Assembly: GCA_037043015.1 (NCBI GenBank)
Contig: CM073325.1
Coordinates: forward strand, 11,573,001 to 11,637,000
DNA from: Bryum argenteum
Lineage: Eukaryota > Streptophyta > Bryopsida > Bryales > Bryaceae
DNA length: 64,000 nt
Direction of reading: 5' to 3'
The notes beneath the pieces were generated by a model. The model saw only the letters and a list, made by a program, of their open reading frames with translations, did no database searches and was not told the DNA's origin. Made by a program: the position numbers and the translations under genes. Every line of letters begins with the position of its first letter. The stretch's first letter is position 1. Positions 1 through 64,000 of the stretch are shown here, in pieces.

Positions 1-2038
1 GCAATGGATTTGCCCTAACTCCGAGGCGTGGTCGTAGGCACCTGCCACAGTGAGGATCGCTGCGTACGCCCACACTATCGCCACGCCGATGATTACGGGA
101 AATAGCTCGAAGAAATGTACACCGCGATAGTGGAAATGCCTCAGATACTGCGTGCCAGCCAGCCAACCAACCGATCAGCCCTGTCCACAGAGTTGATCAC
201 TTCCTCACAGACGTTCGATCCCTTATACTCAAAAGCTCGGTACCACTTCCATCACTCACATCGATCTCTCACTTTAACGAGATCGTTCACTCACTTCCAG
301 GAGCTCGGTCAATCATGTACGCCACAAATGTTCAGAATCTGGATCAGTACTCAGTTTGAGTGCTGACATTCCAATACTTCATCCGTACTCCCAACAATCT
401 CTCAGATTTAGTAGGTCGATCACTCACAATCGAGAGCTCCATTACTCACGTACAGTGGCTCACATTGACAAGGTCGGTCGTTCACACACTATAACACACA
501 CCCACGAAGCTCGAACACTTGCATACAGTAACTAACTTACCTGAGACAAGAGCAGGATGACGAGCAGCGCAGGAATGCCAACTTCAACACACTTGCCAAC
601 CTGCAGGACAACATCACGATCAAGGAGTTACGGAACATGGATACTAGCAGTTCGTCTTGAAATGTTTGAGATCTCGACGACGTACCCCTGGGAATCCGCG
701 TTCGAAGAGGCCGAGCCCGACGAGCGCTGTGACAGGGGCAATAACGATGGGGCTAATGAATCTGCACATAGTAATCACGGTCAAGATCCAATCACCGAGC
801 ATGTGCACAAATCACAGCTATCGTCTTCCTTACCGTGCGGCGATTCCCCAGAGACCGCTAAACCCGAGGATGATGTTCAGAGCCGACCCCGCGATGAACG
901 CCCCTTGCACTTCCCGCATGGATCGAATGAACCGCTGTACGTCACACGAGCGAAAACTACGGTCAGTCTATCTGTCACCGTACCTTCTTCCGATTAGAAA
1001 TTCAAAAAAAGGCGAGTGCGTGCCTCGTGCGGGTCTGCAATCTCAGCGAGGCTTGGAGTGAGGATGATGGAGATCGTGGGTGCGAGGAAGTAGAAGGAGC
1101 TCCCCATTACTGCCGGTAACCGCGTCCCTAACGTTGTCTGCAGGAACGTGTTGATTCCGGACACGAACACCACTGTTTGGATCACCCTCACGAAGTCCCG
1201 AGTCTCGAACTGCACGCAATCGATATATCAGAACACTCCCACAACTGCAATTCATCGGCTGAAAGATGGGATGACCACTGTTCACTCACCGCCGCCGATA
1301 CGCCCGTGTTGGTTTGGAAGATGAGTAGCGGAATCAGCACCGCCGTTCCCACCATTGTTACATAATGCTGAAAGGCCAACAATATCGCCTCCGCTGCACA
1401 TACACACGCGCGCAATCCAGCCGCCCCCAAATCAGCGACCACTACGAAAAGCTCGCAACATCTATTAATACGAAGCTCCCAGTTGATCACGCTCGGAGCA
1501 TCAGTCACCACTTCAAAACTCGCACAATCCTCACAGAGCTCGAAGTTGGTAAAGCCCACACTTTAAACAGAGAATTATTAACATCAGATGAAACACCAAA
1601 CATACTCCTCTCAAAACACGCAATCGAGCAACCCCCAAATTCCGCCACCGTAACAACAATGCAGAATGCTCACAAAGTCTGGACAATGCTCTCAATTGAT
1701 CAAGCTTACAGACTCAGTCACAGTTACACCTCACAGAATCAATACAGAGCTCGAAGCTCCTCCTGAGATACTTGCACAAACCTCTCAGAATCAACGCCGA
1801 AGTTACCGAAACCTTACACAACCATGAAAGGTTCACAACTTACACGAACCTCTACAAATGCTCAAGCTCACCGTCACTCAATACACTCAAACCTCACAAA
1901 ATCCATAGAGGATCAATTCATGGAATGAGAATGATGCCACTCACGCCAGTGGGGGTTGTCGTTGATGCAATAAGCCAAGCCCGGCAGCTGCTCGAGGGCC
2001 TGGTGGTTGAGATCCTCGCCCTTGCCTACAGGGGCCAT
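1..2038 (-). CDS. Nucleobase-ascorbate transporter (NAT/NCS2 family), 3' end cut off by window
   Basis: Multi-pass plasma-membrane carrier of the NAT family, which moves purines, uracil or related substrates with protons. I reconstruct seven exons on the minus strand: 1945-2038, 1290-1393, 1024-1209, 834-934, 686-761, 541-600 and 1-147. Phases match at every junction and give about 256 residues. The start at 2038 gives MAPVGKGEDLNHQALEQLPG, the usual plant NAT N-terminus, followed by WPEAILLAFQHY with the TM1 QH motif, GINTFLQTTLGTRLPAVMG, APTISII, then FSGLWGIAARFISPIVIAPV, LGLFERGFPG and a VWAYAAILTVAGAY helix. The family signature in the C-terminal half lies outside the window, so substrate cannot be guessed. 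All introns are GT-AG except that after exon 3, which appears to use GC. Family assignment is sure; exon edges are by eye. Confidence 0.92.
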
Positions 2039-2800
2039 AGCCCCGCCACCCGCCATCCCACACTCGAATCACGTCCAACCTGCACGTAACACTCGCAACT
2101 TACAGACTCAAAGTTCCACCAAGCATGAGAATCGTCTGCAAATCCAGAAGCATGAATCGGTTGACACAACTCAGTGGCAGAGGAGATGGTGATGAGCCTG
2201 CGCTTCTGAGGGAGGGAGGGGGAGGGGAAAACGGTCTTGTAGTACATGGATGTGAGTGCAGGGGGGGCGGTGGTGGCGGCTGCCCTTAATTTCATGTCAT
2301 CTCTCTTCCTGTGACGGTGTCTCCTCATTAATGATGCTCTTAACTATTTCCATCTCCCTCGTTCTCTCATTCTCTCTGTGTTTGTGTTTAGGTTTTAACT
2401 TCTGTCTGTGTCTTAAACTCTTTTGTGTGTGTGGGTGTGTACATACTTACTTGCTAATTAGCTGTTGAGCTTTTTTCAAACCTTCGTCTGTCAGTCCACG
2501 GTCCCCGTGATAGCTACTGTATTGCTCTACTTGACAGTATGCTCGTTTTGAATTAGGACGGTGCCTGGGGTATGTGCGGTTTCAGTTCAGGTGAAATTGG
2601 AATCACTTAATTCGTTATATTTAATCAATGGCATGCTTGGATGTTATCAGTGCACAGTTTTGAGATGAATTGAGGAAGATCATTGGTATGTTTGAGTGCA
2701 ATGCAACTGTGGATGTGTGCTCATATAGTTGAATGTTCTAACTTAATAACTGATGTGTGGGTTTCAGAATATTAGAATTTAAGATGAACTTTAGTGTAAG
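2039..2800. other. Upstream region of the NAT gene
   Basis: No coding signal. It should contain the leader and promoter of the minus-strand transporter. Visible are a G-run block at 2210-2227 (four runs of three or more G separated by single A), a GGC/GGT-rich stretch near 2258-2280, and a pyrimidine-rich CTCTCTGTGTTTGTG stretch near 2355-2440. No clear TATA box could be assigned. Confidence 0.4.
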
Positions 2801-2814
2801 TACGAGGGGGCAAT

Positions 2815-2960
2815 CTTGTTGAAATGGTGGTATTTCAAGTGCCACTTTGATATACTCAAACCATTTTGTGTGCCACCCCATAGCACTCCAATTGTTCAAA
2901 TGGTGGTATTTCTAGCACACCCCACTTGTTCAAATGGTGGTATTTCTAGCACCCCCTCTT
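2815..2960. repeat. Three copies of a short direct repeat
   Basis: The phrase TTGTTCAAATGGTGGTATTTC or close variants occurs three times (about 2816, 2890 and 2927), the last two followed by TAGCAC. Spacing is about 74 then 37 bp, so it is a decayed minisatellite with a roughly 37-bp unit. The flanking sequence from 2961 to 4300 is AT-rich and I see nothing else in it. Confidence 0.6.
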
Positions 2961-4300
2961 CTTTGAATTATTACTCTAATGCAATATCACCCACACTTTT
3001 ACCTTGGATTCTAACCCTCTAGAATTGCCAACTTTGTAAAATATTACCATTTTAGTACCAGAATTGAGTTATTTATATCTAAGCACAAGCTACATGCCCT
3101 AAGTTGGATATATTTCATTGATAAGATAAATGAATAGTCACCTTAACTTGTCAAATATTATGATACAAGTTGTGTTATGGGGAGTTTTGTTGTTGGAACT
3201 CTTGGGTTTTTTTATACTTGACATGTAGATCTGTGTAGTGTTGGATTTGGTGCAAAAATGGGTGAAGCATCAACCAAGCTTACCGTGGTACAATAATATC
3301 CTATATTTTCGAATTTCAACTACGTACTTTTGGCTGAAGTTAGACGTACTTATAGATTTTTTTGTACTTGTAAGTATCCATCATTAAAAGAATCTAAAGA
3401 CCTTGAAAGTATGAAAACGTTTATATGTATGTGAAATATTCTTGGAACAAATACAACATATTCTCTAACCATGGCATCAACCCTCAAAGTTCTGTTTGAC
3501 CCAAAAAAGAAGTTTCAAAGGGTTTCCGTGATCTTAGATGAAGTACCGTATGTCATTTATCCTTCTCAAATTTTGAGTGGACATACAAAATTTGAAATTT
3601 TCAAAAAGAAGCAAGTCTTTTTTTTAGAGAGATGGCTTACAATTTAGAAATTAATTGATGTCTTAATTTTATAGCAACACTAGGAGAGTTAGACACTTCT
3701 TTTTTAGATTTTATATTTTATGATTTTATAACAATGTTCTTGACTAGATGTACTTGTATCACCAACAAACTCAAAGTGGAAGTTTCATGAAATATTCAAG
3801 GGTCGGTTTCAAGGTTTGAAACTACGCAAATGCTACATAAAATATTTTAATCCACTTGGGAACATTATGATATATACTTATATGCTTGAAGAACAAACAA
3901 TGCACCGATTTCGGTATGTGACTTGGAGATCAACTTAATTTCAAACTCATTCTTGGGACTTTAATACCTAACAGATTACATTCTTAATTTCATCCTAAAA
4001 TGCACTTCAATTGTCACTAGTACAAAGAGAGCATGTTTAATACGCCCCAATGAAGGGAAGAAGGGGTGTTGGGTATACCAGCGTGTATTGAGTATACAGC
4101 TTGGTGTAGAACGCCTCAAGGCTCATTAATTGCAAGTGCTATTAACGCGAGAGATTTGCCAATCAAGTGGGACCATGTGTCAGTGTGACAATTAATGTGA
4201 GAAAAAATCTTTCCGCAACCGCACACACCAAGGGTTAAAAGAAGCACCCAATGCCATTGTAACGGTTCGAATGTGCTAGAAGTACTTACTACGCAGTCAC

Positions 4301-4415
4301 CTCACTTGACCATTGACCTACCTAAGGAGCTCACTTGACCATTGACCTACCTAAGGAGCTCACTTGACCATTGACCTACCTAAGGAGCTCACTTGACCAT
4401 TGACCTACCTAGGAG
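4301..4415. repeat. 29-bp tandem repeat, four copies
   Basis: Unit CTCACTTGACCATTGACC plus TACCTAAGGAG, starting at 4301, 4330, 4359 and 4388. The first three copies are identical and the fourth has lost one A. This looks like a recent minisatellite. Nothing coding overlaps it, and 4416-4790 shows nothing of note. Confidence 0.9.
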
Positions 4416-4794
4416 CTACTGCTCATGTCTCCATATGGGGTGGGGGGTTACTAATACCGATCACAAATACCAATACATGGGGGAGGGGCAAGTACATGTA
4501 TTTACAATATCACATGTAAACATGGGGGCTAGACACGAGAAGTGCTACTCAATGAACGAGGAGAACCGACAGCTCCTTACATATCGTCCGGTTGAAATCA
4601 AAATTAGCCGGCTGAAGATCCGATAGAAAATGCAAAAGTTAAGAAATCAACCGAAGCACGCAGTAAAAGCCGGATGTCTACCCATCTCCTATGATGAGGA
4701 GTTAGAAAAATACTGATACAATACTATACAATCATCCGTTCAGCACACCATCAGTCGACCTTTATGTCTTTTAGTGTTTCAAAGTGCTATTATG

Positions 4795-5005
4795 GTGCTT
4801 AAAGGTGTTGTTTTTGTGATCAATGTGTGTTTTTGTGTTGAAAAGTTGTTTTTGTGTTTGAAGCTTGATATTTTTGCATTGGAAGGTGTTTTTTTTGTGT
4901 TTTAAGATGTTGTTTTTGTGTTGAAAGGTGTTGCTTTTGTGTTTGAAGGTGCTCAGTTAGTGATCTAGTGTGTTGTTTTTGTGTTATAAGGTGTTGTTTT
5001 GGTCA
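4795..5005. repeat. Degenerate GT/T-rich minisatellite, about 21-bp period
   Basis: About ten imperfect copies of AAGGTGTTGTTTTTGTGTT run through this stretch, with interruptions such as GATCAATGTG and CTCAGTTAGTGATCTAG. It is low-complexity and not coding on either strand. Confidence 0.7.
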
Positions 5006-7763
5006 TTTAGGGTGATGTTATAATTGATAGCTTCAAGAGTAATAACACTTGGCATTATTTTGAATTTTTGTATTGATTTTTTATTTACAAACCGAAGGAA
5101 ATTTTACTATGTAGGATATTGACCAAATGCTTTTAAAAATTTTAGGACAAAAAACCGATCAAGGAAAAAACAACTAGGACATTGACCGATCTAAAATGAA
5201 AAACTTAGGACATAGCCGGCCAACAATGATCCTTAACCGAAGATTTCAAAAGACATAGGAAAAATATTGAAATTTTCCAAAACCTCCCTGTTCACTGGTG
5301 CTACTAACCTTGTTTTGCACCAATGACAACACCTAGTATTAATACCTACATGGTGTACTCCCATGGTAAAATCAAGCCAGTTTTGCATTAGTGTGTCAAA
5401 ATGATTTCTTTTTCTATTACATAAAATAAAAATATGGCCCATCTTTAACTAATTTCCAACCCTTTTTGAAAATTTACAAAAAAAGTTAGTTGATAAACAA
5501 TACTATAATAGCTTATTACAATCTCGTGGTTCCTAACGTTTTCTTCTTCCACGTGTCTCACACCATGCCCAAACCTTGGGAGGCCATAAGGGAGAGTGCT
5601 CTAAAATTGATCACTATAAATAATTAAGCTCTAGGCTTCTTCAAGGAGAGCTACATAGTAGCTTCTGAACTTTATAATACCGTCCATGATGTCACTACGG
5701 ATATTATAAAGTGTCAAATTAGGGCGTTATTCTAGGAACACCTACAAGTGTACCTTCAAAAAAACAGAGCAAAATGTAAAAGAGTTCATAAGGGATGAAT
5801 TCACTTGGACTATCCTTCTACTTATTTCCCCATGCGTTTGAATTGCTTACACTTCTAACTTCGCCACAACTATACCATGCTTAAATGTGAGCCATTATTG
5901 AGTACTCTCCCTTATCATGGCTTAAAACCTTGCCACTTGTATCCCTTGAACTTATGTTTACTTTCAGTTAAATGTTTGTCTCACCTGAGTTGTAGGTTTC
6001 ATAAAAGTACAAGGGCTTCTTTTTGAGGTCGGCATTCCTAGAGTATTTATCTAACCTATACTTGGTGTATGCCAACAATCATGGTCGTAACACCAATGAA
6101 GAAACTACTAACCTCTCTTTAGGTGAACCTACCTCAGTTGAAATTTGAATGGCTATTTATGATACCCCTTTTAGAGATTTCAACTTGATTAATTGATTAG
6201 GGTGTTTGTTATCATGTAAACAATACTAATGGAAACATGGTCTGCGCACACCCCACAAGTACACCTGTGGCACACTACACCCACACTACAATATTCAAGC
6301 ACTTTGCAAAGTTAGAGCTTGGTTGTACACGAACCATATTTCCAACTGCAAGCAATTTACACTACCTTGACGCGCTTAGTATAATCTTCACATGAGGTTC
6401 ATACTCAATTATTCCTCTCTAAAATATGCTTGATTTCAACATAGTCATCTCTTGCAAGGACTTCCAAGGCAACAAGGTCCTCAAGCCCTTTAATACTCTA
6501 ATGACTACACTATCAATTTTGGATTCGTTCATAGTCAGGAGTGGTGTGGTAAGTGGCTCAGAAGCCAAACGGCACCACGAACCACTCACAAGACCTATCC
6601 AAGTAGAAGGTTCATCACAACCTCCAATTTCGAATTCCAATGTAACTATGGTGTACGTTTCACCTTGAGCGGTTCCGGATACACCTACAAGTTCCCATTT
6701 CAAAATATATAACTAGTTCATTATTCAATGATTTCAATTGGTCCAATCTCCAACATACATTACATACCTTCCAAAATTGATTCCCATGGCAACTCCAAAA
6801 TGAGCATGCCAATCCAAAATTTGAGCGGTTCATGGGCCACTTAGCATGCTCATCTTCATCTATGACTTCAAATGGAGTAAAAACCCGAAACACCAAATTT
6901 TTTTTCGCATGAGCAACATAAAATCAATGCATGAAGCCTAAGGCATCGTTCATGCACTTTGCAAAATTAATATAAAAATGTGTAACATCAACATGCGGCC
7001 AATTAGCAAGACGACGAGCCTCATCACATCAACAAAGCGGGCGATAACCTAGCGACCAAAGCGCGCCACATAATGGCAACCATGATTGATACGCAGCAGC
7101 TTCCAACATCCATGAAAAAATCTTCTCATCAAATGCATATACTGATGATAATTACGGCTAATTCATCAAACAATTAAGGGTACTTAATTACATACTAATC
7201 ATGTGTGTCCTGTACAACTCTTACTAGCTGTTGTAATTTGAACCTCGCCATTATTTTACTAAGCCAGTTTTTGAATGGGGTTCATGGACCATGTTTAAAT
7301 TCTAGCTGTTGGGAATGTCCTTTTTAGCGGAAGTGATGAACCCCCAGGTGCAGTATAAATGGGCCTCCTCGTTTGTTGTGGATTTCAATTGCTTTTGTAG
7401 TCGACCCATTTCGGTGGTCAATGATCCGATTTGAAAACCATAAAGTGTGTTGCTACTAAATAAGTGTTATCATTCTTTGCTTCAATTTGGATGTTCATTC
7501 TGGCTTGCAAATTTGAAATGAGCTTATAACTTTGTTCTTTATATGCGATAATTAGCTCATTGTTCATGCATAATTTGTATCTCTTCTTCTAGTATTGTGG
7601 TTTGAAGCAATTTTTAAGGAAAATATTGCCTAGCATTTACGATGGAGTGAGAAGTCATCCCTTGAAATCAACATGAATAATAAACAAATCTTAACTTGGT
7701 AACTAGTCCATGAGAGATATCACCAAGTTCTCATGCACCACCATTGAGTTTTTAGTACGGAAC
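5006..7763. other. Gene-poor AT-rich DNA
   Basis: I read this stretch on both strands and found only short ORFs under 95 codons, without recognisable motifs or good splice-site structure. No repeat, hairpin or transposon end stood out. Confidence 0.4.
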
Positions 7764-8107
7764 GCACCACAAGCCTTGGCTTGGTGGTTGGGGCTTAGGC
7801 CCCCAATGAGGAAGTCGTGGGTTCTATTCCCCATGCCGGCGTGGTGCTCACCACTATAGTCCACCCAACTATTGTGGGAGGTCCTTGGACCTTGTTGTAT
7901 GGGTACCTCAAAGCCCTTTGGAGGATACTATGTCAAGTATCTTCAAGGCACTAGTAACTAGGCTAGAAACTAGCGTAGTTATAGTCTCCACCCTCGAGAG
8001 GGGGAAGTAGTATTGTTCTAATTTCCCCTTGTCCGGTGGCCATCGGGATATTAGCATTACGAACAGACACTTCATTCACACCGGCCCCTTAGAAAGGGAC
8101 CGGAGTT
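7764..8107 (+). mobile_element. tRNA-derived SINE, copy 1
   Basis: The head resembles a tRNA gene with an RNA polymerase III internal promoter: an A-box-like TGGCTTGGTGG at 7777-7787 and a B-box-like GGTTCTATTCC at 7820-7830, the usual 30-40 bp apart. The body matches a second copy at 27275-27879 over its whole length, including GTGGTGCTCACCAC, GGGTACCT, the CTAAGGCACTAGT-like block, and a tail of CACGCCGGCC then GGAATTTCT. It ends directly in the (CTAT)n tract. I could not find a target-site duplication, probably because the tail expansion disturbed it. Confidence 0.82.
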
Positions 8108-8589
<482 letters not shown>

Positions 8590-9179
8590 GTGCGGCATTG
8601 TGATGGTGTCGGGAGGGCTTTTACAAGCTTTGAAAGAAGTTCTTCAAATATAAAAACTCATTTGAACGTGCTCTAGATTGTGGCATGAAGTAGAAGTGAT
8701 AAAAATCATGCATCAATGATGAACTATGGTATTTTTTTAGAAAAAAACATTTATGCTCATTTCAAATTTGCAAACTAGAATGAACATTCAAATTGAAATT
8801 GAGAATGGTAACACTTGTTCATAGGTAGTGTATAAAGTACTTATAATTGTTTATATTCTTTTCATTGATGAATCTGTAAAACCGTGTTCAAAATATAGTA
8901 ATCTTCATTGTGGTTGTAACGCATTTTTATTACAGTTTTGGCATCAGAGCATTTTTGAGTGCGCACGCAATATTCAAAGTTGATAGGAAAATGATTTCTC
9001 GGTGCTGAATTCGTAAATGAAGTGTACTGTACATTTTGGGAACCCTGCAATAATAATTTCCCAAACTTTCCATGTTTTGTCAAAATACAATGTTCTTTCA
9101 AGAGTTATTTGGGACTTTGAAGAATTCGAAGAGGTTTAATGTAGCTTCTAAGAAGAACATTTATTATTAAGGCAAGTAG

Positions 9180-10227
9180 TTTGTTTTGTTTTGTTTTGTT
9201 TTGTGGGTGAGTGATATTATGATCTCGGGCACCACTAGTCGGATTGGAGCGCATAAGGTGTCGTTGGGAGGGGATTCTTTTGTAGAGTTATGGGATACAA
9301 TTGAATCACGAACTGGGTGGACGGGTCTCAAGATATGGAGTTTCTAAGTATCCATGACTCCAAAAATAATGTATATTATTTATATGAGCGTGGCAACGCT
9401 GTGCAGGCGTACTAGTCTATTATATAAGGAAGATCATTTTGTTTTGCACGTGACATTATGACCTTGAGAACGGCCAGTCGGATTGGAGCGCATGAGGTGT
9501 CGTTGGAAGCAGAATTGTTTTTAGAGATGTGGGCAACAACCGGATCGCAAATTGGGCGGACGGATCCCGAGATTTCCAATTTCCATGTAATTATGGCCCC
9601 CAAATCACCAAAAATAATATACTTTTAAATCTAGCAAAAAAACAAGAGGGGCATGGTCAAAGTAGGCTTCGCAACGCGGCAAGGGCATTCTAGTCTACTA
9701 TTTAAGACATGTACTTTGTTTTGATTTGATTTTGTGAGTGCCCCTATGATATACCAAATCGTCGGTCGAATTGAGACGCATGAGGTGTCGCCGGGAGCGG
9801 ATTTCTTTTGTAGAAATGTGGAAAACAATTGGATCGCAAACGAGAGGACAGTTCCCAAGATATTGAATTTCCAAGTAGTTATGGCCTCCAAATCACCAAT
9901 TTTGATTGCAAAATGTCCTAATTTTAGATTCAGCACAAAAGAAAGAGAACCCAACCACAAAAGAATCATGTTGTTTGAAGCTACATAATCTATTTTATAA
10001 AGCGAGTTGTTTTGTTTTGACATTATGATCACCAACAACGTTGGTTAGATTGGGTCGGATGAGGTGTCGTCGTAAGAAGATTCTTCAGTAGTAAGTTTGT
10101 TTTTCTAGCTTTTCTAAGGAAAATAATTGGATCGCAAAACGGGGCGACAGGTATCAAGATATTAAAATCTTGAAGTACTTATAGCATCCAAATCACTAAA
10201 TAATGTATATTACCATGGCAACGCCAT
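9180..10227. repeat. Tandem array, four diverged units of about 220-290 bp
   Basis: Units begin near 9180, 9437, 9715 and 10008, each opening with a TTTTGTTTTG run. Shared blocks in order are GGATTGGAGCGCATGAGGTG, TGTCGTTGGGAG, TTCTTTTGTAGAG, ATTGGATCGCAAA, GGGCGGACGG, CAAGATAT, ATGGCCTCCAAATCACCAA, and a TGGCAACGC ending in copies 1 and 4. Divergence between units is substantial, so the array is old. The short ORFs inside are not consistent between units. The stretch 10228-10637 has no further structure I can see. Confidence 0.8.
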
Positions 10228-10637
10228 TGGGACGTACTTGTGTGCATTTGAGGATAAGCTTGAAGGTCGTAGTATGCCCATGTTCCCTCACAAATAACAT
10301 GGTTATGCCTAGCACGAGTGCTTGTTGGGAGTGCTTTGCTGCGTGGTGTGCATGATAAAGGATATATCTTAGCAACTTTTCGGGATGCAATGATATGGGA
10401 GATATGGCTCGATAGGAACTCTATGTCTTCTCTCACTCGCCAAGGACCTTGCAATATGTGGAGATCAAGATCTAGGACGTAATGACGAAACATGGTTCCG
10501 CACTTTGGAGGCTTCTGCAAGTAATAATCCAAGCAACAACAAAAAGTTTGTAGAGCGTTTGAGCAAAAGGCGACTCTTGTTCCCTAGGGTGGAAGTTAGA
10601 ATAGAGAATCAACTTATGTGGAGGATGGATCCGGTTC

Positions 10638-10853
10638 CACTAAATTTGATAATTAATGTTAGATACACTAATTTACATAAACATGTTATAAGTTTTTACT
10701 GTTGTTCAATAATTTTACCCACTATATTGGCAAAGATGGGGGTCCTTATATAGTATCAGAATCAATGCTCTTGGTAAATTTTTTAAACAACAGTAAAAAC
10801 TTACAGCATTTTCAAATCTTATAATAATATAACACTAATTATCAAATTTAGTG
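10638..10853. mobile_element. Foldback MITE-like element
   Basis: Terminal inverted repeats of 24 bp with one mismatch begin CACTAAATTTGATAATTA and end in the complement ...TTTAGTG. Pairing continues inward, with gaps, through TTTTTACTGTTG against AACAACAGTAAAAA, so most of the 216 bp can fold on itself. The ends start CACTA and finish TAGTG, as in the CACTA superfamily, but the flanking trinucleotides (TTC and TAG) do not match. The superfamily is therefore unproven. Confidence 0.65.
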
Positions 10854-11157
10854 TAGCCATATTGGGATGAGGTTTGGTTTTGGTGGAAAGTGTGAGGTGC
10901 CAAGGGGAACTTAGTCAGTGGAAGCTAGTAGAAGCATCACAGAAGTGTTGGAGTCTAGGAGTTTAAACTAACAATGTCTTCTTGATTGCACTTATTAATA
11001 GAAAATATATGAATTGCAAGATTGCTTACTCTAGTTCTGTATGTATTTATTGCTCAATAAATTCATATATCCATTCTCTATTTTGAATATAATTTTTAAA
11101 AATTAAAAAATTAAAAGAAAAATATTAGATGACATGGTTATGACTTCAATATGATGT

Positions 11158-11690
11158 ATGCAGAAAAAAAAACAAGCTACATTAATAGTCTGTCTTATTT
11201 TGTTTCAGTTGTTCCTTTTCACTTATTATCTTTTACAACCGATGCTACAGGAAACTATTGCCTCTCGTAACGACAACATGAACTTTCTCGTTTTGAAGTA
11301 TCAGAAGATGCAAAATCTTAGTTCTGTCGGTCTTGATACGAGGCTGATGCAATTATGAGAAAAACAACCTTCATATCGATGAAAGCTAACAGAGGTTATG
11401 AAGTCTTTCCCAGAAGTGCCCGTACGTTGAAGTACAGGTACATCCACTAAAAGGAATTCCTAATGTGAGATCCGTCCAAGTACAGGCTGATTCTGCTGGA
11501 CATGAATTGTTTTGCTGAAATGGGGGTGACAATCGTGGCAAATGGAAGTGAGGAGCACCTTCAATGGAAGTCAACATCAATGATATGGATGTCTGCAGCA
11601 AATCAAATATTAGATTCGATCAAAAGCGGTGTTCAAGCCAAACCTGGTAAGACAACAAGAGAATCAGAATCATGCATGGCCTAACTTTTA
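11158..11690 (+). pseudogene. Unrecognised gene relic
   Basis: The stretch has coding character in pieces that shift frame. One block reads through SRNDNMNFLVLKYQKMQNLS (about 11260-11320), another reads VHPLKGIPNVRSVQVQAD (about 11430-11490), and a third reads SEEHLQWKSTSMIWMSAANQ (about 11550-11610) ahead of a GGTAAGA donor-like site. Stops and frame changes separate them. I do not recognise the family. It may be a degenerate gene or exons of an unmodelled one. Confidence 0.35.
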
Positions 11691-11912
11691 TTCTTGCATG
11701 TCTCTTCCACGGAAGGATAAACTGAAGTTTTTGTCTGCCAAAATCAAAAACTTGCATTAACTGCAACAATACTAACCTGCCTATTGCCATGTCTAAGGCC
11801 CAATATGAGATTAGCTGTTAAAAAATGAACGTCCGAGAACGAAACGCTCATGAACAGTAAATCAACGTACTTTGTACAGTTGTCCAAAAATTACGGAGCT
11901 CCTCCCTGGTGC

Positions 11913-12000
11913 GTCAGAACATCCTAGAGGAAGAACGTCATGATTTCCATAGAATGTGCCACATTTCAATCATGACGATTCTTCCTCGAGGATGTGTGAC
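11913..12000. ncRNA. Precursor-like stem-loop (possible small RNA hairpin)
   Basis: Arms 11913-11945 and 11968-12000 pair over about 33 bp with only a few mismatches and one single-base bulge, around a 22-nt loop. Core paired blocks are CATCCTAGAGGAAGAA with TTCTTCCTCGAGGATG, and CGTCATGATT with AATCATGACG. The size (88 nt), arm length and few bulges are those of a plant pre-miRNA, although a small MITE would look the same. The mature sequence and strand cannot be chosen by eye, and I recognise no known miRNA. Confidence 0.5.
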
Positions 12001-12762
12001 ATGCACACCAACTGATTTGGGATTACAAATTTGATTGTTCTTGCCTGTTGTCACTGCTAGAATCTCCTCCCTGTCGATGTTTCACATCGCATACAGGCCT
12101 GAAACATTGAAACAGCTCAACGAGCTTTAGCAGAAACAAAATGATCTGAAGAGTTTCTCAATCTCAGGTCGGAGGATAACATTATAATTAAGAGCTTAGT
12201 ACTCACAAGTTATAGTGGTTACAAAACAAACTGTTCCCAGGATAAGAGTTACCAAATAAATGCCTCTGTGAACGTTCTACTAAGATGGTGGAGGTCCCCT
12301 CGCCTCCCCACGAATTGGACCCACTGAGCATTATAATCAAGGCTTCATAAGCCAGGCATAGAATATATGCAACCATGTCGCGTGCGATTTGCAGCCAAAT
12401 ATAAACTAGCAGAAACCGGCAAAGAAATATTTTAGTGAGAAGAAAAGCGGCCGCTAATTTCTACCAACGGTAGGCATTACCATATATAATGCTAATTAAC
12501 GTTCCTTTGAAAGTGGAATGCAGCACCATATTTTAATAAACGTTTCTTTGAGTTGCAGAAAGTGAGATGTCAACTAATCAACAGAATGAAGAAGAGGTGA
12601 CTCTTACATGGAACGGAAAATATTGTATCCCAGCAGCAGAACGTCGGAGCTGTACAGATTCGGTGACTCTTTTCTGGTTTACTGACAACGCGTGAGAGTT
12701 TTCGTCCTGACGGTCTGCTTAGAGCCTGTTTCATCTCACCACGACCGCCCCATGTCCCGTCC
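12001..12762. other. Region downstream of the VAL-like gene
   Basis: Probably the 3' UTR and terminator of the minus-strand VAL-like gene, possibly with a further 3' exon. A perfect donor GTAAGT lies at 12774-12779 just before the assumed stop, so the gene could continue into this region. I found no clear protein signal here. Confidence 0.35.
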
Positions 12763-15700
12763 TTACCTCCAGGACTTACCACCTCTGACTTTTGCGGATG
12801 CATGGGACTTGAGTTTCTTACTCAAAACAAGCTTCTGCATTTTCCCGTACGCTTCATTCCACGTTCGAGGTTGCTTGCGATGAGTCTCCTTTTCCTCAGG
12901 AGGAGGAGAGTCGGATGTATCGGAACCGTTGTCAGAAGTCTCCATTATACTACCTGTCTCACCATCTGCAATGGTCATGAAACAATAATTTTAGCCTTCA
13001 ACATCCTGCAGAAAGAAGAAATGCCAGTCTCTTTATCAAAGGCAGATTGTGGTGGACTTCCACATCTAAACTGATAAGCCAATTAACAAAGACTAATAAG
13101 ATTGAGGATGCCTGAAGAGGCTACTTTTATCCAATCTCACAGACGTTAAGGGCGAGAAACAGATTTTCATGGGTGGGGGATGGTATGATGAGGACATCAA
13201 GTACCTATCTCGACCACTCGCTCAAGAAGTTCGTCCATCTCATGGTCACTCAGCTCCTGTGGTGCAGAGCAGTCGGCCCTACAACAAAAATGTGATACGT
13301 AAGTATTCAGGTCAAGACAAGGAGGGCCCTTTTAGTAGCATGTCCACTGGTAACATCTATAACGAAACACGAAAGCATAACTTGACCGGCGCCAACCTTC
13401 TCGGATCCCACTCGTTTTCTGAACAGATCCAACTTGCAGGCACGAATGCGTCGGCCGGGAGCCTTCGCCAGCATCCACAGTCATCGCATTTCACCCACTG
13501 GTCATCCCTAGACTTGCACAAATTGAATTCCACTTAGTAAAGGTCTAGCAGCTCATAGAAAGAATACGTGATTGACGCTGAACGTAAGTCTCGGATACAG
13601 AGGCACATTAGTTACAGTGGACTTCGCACAACTGACATCGTCCATTATCGTGCTTGGAAATACCTCTATCAATTGTATTCGAGTTACACAAATTTAACAA
13701 AACTAGACGTAACGGAGGGAATCTTACTCGGGAATTTCAGCGCTGTAAAAAGTTTTCTTCGTAAGAACCGGAGGCTCCTGCTTAGACATAAATCCAAAAT
13801 TAGTGAATACAGTTTGGAAGGCTAAGATGCAGTAAGTGGTGATGGAAATTAGGTGCACTTGTACTCAGGCAGACAACAAAATGAGCACCTCTTCAAAGAC
13901 GCTTGTAACGCAATATCTAAGCTGGTGAGTTTTTCCCACTCCATGTACAAAATAGGTCAAATATACTAAGATGTCTATCAGAATATTGAGGGTCACCTCG
14001 CATTCTTCGACCTCATATCCTTGAACGACGGTGGTGCTAACGGTAGCACCAGGAGGAGGCCGAAAGAGATTCTGAATATACTTCCAATCGTAGTAGTCGT
14101 CCACAGTCAATCTCGGACTCGTTTCTTCTGAGTCCAATGAGTCCGGTTCCATATTTACATAATCAAAGAGCTCCGGAGTGATGGATTGTCTCACTCTTGA
14201 ACAATTCGTCGTCATTGCTTCATCATTCGGCAAGTAATCTATTGATTTTGATGCAAGAGTAGGTGGAATATGTGGAGACAATCTCCTCCTTTTTCTCAAG
14301 CTAGAGGATCTACTTAAACCAATATCGACACCTGCAGGTGCTGTAGAAAGGTCTTCGCGCAGTTCAGCTTCGCCCTCTTCAGCATGAATTTTGAGAACTC
14401 TCTCAGAAAGCACCCGATCTTCTAGCTCATTCTCCGAGGCATTGAGTTTGATAGTTTTGCTATGCTGGTGAGCAAGAACACCCTCCAGTTAGCGATTTAC
14501 TTCTTAAGAAAAAATATCCCCCTACAAAATCAACAAGAATTCTCTATTATATGACTTTCAGGTGAGGACCGTTACAAAATTCGTAGCTCTGAACGTAGTG
14601 AACATATCCTCGTCAGAGGAACGACGTTTCAAACAAGTACAACATTAATGCCAACCGAGGACGCACGAGAAGATTCGTTCGAAAACAGTAGTACGAAGAA
14701 AACACTACAATGATCTAGGTCTGAAAGAATAGAGCTCGTAAAAGGTGTGCAGGCATATTTTGTAGCACACGTAGTATCGGAAGCGGGAGACAGATGTGGC
14801 TTGCTTAGCTCATGAGTATAAATATTGGATAGTACAGGGAATACTGTGGGCACCACTCTCTAGAATGGACGTCACAAAGGATAAGGAGCATAGAAGCAGA
14901 CCTTTGAGGAGGCGGGTTCTTGTTTGCGGATACCTATGAGTAGAGTTCCTTCTGGCTCCAACCTGCTGAAGTAGACTAGATCAACAGAAGCAAGTGCCAA
15001 AGAGTGGTGATTAAAACAATCGTTGCATCAGATTGAGCACAGGTGAGGAACACCATGTGCAATTGAAGCCAAACAACAAATAGAGAATGACGTCACCCAC
15101 AAGGATAGCGAAAGTGGTGACCTGATATTACAGGACTGAGATGGCTAGCAACAGAAAAAGATCAAAAGGGAGAAACTCATGTAAACGGCTAAAGAAATTC
15201 CTGCACCTGTATCACCACCGCGTAGATTTCTTGCTTGAACGTACGGGTAGAATCTTTTGAAGTAATAAATTCGACTCTCTTTACTATACCAGAAGCAAAA
15301 TTCGAAGGACCACGTCCTTCCTTCTTCATCTACGAGCGACATCCAGGCGCCTCCTGGCTTGGAAAGTGGGGGAAAGTGCTCCTATAACAACACCCAACAA
15401 CCAATCACTCATGAAGCATAAATAACCATGCAGAAAGACAAAGACTCTTCGCCATCTCCTTCGGCGCTCGACTGAGAATCATGAGAGGAAATCAGGTACT
15501 TGTACACACCTCCACTTTGCGCTTCGGGAGAACAAAATGCCCAGTGCTCCTACAATCGGTAGCACTCACCACTTTATCAAACAGAAAGACTGAATTCGTC
15601 TCAGATCTGTTAACCACGTCAAGAACACAACGGATAGATAAAGCCTGGAACGCATCATCACTGGAGAAACTCTACACTCCTTATCGGTGAAGTGAGCCTA

Positions 15701-16206
15701 ACTGGAATGCAATCAATATCAAACGAACGATCGATCCGACAAATTACTTGTGTAGGATACAGTTTCTCTGTGAGGGACGATAGCCTCGCGTCTGTGAGGG
15801 GAGGAGAGTTGACAGACATCGAACGTGGCACAGCGGGTAACCTAGCCCTTTCTTCACTAGCTGGAGCCTCTGCAAGCATCAAATATCACTTCAGAGGGAA
15901 AGCAGCTCAATAAATATCAAAATACTTTTTCATGAAAAGCAAGAATGAATCTTACTGCAGCACGAGGCGCAGAATGCCTGCTTATGACTTTCATTATAGA
16001 AGGTGCTGATTTCGTCTCCTACTTAGCTAAAGACAATCCGAGAAAGCAAGCTACTTGACCATACGCAAATTCACGAGTGGATATACCTGACAATGGTCCA
16101 TACTCAGGGGGATGTGAAACCTCGAGATCTAAGGGACTACGTGTTCCTTGATGAGCAACTGTTAGATCCTTTCCCAAGACGCATCCTACTAGTAGACTTG
16201 TACCAC
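12763..16206 (-). CDS. VAL/HSI2-like B3 + CW zinc-finger transcriptional repressor (5' end not resolved)
   Basis: The family binds RY DNA elements by its B3 domain and reads histone H3K4 methylation by its CW finger to silence seed-maturation genes in the nucleus. Exons by phase: (16087-16206, 15956-16018 tentative), 15748-15869, 15510-15644, 15207-15381, 14902-14975, 13997-14464, 13728-13777, 13397-13507, 13205-13278, 12763-12965. B3 spans three exons: LFDKVVSATDCRSTGHFVLP, EHFPPLSKPGG, WSFEFCFWYSKESRIYYF, GGDT, then YFSRLEPEGTLLIG. The CW finger follows: QWVKCDDCGCWRRLPADAF, WIC and ADCSAPQEL, keeping the four cysteines. Between them lies the family linker LFRPPPGATV and EPPVLTKKTF. B3 recognition positions are diverged from VAL1. 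I could not find the N-terminal PHD-like domain or the C-terminal EAR motif. Confidence 0.85.
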
Positions 16207-17900
16207 CTGTACACATCCCCGAACCATTACATACAGCAAAGTCAAGCTTATCAACAGAGGCTTGCACGCTTGAAAGGCATCGACGCACCAGTAAATGACA
16301 TCTGAAGCTGTCGAAGATTGCACACAGATAACTTGGCAGTGCCTACCAGGAATCAAACAGGTGGACGCCGTCGTCGCCAAAGCACGTGAACTTCCCTTCG
16401 CAGCAGTCTCAGCGCCACTTACTACGTGAATTCTGACCTTCTTCTCCACTGGCATCTCTTCCCAAAAGAGAATGCGATATGATTTGCTTGTGATTCATGC
16501 ATCACTCGAATGGTCACCACTAAGCATCTGAAACTTCCCCTAGCGTTGCCATACTTAGGGTCACCACAGCACTATCTTTACTTTCAGATGCTCGTCAGAA
16601 TAACCTTCCGTAATATCCAAACCTTGAATCACGAGAAACATCCCTCGCAAACTGCATCCAGCGAGTAACGTTCACCATCGCCCTGAGACTTCCGTGATAT
16701 CCAATTCTTGACCTGCACCAGGACCAGAGTATCATAAACATATAACGCGAGCACCAAAACCTCGTCACTTCACAATTATCTAAACCTCAGCATCGAAGGA
16801 AATTCATCAAAACCGCATCAGCAATAACTGAATTTTCTGAAAAAACATGTCGGCAGCACACCTCCGTAATAATCAAAGGATAACTCTTGAAGACGTTCAC
16901 CGAAACATACACACTGTAGCTTCATGCAAGCAAGTCCATACTGAACTCAATTACACTCTTCAAATCACAAGTTCTTTAAGCATACCGAGCAACACAAACT
17001 GATTAAACGTAGAGTCCAATGCTACCTTCCAATGAAAATTTCAAGAATCAATGCTACCTAAAAAAAACCGGTGCTTAGGACCTAACACACCTGCACATTC
17101 GACGGACAGATAACGTACGAGTAATCTCAAAAGCCGGATGAGATTTATTGTCGCCGTGTTATGGTGATAAACGAGACAAACTCATGACATGATTGCACTG
17201 AGCGCCAAAAGCTTCTCACTTGTTTCTTGTCAATAGTTTCTACACCAATGCTTTGCTAGTGTTTGGAGTCTCTTGATCATGCCTGCTTGTTGTGGCCGCG
17301 GGAAATCTAGAACTACAGCAGGGAGGAGGAGCCTGACTCGACGAGGAGAATCGATCGCACGCGAACTGTATGCAGGAGCATTCACCGATCTCATTCAAAA
17401 CTTCCGTCCACATCTGAATTGCTCACCAGCGGATTCTAACCCTAGGAAACAAGAGATGATGAAGCGAATTGCGAGGAAATTGAAAGTAGACCTGCGAGCG
17501 TGTGATACATTGACTTGAGCGCGCTCGGAATCTGGCTGGCTAGCAATGGAGATGGTGAATCTTGCAAAGGGCCAGGTTGCAAGATCTGTGAGTTGGAAAT
17601 GGCCAGTAGCGATGGAAGTATATTTGGGAAAACGAAGAGGGAGGTGAAAGAGATACCGACTGCCGGTCCCGAGAGGGAATGTGGTGGGCCGCATTACCGT
17701 TGAGTGTGGCGGTCCCGGAATAGCAGCGGCCTCCATCGGCGCCGCTATTCCCGCCCCCAATTCGTCTTCCCCTTTTGAAGATCCTGCTGCAGTGCTGCAG
17801 TCCTGCCACACTCATTTATTGTTGGTGGCTGCTGTACCGGTACCCGACCCACTCTGCAACTTCAGCCGCTGGTTAGATCTTGGAAATCACGTTGCACTAA
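16207..17900 (-). other. Probable 5' part of the VAL-like gene
   Basis: GC content rises near 17280-17850 as in a leader or first exon. A minus-strand ATG at 17815 opens a GC-rich 91-codon frame and another at 16456 opens a frame ending in a GTAAGT donor, but neither could be joined to the B3 exons with confidence. The plus-strand frame 17279-17518 (79 codons, Arg/Lys-rich) matches nothing I know and may be a shadow. Confidence 0.35.
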
Positions 17901-18167
17901 TGTAAAGAGGCCCCTAGTGGTGCCTAGTGCAAAACAAATATCGTTCAATTATGATTGCGTTGAGTTAGTGGTGGAATCTCTTTTCTACGTCGATAGTTGT
18001 TTATTAAGGAAAAAAGTAAAGTGTGAATCATCATTTTCAATCATAAACAAGAGAGTAGTGGATACTTCTTTCTTTTTGGAGATTAATTTTTTATCTCTTA
18101 GAAAAATTTACATAGAATTCTTATCAAATTTATCCAATAATTCTAAATTTATCAAATCTATATTACA

Positions 18168-18235
18168 ATACAGGAGGCTTTGTCTCACACGACGGTTCCG
18201 CGCTGGAATCCGTCGTGGAGACTTGCCTCCTGTAT
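18168..18235. ncRNA. GC-rich perfect-arm stem-loop
   Basis: Arms ATACAGGAGGC (18168-18178) and GCCTCCTGTAT (18225-18235) pair. Pairing continues through GTCTC with GAGAC and through CACGACGG with CCGTCGTG around a 14-nt loop, 68 nt in all. It is GC-rich within very AT-rich flanks, about 300 bp upstream of the kinase-like ORF. It could be a small-RNA precursor, a tiny inverted-repeat element, or a structured RNA. No known family is recognised. Confidence 0.45.
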
Positions 18236-18538
18236 CCACACAACCAATATTGGAATAGAAAGTAAAAAAACTAGAAGTAGATTGTAGCTAAATCTATGAC
18301 TTAGAATTAAAGTAGGAACTGAAAGTAAAAAGAGTAGGAGTAGACTGTTGGTCTTTTGAGAAAGGAACTTCTCTCAAAGAGATAAGATTGTTTTAGACCT
18401 ACGGTTAAAAGATAGGAAGATCTATGCGTTAGCTCTAAAATTGGAATATAAAATAAAAAGACTAGAAGTAGTCTTTAGTTTTTTTAGGTATTTAGATAGT
18501 AAAAAGATATAAATGTGTTAGAAAGAAATAGGTAGCGG

Positions 18539-19682
18539 ATGTCTTTTGAGAGGTTTGATAGTCTTATTTGCGAGGAGGTCAATAGTGGTACCACTAATTT
18601 TAAAAATTGGATGCTTCAATTTTTAGATCCTTTTGATCCCAATTTTGACTCTTTAATGACAAAAATTTCATGGCTTGATGCCGAGTTGATGAAAATTAGT
18701 AATTGAACCTCGTAGGTTAGTACATGGGATAAACAAAGATCCATTAGATGGATCTTTGTTGCATTTCCTCCCACTCGATGCAGAGGTTATTGATTTGAAC
18801 GGTAATAGGGAGGTTGCTAGACGTAGCTACGGTGTGATTTTTAAGTGTCACATAATAGGAGTCGATTTCATTCCAAGAGAAGAGGAGTACGCTTGTAAAG
18901 CCTTCATTAGTACTGTTCATAGAAATAGTTTTCAATCAATGAACATAGAAGCCACAAGTTGTCCTTTGGTCCATCCTCTATTTATGAAATTATTTGCCAT
19001 ACATCCTTCTAAACCGCATGGATATATGCGATGGTGGAATGCTGGAACTTTGAGAAGTATGGTCTTGAAGCGCAATGGAAAATCACGTATGGAGCCAGGA
19101 GTGGATGCTGACAATGTGAAGTTGTTTCAACGACTACGAATCCGATTGTCTTGGCACTTTTTATTTGGTATGTTATTTCTGTATAAAAATGGTAGCATAC
19201 ATTGTGATTTGTCTCCCGACAACATCTTATTACACAGAGAAGAAGATAATATGTACATAGGTGTTTGTGATTGGGGATTTGCATGTAAGATAGAGTTTCC
19301 TCTGCTATCCAACTATGCATATCCATCACAAAAAGAATTGGAGGCAGATAGAATAAGACGGCCTTGGGTGGATCCATCTTTACTGAGTGTTTATGGATCA
19401 AAAGTAGCTAAATTTAGTTTAGCTACTGATGTGTATGTTACATCAAGGATAGCATCTTGGATTATAGGGCCTTTTGATGAAGACAGTGAGATTTCGTCCA
19501 CAGATTATGAGATATACACTCATGGCCTATGGTTGCTCAGTAGTGAACCTGCAAACGAATGTTATAATACCCTTTTACAAAGAGTAAAGGGATTCCAACG
19601 GTCAATACCCATTTTGAGGAATGATCCAATAGAGACCATGTTTGAGACCATTGATGTATATTTTATTAATCTAAATATATAA
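18539..19682 (+). pseudogene. Atypical protein-kinase-like gene, single exon, split by a frameshift
   Basis: Two overlapping frames make one kinase-like protein. The first (18539-18706, 55 codons, MSFERFDSLICEEVNSGTTN...) ends in TGA. The second is open from 18693 to 19682 without an ATG near its start, so a one-base shift around 18693-18703 probably separates them. The second frame shows a VAIK-like YACKAF, a catalytic loop HCDLSPDNILL (HRD changed to HCD), CDWGFA in place of DFG, and a WVDP block where APE would be. The catalytic Asp, the Asn of the loop and the metal-binding Asp are kept, the glycine loop is weak. No introns. Weakly placed in eukaryotic protein kinases; activity uncertain. 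If the frameshift is a sequence error, this is an intact gene of about 370 residues. Confidence 0.7.
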
Positions 19683-20414
19683 ATTCGATATGTATTTTTT
19701 AATATTTTCTGTATAAACTTATTTGAAGTTTATGAATGTTTTATAGCTTTAGGCAATCCAAGTTGAACGTGCTCAACGGCACGGGTCCCACTAGTTTATT
19801 TATAATTCTTATCATTTGAAAAGTTATACAAAAACTTATTTTCTCATATCTACCGCTACGTCCTTGTGCACCATCTTGATAATCATGGATTTGAACTTGA
19901 GTTAAGCCTTTTGTTTTTTGGATGTAATATTGAATCTCATGTGATTCAATGTGCTTGCAGTCAAAGTTTTAAGAAACGTCGGTTGTATAATTTAAAGTAA
20001 GAAACAACGAAAGGTAGCCTCCACAATATAGTTTTTGAAAAGGTTTTGTTCAATCACACAAAACGACATAAAAAAATATGTATATATGAATCTTATGGTG
20101 TGGCCTTGGGTCTCAAAGATCCTCAACACACAACTTCAAAATTATATTCCACTTCTTCATAAACTCTATGAGAAAAATTAACCATATTTTTAAATGCATC
20201 TCAACGAAGAGATTTAAATTTCTTTTGTTGAAGTCTTCATTCAATGATGAAAAGGTGACATTTACCAAATTGGAATATTACTATGGAACCCACGTCCCGA
20301 CATCAGGTTTGTATGCTTAAAAACCTCTACTACATTGGTGACAAACAACCTCAAGCTCAAAGTGTCCTATCAACTATTTTGTTATCAATGCAAACATTTG
20401 AAGGTCGCACAACT

Positions 20415-20504
<90 letters not shown>

Positions 20505-20553
20505 TCGATAAAAACTTTAGTAAGTCAAAGTGTTTCCAACAGCCTGAAAGACT
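19683..20553. other. Intergenic DNA with (AT)n
   Basis: AT-rich and non-coding. It contains a pure (AT)n microsatellite of about 41 units at 20417-20499. The sequence after it leads into the target-site duplication of the Mutator-like element. Confidence 0.6.
20417..20499. repeat. (AT)n microsatellite, about 41 units
   Basis: An uninterrupted dinucleotide tract of 83 bp, self-complementary and likely length-variable. Confidence 0.97.
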
Positions 20554-21234
20554 CTCAAAATGGGGTAAGGGTTCGTGGCAGCTACCAAGCCGACGAGACC
20601 CTTACCCCGTCCATCCAGCTTCATCCCCGCCCCTGCCCGAACTGCCGCGACTGCTGCTGCCCCACCCCACAGCCGCGGGCCCCTCTGCTCTCCGTCCGTC
20701 TTCTCTCCGGAGCAGCGCAGCGCCGCCGTTCTTTTCCGGAGTCCGAAGCCCTGCTGTTGCTGCTGTTGTGGCCTCTCGTTGCACTTGCCCCCTACTTTGT
20801 CTTTCAATTCCCTTCTCACCTAATTCTGTAGTCGGCACATGTAGTTTCAATTTCATAGAACAAGGAGATCATACTTGAAGGTCAGTGCGCGCGATCGCTT
20901 TCCTTCAAAGCGAACGAATTGAATGCAGGAGAATTTGTTTGCTCGTGTGCATGACGATTGATCATGCATTATAATTGCGTTCAGATTCGAGATTGCAATA
21001 GTGAACAGTGTTGTTACCAATTTTTGTTGCTTATATACAATGAATTGTTTAAAGTTTAAGAATGAACATGGATAGGGTATTGAATAAGCTAGGGATTAGG
21101 GTTTAAGTTTAACTTCAATCTGAGCTAGTCCAAGCGTTAAAATCATCTCATCCCCCGTTTTACCTATTTATTACCTATTTTTCAATGTTCCACTGGTGTT
21201 CGTACGGATACTAGTATTTGTCCCCGCAGTTGTC

Positions 21235-21840
21235 GTGTGGTGCGAATAAAAGATAAGATGTAGGATAGGGGATTAGATAAGGTATTGTGAAACATCTTTG
21301 AATTATAGCTGAAGCTTACTTAAATGAGTAATGACATTGTTTATAACAACATAGTGGATAGGGTATTGTCATATAGATTTGTACGAAGGTCACGTATGTA
21401 CGAGAATATATAAATAATACGTCACGTAATAATGTTTGACGTGCAGGTGTTTGAGTACAAGAAGTGCAAAGGAGAAATAGTTCTGTGGTGCGTATATAAG
21501 TTAAGATGTAGGGTACAAAAATCGATAGGATATTGTAAACAATATGTGAATCCCATCTGAAGCTTAATTGAATGGGTAATGGCAACCTTCATAACAATAC
21601 AATGGATAGAATATTGACATCAAGACTGGTATGAAGAACACATATGAGAAAGTATGAAAGTACACGAAGTGCAAATTCAAATAACAGTCATGTGGTGTGT
21701 ATATAAAATAAGATGTAGGATAGAAGACTAGATAGGGTACTATAAAAGATATGTGAATCTTAGTTGAAGCTTACTTAAACGAGTAATGGCATCCGTTATA
21801 ATAATACTACAGATAGGGTATTGACAGGACCAATCAATAC
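21235..21840. repeat. Subterminal tandem repeat inside the MULE, three copies
   Basis: The block AAGATGTAGGATAG recurs near 21254, 21501 and 21708. Each is followed by TATGTGAATC-like and GAAGCTTACTTAAA-GAGTAATGGCA sequences, then a GATAGGGTATTG motif. Unit length is about 210-250 bp with moderate divergence. Subterminal repeats are common in transposons as transposase-binding regions, but that role is an inference here. Confidence 0.65.
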
Positions 21841-21946
21841 CCTATCGGAGAAGTAATCTATTCACTCCCCATGTATCTATTTACTGTCTAGTTCCAAATG
21901 ATCGATTTCTTCGTGTCATCCTCTCAAACCAATCTTGGTTTCTTAA

Positions 21947-22917
21947 CCCCTAAACGTCCTTGGGGTATTTTTAGCCAAAAACTCATTTTCAAGAAAAGTG
22001 ATATAGATGAAAATAAAGATAAGCTATTCAGATCTCAACCGTACAAACTTGTAATAGACTTGTAGTAGATCATGTGGACCAAAACTTGACTCATGGACCT
22101 CATAGATTGCAAGATCGTAACATATTACTGCACAAAACAGGCTACAAAATACCATCATTTCCACTTTGAAGTGAAAATACTACCAACATGAAATTTGCAA
22201 TCAAAAAATCAGCAACTAGAAAGTTGTTCATCTTCATCTCAAAGACACTCTTGTACCAAAATAATTCATCAAAAAAAAATATCGGCTCAAATAGTAGCCT
22301 TGTAGTCGTGAAAACTGCCAAAAATTTTACAAAGGAAAAATAGTCCATAACTAGACCCCTCGCACTCAAATCCATGCCTTTTCTTCAATATATCCTCGAA
22401 TAGGTCAAGATTTCTACCACTAAAAATAGACTATAATTGGAATCCATCCCAAAAAATACAGTCAAAATCTAACGGTGGATGAAGGAGAGCTAGCTCTTCA
22501 AAATCATCCATTTTTTCACTTTTTGCATCGTAGAAACATCATTGCAAAGCCAATACCAAAGTTATCTAGATCAAAATACTTCCAACTACAAAGTTGTTGG
22601 GATGCATCTAAATATCAAACCTATGAAAAAAAACTAATGAAAAAGTATTTTAGATTTCACATAATTGGCTTGCGATGGTAAAACATGCCAAATGTTTGAA
22701 AAACCAAAGACAAAAGCTGCCTTCACTAATATCCATGCCATTTATTCATACTTCATTTTATGAGTCTACAAGTTTTACCACATAAACTAGACTTGATTTG
22801 TGACCAAACCCAAGTAATTTCATCAAAAACGGAGTTTGGATGAAGAAGTTATGGCTCTTCAAAGTTTCTGCCCTTCATCCAAAATGTCGTTTTTCGACAC
22901 TAGGGACGTTTAGGGGT
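21947..22917. mobile_element. TTAA-flanked TIR element, copy A (nested in the MULE)
   Basis: Ends CCCCTAAACGTCC... and ...GGGACGTTTAGGGG are inverted repeats, bordered on both sides by TTAA (21943-21946 and 22918-22921). The 971-bp body has no coding capacity. It contains two diverged copies of a 370-bp block (AACTAGAAAGTTGTT at 22214, AACTACAAAGTTGTT at 22584, each ending before ATCCATGCC), so it is internally duplicated. It interrupts the MULE and is therefore younger than it. Confidence 0.82.
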
Positions 22918-23660
22918 TAACATACTATTTCCTAAACCGTTATCCACGGTGTTGAATGGTGCACGAGGATGTAGGGAGTCATTTACACTATCTACATTCG
23001 AAGCCTTGATCTTCCCATACAAAATTCTAAATTCAGCAAGACCATGTTGAGCTAAAAGAAGCCCACCGTCTACCATAACATTTTTCATTTCTCGAACACT
23101 TTTTTTGAACTCCTTCATGATATTCGACAATTTCTTCTCGTCACTTTCATCATCAATAATCTCATCCACTACCAATTCCTCTGGCCATATTGCATTTGGG
23201 TCAATCCAATTAGGAAGATCGACATTAACATCATTCTTCTTCCACAAAACCACCATCTCCCTCCACATCTCCAAATGGATCTTCAACATCTGGGATATTA
23301 CACGCTTCAAACATAGGGATCACTCACCCCTTTTTGTTCCATACCACGTTCTATAGAACTCAACAATGGTATCAGTAGATAGCCCGAACATCTTCAAAAT
23401 AGCAACTTGATGTTTGCAGAAATTACCACAAATGGACCACTCACAATTACAACAAGCGTATTTTTTTCGTGTCATTCTACACCTTCTTCAAGTGATCGTT
23501 CCCCCAAAAGAAAATCATCAATCCGTGATGTAGGAATGCGAGCTTGTTTGCACGATACAAACTTCCCCTTCCCGGTTCGGATAGCATCATGCCAAATGAG
23601 ATCATAACGGGAGAACGGGTGTAGAGGGGTACTTTGAACCGCCGAAACTTGTGTCATTTT
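22918..23660 (-). pseudogene. Broken MULE transposase-like fragment with SWIM zinc finger
   Basis: On the minus strand, 23320-23475 reads YACCNCEWSICGNFCKHQVA followed by ILKMFGLSTDTIVEFYRTWYG, a SWIM-type CxC...CxH finger as found near the C-terminus of MULE transposases and in some host SWIM proteins. Upstream, 23476-23657 is open in a different frame. Downstream, an acidic, Lys-rich stretch (DEIIDDESDEKKLSNIMKEF, about 23150) is open in a third frame up to 22900. Stops and frame changes make it non-functional unless introns intervene. It is either a decayed transposase or a captured host fragment. Confidence 0.6.
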
Positions 23661-24727
23661 TCAATACCTTATTTTGCATAAAAACATGACACTAGATTAA
23701 GAAAAATGTAAAGCATATCAATATATTCCAAAAGAAACATAGGCATGTGCATTTTGAAGTATCAATTATATGAGTTATAACTACAAATATCAAGTGTAAG
23801 CACAATATCATATCAACTACAATACCCTATCTTACCTTACCAACAGTCAGTACACACATTAACTTTGTTACAATATCCTATCATACCCTATTCACAATCG
23901 GTGCACACATTCAGTTGTTGCATGTCTAGGTATAATGTTGTTCACGACCGAGAGTAATGCGAGCGATACCAGCGCAGTGGTGCTCGAACACGAAGAGGTG
24001 AAGTTTGTTGTCGCTTGGACATTTAAAGCAGGTTTAGGGTTTGAATCCCAGAGCGAAATCGGCGACCTAAACTAGTTGATTATTGCGAAAGGAATTGTCA
24101 AATACCTCCATCCGCACAAATACCAAAAGAGCATAAACGATCTAGGTTTTGTGAGACTGAGCAGCTGCCAATGAAGCGCCGGAGTGGACGTGCTCACAGC
24201 GGGGCTCCGGAGAGGAGACGAAAGCGCTGCGCTGCTCCGGAGAGGAGACGGACGGAGAGCGGAGGCTTGCGGCTGTCGGGCAGGGCAACGGCAGTCGCGG
24301 CAATTTGGGCAGGGGCGGGATGAAGCTGAATGGACGGAGGTAAGGGTCTCGTCGGCTTGGTAGCTGCCACGAACCCTTACCCCTCAAAATGTAATTAGGG
24401 ACCAGGGGTTGCTAAATGTAGCAGCCCTTTGAATCCACACCCTTTTTCAATGTATTGGCTAAAGGACCTTGCTAATGACCATGCTATGTTCTATATTTCC
24501 AATACATACAAGAAACCGAAGAGATTAGAAAGATATCAAACAAAAATAAATAAGACAGACGCTTATAAAGTTAATAATATAAGAAAGAAGTTAAAAATGA
24601 TGAAGATACATGAATACTCAAATGATGACGAAGGTTCACAACCATGAAGAACGTACTTTGGGTAATAATTTGGGTTTTAATATGGAGGGGTGAGTATTGG
24701 TAAGAGGGCTACGGCGGCCATTGCATC

Positions 24728-24885
24728 TGACAAGTTTAGTACAAAGGGTTAATGTGAGAGCCGCCAAAGGTTTTTAAAACTGACAAGTCTAGTACAAAGA
24801 GTTTATGTGAGAGCCTCCAAAGGTCTTTAAAAGTGCATCACGAGTCTAGTACAAAGGGTTTATGTGAGAGCCGCCAAAGGTCTTT
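24728..24885. repeat. Tandem repeat, three copies of about 53-57 bp
   Basis: Unit blocks GTCTAGTACAAAGGGTTTAT and GTGAGAGCCGCCAAAGGTCT repeat at offsets 24731, 24784 and 24841. The last copy abuts the TTAA of element copy B. Confidence 0.85.
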
Positions 24886-24887
24886 AA

Positions 24888-25775
24888 CCCCTAACTTTCC
24901 TTGAAGCCCGAAATGGGTTTTTGCGATTCCGGGCACCCTAGATGAAGGGGTTAGAAGTAATATTTTTGACTAAGAATTTTATTGGGTCCTCCTTATACTG
25001 CAAAGTGTATGTGGTAAAATTTGCAAAGTCAAATTCCAATTTTTGAGTCTTCTAGGACGATCCTTGGGTTGTGAGCCGAGATGGGGCAGCTCAAAAAAGT
25101 AACTTTTTTGATTTTTTTTTTTTTTTGAAACATGATCATTACTAAATCACTACTCAAATTTCAAAGTGACTCAAGTCAAAAAGTTTACCAATTTTACAAG
25201 GGCAGCCTCCAAAAAAATTTAAAACCGATCTTCGCAATACTCAAAAAAACAAACTTTGGATGTTATGATCTCTCAAATGGTAAACATCCAACGGTCAATT
25301 TTTTAAAGCGTAATCAGGCATATTCTTAGGTACAAGATCTTAGGGTTGGAAGTTTTAAAAAAAGAAAAGAAATTGGTTTACACCCCCACGAGTGCTTCGA
25401 GGTAGAGTTTTTTTGGGTATTGCGAAGATTGGTTTTAAATTTTTTTGGAGGCTGCCCTTGTAAAATTGGTAAACTTTTTGACTTGAGTCACTTTGAAATT
25501 TGAGTAGTGATTTAGTAATGATCATGTTTCAAAAAAAAAAAAAAAAAAAAATCAAAAAAGTTACTTTTTTGAGCTGCCCCATCTCGGCTCGCAACCCAAG
25601 GATCGTCCTAGAAGACTCAAAAATTGGAATTTGACTTTGAAAATTTTACCACATACACTTTGCATTATAAGGAGGACCCAATAAAATTCTCAGGCAAAAA
25701 TATTACTTCTAACCCCTTCATCTAGGCTGCCTGGAATTGTAAAAGCCCATTTCGGGCTTCAAAGAAAGTTAGGGG
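24888..25775. mobile_element. TTAA-flanked foldback element, copy B (long near-perfect palindrome)
   Basis: Bordered by TTAA at 24884-24887 and 25776-25779, with ends CCCCTAACTTTC and GAAAGTTAGGGG. The left arm (about 24888-25255) and right arm (about 25410-25775) are near-perfect reverse complements for some 370 bp around a loop of about 150 bp. Left arm plus loop match copy D (41059-41636) in the same order, so copy B looks like copy D with its left part duplicated in inverted orientation. Transcription would give a very long hairpin RNA. No coding capacity. Confidence 0.85.
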
Positions 25776-25779
25776 TTAA

Positions 25780-27260
25780 AATGGTCCTTCAATGAGTCCG
25801 TTGGGAAAGGAAAATGATGTTTGCCTACCTAAATGTAACTAGTCTTGTCCCTTTAGCCACGACGTTGGGAAAGCTCTCAAATATTATACGCAATTTACAA
25901 AACTTCGTTTGGACTCGCAATTCCTTTCAAGTGAGTCTTCTAACACAAACAAGGTAAGATATTTTTTGGAGGTAGTTGTGAGGCACCAATCTCAACCAAT
26001 CAAACTTGAGCTTTAGAATGAGGTAGGCAAGAGTTTCAAGTGCCTATCATCAAATTGGTTTTATACGGAAAATTAGGGTGTGGGGTCAACCCTATTCCTT
26101 TTAGTCAATTGCCACTAATTTATAAAATTATAGAGCATTGCATCAAAATTTGTAAATAGTGTAAGATGAACCAATAAAATCTATGACTATTTACACATTT
26201 AGTATTAGTTATTTGATCACTTTCTCTTAACTAATTTTAGGTGCTTACATACGCAAAACTATGCATGGTTGAGTTCACATTTCGAATTTCTTAGAGGAAG
26301 GGTGAAGGAGGTTCACTTACTTTTATTTATATCTTTCTTATCGAATCATTTATCGAAAATCAAATTACACAATTACCAGTTGTGTGCTTGCTTTCTTTTT
26401 GTAAATTAGAGATGTAACTAAAATCACAAATTACATGTTGGAGCACCAAATCACCTTAATTTTTGCTTTAAGTTGAACTTACTTTCTCACTCCTGCTAGT
26501 GTGGAGAAAATCTTAAGAACACCAACCCCTTCTAGGTCTAGCGTGAATAAAATGCCCGTTCGACCTACCCTTGATGATATGCCCACGGGACATAACAACA
26601 ATGACGTACGTGTGGAAAAAACAATGACAGAAGTAATTAATATTTGAGCTTTGCTAAAAGCTTTACCGGGATTGTGCAAAGTTCATTCACTTAGTTTAAA
26701 TGTTATATTATCGTTCAATCGGTCATAACTTACAGACATTTGCCAAAAAATTTAAAGATTTAAAGATGAATGATATTTGAACTTAGAAATCTCATGCTTA
26801 ACACACAAGACTATAAAAGTGAAAATTATCAAAATTAAAAAAACGATTTAACAACCAAGTGTCAAACTCACCTCTCACATGCAGTACATGGTAGGTGCTT
26901 AAAAATGGCTCAATTTTCAGCACCAGAAATTTACAAGGATGTCACAAGTATAAGAATTTTTTGTGCATGAGGAAAATTAGTAGGAAAGTAGAGCAAGTGT
27001 AATCATCATTTCAGACATTTCTACTATAAGTTATGAATTTTTGAAGTTGGAAATATAGGTGTTCCTAAAATGGTGCCCCAAAGTGATACACATGTTTAGA
27101 GTGAATACACGGTAGTATTGCATGGGGAGGCTATAATGTACCTCTTAGTGACGATTATCAAAGTTCCACAATGAGACCTGCTCCATTTCAGACCGCTCTA
27201 TCGTGAGGCATTTGTGATCAATTCTCAAATATTACATGAATTATTTGTGGTGTTCTTTTT
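25780..27260. other. AT-rich non-coding DNA with a dispersed repeat
   Basis: No gene found. The part from about 26880 to 27225 is similar to 33845-34080: shared blocks include GAAGTTGGAAATATAGGTGT, AATGGTGCCCCAAAGTGA and GCTCCATTTCAGACC. This shows an old dispersed repeat of unknown class. Confidence 0.45.
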
Positions 27261-27274
27261 ACTTTAGAGTAAAA

Positions 27275-27879
27275 GCACCAGAAGCCTTGGCTAGGTGGTT
27301 GGGGCCAATGAGTAGGCCGTGGGTTCTATTTCCCATACCTATGTGGTGCTCACCACCATAGTACACCCAACTATGATGAGTGCTTCTTGAACCTCGTTCA
27401 TGGGTACCTTAACCCCTAAAGGTCCAAGAAAGCGGAAATTGCTTTTTGGAATTTCCGCAGGGAGAAAATTCAGCCAACTTTGACCATTATAATCTCAAAA
27501 TTAGAGAAAAATTAACAGTTCAAATTTGACATTCGAGAAAAGGGTCAAGTTAACTTCAAGATCCTCCGATTGAATCTTCTAATCAATGCTTAGATTGAGT
27601 TTCTTGCACCTGAAGTAGAAGAAGATTCTTTTTGATAATTTAAACAATTTTGTATCAAGGACCTTTAGGGGTTAAAGCCTTATGTGGGGATACCATGTCG
27701 TGTATCTCTAAGGCACTAGTGGCTAGGTAGGAACTAGCATATTGTTCACCCCGAGAGGGGATAATAGTCCCGCCATTGCTGTGATGACCTCCGGGCATAC
27801 ATTCAAGGATAGGTCAAACAAACACTATATTCACGCCGGCCTTGAAATAGGTTGGAATTTCTCTTTCTTTCTTACTTTA
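27275..27879 (+). mobile_element. tRNA-derived SINE, copy 2, interrupted by element copy C
   Basis: Matches SINE copy 1 from AGCCTTGGCT onward, with A-box-like TGGCTAGGTGG (27288-27298) and B-box-like GGTTCTATTTC (27322-27332). Flanked by a 14-bp target-site duplication with one mismatch: ACTTTAGAGTAAAA at 27261-27274 and ACTTTAAAGTAAAA at 27880-27893. This is the mark of LINE-driven target-primed insertion. Removing the 263-bp TTAA element leaves about 342 bp, a normal plant SINE length. Its 3' flank is about 200 bp upstream of DIM1, so it sits in that gene's promoter region. Confidence 0.88.
27413..27671. mobile_element. TTAA-flanked TIR element, copy C (nested in SINE copy 2)
   Basis: A 259-bp element with ends CCCCTAAAGGTCC and GGACCTTTAGGGG, bordered by TTAA at 27409-27412 and 27672-27675. 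Comparison with SINE copy 1, which reads GGGTACCTCAAAGCC at this point, shows that the SINE reads continuously when the element plus one TTAA is removed. Non-coding and the shortest member here. Confidence 0.9.
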
Positions 27880-27972
27880 ACTTTAAAGTAAAAGAAAGAG
27901 AGAGCTCCGAAAGTTCCAGAGCATACCAGTCGTCTTCCTTGTTGAGCATATTTTTCACGCATAATTCGACAT

Positions 27973-27980
27973 TAGGGTTT
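27973..27980 (+). promoter_or_regulatory. Telo-box (TAGGGTTT) in the DIM1 leader
   Basis: TTAGGGTTT about 100 bp upstream of the DIM1 ATG. Telo-boxes near transcription starts are typical of plant genes for splicing and translation components. Functional use here is inferred from position only. Confidence 0.45.
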
Positions 27981-28078
27981 CAATTCATCACTCCGCTCTT
28001 GTCTCCCCTTGCGATTCTCACTTTGTCTCTAAATCACATCCTTTCCCTTGATCTTTTTTCGTTATCTTTGCTCCAGCC

Positions 28079-29195
28079 ATGTCTTACCTGTTGCCGCATC
28101 TGCATTCGGGATGGGCCGTGGACCAGTCCATCCTGGCGGAGGAGGAGCGCGCGGTCGTTATTCGCTTCGGTCACGATTGGGATGAAACGTGCATGCAGGT
28201 CTGCTCCCTCCCCTTCTTCTCTGTCTTTTGTTTCTTTACTCTTGTCGCTCTTACGCTTGATTGGTACCCGTTGTCAATTTGTGTGGAGGAAGTTATTTGC
28301 AGTATTTTATTTTTGTATGAGAACATTGCATGTCCCGCCGTGGGTCATCGAATTACGTGCAATTGAATCGGAGAGATAGGTTCTGAATTATCACGCTGTG
28401 ATTTATCAGTTTTGCTTTTCGATTACTTTGAGCTTTCGGTTTGTCGGTATGGTTTGGAGGTTGATAGAGCGTCTCCTCGAAGGAAACGTATCTCTGATTT
28501 TACGCTTTGTGCTTTTCGTTGTCGATCGTTCTGGACGGTGTTAGTTGCAGTACATTAGTTCTGTTATAATCACATTCGCATGTTCCGCTTCGGGTCACTG
28601 TCTCGAGTTGGAGGGATAGGTTTCGAATTATTACACTGAGGTTTACTGGTTTTTTGTATCTGGCGGTTTAGCTGTGCTATTTCTAGATTATATCTTGAGG
28701 CTTTGGTTTGGAGGTAATCTGCTTCTGAACGGAGGATCGTCTCGGAGGAGATGCGAAATTGGTTGATCTATGATTCTGTGTGTACTGTGTACCTTTTGTT
28801 TTAAGTTGGAGAGGCCGATCTGAGTCATGGCCTGTTCTGTCCTTTCAAGGTTGTGGCTAATGTTTTTTACTGGTGAACATCTGCAGATGGATGAAGTTCT
28901 CGCGTCTGTGGCCGAGACGATCAAGAATTTTGCTGTTATCTATCTTGTTGATATTTCCGAAGTGCCGGATTTCAACACTATGTACGAGTTGTACGATCCT
29001 TGTACAATAATGTTCTTCTTCCGTAACAAGCATATCATGATCGATCTTGGCACTGGAAACAATAACAAGATCAACTGGGCCTTGAAAGACAAGCAGGAGT
29101 TCATTGACATCGTGGAAACTGTGTATCGAGGAGCGCGTAAGGGCAGGGGTTTGGTCGTCTCGCCGAAAGACTACTCTACCAAGTATCGTTATTGA
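28079..29195 (+). CDS. DIM1: DIM1 / U5 snRNP 15-kDa thioredoxin-fold protein
   Basis: Component of the U5 snRNP and U4/U6.U5 tri-snRNP needed for pre-mRNA splicing (Arabidopsis YLS8 is the plant homologue). Two exons, 28079-28198 (40 codons) and 28887-29195 (102 codons plus TGA), joined phase 0 across a 688-bp GT-AG intron, give exactly the 142 residues typical of the family. Exon 1 begins MSYLLPHLHSGWAVDQSILA and has RFGHDWDETCMQ. Exon 2 begins MDEVLASVAETIKNFAVIYL and contains VPDFNTMYELYDPCTIMFFF, GTGNNNKINWA and the C-terminal STKYRY. As in all DIM1 proteins, the thioredoxin fold lacks the CxxC active site. Conservation is very high, so the gene is surely functional. Confidence 0.98.
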
Positions 29196-32045
29196 GATTT
29201 TGGTGGAGGTGTGTATGCAGTACTAGCGACAACCCATGATCTGGATCTACAGAGGGCGAAAAGTACGTTCAAGCTTGTACTTACTACGTTTTTATAGTTC
29301 TTGTCGTAGAAACAGGAAATGCTTTGAAGTTCTCTCGGTCTGAGTACCTTCAGAGGCTCATTGAGGATTTGTAAAAGACAGTTTGCTTTTGTTTATATTC
29401 TCCTGAATCTACTCTGGTGTAGTCGTTGCACACGGACGAAGCGGCATGGCTGTGCATATGAAGTAGTGCAGACTGATATTCATGTTTCCAGCAACAATCT
29501 TTTCAAGGTGCAATATATTTCTCTACTGATAATCTGCATCCTCTTCGTTAGCTTTGTGATGCTTCACGGTGTGAAGGCCACTTTGTTTTAGTTGCTTTCA
29601 TTTGCAGTTGAAAATTGGGCCATGATGCTCTGTTATAGTTGTGCTTGTGCAGATGTTCAGTTTAATCCCTCTACTACGTTTGATGAGAGACTGATGTTAT
29701 TGCCCGGCCTTGACGCCTGAGGTACCATGCATTTGCTCCTGGTTTCGTTCCATTGATTCCCCAGTGTAGGGAGGAGCCATTTTTAGGGGAAGAGGTTGAT
29801 TGACTTGGATATGAACAAGGTTAGATTCAATCTCTATTGGTGATGTGCACATACTGCCATAGACACTTTTTCTCAGTACTAGGGTTCCAAAAGTTTCAGA
29901 TTTCATTCAACTACTGTCTACCAGATCGTGAGGTATTCACAAGCTGAAGTAACAGAAGCCTTACATCATTGCTGGGTTCACTTAGTTTAGGTTTGCAATG
30001 TTTGGTCCCTTGCATAAGATTAGCAACCAGTTGTTGGTCGGATAAATGTAAAACTTTTGAGCGAGCCGTGTAGTTTACGATGTTACATCTCACTTCTATC
30101 AGTTAAATTGAAAAGAAGTTAGTCATGCTAGTTAATTGCACGCAGTTTGGATACCATAGAGTCTTGTAAAGCCGGCATAATCTGTTCATCAAAAGTTCAG
30201 ATTTGAGCATGCTTAGAACATTGGCATACAGATTTAACGAAGCATTTGGTAGACGAAGTATGTTGGACCTGGGTTTCATACCTGAAGTCTATGATGCAAT
30301 TCTCATGAGTGATCTACATATCTGTCTTCTCCGAATCAGGTATTTTGAAGACCTTGCTCAAATAAAGTGGCCTTTTATCATTGCTATCCACTAGTATTGC
30401 AATATTGTCCAACCAATGCCGTTTCATTGCATCCACTTTGAGTGCTCAGGAAGCAAGAGAGTGGTTGATAGAGAAAATTCTCAACACCTTTGATACACGA
30501 TGACAAATTAGAACACAATATTAAAGATCTGGCTTATTACTTAATATGAATCTATGATGTTCACCAAAATATGGCATGGACACAATGTGATTCCTTGAGA
30601 GTAGAGAACATCCTCTACAGGATATTGGACATTGTGTCTTTGGTTACAAGTTCAATTTTATTCATTAAAACATTGTCTTCTAGCACCTTCTTCCACACGT
30701 TGCATTGGGAGAACTTGGGAGAATGTTGCATTGGATTTGTTCAATAACGGTTGGCTTATTGTCATTGAGTACACCTTTTGGTCAAAAGGAGTTCTGTAAT
30801 GAGAGTGGTTTTTGAAACCTCCATACTCTAAACCTCCATACTCTAAATCTCACTCTCAACCAGTGAAATTCCAAATTTTGCAAATGGCCCCATTTCATTG
30901 TTTACCAATGTAAAGGGACCATCTCAATTCTTCTTACCAACCGCCTAATTTCAATGCAAGGTGTCCTTCGAGAAACATAAGCCGAGGATTTAAGGTAAAA
31001 GGACCCATTCCCGATTGGGGACCAACAACTGATCTGTACGTTATACAAATTCTGTGAGCCAGGAGACTGATTGCCGATTGTTGATTGGTCAGAATGATGA
31101 TTAGAAACCACTCTTGCTGTGATCAGTTACTAGAGACTCTACATATTAGTTATGGGTGGTTTTCAACTTTTCACTTAAAAAATTTGTAACTATTTCAATA
31201 TTGGGAATAAAATTCCAGTTTTTTTTGCATTCAACAATAAGTAACCTTATGTTTGTACAGGGGAAAAATCCTCTTCAAATTATTAGCCTCAAAAACATAT
31301 GCTAAAAACCTTAAGTGGTCGATTATAGGTCCTTTTGCCTTAGCACTTGTCATGTGAATCTCCAATAAAACATTTATACAAAACAATGCTAGGGGTTGCT
31401 TAAGACTAGAAGATGAGAAGTCAAGGTTTTAAAACCAAGAAGTTAAAGAGATGAGGCTTTACACTCACATATGTGAGTTGAAAGGAGGAAAAGAGGGAAT
31501 ATGACATGAACAACACCTTTTGCCATTATGGCATCAAAAGTTTGATGGGGTTACTTTATACAACTTTTGGAAGGCCGTCTAGCCAAAATTTGTTTTCAAC
31601 TATTCTGCATATCTGCTTTCGTACAACCATGCTCGAAAAAATTTGTTGAAAAAACTTGTCACTTGTTGGAACTAGCTTCTCCACTTTTTTTTGCCCAGGA
31701 GACTCATCAAGTCAGATTTATGATTGACGATAGATAAGTCTTGAGACTTCAAAGACTATCAGGGAAATATTCAACCCAACTCTTACAAATTAGGAAGCCA
31801 AGTGACATTTTACATTGCAATACTTTTCCGTGTGGAGTAACGATTAGCAACTGCATTTTGAGAATAAGTACTCAACCCTGAAAATTGAGCTAGTATTGAA
31901 CACCTTGACATAAACTTTTGACAAAACGTCTGAAGGCGACGCGGACAAGTATCATAGTTCCAGAAGCTTCGCGGACGTTCACGACACAACGCCGGTTGTC
32001 GTAGCGGACAAGGACACGGACACGGCGGGTCCCACAAAACAACAG
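29196..32045. other. DIM1 3' region and gene-free DNA
   Basis: The DIM1 3' UTR should run from 29196. Further on I see only short unmatched frames such as 30209-30394 (62 codons). A short duplicated phrase CCTCCATACTCTAAA occurs twice near 30827-30845. Weak resemblance of the minus strand near 30900-31060 to retroelement integrase tails is too poor to call. Confidence 0.35.
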
Positions 32046-32234
32046 TTGAAACTTCCAGACCCTTCCTTGCCTCCTACTCCATGTCTCTTTCGTTCTCTCC
32101 TTCTGGCCCACACCGCCCCCGCCCAATCTTTCAAATACTGCATTCGATCGCCCTCTTCCCAATTGTCTCCGTCTTCTCCTCATCTTCGTCTCCGATCGTC
32201 GCTGCTGTTTCTATTTCAGCCTCTCCGTCACCAG

Positions 32235-32748
32235 GTGAGACTCCAATCTCCCTTCATTTCTCACTATGTGATCACTCATGCAGGAAATTGCCCTGATTCA
32301 GAGGTTTTGTTCTTCTCGAAATTTCATATACATGCTCATTGCTATCTTGGACGGTAGTTTCGTTTTGATGTTACGGTCTTATTTTTAAAATCCTGCTGTA
32401 GTTTGACGGCTTGAATTGCGAGCTGTCAATCGCTAGAGGAAAGTGATGCAGCTTCCACTGTTTGGATTTCGATATGAGGAATTTTTGTTCACTTTCAGCA
32501 GTGCGAATTGTCTATTTTGAGAGCGTGGATCAATTTTTTCTTGTGCGAGCGATTCTGATCGTGGAGAGCGAGCGTTTTTTTGTTGCGCTTTGAGAATTGT
32601 CTTGTCGGGGATTGTTTCTTGGACTTCTTGCTCGGGATTCGGTGGCTTGTTGTGTTTTGTGATGTTAGTCGAGGGTGCTAATGTAGCTCGTTTTGGTGAC
32701 AGGTGTGATTTGTGGTTTTCGATCAATATTCTTGAGGAGTTCTATCAG
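32235..32748 (+). other. Probable 5' UTR intron of MBF1
   Basis: A strong donor CACCAG|GTGAGA at 32235 and an acceptor TTCTATCAG at 32748, four bases before the MBF1 ATG, bracket 514 bp of T-rich DNA. The pyrimidine-rich leader lies upstream (about 32046-32234). Leader introns often raise expression of housekeeping genes. Inferred from splice motifs only. Confidence 0.55.
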
Positions 32749-32753
32749 TAGGC

Positions 32754-33188
32754 ATGCCAACAAGAACAGCCGGGCCTATCTCCCAGGATTGGGCCCCTGT
32801 TGTAGTGCAGAAGCGACCAGTGAAGGGAGCGGACGCGCGTGACCCGAAAGTTATCGCTGCTGCGATTCGTGCTGGCGCTGAGATTCAGACTGTTCGGAAA
32901 TTTGATGCTGGATCAAACAAGAAGCAATCCGCAGCACCTTCTTTGAATACTCGAAAGCTTGATGAAGAATCCGAGCCCGCGGCGCTCGAACGTGTGTCGT
33001 TGGAGGTGAAGAATCGCATACAGAAGGCGCGCTTGGACAAGAAGCTCACTCAGGCACAGCTTGCGCAATTGATCAATGAGCGGCCTCAGGTTGTGCAAGA
33101 GTACGAGTCGGGGAAAGCCATCCCTTCACAGCAGGTTTTGGGGAAAATGGAACGGGCATTAGGTGTGAAGTTGAGAGGAAAGAAGTGA
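32754..33188 (+). CDS. MBF1: Multiprotein bridging factor 1 (transcriptional coactivator)
   Basis: MBF1 bridges bZIP-type activators and TBP in the nucleus and contributes to stress tolerance. Archaeal and yeast homologues also act on ribosomes. The 144-residue single-exon frame is full length. The N-terminal MBF1 domain (about 1-75) shows ISQDWAPVVVQKRPVKGADA, RDPKVIAAAIRAGAEI and LNTRKLDEE. The C-terminal Cro/C1-type HTH (about 82-138) has VKNRIQKARLDKKLTQAQLA, INERPQVVQEYESGKAIPSQ and LGKMERALGVKLRGKK. It resembles plant MBF1a/b rather than the stress-inducible MBF1c type. The start is the first ATG after a good acceptor. Confidence 0.97.
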   Translation: MPTRTAGPISQDWAPVVVQKRPVKGADARDPKVIAAAIRAGAEIQTVRKFDAGSNKKQSAAPSLNTRKLDEESEPAALERVSLEVKNRIQKARLDKKLTQAQLAQLINERPQVVQEYESGKAIPSQQVLGKMERALGVKLRGKK

Positions 33189-36100
33189 TCCATGGTATCA
33201 TCATAAATTTCCACTTTGAATTCATAGTTAGAATTCCTGACGACAGCTTTTAGAGCATCTACAGCAATTGCTAGCTCATCGAAATCGCTAGTTCTAACAA
33301 CCTGTGTCATTGGTCCTTAGGGTGACGATGCAAGTGTATGTTACATATTTTGTACAAAATTGTAACCAAGCAGTATCCGCTTATTTCAGCAATCCGCTCA
33401 TCGTTGTGTATCTCTTCTTTCGTTTGCCTCACAAGTGAGACACCGTTCAAGCATTTTACATTGCGATAAGGAGAAGTGAAATCTGATGAGACTTCGCCAT
33501 TGTGAGAAATTTATTTATCTGATTTCTTTTGAGTTCAAGGTTGATGGGAAAGTTTTGCAAGTGATTCAAGATTGGATCAGAAAATGTGACATTTAAAAAA
33601 AAAAAAAGATATCAGTACTCTGTTTCGTAGGACATTATATAAAAGTGTAACGCAAGTGTCTATCTGTATATGACAACAAGGTTATTGCAATATGTCTTCA
33701 TTTTGTTTTTTGTATTATTTTTTGTTATGGTTAGGAACTTTTCAATGACGGTAGATGAAAGCTTGTTACCACACACATATGCTATAATAATGGCTCACTA
33801 TTCAGCCTGGAATAGGCTCAATAGGCTCAATCATGGGCTCAATATTTAGCGCAGGAGATCTACTTTCTACTTTCTTGCTTGGGAAAATTAGTGGAATGAG
33901 ATAGAGAAAGTGGAATCATCAATGAACTTGCTTGTGAGTCATTTTGAAGTTGAATATATAGGTGTTTCTATAATGGTGCCCTAAAGTGACACCCTATAAT
34001 GGTTGCATTGATCACAAGGTACTAGTGTATTGGGAAGCCCGCTCCATTTTAAACCACTCTACGTTTGAGTTATGTACCACATAGCTATGTGGTATAAAAC
34101 TCTTCAACTTCAACAAAATTTAATAGAAACATGTTATGCTCATACATCACAAAGCACTCCTCTCTTAAGATTTAGCTTGTCACAATAAGAATGGTATTGT
34201 CACTTCCTGAAAATGCAATAAGACATTGCTAAAAAAAGTTTGAAATTGTGCATTGAAAAAAACACAATACTTTTGTGGATTTGACACCTTGGTGAAATAC
34301 ATGTATGCCTTTTCACACCTCTTTAATTTCTTAGAATTGAATGAATGTATATAATGACATTAGGTTGAATGTTGGATAATGAAATCAGTGGATGCCTTAA
34401 ACATTATCGTATAATAACGCATTAGATGATACTTCAAATTCTTCATGTTTTTCATATTTTCATGTATAAATTCTGAATATAAGTTGCTTGTAAATAGTTA
34501 GTATATATATATTGATTTTTTATGTGATTTATTTTCCTTTAAATTTTTTGAGATTATGCATCTTGTGTCTCACATGTAATCTATTTATGTTGCTAATGGA
34601 TCTCTTTAATAGACAAATTAAAATTTTATTTACAGAAGATAGTATATACTTACTAACAAAGTCTAAAAATCCTATTGATCACAACCTTTTATTGAGGACT
34701 CAAAAGTTTCCCTTATATTATTTCAAGGTCCCCTCATATCATTCAAGAGAATAGGCTTAGAAAATCAACCAAGATATAGAGTTGTAAAAGATTAAAATTA
34801 TAAAATTTCCATAATGTTAGGCAAATTGGTATTGTAACATTCTTAGATCTTTGATATTTTAGGAAAAAAATTCTCAAAAATTTAGATGGTTCTAAGTTTA
34901 TTAATTTTCTGCCAACTGTGAGGTCAACATTAAATGTACTGACTCTTTGGATACAAATTTTCAAGTTAATGTTGACAAATCTTAGTGTATTTAGGTTAAA
35001 TGACATCAAATGTAGAGTTTGTGGTCTCAAATACAATACATGTATAAAACTCAAGAAAATGTTTGACGATAGTAATACAAAATATCTCAATTTCAAAACA
35101 AATGTGTACATATTGTTGAGTATTTGTAAAAATTGTCAAACCAATATCACTAGTGACATCTTCTTGACTATTATTTGTTGACTTGCAACTCTTGACAATC
35201 GCCTCTTCTTTATCCCTAATTTGCGTAGTTGAGGTTTGTTATTGAACATGTCTCTCCTTCATGTTAATATCAATGAAAAAGTTCTTCATCATCCATTGTG
35301 ATGGAATAAGAGGTATCTAAATTTCATTTATAACTTAATCAAAGAGAATTTGGTGGTTCCTTATAACTATGAACTCCAAGGAGTCCTTATACATGAATTA
35401 TAGACTCCGATTATTGTCATCTATACTTTAGAATATTTCACTTTGGGTATCAAAGATCAAGTAGTGATACATGTTTATATATAGCGATTGGAAAATCAAA
35501 CTCATTATAGCAGTCTTATAATTATTGAAAATGAATCCGATTGTGATTTTTGTGTAAATAAACAATTTCACATGCAATATCTGAATTTTTGTAGGTCTTT
35601 GGCTCTTTGCAAGTCGCGGTTATGTAGGTCTAGGTTTATATTCAATATATGGAATTCAGTTTTCAAGAACTTGCACTACAGAGATAGCTTGCACCTTAAA
35701 GCATCAATTGAAGAAATATTTGAACAAATGTTTCTACAAGAATGTGCTCAAGCAATATTTCTTCCTTTCAAAATTTTATGACACAAAGTAAAAGAGAAGG
35801 ACCATGTACAATTGACTTGGAGGAACAACACTTTTGAATTCAAAATCTTTGCTTGTCAACTTTTATTTTGAGGTGTGTTTGCAAAACTTACAATTTTGTG
35901 CCCCTCCTCTACCAAATTCCATTAGAGTATTTTTGCACTCAAAATGAAAGATTATAGTTCAACTATAAAACCCTAAATTAATCCTTCTTTGACAAACTTC
36001 ACATTTATGTACGTTGTTATTTCACATGCTTGTTAATGTCAAGAGAGCATCTATACTACAATAGGTGCATGTATGAGAAGTTAAAATAGAAATTAACAAC

Positions 36101-36334
36101 TTATTTATCTACTTATTAATTTGATGAAGCCTATATGTAAAGGCATTTTCCATACACCTCCAATATTGCATCTTTGTATAAACTAGCTCAAGTAGTTGCC
36201 TAAACTTATTTGACAAATAAAAAACGTTTGACTTGATTGCTTGAAGGTTTAGTTTAGAAGGACTAGGGTTTTACAGGAATCATTCTATAATATAGTCCAT
36301 ATATCAATAAAAGCTCACTTTTAATATATTTCAT
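33189..36334. other. Intergenic AT-rich DNA
   Basis: Holds the MBF1 3' UTR and, at about 33845-34080, the second copy of the dispersed repeat also seen at 26880-27225. The remainder (34081-36334) is very AT-rich, with only short unmatched frames. Confidence 0.4.
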
Positions 36335-36364
36335 ATGATACTAAGGTGCAAGTTATGTTGCAGC

Positions 36365-39300
36365 ATGAAGATTATAGAAGCAATAAGATCAAGCATGGTA
36401 GAAGAAAAGAATCTAGGTGCAGGACCTTTACATTTATGTTCTATGAAACGAAAAAACAATCTAAAGGTAAAAGCTAGAGAAAATGCTGGAATTGTAGCTA
36501 ATCTTCGTATTCAAGTTGAAGAGTTGAAGCAACAAAGAGATTTTCTAATTCAATGGAAGGCTGATATGTATGATGGAGTCAACATCAAAAGCACCCATGT
36601 AGACGTAGCGTTTCAAGGATCAAGTGGTGATTGTGTGCATGCGCACAAAGCTGTTTTGGTTAGTTCGAAGTAACACAAGCTTGTGGTATAAGATAAAACT
36701 ATATATGAAATTTATAATTTCTTGATCAACATTGAAAAAAACTCCTATATTTTTATTGCTGATTTCATTAATACAAATAGATAGAAAATAACCCAAAAAT
36801 GTAAACTTTGCTCAATAAAAGGTTATCACATATATTCATAAACCTGCAAGCGACACCTTTTAATTATAAATATCTCAACAACATCTTATTTATTATATTT
36901 TGTGAATTATGATTCAACTAAAGCTTCTAAGCATTGAAATTTAGGCATCAAAATCAAATGAGTTTGAAGAAATATTCCGCTCAGAAGTACAAGAAGAATT
37001 GATTCTTAAGCTAGATATGCCGTTTGAGCCACTAAAAGCCTTCATAAATTTCTTCTATACTGGTACTTTGAGTTACGAGATCATTTTGAGTCATTTATCA
37101 ACTTTGCTAAATGCAGCACAAAAGTACAATGTTCCGTTCCTTGCTCATGTATGTGAGGATTCGTTGGTGAAAAACTTGACAAGAAACAATGTCATTAGCA
37201 CATTTGACCTTGCTAAGAAACATTGTTCAAGCAATTGTAAAGAAGCTATTCTTGAGCGAGCTAGAAGTTTGGGTGACCTTTCAAGGTTTAAAGAATATAA
37301 TGATTTTACACAATTGAATCCCGGATTATTGTTAGAGTTATATGAACAACTTACAAATCAATTTGGGCAATCTCCATCAAAGAAGACAAAATTTTCACAA
37401 GGTCTTTACTTTATCTATATCACAAGCTATCTTATGACAAGATATAATTCATTCTTAAGTATATATATAAAAAAAGAATTTTACTTACCCATGAATCTAT
37501 GTTTTTTTGGAACTAATAACCTTGAATCATTCAGAAAACAACTTTGAACAACCACATAATGTTCTTGTGGCAACATCGGATGAAGAAGTTGTTAAATCCG
37601 AAACTGATGAAGATGAAAGTATTGATCATGAAGTGAAAGTTGAAACAAATCCAAGGACTAGTAAGCCTATATTATTATTTTTAAATTTTTTATCTAAAAG
37701 AAATAAAAAATAAAACTTATTTTGGACATCAACCCATAAAAACTTTAATAATAAAATGAATTAGTAAAATCTTATTTTAAAAAAATTCATTTGTGAATAT
37801 GTCCTTTGCTAAATAAAAAAAATTCAAATTCTTGAATAATTTTGTAGAAGTTATTGAGTAGAAAAATTTGTAAAATATATTGGATGTAATTTAATAATAT
37901 ATAGTAAGAATACTTTCTTGTCTTTCTTAAGGTGTTCGAATGCAACCTATTGGTGTTTCTCAACTAGGAACACCGATGTATTGGCCTGGAGCACCGATGC
38001 TTGGGAATCCATTTCATCCTGTTGGGTTTGAAAATGTTAATTATCCCCATTTACAAGGCCAAAGACCTCCTTCTTATGATGTGTCCATGATGCCAAGATC
38101 CCCTTATGGAATCCCTTCATTTGCCCCTCCCATATTTCCAAGGTGACATAGTATATCTATTCAAAGGAAGAAGATACTTCTTTTATTGACTTTGTCAAAA
38201 TTTGTGATTTTTTTGGAAATTCTTGATTGTCAAATAAACAATTTTTTCGTACAATATTGATGCTTTGAAGCTTTTATAAATTTGTTGATTGCGAAGGTAC
38301 ATTTTTCTTTTTTTGCAACTATCGATTCGAAAGGCACATCTTCAAACTAAACACTCATTAAAAGATTATAATTTTATTCTTATAACTATTCAATTCATGT
38401 AAAATTAAATGGAATTTATCATGTCTATGATTTTGTATTTTTGATCAGGGGCTTTTTGAGAGGAGCAACTATACCTTCTATAGGTACACTAAAGAAGCCG
38501 CTAGCTGAAGAAATATTCTCAAGTAAAGACAAAGGTAAGTAACATATCACATGATTCCAATTGCATCATTTGTATGGAGAGAATCACATCATTTTTATTG
38601 ATGATGATATTGCCCCAGTTTTTTATTTGGTACAATTTTTATAATTGTAAAGTAAATAAGGAAAAACATTAACACTTATATTGGTCTACTTCATTATATA
38701 TGATAAAGGTAGAAGTATTGATTGTAGTATTCAAATTGATTATGGAATTAGTTATCAGAAAAGAAGATGTAAAAAGGTCAAGAGCACCAACAAAGTATCA
38801 AAAAAGATGTTTGTTAAGAGGCGTCAAAACAACCCACAATAAAAACAAGAAGTTTATTGCTACCATCACTGTTAAAGGACAACATGTTGTTTTGGGAAAA
38901 TGTCATACTGAAGAAGAAGCCGGGCGTCTCTATGATCGGTGAGTATGTGAAATGAGCAAGTTTCTATTAACATTCTTGTGTGAATGCTATTATGATGAGC
39001 TTCATATACTTCATGATGTAATATTCTCAATGTTGGTAAGCTTTCATACTAACTACATACAAATTCCTAATAACATGGAGAGTGACATTTCATTTCTTAA
39101 TTCCTATACGATGAAATTAAAAATAATGTTAAAGACGAACAAGTTATTCAAACATTATTATATTCTTAAAAACCCTACAGAGCAGCATTTGTTATTGGCC
39201 GCAAAACAAATAATGATTTGCCTGATGATACAAAAGAAGAATTGAAGGGCATTTCATGGGATGACTTTGTGGCTTCACTTCAGGAAGTGACCGCTCTTGA

Positions 39301-39904
39301 AAGTATGTTCATCAAAGGATTCCCTACTTTGCTCTTGAAGTTGTTTATATATCAGTCTTTGAGTGTAAAATCTAATATTTCTATCTCTCTATTTGTTACA
39401 AATAAATTGTTTGATACTTTGAGTAAAAGCATTCAAAGCACATGATAGAACTTCTGAAATGGAGAAGTATTTATATTTCTTTTATGTTTACATTGAACCC
39501 CAATTCCGTTAAAATGGCACTATGCCATGTGCCATTTTGTCACACTAGATCTCACATTTGTGCTCATATAAAATGGTATATTCTGTAATATCACAATTTT
39601 TTTTGTAATATCACTTCTTTATATACATTGTCACTCATTTTCTCTAATATCACCTTAAAATTCTGTTATATCACATGGTTTTTGAACTACATTTTAGAAA
39701 GTTGAGGTGTGCCATTTTACCGGAATAATGCCATTTTAACGGAATTGGGGTTATTGTGGTTATATTGTAGGGATTCATAAAGATAAACCAGAGAATGAAG
39801 ATTCGAAGGAGGTTGAAAAAAATGAAGTCCAAGCAGAAGACCAATTGCAAGAACACGAACAAGTTATGAGTGACATCTCTAATCATTCTTCTCCAACATG
39901 TTGA
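36365..39904 (+). CDS. BTB/POZ-domain protein with a C-terminal AP2-like domain
   Basis: Eight exons fit by phase: 36365-36658, 36945-37401, 37535-37660, 37932-38142, 38449-38534, about 38713-38938, 39181-39302, 39771-39904, giving about 551 residues. The N-terminus has a coiled-coil-like LRIQVEELKQQRDFLIQWK. BTB follows: THVDVAFQGSSGDCVHAHKA, ASKSNEFEEIF, LKAFINFFYTGTL, AAQKYNVPFLAHVCEDSLV, then a BACK-like helical stretch. An acidic stretch and a Pro/Met-rich linker (PMYWPGAPMLGNPFHPVGFE) lead to an AP2-like unit: LLRGVKTTHNKNKKFIATIT, VVLGKCHTEEEAGRLYDRAA, then FVIGRKTNNDL. BTB proteins usually link substrates to CUL3 ligases and AP2 domains bind DNA. This pairing suggests a DNA-targeted adaptor, which is inference. 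The start could also be the in-frame ATG at 36335. The acceptor of exon 6 is uncertain. Confidence 0.75.
39496..39752. mobile_element. MITE in the last intron of the BTB gene
   Basis: Perfect 24-bp terminal inverted repeats, beginning AACCCCAATTCCGTTAAAAT, are flanked by the tetranucleotide ATTG on both sides (39492-39495 and 39753-39756). The 257-bp body repeats a motif like TAATATCAC several times. It ends 18 bp before the final exon and may supply part of that exon's acceptor region. Superfamily unassigned. Confidence 0.8.
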
Positions 39905-41054
39905 GCAAACTATAATTGAAAAGTAGGTTTATGCTTGTGTGTACACTTTGTTATGTACACTTTGATTTGGACCTTGATGTTTTTTTATGCACAATTTTCA
40001 GCTCAATAATGGATGGAAATAATAACGACTAGAGGCCTTTATAGACCATGCTTGGTTATAACCAAAAATTTAATCATATGGTTCAATATTCAAAAGAGAA
40101 TCATCTTGTTAAAGCTTGTGACTTCACTTCTTTGGTACAAGAAATTTATTCTATCTCTCAACAACATGATTCTTTTCAAATTGTAATTGGATGGATTCTC
40201 CATGCAATATGATTAGCATTATATTATTTATTGAAAGCAATTATAGTGCTTCAATCATACTTATTACTTCGATAGTATTAGATATGAGTTTGCTGAAGTT
40301 GCATAGAAGTTTGAATCCTTTACTACAATTTTTACACTTTTTGGCTTGTAACAATGGTATAAATTGGTATGGAACATGTACACATTGTCCCTAAAAGCTG
40401 CTCATGCAAATAAATTTTTTGCCGGTTGACACATCTATAAATTAGTGTAAGAAGAAATAACCATCACTAAGGTTTTGGTGATTGAAGTTAAATTAGAAGA
40501 TATCAATAAAGATCTTCCAAGGTGTTAGTATTCATTTTTGGACTCTCTAAGCTTACTCTTCTTCTAAGAGCTTGCTGATATTGATAACTTCCCGTACCAA
40601 TGAAAGAATATGAGCTTTGTCTTTCCTTAGCACCACCTTGAGTTTTCCCTCTGCGAGTACACACATAAGGTCTAATTTTGAAATCTTATATGAATAATGC
40701 TATTTAAGATGAATAAAAAATAATAGACTTAGGAAATATCTCTTTCTTCAAAAAATCTAATTATAACATGTTAGACCACTCTAATAGTTTCTTGAGGTTT
40801 CCTAAATTACTAATGATGTGATTACTATTCATGTAAGTAGTATAAGCTTACTTACCTAGCAAAGAAACAATTTCTTCAAATGAAACCTATTCAAAATGAC
40901 AACATACACCGTCAATGCTTTAGTCATGTATTTTTCATGCTTTTAAAATTTAAATATACAAAGTGCCCGGTGAAAAAAAAATTGAGAGCACAATCCTACA
41001 CACAGTACACATTGCACATTACACATTGTGAGATAGAAAGTATAGATACATTCT
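39905..41054. other. Intergenic AT-rich DNA
   Basis: BTB gene 3' UTR and spacer. No further feature seen. Confidence 0.35.
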
Positions 41055-41058
41055 TTAA

Positions 41059-41636
41059 CCCCTAAAGATCCAAGAGGACCAAATCGGGCTTTTGCTATTT
41101 TGGGCAGCTTAGATGAATAGGTTAAAAGTAATATTTTTGCCTAAATTTTTTAATGGGTGCTCCCTATACTGCAAAGTGTATGTGGTAAAATTTACAAAGC
41201 CAAATTCCAATTTTTGAGTCTTCTACAACAATTCTTGGTTTGCGAGCCGAACTGGGGCAGTTTAAATTTAGTATTTTTTTGAGATTTTTTTTTGGAAATA
41301 TGTTCATGACCAAATCACTACTTAAGTTCCAAAGGGCCCCAAGTCAAAAAGAGTACCAATTTTACAAGGGCAGCCTCCAAAAGTGTCAAAAATAATCTCA
41401 ACAATGCCCAAAAAAACTTCGTAGACAAACTTTGGATGTTATAAACTCTCAAATGGTAAACATCCAACGGTCAATTTTTATATCAGATACTGGAAATTGG
41501 CTTAGGTACAAGATCTTACGGTTGGAAGTTAAGAAAAGAATAAAAAAATTGTTTCGCACCCCTTGAAGTGCATAGAGGTAGAGAATCGGAGTTTTGAGGT
41601 TTTAAGCTCCCAAAAACACCCAAGGATCTTTAGGGG
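41059..41636. mobile_element. TTAA-flanked TIR element, copy D
   Basis: A 578-bp element with ends CCCCTAAAGATCC and GGATCTTTAGGGG, bordered by TTAA at 41055-41058 and 41637-41640. Its body aligns in order with the left arm and loop of copy B (shared blocks CTGCAAAGTGTATGTGGTAA, ACAAGGGCAGCCTCCAAAA and GGTAAACATCCAACGGTCAA), so it represents the non-palindromic form. No coding capacity. Confidence 0.88.
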
Positions 41637-41640
41637 TTAA

Positions 41641-44162
41641 TATACTTATGCATTGTGGTAGAGATTGATTTTATCAAATATATTGTTAATTGGAGAAGTA
41701 CTTAGGTACCTTAACGCAGTCTGCAACATGAAGCAATTCATAAATTTCTACTTTGAGCACTTTGTCGATATCAACTTGTTGCTCTTTCTCTACCTCATGT
41801 CTATTTTCCCATGTGTCCCTGTCTTCAAGCATTGTACCCCACTAATCAAAGTCAATATGTTGCAACAATCTAATAGTGCAAAATTGTCATCAAGTTTTAA
41901 AGGTTACTATACGTTATTACATTCTTGGATTATTTGTACAATTCCTGTACTTAGCATTAATTGGTTAATCTTTCAATCATGTAAGTTTTCAAATTTAATG
42001 TGGCAAATATCAGCAAAGGACTAATTAAACATTTCAAAGATGAACTTGATAAATCTTTTAGCACTAATGTTGTAAGACTTTCATATTAACATGATACAAT
42101 CACCTAACATAAGACTCTTTTCTCAAAGTAGTATGTAATCTCCAATTATGTGCTCTATGAATAATGTTTCTGATATAAAGCATTGGCTTAAATGTTTTTG
42201 TTGAAGTGGTAGATTAAGTATGTATATTTTAGTTCAATTTAAATTTTTAGGCTTCATTAAAATCATATACTTTTCATTGTGTCTTAATTTTTGTAAGGTG
42301 AATATAAAGTAAAATACTATAATAACTGTGCTTGAAGTAGTAATTAGGGTTGTTGAAATTGAGTATGTACGCCAAACTCAACTATATTACTTAAGTTTTA
42401 ATATATCTACTTGTGTTTGAAAACATTCAAGAGTGTCAATTCCTAAAGGAGGAGCTCTACAAATCACCTCCAATATGTGGCCATATTTGAAATCCGTGAA
42501 CAAACCCTTTTTGTATTCGATTCAGAGAAATCGAACTCTAGGAGTTTGTTTATAACTGTCTAATTAGTCCACCCACTACTTTCTATTTATCAAATTTCAT
42601 TTATATGGATCTTGAGTTACACTCACTCATTCATTCGAAGTTTTAGATTTGCAAAAACAATATAACTTTTTTAGGCAAATCAAACACAATGTGGTCAATT
42701 TTGACTTTAGGGGTTTAAATTATTCAAGTTTTGAAGTTTAAATTAAAGCTTGTAAGTAGGAGACTTAACCAAGTAATATTATCACTAATTTGAGGTCCTT
42801 CTTTATACTCAACTGTTTATTTCCTTTACATTATATGACTTATCTATCTTATTAACATTAGTTAATTTTTATTGTCATGCATTGTACATAGTTCTTTTGT
42901 GTTGCAAAAATGCCTTCATCAAGAACCGCGCATGTAAGAATCTTAAATTTGAGCTTTGATGATCATCCCTTTTGATCCATTTTTTCAATAAAGAGAAAAC
43001 AAGCTCAACATACTTACAAACTTGTATGTCACTGACACTATGCCAAAACAATATAGTATTTTATTACATATTGCGTTAACAGGATGAAACTCAAAGTGAC
43101 TGCACATTAATTAAAAGGTCTATATTGTTGTTTGAGCTCTCATTAAGCTTCTCATCACAATGGGAAAAGGTTCTTCTAAAAAAACTTCCTAAGCACTTGC
43201 AAAGATTTAAATTTCATCAAGTCAAGAGGAAGGAGTTTTGGGAACTAAATGGCCTCTTGTTAGGTACCTACCTCTACCGGTATCACATGGAAATATTGAA
43301 CCTACTTGCAAGTCAACAAGGCAAATGTAACCCAAGGTGTTACTAGTTAATTGGCATCAATAAAACTCAAGAACATGTTTCCTCTTTATCATCATTTTAA
43401 AATATACTACAAGAAGAGATAATAACTACATGTTTACATTATTGAACATCAATATTCTCAACTCTTTAAAATTTCTCATCGTGATAGGAGCTCCTCAACG
43501 GAATGCTTATTGTTTTCTTGATGTTTTTACTTTCTATGATATGGTGGTGCCAATGACAACATGTATTGATAATGTGGTAGCACCCCTTTTCAAGTTCCTT
43601 CTTCTTTAGTGCTTTCTAACTTTCTAAGGAGACAAAAGGATATTCGGTTTTTTCAGTAGGCTAGGCTTCAATGCAAAAGTTTCTAATGGATGGCTCTTGT
43701 ATCTGCATCTGTAATTGAAAGTTTTCAAAAAATTGAAACCTAAATTAGCAGACTATGTATTGTTTTGTTCAATAATTTGCACTCATAATATTTTGCACTC
43801 AAGTATCAACGAAAATGAATGATCAATCTATTCAATATAAATTAGGATTTAATTTCTTATTGGCTCTATCATACATAAAAGATCTTGTGAAAATTGTCTT
43901 TAAACACATGTGTAAGGTTTAGTAACCCATTCACTTTCTTGCTTACATTTGCATTATTTTTGTAATCACTTTATTCCAAATCAAGAAGCGGATCACTTGA
44001 TTTGAAATTGATTTCTTCTTTTCTATTATCTCTTGGTGGAATAGTGTACCAATTCAATCTTCATTGATTCCTAATATTGACTCTTGGTGGTACTAGTACG
44101 AATTCTACCATCGTTTTAACGATACTACAACCACGTGAATGTTAAAGGTTTACACTAGATTG
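41641..44162. other. Gene-free AT-rich DNA
   Basis: Very AT-rich. The longest frames (41665-42024, 43125-43346) lack motifs or splice context. I see no repeats or transposon ends. Confidence 0.4.
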
Positions 44163-46445
44163 CTAACCATGAAGGTCTCGAGGTGGAAGTGATTGTTGCT
44201 CCAAATTCAATGTTTCCATCGGCAATGCATTATCATCGACTATACAATTTTCCATACACGCATCTCCTGTCGGTAAACCCACATTCTCCTCGCATTGTGG
44301 CTCTTCTTGCAACTCGCACATCGGCAATATAGTGTCCTCAACCATAAAGTTCTTGATATTGGCATCAACCACATAAGGATTGACATTATGCTCACATGGA
44401 GGCTCATCATTCAACTCACCCATTCGCAATGCATTCTCGTCAACCGCACATTCTTCTAAACTTGCATTGCTTATGGCAGGATTCACATCGTGCTCACAGT
44501 GTCGCTCTTCATTCAACAAGCAAATCTGGAATGTTATGCCCTCGACCATACATTTCTCCATACTTTCACTAGTACCAGGAGGATCCACATCGTGCACACA
44601 TTGTGGATCTTCTTGGAACTCACAAATCTTCAATAAAACTTCCTCAATCTTATAATTCTCCACAATTGTATTGGCTAGGGGAGGATCCACATCAAGCTCA
44701 CATTGTCCCTTTTCATTCAACTCACACATCCGCAGTGCAGCGTCCTCAACCGTGCACTTCTCCATACTTGCATCGCCCATGGGATGATCCACGTCATGCT
44801 CACATTGAGGCTCTTTTTGCAACTCCCACATTTGCAACATAGAGTTCTCCATACTTGCATTCACCATGGCAAGATCCACATTGCGTGCAGATCGTGGCTC
44901 TTCTTGTAACTCGCACAATTGCAATGTAGCCTCCTCAACCACACACTTCTCTATACTTGCACCACTCATGGAATTCTCCCCATCATGTTGACGCTCTTCA
45001 TACAACTCACATTGAGAGTCCATCAAGCCGACACTCTCATCTCGCAAACTACAATTGAGCTCCATCTCTTGTGCCACATTCTCAACACCACCACCATCAT
45101 CCTTGACAACCTTCGGTGACCTACAAGTGTCGTCTAATGAGCACTCACCCTCTTGGTTGTGTGGATTAGCAAGCTCACGAAGCCCACTTCGGGATCGTGT
45201 CATTGTTGTTGATTTTGACATGGTTACATGATCCTGCCCTTTTTTATTTTTCTTCTTCTTGTGTTTGCGCCCTCCCGGCTTGTTGATGGATGCACTCCGG
45301 TTTGTTATGACTTCCATCCTCCTTGCTAGTGGTACATCATCACTATCTTGCTCTGATTGTATGAATGTTGTTGGTTCCTTCCTTTGTATTGTAATCAAAG
45401 GTACACCCTTCTGTTTCTGTGCACACCACAAATGTCTAGTTTCACATTTTGATACCTTGATAGCTTCATAAGCATATTGGACTCTTAAAGTACTAAATTA
45501 GCATTAAGTATGGAATAGTTACCTTGAACGCGCTTGACTGGGCCCACAACGAGTCTTCCTTTGCCCTTGGCATCTGTGAACAATGACAAATGACACTTTG
45601 GAATAGACCATGTTTCTCAAATAAGGTTTCCTTTGTTTTCATTCTTGTACAGTTGATTAGAATTCATGATTCATCAATTAATTGTGGAATCTATCATGGG
45701 TTTTTCAAGAATATTCAAATCTTGTTTAAAACCTCCACTTGTAACAAACCTCTCAATAGGTTTGTGCACAGCAACAACACAATCGTTTTCAGTCTTTATC
45801 ACTTCTCACGTACAAAGTCTTCATATGAAGCATGAGAAATTCTCCATGAATAAACATACTACAGAGATTGTCAGATGCGGCATCACAGTGTAAACCCTAA
45901 AGCACGGAATAAACCCTAAGAGGGAGAGACAATCACCTGGAAAATCTCAAGCTGACCCACGCTCCTTTTGCCACATCGCTCTGATTCCTCAACATCCATG
46001 TAATTCTGCAATTCATGAAAAAAGCAACTCAGCATTACACATGATGCATCTATGACCTAAAATTACAAGAAAACCGTGTTGTTTATGACCATTTCCGAGG
46101 AATTTGCAGTCGAAATGAAGGGTTTATGATTGATTCCAGATAGTCTTGCACACGGTTATACACAAGCGCAAAGAAAAGATTGGAAGAGAATTTTACCCAG
46201 GCTGAGATGCTCGGACTAATTGCGGGATCATGCTGATTTAGTGCCAATGGCGGAGTCGCATACTCTTCTTCTGCGACGTGATTAATACATTCTGCTGCTG
46301 CTCCATCCGATGACTGTGTGTGATTATTTGCATTCTCCAGCAGCATCGATCTGCAATGTCGCCCGTACATGTAGCCCAATGCCAAACACCCTGCTCCGAC
46401 AAATATCGGCTCATATCCATGCAATGTGGACGTGAAATACTCCAT
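44163..46445 (-). CDS. Membrane-anchored protein with eight 34-residue acidic repeats (function unknown)
   Basis: Four exons, all phase 0: 46197-46445, 45937-46005, 45523-45573 and 44163-45455, giving 553 residues. The N-terminus (MEYFTSTLHGYEPIFVGAGC...) has one hydrophobic segment, IFVGAGCLALGYMYG, about residues 14-28, followed by RHCR, so a signal anchor is likely. Exons 2 to 4 continue MPRAKEDSLWAQSSAFK and VSKCETRHLWCAQKQKGVPL, an ordered-looking core, then a lysine-rich patch GRKHKKKKNKKG. From about 44963 down to the end, a 34-residue unit repeats about eight times (pattern ASMEKC-VEDAAL-MCEL--E-QCE-DVDPP), highly acidic with two or three cysteines per unit. The final unit is degenerate. 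I do not recognise the family. A coding minisatellite of 102 bp is the cause of the repeat. Confidence 0.75.
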
Positions 46446-47305
46446 TCTTGCTCAATTCTTGCGTTTCTTTTCGAATTTAGACCAATTTTATGTCAAGCTG
46501 TGTGGATGATTACCAAAAACAAAGAAAGAAATAATTTCATTTGACTGTGGAAAATGACATGATTTGTAGTAAAAGTGAGCGGAGGAAGGGAAACTAGTAT
46601 AGATGTTGGAGCTCAATGGTTGAGGTTTTGCTCCAGATTCTGCAACTACTCTCATTCTTCATGAGTTGTTACTAAGCAATGTAGTCAACTTGTAAGATTT
46701 CTTCTGAATTTTTTGTTGCATTTAGAGGTTACTTTCTTCATGGTGCTTTTTATTTGAGAATTAAGCAACATACGGAGGAATCGCTTGTGAATTGACACCT
46801 TTTGACCTATGAATGGCGTATTCTTAGCATATTGGGGAGTGGCAGTAGGAAATGAGTCGTAGTTTGATCATGGTTGTGTCAGATACATTCGTTGTTTGGT
46901 CAAAGGTTTGATACAAACCACTGTTCTTGTATAAGTAAAGGTTGGTGTTATAAGAGGATGTGATATGTTGTAGTGAGTGACGCTGAAAGAGTATATTGCA
47001 ACTTGAGAAAGAAGTTTCAAGCACACAAGGTAGAGGAAGCAACTAGGTTAAAGACATAGCCAACCATGGTCAAAGATGAAGGTGGTGAAGTTTGGGAGCT
47101 CAATGGATGCCAAGGGGCAGAAATACAAAGATGCCTCATCATAATTTGCATGGAATTTTAAAACATGTACGGAGTTAGATAACTTAGAACTAAAAACTAT
47201 TGTAACTTCTGGCAACATGCTATGGATCCAACCATTAGTTTAATATCCATATAACCTCACAAATTCTTTTCTAAGATTAAACCCCATGAACAATAAAAGT
47301 AACAA

Positions 47306-47342
<37 letters not shown>

Positions 47343-47789
47343 CTTTTCAAATGTACTTATCATTTAGTATGCTACATTGATACTCTCCTCTTGATTTCTA
47401 CTTTAAAAATGCAAAATCTATTTCAAGGGATGAAATGTTTAGTATCTTTTTTATGATAGTCCTATATTTTTATCTTCATTTGATTGATATTCCTATTCAT
47501 TGCATAACATGGTTCATATATTCTTTATTGGTAGTCAATATGTTTTTATATTTTCTCTTTGAACTTGTTGCATTAAGAAGTTGAAAGAACCACATTCTAT
47601 AAATCTGGTAAAAAAATATTTTAGTTATTACCTATTGACCAATTATATGCTAAGATTGTAATCCACGAGTGTAATCAAGTGTAAATTTGATGTGCAATTG
47701 TTCTTTAGGGTATACATATAGGGTATGTATAGATACAAATTGTTATAAAGGATACAATAGTGGTCATTTATGTGTAATAACACATAGGT

Positions 47790-47980
47790 TTGGGTGGTAT
47801 TACAGCGGTGAAGGCGTGATAATACAGAATTAAAAGGAGCGATACAATGAAGATTGACTGTGATATAAAGATTGAAGGGGAACATTATAGAGGTAATAGG
47901 GGGTAATGATACAAAGGTAGGAGGGGAGACATTATATAGGTTGTAGGGGTGACATTACATAGGTTAGAGGGTGACATTAA
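47790..47980. repeat. Degenerate minisatellite, about 22-23 bp period
   Basis: Units like GGGGTGACATTACATAGGTT recur roughly every 22-23 bp, best preserved from 47877 (GGGGAACATTATAGAGG, GGGGAGACATTATATAGG, GGGGTGACATTACATAGG, GGGTGACATTAATG). Earlier units are more decayed. Confidence 0.65.
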
Positions 47981-50882
47981 TGTTAATCAAATATTCGTAG
48001 AATATTCCCTTTTGCTGATTTAAACCTAGTAGGCATAGACTTGACAATAGATACCCGGCAAAGATGACATTAGTTGAAGTTGATATCCGAGTGACCGACC
48101 TACCTATTCACATGTCGGGTCGACCTTAGAGTCGATCAGGATTGACATTGGTGTAAGACCCTCAACCTATATGTACCCACCTTCTCTTTGAGAAGGTGTT
48201 GCTAGTTCTTCATAATATTTTATCTCTTGTTGGCAACCCGAAGTGAGTTATTCTAGAGTCGATGTTATTTAATGTCTTTTGCTTCACGGATTAGAGCTCA
48301 AGGCCATTCGATTCATCTTTGTGATTGTATTTTTTGGTTTATTCTGAGACCTCTCTGAGGTGGACTTCTGCAACCTGGTAGTCAATCTACTAAAATGACT
48401 ACTTAACAAGGGTTTAGCCGACTCAATGGATAAAGCCATTTTATTGTTTTCAGACTCTCTTCTTGCTTCTAGCTGCTTGATTCTATTAGTTGATTAGAAC
48501 TCTCAACCCTTCCCTCGTTAAGTTGGTTTTATAGAAACCCCCCCCCCTAACAATTATAGGAACTGAATGTGTTTAGGGGACATGGGTATATTCTTGTATG
48601 TTGATGATGAATTTCTTCAAATATAAAATGAAGAAATTCACGTAATTCTTAATAATTGGATAAATACAATTCTAGTTATGTTACTTGGTTTTGAAAAATA
48701 GCATGTTTAATAGAACAATCAATCGGTATAAAAGATAAAGAGAACAATATAAAACATGAAGAAAACATTCAATATGGACTATGTAGCTTAAAATCCTATG
48801 ATAATGAATAGAGATCTTTCACTTTAGATAACTAAAAACACTTTGCAATGCGTATAGTTGGAAATTTTGGATTATAGTAAAGTTGAAGCACATGATTGTG
48901 CATGTATCAATTATATTTGAATGTGTGTTGAAGGGGGTATTAATGCTTCTAGTGGACATTGGACCTACGCAAATAGAAGTTTCCACATTTTTAAAACTTT
49001 GGAAATATTCATGGTAGCTAGATTGATCAACTAGAACCTTTTGAGTATGCAAAATGAGGATATTGAGTTCACTCATATTTGACACTCATATTTGAATAAT
49101 AGTTGGTGGACATTTATGTACGGTGACTTTTGTAAAAATATGCTCACAAGTATGTAGTAGGGGGCATGAAAGGCATATAACAGGCATTGCACATTTAGAG
49201 ATAGAATTTAGAAATCTTCTAGCTAATTCTCATAGAATTATAGCATTGACCAATTTTCTTGATTTTTTTAGTAGTTTTAAAGTATCATATACAAGCAAAG
49301 CTCATTATATAGTGAGCATGAAAATCAATTTTAGAAAATGAATAAATTAGGTAAGAAATAACATTAGTATAAATGTGCACGAAAGGCAATTGTGGTGGCT
49401 TCAAAGTTGACATTTAAGTGATGGGCCTCTATTTTTGGTGAGAAAATTAAAGGTAATACAATGTCTTAAGAAATCAATCAAAGCAATCAAAGGTTGAAGA
49501 CAGCGCATGTATCCCTCGTCTCACGAAGACGGAGAACAGAAGACAGGTTGATTTTGGCGGAAAATGACACCGTGTTTGAATTGCCTATGAGCGGAATTGT
49601 ATCATAAGAAATAGTTTTCATCACCTCCAAAGAGATCAAACGACAAAATTGAAATGATTTTCTTTTATAAATAAAAATAAATAAAATTTTGAAACTAGTG
49701 TATTAGAATGGAAGGAATGGAAAAGTTGAAAAAGTTGTAAAATATGAAAATGAGAATAGTGTGTATGATCCCCAATCGCTACGATGATGCAAAGCACTAG
49801 GCCTACTCACTAAGACACTAACATACATGCAACTCACATCTAGACAAAGCTAGGTAATATAAATTGAAGTTTTCATGTTGGATTTTGAGTTTTGAATTTT
49901 TACTGTTGAATTTTGAAAGCTCCATGACATTCTGAATCAATCACACGATGAGCCATTATGAAATTCTCCATTTTAGATAGCAATTTATATACAACTTCAC
50001 TAGTAAAAAATGGCACTAAACTTAACATCTATGGTGACTTGCCTCTAATGAGGGGTAGTGCTTGTTTTAGTTTTGCTTTTAACAATAATCGATGTATTAT
50101 TATAGCACAGTAGAACAATCCCGCATTATGGCCAAAAATTAGATAACAACCAATACTCATCAATTTTTTAATATCCCTTTGAATTACTCTCGCTAATTCT
50201 AAATCAATAAAACTTATCTAACTGAGCTAAGAATGCAATACAATACTAACCTTCATTCGTTATACAAAGACAGATTTTTCCTTTGTAGTTCACAAATGAA
50301 TGAAGGGCGCGCAGCATAAAAATAACACTAAAAATAAAATAAAAGTCACGAAAAGAATAATAAGAAGTAAAAAAGACAGAAACACTTCCCAACTAGAAAG
50401 CTTTGTAACTATTAGTAACCACTTATCGTATATTTAGTATAAGGGAGCTCTAAAATAACATCTTTAGAATAAAATCCAGTACAAAAAGGTATATTATTAT
50501 AGGCTTATAGCACAATAGTATCGGGTAAATATAGGATTGATTGTCATGTTTGCGTCACACAACATGTATGCATGTTTTATACATTCTTATATTTTGACTT
50601 CTATAATCATGTCCAAAGTTCTTATTTAGAGCAACTACCTTACAAAATTGTTGACTCTAACAAATTAGGAATGTCTTCACATACAAAGTACCACAGTGAA
50701 AAACCATAGCTCTAATTGTCATTTTTTAAATATAGTAATGTGCAAGTTATACCAAACTCTACATTTCAAAAAATCATATTTTTATTTATTATAGAAAAAT
50801 CACATAATAATTTAACAATTTTGATAAATAAAATACTTTTACATCATTATCAATATCAACTATGTATAAAATATCAACTAGA

Positions 50883-50942
50883 AAAAGGTCAAATCGACAC
50901 TCTATATATTCACGCCTGCCTCAAATAGAGTGGGAGTCCTTC
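50883..50942 (+). mobile_element. SINE 3'-end fragment, copy 3
   Basis: The segment ATATTCACGCCTGCCTCAAA then TAGAGTGGGAGTCCTTCTTCTT matches the tail of SINE copy 2 (ATATTCACGCCGGCCTTGAA, then TAGGTTGGAATTTCTCTTTC). The 5' part is missing, consistent with 5' truncation. Confidence 0.6.
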
Positions 50943-51000
50943 TTCTTGAATTAGCAAAATAATGTTGCTAATATTTATTTTTGGAAGTGAACGAATATAT

Positions 51001-51849
51001 CTAAGTAGAGTTGACTTCCATCCGACAAAGAGGGCATGTTCTTTCCCTTGCCAACCATTCTCGAATGCAATCAAAGTGAAAGTTGTGTGTACAGTATAGA
51101 CTACACACCTCCATTCCATCTTCATACGAATATTGACATATCACACATCGATCTTCTTCGTTGTTCAATAAGTTTTCATAAGTAAACCGTGGAAGAGCAT
51201 CAATGACTTGAGAATCCAAGCCTACTTTCACATCTCCATTTATATCTTCGAGAGCCAATAAGTCTTCATAGGACATATTATTGATATCACTTACTCCCTC
51301 AATTCTTACAAAGAGAGCAATTATATCAGCAAGTGGCATATTGACAACACTAAAAACATGAAAAATATCTCTAAGCCTTTCTTGTAAAGTGTATTCATGA
51401 AAAATTGTTACCGATATATCTTCACGATTATTCACGTCTATGATATCAACATCAATAACCCCATTTTGTATTCCATAACCATCATTGATGATGTCACTTT
51501 GTGGTTCATCACCATCATAAACATCATCATGGTTTCTTCCAACATTTTCTTCAAGGTGACATCTTACAAGATTAGTAAGTGCTCTTTCAAGCTCGTCCTC
51601 ATCACCATCCAAACGATAATTGAGCATAATTTGTTGCCATGTTTCCAAGGGAAAATTCCAAGGGGTAATTTTCGATAATGATTCAAGAGTTTCTAGGAAT
51701 TGAGGATTTTCACTAAGAGCAAGAGCCTGCGCGAAGGCAATAACGTCTTGATAAAATTGTAAATTATGAATGCTATACAGAGTATCTTGAGCATGTTGTG
51801 CTTCATTGTTCATGAAAGGATTTGCCATATCACCATTGTTGGTATCCAT
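51001..51849 (-). CDS. RING-H2 finger protein (probable E3 ubiquitin ligase)
   Basis: Single-exon frame of 282 residues from the ATG at 51849 (an upstream in-frame GTG adds nothing recognisable). The C-terminal RING-H2, about residues 235-276, keeps the full C3H2C3 ligand set: CVICQYSYEDG, CSLYCTHNFHFDCIREWL and CPLC, with the Trp of the E2-binding surface. The rest is acidic (DGDEDELERAL, DDVYDGDEPQSD) without transmembrane segment, so a soluble E3 is likely. The organisation, with a RING-H2 at the very C-terminus after a low-complexity acidic N-terminus, is common in plant BIG BROTHER- or RHA-like proteins, but I cannot place it in a named subfamily. Confidence 0.88.
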   Translation of the reverse strand: MDTNNGDMANPFMNNEAQHAQDTLYSIHNLQFYQDVIAFAQALALSENPQFLETLESLSKITPWNFPLETWQQIMLNYRLDGDEDELERALTNLVRCHLEENVGRNHDDVYDGDEPQSDIINDGYGIQNGVIDVDIIDVNNREDISVTIFHEYTLQERLRDIFHVFSVVNMPLADIIALFVRIEGVSDINNMSYEDLLALEDINGDVKVGLDSQVIDALPRFTYENLLNNEEDRCVICQYSYEDGMEVCSLYCTHNFHFDCIREWLARERTCPLCRMEVNST

Positions 51850-52237
51850 TTTGAAATCACAACTTACTAATGACAAATCTCCAACTCCTCCAAAGTTTGA
51901 AAAAGTAAAAGAATCTATTGTGTGGTGCACGTAAATTTATCTAATAGAAGATGCTAGCCTACTTATATATCAAACATTGAACTTATAAAAAGCAAAAGTT
52001 ATTTTATACTTAAATCAAAACTAATGTGTATAAACTATTCTTTTACTTTGAAAACTTAAGATCTTTTCAAGGATTTGACTTCATCACTTGAATTGAAATA
52101 TTCTTGATGGATTTGAACTCTTATGTAGAGTATGAAGTTTTTTGAACATTCAAATGATAAAAAGGCATATATAATGACTTTCTATATGGTTTGTTCAATC
52201 ATTTGTTAAAATTCTAGAAAGTGGGTTATTTTTAGGA

Positions 52238-52557
52238 GACTACACAAGAGTTGTTGGTTAGTGTTAGGGGAGTTAATTTCAAAAGGTAACACTAAATGTC
52301 ACACGATCGCCATAGTGTTACAACACCAATCCTCAAACCATAACACTAAATGTGAGAGCATGCACACTTTTTGTAAGTAAAAGAATATTTTGGAAGTGGT
52401 GCAATTGGTGGCTTGAAGCAAAGGCAAGGGACATTGATTGGAATGGTGGCCCAAATAGAACAATAGTTTTAAGAGAGTTGAGAAATAGTGTTCTTTATCG
52501 CAAGTTACTTGTTACACTAATCTCCACGTAACACTAATTAATAACTCTTGTGTAGTG
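52238..52557. mobile_element. CACTA-like MITE
   Basis: Inverted ends: left GACTACACAAGAGTTGTTGG, right (as reverse complement) CACTACACAAGAGTTATTAA, both continuing to TTAGTGTTA. The CACTACA start fits the CACTA superfamily, with the first base of the left end mutated. TAACACTAA is repeated inside. The flanking trinucleotides (GGA, ATA) do not match, so the target duplication is not visible. Confidence 0.6.
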
Positions 52558-52739
52558 ATATGTAAAACCTCAAAATAAGTCTAAAGTTCTTCTTCCTCTT
52601 TCTTCCTTTCTCATGAATGGGGTGGTGGAAGGTTAGTAAAATCCTAAAATTTGTTCTCCTTTATTCTTTTGCAAGCTCCTTCGCATGGCAGGCTCATCTA
52701 TAGCGAAGTAGCTCCTTGATAGATTGATTGTTACTAGCA

Positions 52740-52885
52740 ATGGTTGCCCTGGCAAAGAAAGAGGTGGCAAAGGGTGGCCTATGGCAGTGGCCAATGAGGT
52801 GAAGACGACAACCAAGCCCGTGAAGAAGTTGTGGCGGAAGGTGCACACGTCCGTCACCTTCCACTGCCCCAAGACACTCAAGAAG
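52740..52885 (+). pseudogene. Ribosomal protein uL23 (RPL23A) first-exon relic
   Basis: The frame ending at 52885 reads KVHTSVTFHCPKTLKK followed by a GTTAGT donor. This matches the conserved KxRTSVTFHRPKTLKK of cytosolic uL23 just before an intron. The Lys/Ala-rich N-terminal extension is present from ATG 52740 (MVALAKKEVAKGG) but in another frame, so there is a frameshift near 52775-52790, and the conserved Arg is Cys. The following exons are absent. Retention of the donor and intron start indicates a DNA-level duplicate, not a retrocopy. Confidence 0.72.
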
Positions 52886-54048
52886 GTTAGTGTTATGTTC
52901 AGAGCTTTTTGTCAAAGGAAAGTAGAAGCTTTCTTTCATGGTAAGTGGCTTTCTCAACATTTTAAATTTGTTAAACATTTTCTTTTTAAGAGATGAAAGT
53001 AAATAAGAAAATCTCAGTTGAGTTCAGGAATCAACATCCAATTGGAACCAAATGACCAGAATATTTACATTGATGATGTATATACTAATTTCAAATAGAA
53101 GATGTCTGCTTCGTAGTAAAAGAGATTTATTTTTATACTTTATGAATATCCATTACGGAGAAACAAACCTTTCTAACAACGAAATTGTAATCACTCCGGT
53201 CCATATCTACGGTCGTCTTGCAAAATCTTAGTGCTGCATTCCCTTCGTTGTGAGTGTCAAACTGAGGACCATTTCTTTTTCCAATCAGCCATCTTAGAAG
53301 CTCCTGCTATTTACAACCACATTCATCCCCAGTAAGAAAGCTGAAGTGCCCGGCGATGGGACAAAAACATTAACCACAATCATATACATGCACAGGTTCA
53401 CTAGAGGCAGTCTGAAACTTAGAGTAAAGGTAAACGACAATATCAAATTACCCCGAGAGAGAGAAATGAAATTACTTGATTCGAATGAATTGCCTCGTCA
53501 GAAGCTTCAAATTGCAGGTGCCCTCAGAGTTCCGGCATCTTAGCACCTTGCTCTTTGTACATTGACACCTTTATTTCTAGTTTTCTACATCTTGCTGAAC
53601 TCGGGAAATGAGCAGCACAAATATATAGTAAAAGAAGTTTGAATTATCTTGCACTTTCTCGCCCTGATCCCCAGCTTCTTGATTCACATTGGCATTGACG
53701 AATACCACTTGTATATACCCTTGCCATTTCCTTCGTTAAGAAATAGCCCCGTATCGCAGAGAAAGGAACTGCTCGTATTATTCACAAATACCAATTGCAA
53801 TACTAAATTGGATTGCAGCTATTGAAACTGGATAGCACGAGAAGTACATTTCTAGGAAGTTCATTGGGCTGACGAGCCGATGACGGGCATAAAACGAAGA
53901 TCTCGAGCACCTTAGTGAAAAGCCCTACTGTATTGATATGCCGATTGCTGCCAGGTTCACAAATTAAGAACTCCACCGCTTGAGGAAGACCATCCACTTT
54001 AAAGGAACTGCAAAGACCATGTGGATAAGAATGCTAAGCCTAGATCAT
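52886..54048. other. Non-coding stretch and 3' region of the minus-strand gene
   Basis: Likely 3' UTR of the gene ending at 54049. A minus-strand frame 53803-53997 (DGLPQAVEFLICEPGSNRHI...) is preceded by a TTTGCAG acceptor and looks somewhat like helical-repeat protein, but I could not join it in phase to the upstream exon. Confidence 0.35.
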
Positions 54049-55059
54049 CTATTCATTGAGGTCGAAGCTCACCCTTGTCGGACCAGCACCTTCGACCTGG
54101 GTGGATTTACGTTCAGCAGAAGGATGAGCCTGGCCTCGCAGAGTAGAAGAATCTTGACTAGTGCGAACTTTTAGCCCCTCGTGTCGTCTCGCAGTGTCAA
54201 GCAGAGGGCTTCGTAACACGATGTCTGGTTTCGTCAAGGCATACACTCTTCTGTTTTTGACTTGAGGAGTCTTTGGTATTTCCTGAGCATTTTCTTTCGG
54301 CTTGGTCACAGGAGGTAAGGTAAACGACTGACTACGTGCAGCATTAGCTATATTTCTTATGTCATTCCCTTTTGCCAGAGGAGGTAAGGCAAACGACTGA
54401 CTAAGTGCAGCATCAGCACTATTCCTTAAGTCACTCTCTAGTAACCTACCCCTCCTATCAGGATGAAGAACCGGACTCCGAATGTGCTTGAATCTTCCTA
54501 TGGAATCGAAGTCCTGACCTCGAGAGCGGTCGGAGGACTCCTGACTCCATGATACATCTATGTTTGATTCCTGGCTCCAAGACAGATCTCTCCTTCGAGA
54601 AGCATTGAATTCTCGACTTCGGCGTATAACTTTTCTTCCTGAGATATTAAAGTCCTGACTACGGGAGAGATTTTGCCTCCTCAGCTCATCCAACTCTTGT
54701 ACAACCTTCTTACTGATCTCTATTGCCCGAGCCGGCCGTTTCTGCAGTATGGCAGTATTCCTTCCAATCACCTTCTCAGTTTCGTCAGACTGACGTGAAG
54801 GCACCACTGCAGCCCTTCTATTGGAATAGTCTTTCGGAAGGGATCTAGCATCTAAGACGCTACCCAGTTCTTCGACCGTATGAATTCTCGGTGTCGACTT
54901 TCCGCTATGATACTCAGACATACTCGGGCTTTCCATCAAGATCCGTAACAGCTCAAGTCCCGTTTTCTCGTCCTCGATACCCTCCATCAGCTCCAGCATG
55001 TTGATGATTTCCACCTGCTTGGCTTTCAACGGTTCCCCATTCTCATTGTTCCTTCTCAT
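54049..55059 (-). CDS. Unknown Ser/Arg-rich protein, second of two overlapping ORFs
   Basis: A 336-codon frame starting MRRNNENGEPLKAKQVEIIN and ending VSFDLNE. An amphipathic helix-like start (ELMEGIEDEKTGLELLRILM) is followed by a long basic, Ser-rich region with repeated LSWSQES and SQSFALPPLAKG / SQSFTLPPVTKP duplications. The terminal FDLNE resembles a DLN-type repression motif, although it could be chance. Its ATG overlaps the TGA of the upstream ORF (ATGA at 55056-55059), and its frame has a stop just before the ATG. It is either translated by reinitiation, or the two are one gene with a one-base shift. Family not recognised. Confidence 0.6.
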   Translation of the reverse strand: MRRNNENGEPLKAKQVEIINMLELMEGIEDEKTGLELLRILMESPSMSEYHSGKSTPRIHTVEELGSVLDARSLPKDYSNRRAAVVPSRQSDETEKVIGRNTAILQKRPARAIEISKKVVQELDELRRQNLSRSQDFNISGRKVIRRSREFNASRRRDLSWSQESNIDVSWSQESSDRSRGQDFDSIGRFKHIRSPVLHPDRRGRLLESDLRNSADAALSQSFALPPLAKGNDIRNIANAARSQSFTLPPVTKPKENAQEIPKTPQVKNRRVYALTKPDIVLRSPLLDTARRHEGLKVRTSQDSSTLRGQAHPSAERKSTQVEGAGPTRVSFDLNE

Positions 55060-55400
55060 GACGAGTCAGTTTCCTGAGACCATGGGTGAGTACCTTCAAC
55101 AACAGGAAGGTTTCCAGTACTTCTTAGATTTTCAGATCTCACGTTCCCCAGATACTCATTGCTCAATCTTCTCTTCCGCTCCTCTCCATAAGACCGCATA
55201 GAGTCCAATCGTAAGGAGCCGTAAGTACTGGACGTAAGAGACACTGATTGGAAAGTGTTATCAGGTACCTCAAAAACATGCTCTTCATCTGCCAATTGAG
55301 ATGGATCGGAGAAGCTTCTCGATAGTTTGTTACAGCCAATGGGAACTTTGATTATTATTGTACAAGGTTCTCCAACGGGCTTGGAAATTCTGCACCCCAT
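55056..55400 (-). CDS. Short ORF with N-myristoylation/palmitoylation motif, upstream partner of the preceding ORF
   Basis: A 114-residue frame starting MGCRISKPVGEPCTIIIKVP. Gly2, Cys3 and Ser6 form a standard N-myristoylation plus palmitoylation signal, so the product should attach to a membrane. The remainder (KLSRSFSDPSQL, SLTSSTYGSLRLDS, RKRRLSNEYLGN) is Ser- and Arg-rich, similar in composition to the following ORF, which supports one split gene. It ends ETDSS-TGA, with the TGA sharing bases with the next ATG. Confidence 0.6.
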   Translation of the reverse strand: MGCRISKPVGEPCTIIIKVPIGCNKLSRSFSDPSQLADEEHVFEVPDNTFQSVSLTSSTYGSLRLDSMRSYGEERKRRLSNEYLGNVRSENLRSTGNLPVVEGTHPWSQETDSS

Positions 55401-57140
55401 TATTTACCTCCAGACAAGACAGATCGAGGGAAGTCCTATCAGAAAGCCTTTTCCCTGTAGTCAAGTTCACCCCAAGTGACCCGCCCAGACATTCTCATAT
55501 TGTATATCTATCCTCAAGCTCCCTATTCGAGCTTCATGGTGGTCCTTGCTCTAGAAGGAACCTGAGGCACAACAGTACACTAGAGTCAGTATCGTTATCC
55601 TCGAAAGCGCAACAGAACCACAAGTCACAGTGAGCATATACATTACTGCAGAGTCAATCCGTATCTCGATTTTCTCAAACCAAGGAGCCACAGTAAACCA
55701 CTAAAACTTTACAAGACAAAGATGGTGCACCTCATGAAGCTCAAAGCCAACAGAGTGTTTTATACAATAATAGATCCAACAACTTCAACAACAAAACTAC
55801 ACCTACGAATGAATCACTTTTCCACACCTACCGCTTCAATTAGATCACATCTTTCACACCTACCCCTCCAATTAAATCACTCTTTCCAGGTCATACCTAC
55901 TACATCAACACGAGATGTTTGACAAATCATTCAACTAAAAACAGCAGCCTCCATGGTTACTTTTAGGATCAAGTAATAATTGTCACAAAACGCTTATTCA
56001 ACTACACCTCGATTTCCTCTAACTGAACGCCAAATCACTGTTCCAAAATGGATAATGACTCATTTTAAAACACCTCGATTTCCTCTTATCACTATTCTAG
56101 AACGGATAATGGTTGAAGAATCCTCTTCGAAACCGGCGAAATCCACTACCTTCCCTAGAAAAATCACTAAGCTCCAAATCATAGTACTAACACAGGAGGC
56201 CTTCTCACTTACGAACTCATTTAGCCAAAGTGCACATTCAGCAATCCTTTATCGAACATCACAACTAAAAGCCACTTCTCTAAATAAGAATCACACAGCA
56301 TCCGTACAAAACGCCAATTCGGCACTAGTTCTAAAAACTGACAGAAAGAGCAATTCGATAGAGGGGCAATTCTCCATGAGCAATCAGAAAGAAAAAGAAA
56401 AAGCAAACAGTAACAACAAACATGAATGTTTTAATTCCTTCAGAGAACTCAGTATTCTAAAACCAGTTCCATCCATACATGTGACATTTAACTCACTCGA
56501 AGATTGTCTACAATCAAGAATTACATATAAAACGCCAATTCGGTGATAGTTCTGAAACTGACAGGAAGAGCGATTCGATATAGAGGAGATTTCAAATGAG
56601 AGACACAATAAAAATAGCACAACTAAGAACAAGACAACAAAATCTACTTCTTCAGAGCACAGACTATTGAAAATCACTTCCATCCATACCTGTGGAATTC
56701 TACTCACTCGAAGAATCTCTGACTCAATCAAGGATAAATATGAAACGCCAAGTCGGCACTAGTTCTGAAACTGACAGGAAGAGTGATCCAATATAGAAGA
56801 AATTTCAAATGAGAGACACAAGAAAAAGAGCACAACCGCGAACAAGACAACAAAATCTACTTCCTCAAAGCACAGATTATTCTGAAATCAGCTCTATTAC
56901 CTGTGGAATTCAACTCTTTCGAAGAATGTCGGACTCTCTCACTTCACTCCGCTTCTTCCGCAATCAGCAAACAGCAGTGCTCGAAATAGAAACCATTTTC
57001 TCACATATATGTACACTATTAATTTGTAAACTAAAAAAACGTGGAAGAGAGAGAGCAGCTACGGCGAAAAAATTCGAAACAAGCATTAAGGGCACCTGTC
57101 GGAGGTCCCTCGTTCGCAGGCTTGGGGAAAGGAGGGAGAG
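55401..57140. other. Upstream region of the myristoylated-protein gene, with tandem repeat
   Basis: Leader, promoter or intron DNA of the minus-strand gene. The long plus-strand frame 55980-56546 overlaps repetitive DNA and has no motif. The repeat at 56308-56950 is listed separately. Confidence 0.4.
56308..56950. repeat. Tandem repeat, three copies of about 215 bp
   Basis: Units start at 56308, 56529 and 56742 with AAACGCCAATTCGGCACTAG and share CTGAAACTGACAGGAAGAG, GAGAGACACAA-AAAAA-AG, CAAGACAACAAAATCTACTT and TTCCATCCATACCTGTGGAA in order. Copies 2 and 3 are closest. Spacing is 221 and 213 bp. Confidence 0.8.
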
Positions 57141-57143
57141 AGT

Positions 57144-57400
57144 GGCCTATGAGCTTCCACCGGCATCGACGGACCGTCGTCTGATCTTCGTCAATGCAGA
57201 AGTTCTTGGACGAGAAAGTGGAAGCAGAGGCCTATGATCTTCCACCAGCATCGACGGACGTCGTCAGATCTTTGTCCAACCCAACGTTCTTGGACGAAAA
57301 AGTGGAGGTGCTCACTGGCGACGAGCACCTCGTGCGCGTGTACGTTCATCCTTTTGCCGACCACGTTCATGTATTGCTGGCTTGTAGCCATAGGTTCTAG
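57144..57400 (+). other. 85-bp duplication within a short coding-like frame
   Basis: Two copies of GGCCTATGA-CTTCCACC-GCATCGACGGAC...AAGTTCTTGGACGA-AAAGTGGA begin at 57144 and 57229. In the frame from ATG 57194 this gives FLDEKVEAEAYDLPPASTDV followed by a second FLDEKVE and HLVRVYVHPFADHVHVLLAC. Composition is protein-like and GC-richer than the surroundings, but no family is recognised and the frame stops after 68 codons. It may be a relic exon. Confidence 0.4.
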
Positions 57401-59939
57401 CTCCGTAGAAAACGATTTCCTCAACTTTACTACACTAATTATTAGTATAGTATGACAAAGTGATGAACACTTTATTCATGACGGCCTCAAGTTGAAATAC
57501 GTATGGAGTTCTTCTTCACCACGTCATACAAAAAAAAAAACAAGTTTCACGTTGCGTTTGAGGCAAATGAAAAAAATAGAAAATGTTTGGAGTTTTCTTT
57601 TTCTTCTTTATAAGAGTATTGTAGGCCATGCACACAACTTGTGAAAATTTGATCGCAACACTATTGTTGATTGTAGTAGATTATAAAATTTCAAAATTGA
57701 AATTTTGGTATTTAGTGTGGATTTTGTGATATGCTATTTACTTATCAATCATTTTTATTGAATGGTTATTTCTATGTTAAATATTGATATTTTATTTTAT
57801 GGAAATTGAGCTTATGCCTTTATATAAATGTTCCACAATAGAATTTGTTTGGTGATATGGAAATTTTAAGTCTCTGGATAATATTACGATTCTATAATAA
57901 ATTTGTTGAAGTTGGTAAAGAATCTCATAACAAAATCACTTGTCATTTGCTCCTAAAACAAAGCCACATCCAATTTGATCGTATCTTGAAATAATATTAG
58001 AGGAGGAATATTTTTGTTTTGATTAATTAAGATTACTTGATTTGCACCAATAACAACGCTATTGGACCCCTTCTCATATGTTGACTTTTTTGTTAATAGT
58101 AGATATGTTAATGAGATGTTGTTGCATAGTGCATAGTGATCTTCACTTAGTTTTACATTAATTAATTAATGTTGGGCCTTTCTTGCCACATTAACCCCCT
58201 TAAGGGAGTGCAACATGGACCCCATGAGTGCACTTAGTATTTTATTCTTTGAGTACAACCCCAACCCTCTTGTACTTTCTCAAGGGAAGGAAGCATTTAC
58301 AAACAATATGGGGTAAATTTGCTCCCCTAAGACTCCCCCCCCCGACAAGACCCCGACCCCCAAGACCCCTCACCCAAGGCCCTCCGCCCCCAAGACCCCT
58401 CTAGCTGGACCCCTCCCATACCCCCTCTTCTCCACATTTCCAGGCATGCTTCACAGCCCGCATTCTAGGGGCGTTAATGAGATTTTGGGAGATAGTAGAT
58501 CTCATCTACCTACCCACTCAAGAAACACCTTGTTGCCATCAAGCTTATTATTGACATCCGTTCATCTATGGTTTCCACCCTTCTTGCAATGGACGAGTAT
58601 CTTCCACATAGAGTATGTGCTTTTCACATATGAATAGATCCTTTATGCTCTTTTAGAGAACCTTGTTAAACACCCTTTAGACAACATACATAAAAGGTAA
58701 AAATCTAAAAGCTATAAATCTAAAAGCTATAAATCCAAAAGCTATGAAATCTAAATCTCATATCAATTTCTCATGAACTTTGTTAAATTTAATTGGAGCT
58801 TTTATATAAAATGTCAAATTTTGACATTAGGGACATAAATTAGGGGATGCACATCATATTTTCAAACAACACCACAATAAAAGTAGTTGTCACTTTGACA
58901 CAAAGTGTAAACAAACATAGGCAATAAATGTAAATAAGGACACACAACATCATTTATAACATGACACATACTTTTTGAGAAAGAATAAATTTTCTAAAAA
59001 TTTAAATTATTCATACATTCCAACTTATTCTACCCTTCCTCTTACTAACGTGGCGGCCGTACCGGCCCCGTGGTTACTTGTCGGAAGTACGTTTAAACTC
59101 CACAAGATGCAATATATGGTAGAGGCCTAATGGCAAGGCGTTTGCCTTTCGAGAACGCTACCAAAACGCCTTCTGAATGTTTAAGTGGCTAAGGTCTTCA
59201 CCTATCTAGAGGCCTCCGCGTTTCATTTGCTCATACTCTCGCGTTTAGTAGTGGCCTCCGCCTCCAGTTTTCTCATACTCTAGGGTTTCGGTAATGCTAT
59301 TTGCTTTAAACTTTAGATCTTCTTGAGGATTTTAGCTATCGGTTTTACCGTGAGTTGTTCCTCATTAAGTTAATTCTCCGATTGCACACTACTCTTTGCT
59401 TGAATCATCTTGATAGAGATTGAGAAATCCAAGCTTTCATCTATTATTTGTTGTGCTCATACTCTAGCGTTTTAAAGGTAGCTTTTTGTCTTCTTTAGGG
59501 TCTTTTTACATCATTTCCAGCATCATTTTTGGCATCGGTGTATTTCTTTAGGATCTTCCTCCTCATTTCAGGCATTGGTGTTTTTCTTTAGGCTCTTCCT
59601 CCTCATTTCCGGCCTCGGTGTTCTACGTTAGGTGTTCCTCATTTTAAACTGTAAGTTGATTTCTCTAATTACACGTTATTGTTTGCTCAAGGTCAGGTCT
59701 AGAACACGAATCACATGATAATGACAACACCTGACTAGATTCTCTAACTTCCGCCACATCTAACCTCATTCTCAAAAAGAAACTATTGCACATCTTGAAG
59801 AAGTAGTTGATTTGCCGAGCCAGCATGATTGTTGTCAATTACGATTGATGTTCCAACTTTCATAGACTAGTTTCGGATTTCTCCCTCGGAACAATTTCAA
59901 CATCAATCATCCATTTCTTTTGTGCAGGGTCCACCAGCC
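57401..59939. other. Intergenic DNA and F-box gene leader
   Basis: 57401-58320 is AT-rich with nothing to report. A C-rich low-complexity block with CAAGACCCCTC repeats lies at 58322-58436, and three exact-period copies of AAATCTAAAAGCTAT lie at 58701-58745. From about 59200 the sequence is CTC/TTC-rich like a transcribed leader, with a telo-box TAGGGTTT at 59281-59288. An acceptor TTGTGCAG ends just 12 bp before the ATG at 59940, suggesting a leader intron. Confidence 0.45.
59531..59645 (+). repeat. 40-bp tandem repeat in the F-box leader, three copies
   Basis: Units at 59531, 59571 and 59611, exactly 40 bp apart: GGCATCGGTGTATTTCTTTA then GGATCTTCCTCCTCATTTC. Each unit contains a T-rich stretch ending in TTTAG/GTTAGG, which resembles a splice acceptor. 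Confidence 0.85.
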
Positions 59940-61828
59940 ATGTCCCACGGTCAAGCAGCCATGTCCACCACGATCACGAATGATTTTGCTTTGGATTCAG
60001 CAGGTTCTCTTCCACTTCACATTGATATTTGTCTCCTTCAATTTTTATTAGCCAGCAGATTTTAAAACTACCTATTTGTTTGCTTTCTAATTACATTACT
60101 TAACAAGTCTTGAAATGAGATACTATTTTGCTTTTCATTACATTAGCCAACAATTTCAAAACGGCTTCAATACTTTTACAAATATAGTTACTATATTTTA
60201 ACTTGGTATGTAATGGGATGTCCAATGCTAGTATGTTCCAATGCGTCCCACCATAACATATTTTTCAGGACCATGTATGTCCCATTTTGTAATCTTGTTA
60301 TGCTAGCCTAGGAATAGACTCTCACCTTGAATCTAACATACTACAAGTCTCACTTTTACGTTTCCTAATGCTTGCAGATAGGGAACTCACCCACGACAAT
60401 TACACCGGCCTCACAGCTCAAGGGGTCAGCGACCCCGTGTTCATGTATCTTGCTCAAACCTTGACCATCCGTGAGCTTGCGCTCTTGAAGAATGTTTCCA
60501 AAACCATCTCCGATTTGGTATCCACCAACTCCGTCATCACCGCTAGTGTCCGTGGGGAGGAGAATACCATGGATTGGTATTATCCTTTGTATGTGATCCG
60601 TCGTGAAAGGCCTTCCGATGAATTTTTGTGGTTCGGTCTGCATCGCCCATCTCGAGTGCGTCACATCCTCCCTTCCTACTCGCATTTCCTGCCAAGCGGA
60701 TCCTCCTTTCATCCTGACCAGATCCATGCAAGTGTAGAAGGCTTGTTCTTGATGCTGCTCAATCATCCCAATCGGCGTAGCAAATGGAGGCGGCTTGTGG
60801 TAACCAACCCTGTAACACGAGAGTGTAGACTATTACCTCCACCAAATTGCAACGACTTGGGCTTCGCTTCATGGAACTACGGCAGCTTCCAACTTCGTAT
60901 GGCAGTAGATAACCCGTCGGATGCATACAAGGTGATCCTCATACACAGAGAATGGTTGTGTGTTTACAAGTCGACAACTAAGATGTGGACATCTCATGTT
61001 TTCCCCCAGCGACTGCCATTAGACGTCCAATACCAAGGAAAGATCCCGGATCTTACAACAGAACATTACCTAGTCTCAAGCACAGTTGTGAATGGGAGGA
61101 TACACTTTGCTGAGTTACAATACGATAACGACCCGGAGCCTACGTCTGCAGTGGACGGTGATTTGAATCTGCTAGAACAGGGTCAAGTGATAGTATACGA
61201 AGTGGATGATGAAGCCGGGATGTGGAAACCAGGTGTGCAATACAAGCTAGAAAGTTACATTCCCTCAAATCTCTATGCTAATTACAGGGACTACGGATTC
61301 CGCATCGGAAGTTACACAGTTGGAATAGTGGAAAGCATGGGATCCATGTACGCGATCATTCCTGCCTGGTTTAACACTGATACTGATAAGCTTGTTGACG
61401 AGGAATTCAAGATGTTTCATAACCTTGGTGAGGAGTACAGGCGGATTTATGAACTTGGTCCAGAATACAAGAGCTTTAGTCATTTTGGTTTCATACAGCT
61501 TCACTTTTATGTATTGCGGCTGAAGGGAAGTGTTGGTAGGCCTTTTGGCCAGCTGTTCATCCATGTTCCACGTCATGGAGGATCAATTTTTGGTAAATTC
61601 CACAGAGGATACTTCTTACAACATCTTCCTCATGCTACTAGCCATGCTGGGTATCGGTGTTTTGCTCGAGGAAATGTAATTTGGGTGATCGTGGCGAATT
61701 ACATGTTGGAGTACGATGTCCTCTCCGGTCAATCAACAACAAAACTTCTTCCTAAATCCATTCAGAGCGATTTTTTACCCACCAAATATAACGTGGCTTT
61801 CACACCAAGTTTGTGCATGAAGCCTTAG
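59940..61828 (+). CDS. F-box protein with C-terminal beta-propeller-like region
   Basis: Two exons, 59940-60003 and 60378-61828, join phase 1 across a 374-bp GT-AG intron to give 504 residues. The N-terminal F-box, about residues 40-80, is divergent: VFMYLAQTLTIRELALLKNV then SKTISDLVS. This is where SKP1 of an SCF ubiquitin ligase would bind. Downstream blocks such as LVVTNPVTRECRLLPPP, AYKVILIHREWLCVYKSTT and WVIVANYMLEYDVLSGQSTT are the NP-TR--R-LP and Y-vyds motifs of plant F-box/kelch-type substrate-recognition domains. The frame is uninterrupted and GC-richer than its surroundings, so it looks functional. Substrate unknown. A start at ATG 60368 is possible but would discard the well-fitting first exon. 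Confidence 0.85.
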
Positions 61829-63253
61829 GCACAAGATCAGGGTGATGTGAACATTTTAGATATTATATACACTGGCATGTATTGTAATGACTTCAAGTTG
61901 TAAACTTACAATCATGTACTACCTTTGGGTAACATGTATTTGTTTGATATGCTTTATAACATGTGTTTTATCTGTCCCATTTGAGTTTGTGTCAGTCATA
62001 ACTTGATAAGAAAGTTAGAACTTGTTCGATGTGCTTAAGTTGAAACTTATAATTTTTAGTTTCACCTACAATTTTGCTAAAGATTATAGTTTACGAAGAA
62101 AACCTAAATCACAACTATTGTATGTTGAATTTCAATCAACCACCTTGATTGATATGGGTATCAAAAAAAATGCAGGCGTTCCTTTAATGTCGTTGAAACA
62201 CTTCTGAAACACATGTTTCAAGATTTATTTTGTTGTTCAACTTTTAGTAAACACTTGAATGTATGGCGGTTGTATAAACATCTCAAAGTCTATCAGCTTT
62301 GTTTCATTTGTCGCCTTTATCAACACCTATGTTATTGTACTTGAGGATGGGTCCTTGTAGGTGTTTTTTGCAATGATTTTCTTGTAAAAGCTCTTCTCTA
62401 GAGCCAATAGCTTAGGATTTAATTTTTTTTGTTATATAAAAATAGATTATTGCTTATACAATGTATGTCGTTTTCTATGTATATGTGTCACCCGCATGAT
62501 ATATACTTCCTTATGTAATTACAAGATACAATCTTAAGAATCACAATAGACACCGCTGTGAATCACAAAAAACGCCCTTCAAAATCACAAGAGATGCCTT
62601 TAGAATGCACAAGAAACACAAGCTAAGTTTTTGATTAACTATAGTTGTCATGTGTGACTTGTTTATTCTGAAGTTACCAAGGTTATTAGTTTCATCCCTT
62701 TTGAAAAAAATTGGCCTCTTGCTCATCCATAAGAATGCATGTGCATATGACAACAATCTAAGTACTTGCTCAAATATGAAATAAGAGAGGTTTTAAGCTC
62801 TTAACTAGTAAAGGCCAAGGAGGTAAGGGCAAAAAATTATTTGTCTAAAAACTTAAGCATTTGGTGGTACTTAAGAAATTTCTTTAAAACTCTAGAATCC
62901 TAAGAGGCTTAGTTCCAAATCAAAACAATACGATTAATCTTTTCTCAAAATGGTAACTTTTTATTCTAAAATGAATTACTAAAATGAGGCCAATAAATTT
63001 AGAACCTTAATGTTTCCATCTTCTACCTCAGAAAGTGTATGACAAAGAGTCACTTCTAGAGTCTCCTCGCGATGCGATACCTCAAAACAAGTGTAGGCAA
63101 TAGTGTCAAAAAATACCTCTTGGTGTGTATAGGAAAAGAGTCGAGGATCTCAAAGCTACAATTCAAGGGGGTCTATTTATGATTTAGCACTCTAAGCACA
63201 CTCACGAGGTCATCCGAACTTATCATTTCTTACGTATTAACCTTAAAGGCATA
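61829..63253. other. F-box gene 3' region and spacer
   Basis: AT-rich, with no coding signal above short chance frames. No repeats noticed. Confidence 0.4.
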
Positions 63254-63304
63254 TTGACTATAGAGTGTGGAAGCCAAATTCAGCATGAAGAACGGACGCG
63301 AAGT

Positions 63305-63529
63305 ATGTTCACTGCAAGCAAAGACTACTATATCAACGGATTGCACTTTGAAATAACATTCAAGTCAAATGGAAGAGTTTTATTCCTTGGGGTACATGGA
63401 GGCATCCTTGGGGCCCAAGAATTCTTGAACATGGACCGCCAAGACATCACCGCTTTTCACATGACATGGGACACATGTCGTAACGAAACCCTAATTGAGG
63501 TGGCAGGCACAATTCATCAGCACAATTGA
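63305..63529 (+). CDS. Small hypothetical ORF
   Basis: A 74-residue frame from ATG 63305 (MFTASKDYYINGLHFEITFK...) ending at 63529. It contains VLFLGVHGGILGAQEFLNMD and HMTWDTCRN. I recognise no family. It lies just upstream of the next gene in the same direction and could be an upstream ORF in its leader, or chance. Confidence 0.25.
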   Translation: MFTASKDYYINGLHFEITFKSNGRVLFLGVHGGILGAQEFLNMDRQDITAFHMTWDTCRNETLIEVAGTIHQHN

Positions 63530-63607
63530 TCGGTGTTTCGAGCGATTCATACAATTGCTGCATGAATTGATCGATGGTGATGATCTTCCTGAGGAAGAGC
63601 CATAGCT

Positions 63608-63913
63608 ATGGCGGGTGTGTTGTTGCGCCGTGTCTTGAAAATGCCTCCGAGGGGGCCTCTCCTGGAATTGGAGGCCGACTGGTCCGCCATCTCTCCCGCC
63701 GGTCTTGGCTTGGTGTTTAAGGAGCTTCTTGCTGATTTCATGGGCGCTCCTCCTCCTCCCGACGTGCTGGAAGCTCGCGAGTTTTATAAACGCGCTTGGA
63801 AGACTGCGAATGTTTCGGATATTTATTTTCATCAGCCTGGTGTTGCCGTGAGGCAGCCTGGCTTCCTTGTGCGTGGAATTATTTATGACATGCCTTCGCT
63901 CATTCACAAAGAG
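63608..63913 (+). CDS. First exon of an unrecognised gene, cut by window end
   Basis: A GC-rich 102-codon exon from ATG 63608 ends at a phase-0 donor AAAGAG|GTACCC at 63914. The N-terminus MAGVLLRRVLKMPPRGPLLE is basic and hydrophobic, compatible with a mitochondrial or plastid targeting peptide. It is followed by a Pro-rich hinge GAPPPPDVLEAREFYKRAW and FHQPGVAVRQPGFLVRGIIY. Codon use and composition fit a real exon. The family is not recognisable from this fragment, and the remaining exons lie beyond the window. Confidence 0.65.
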
Positions 63914-64000
63914 GTACCCTTACTCCTATAGCCATGAATTGAATCGTAAAAACCAGTTCCATACGATCACCATATTTCAGTTGAGGTCTGAGCAGTTCGC

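Follow-up and report, generated by a model that had tools for sequence, protein, structure and literature searches.

A Bryum argenteum BTB/BACK-like gene with a predicted Soloist-type AP2-fold C-terminus, and a paralogue with a transposon-related Myb/SANT end

A single gene of the moss Bryum argenteum very probably encodes a BTB/BACK-like protein that ends in an AP2-fold unit of Soloist ancestry. It lies within a 64,000-nucleotide stretch of contig CM073325.1, hereafter the window, to which positions refer unless another contig is named. We tentatively regard the gene as part of a moss counterpart of the animal BTB-zinc-finger factors, in which one BTB chassis and linker may have received exchangeable DNA-binding-type ends via exon shuffling, one derived from the Soloist AP2 gene and the other from a PIF/Harbinger-like transposon's Myb/SANT gene; such a BTB regulator family was not found in the literature searched. 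A working model of a BTB-paired regulator targeted by its C-terminal unit is put forward at somewhat less than even odds, and architecture, ancestry and model taken together are about evenly balanced.

Gene structure and homologues in mosses

The initial annotation had joined a BTB half to an AP2-like half through phase-consistent exons. Both points hold at the sequence level: eight exons with GT..AG borders and agreeing phases run from an ATG at 36365 to a stop at 39904 on the plus strand and encode 538 amino acids (Table 1), and one annotated protein of Physcomitrium patens, P0001, extends across both halves. The predicted protein consists of an N-terminal helix, a BTB domain, BACK-like helices, an acidic and Pro/Met-rich linker and the AP2-like unit. 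Exon 6 has seven possible in-phase, stop-free acceptors, among which the one at 38752, picked by its phase and by the best fit of the seven to the P. patens protein, is the most likely start of the AP2 exon. The intron after exon 1 has the same position in a paralogue on contig C6. In the last intron, the inverted ends AACCCCAATTCCGTTAAAATGGCA and TGCCATTTTAACGGAATTGGGGTT (39496-39752) resemble, by eye, those of a small inverted-repeat transposable element.

Table 1. Features of the window and the paralogous gene on contig C6.
Feature	Position	Strand	Content	Remarks
Exon 1	36365..36658	+	aa 1-98: N-terminal helix (LRIQVEELKQQRDFL), BTB start, to HKAVL	GT donor, phase 0
Exon 2	36945..37401	+	457 nt, from aa 99: remaining BTB and BACK-like helices	Pfam BTB aa 77-175, SPOP match aa 87-236
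Exon 3	37535..37660	+	acidic segment KSETDEDES	common to P. patens P0001
Exon 4	37932..38142	+	Pro/Met-rich linker (RPPSYDVSMMPRSPYGIPSF)	similar linker in Ceratodon P0003 and C6 paralogue; poorly conserved in P. patens
Exon 5	38449..38534	+	linker end RGFLRGA	RGFLRGA also in P. patens; phase 2 start as in C6 exon 5
Exon 6	38752..38938	+	AP2-like unit: three strands and most of helix, to YD(R)	Soloist homology
Exon 7	39181..39302	+	AP2-like unit end and Soloist-type segment (KEELKGISWDDF)	122 nt, phases as in Soloist gene
Exon 8	39771..39904	+	variable tail and stop	tail 7/44 identical to P. patens
TCTA repeat	8108-8589		120.5 copies	100% matches
Protein-kinase-like frame	18693-19679	+		Pfam
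MBF1 frame	32736-33185	+		Pfam
444-aa open frame	44163-45497	-	overlaps tandem repeat of period 102	Pfam: none at E 0.01
RING-H2 frame	51004-51936	-		Pfam
C6 paralogue (L035)	C6:18834995-18838392	-	BTB and Myb/SANT (trihelix)	gene model

The BTB domain is unambiguous, as annotated before: Pfam PF00651 matches residues 77-175 with E 1.4e-15 and 57.9 bits, above the cut-off of 20.5. The adjoining BACK-like part of the earlier description is supported by SPOP, which aligns with residues 87-236 (E 6.9e-9), so that BACK-like helices are taken to follow the BTB. The Pfam search of the window protein gave no match to a MATH domain. A structure model of P. patens P0001 (mean pLDDT 53.7 over the whole model) has a long N-terminal helix at residues 11-53.

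A full-length homologue search, in which 7998 candidates were scored, returned at least four proteins at E<=1e-3. P. patens P0001, annotated in one piece, shares 52% identity over 92% of the window protein (E 4.5e-156), and P. patens P0002 (isoform X4) was also among the full-length matches; the Physcomitrium locus is LOC112281025. Ceratodon purpureus P0003 represents a more divergent fused homologue (34% identity over 83%), and P0004 matched without an AP2 part. The architecture proposed for a search in other bryophytes was therefore found annotated in two mosses, P. patens and C. purpureus. Their proteins are labelled 'uncharacterized' or 'hypothetical', and for P0001, P0002 and P0003 BTB is the sole precomputed domain, so profile annotation can hide such fusions.

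Comparison of the window protein with P. patens gave identical residues at 32/70 positions of the N-terminal part, 57/99 of the BTB, 44/61 of the BACK-like part, 55/168 of the linker, 78/90 of the AP2 unit and 7/44 of the tail, whereas comparison with Ceratodon P0003 gave 36/90 for the AP2 unit and 46/99 for the BTB. The AP2 unit thus shows the highest conservation in the Bryum-Physcomitrium comparison, though not in the Bryum-Ceratodon one. Between the domains, KSETDEDES and RGFLRGA form blocks conserved with P. patens. A further sequence, P0008, is a 126-aa AP2-only frame that equals the P. patens AP2 end except for its first three residues; it crosses the exon 6-7-8 joints and is therefore probably derived from spliced RNA, which hints at an AP2-only transcript.

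Soloist ancestry of the AP2-like unit

The AP2-like unit of the initial annotation failed by Pfam profile and stood by Soloist homology, by the P. patens homologue and by the modelled fold. Pfam AP2 (PF00847) had no match in the full 538-aa protein up to E 10, and the excised 100-aa unit reached E 0.13 and 13 bits, below the cut-off of 33.3; the Soloist of the same genome, at 23.9 bits, is also below this cut-off. The gene model of that Soloist yields a protein that agrees with the deposited 'soloist [Bryum argenteum]' at 204/204 residues. For the P. patens unit, structure prediction gives an AP2 fold of three strands and a helix.

Over 74 aa, the Soloist protein and the window unit are 45% identical (pairwise E 4e-21), and among the 26 AP2 loci of this genome the window unit scores 71 bits to Soloist versus 36 to the next AP2 unit. 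The units of all three fused proteins behave alike, with 71-73 bits to Soloist (At4g13040 type) and 27-37 bits to the AP2 unit that ranks next in this genome. With the Soloist unit as tblastn query against the window (cut E 5), only exons 6 and 7 were matched, in order, at E 2e-7 and 1e-5. When the window unit was searched against the whole genome (258.8 Mb, 25 contigs), both Soloist exons fell short of E 0.01 (0.018 and 0.54), and a single exon from a canonical AP2 gene came out slightly ahead of them (E 0.013).

The window and Soloist genes have in common an intron in the YD(R) codon, a penultimate exon of 122 nt and the phases 1-2-1 of the last three exons; exon 6 measures 187 nt versus 184 nt in the Soloist gene, with phases 1 and 2 in both. 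Nearest to the Soloists by sequence and sharing their intron positions, the unit appears to descend specifically from Soloist (At4g13040 type). In a tree of 27 rows, the grouping of the three fused units as one clade was not rejected (p-AU 0.478). Most of the Soloists among the matches listed read MRG..HLG, whereas LRG..VLG and a three-residue insert mark the fused unit; LRG is also found in P0075 and P0121, two Soloist-like proteins of ferns. By reading, the 542-aa protein P0007 of Chara braunii contains three tandem Soloist-like units.

A survey of AP2/ERF genes in B. argenteum counted 83 genes, two of them Soloists, and the word BTB is absent from its main text (PMC6275083). The titles and abstract openings of the literature searched contained no description of a BTB-Soloist AP2 fusion, in agreement with the earlier statement that no described BTB-AP2 family is known, and a known BTB class with this C-terminal partner was not found reported there. 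Soloist is a conserved AP2 branch. A natural, conserved fusion names BTB as a partner domain for it and brings the matter of its DNA-binding properties within reach of experiment in Physcomitrium, whose genes can be targeted routinely.

A sister gene with a Myb/SANT end

When the genome was searched with Ceratodon P0003, C6:18837200-18837667 ranked first (E 2.6e-36), above the window gene (E 1.6e-32). The C6 paralogue resembles the window gene in its exon phases (0,0,1,1,2,1, as in window exons 1-6), in its BTB exon 2, which is 457 nt long in both, and in its linker. It differs in the C-terminus, where Pfam Myb_DNA-bind_4 (E 2.5e-12) takes the place of the AP2-like unit, and this Myb/SANT unit is related to a PIF/Harbinger-like element. 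Among genome matches of the unit at E<=1, at least 150 were found at the exon level (150 of 257 candidates scored), two of them being the gene itself and many having internal stops. Two element copies, L068 on C4 and L069 on C2, are 98.4% identical over 3508 bp; L068 and a related locus, L070, carry a long frame on the opposite strand, and both frames match DDE_Tnp_4 (E 1.8e-30 and 4e-28). The SANT unit of the element is 40% identical to that of the C6 gene, and, by reading, the break between the two frames of the element falls at the same place (KQG|V). The element or a common ancestor is therefore the likely source of the C6 Myb/SANT end, an apparent case of transposon-to-host domain capture. 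Around the C6 stop (about C6:18834968-18835033), a 22-aa stretch that weakly resembles the final AP2-unit exon of Ceratodon P0003 crosses the stop (E 0.089) and is possibly a relic of a replaced AP2 end. The paralogue suggests that the same chassis took up a second DNA-binding-type unit, which would be a compact example of a regulator arising by domain exchange.

Possible function and comparison with known systems

In the working model, exon shuffling would have supplied a single BTB chassis with different DNA-binding-type ends; the BTB would pair the protein, which would probably reach its target through the C-terminal unit. Since the AP2 fold is kept and most base-contact residues are lost, a GCC box is a less likely ligand of this unit than a protein partner or DNA bound in a non-GCC way. 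The bound target may be turned over through CUL3, though the contact motif is not conserved.

The earlier proposal that the protein brings a CUL3 ligase to DNA-bound factors now looks doubtful. As a substrate adaptor, the BTB/BACK part would bind CUL3 and the AP2-like unit would deliver DNA-bound factors or partners of Soloist to be ubiquitinated, which we consider unlikely, though clearly the best of the alternatives to a BTB-paired regulator. The SPOP-like region at residues 87-236 (E 6.9e-9) is consistent with such a role, and a soybean BTB/POZ protein is cited as promoting degradation of the AP2/ERF factor GmAP2 in trans (PMC10758382, citing Zhang 2021). The residues that contact CUL3 are defined as a phi-x-E motif (PMC3616122). 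The window protein has V-Q-E at this position, but P. patens P0001 has T-D-R, Ceratodon P0003 V-K-D, P0004 S-E-G and the C6 paralogue A-D-V; with the motif in one of five relatives, CUL3 binding via phi-x-E is not a conserved property. Its absence from the other four weakens the adaptor idea; an E-to-A change in the KLHL3 motif is described as disrupting CUL3 binding until a Kd could no longer be determined (PMC3616122).

It is improbable that the protein dimerises through its BTB and acts as a sequence-specific AP2/ERF-type transcription factor on GCC or DRE boxes. The modelled AP2 fold of the P. patens unit would suit this role, and binding of CE1, RAA and CBF2 probes by a Soloist protein is recorded in a report that describes the DNA-binding properties of Soloist as little known (PMC5543283). 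However, AtERF1 contacts the GCC box through R150, R152, R170 and W172 (PMC3602543), and opposite these residues the window unit has K, N, H and V, the pairing of R152 being uncertain as it falls just after a two-column gap; most GCC-contacting Arg/Trp residues are thus gone. Both B. argenteum Soloists are also reported to lack transactivation in yeast, an assay of activation and not of DNA binding (PMC6275083). Least probable are two adjoining genes, or BTB and AP2 parts that are transcribed mainly apart. In favour of this reading is the AP2-only, probably spliced frame P0008, and against it stand the single P. patens model over 92% of the window protein, the conserved blocks between the domains and the C6 paralogue, with the same exon series and a different C-terminus.

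The preferred reading, a BTB-paired regulator targeted by its C-terminal unit, can be set beside several known systems. Like Soloist (At4g13040, APD1), the window protein has an AP2-like unit followed by a K-x-E-L..W-[DE]-[DE]-F segment, whereas the Soloists among the matches listed are mostly about 200-240 aa long and without BTB. It aligns with SPOP in the BTB and BACK-like region but differs from SPOP and the plant MATH-BTB CUL3 adaptors in having no MATH match by Pfam and in the phi-x-E motif, which is not conserved among its relatives. Animal BTB-zinc-finger transcription factors combine an N-terminal BTB, a long linker and a C-terminal DNA-binding-type unit. The window protein has the same layout, a likeness that we regard as functional analogy: the animal factors use other DNA-binding folds, while the moss protein belongs to the plant lineage, carries a BACK-like region and would have arisen independently.
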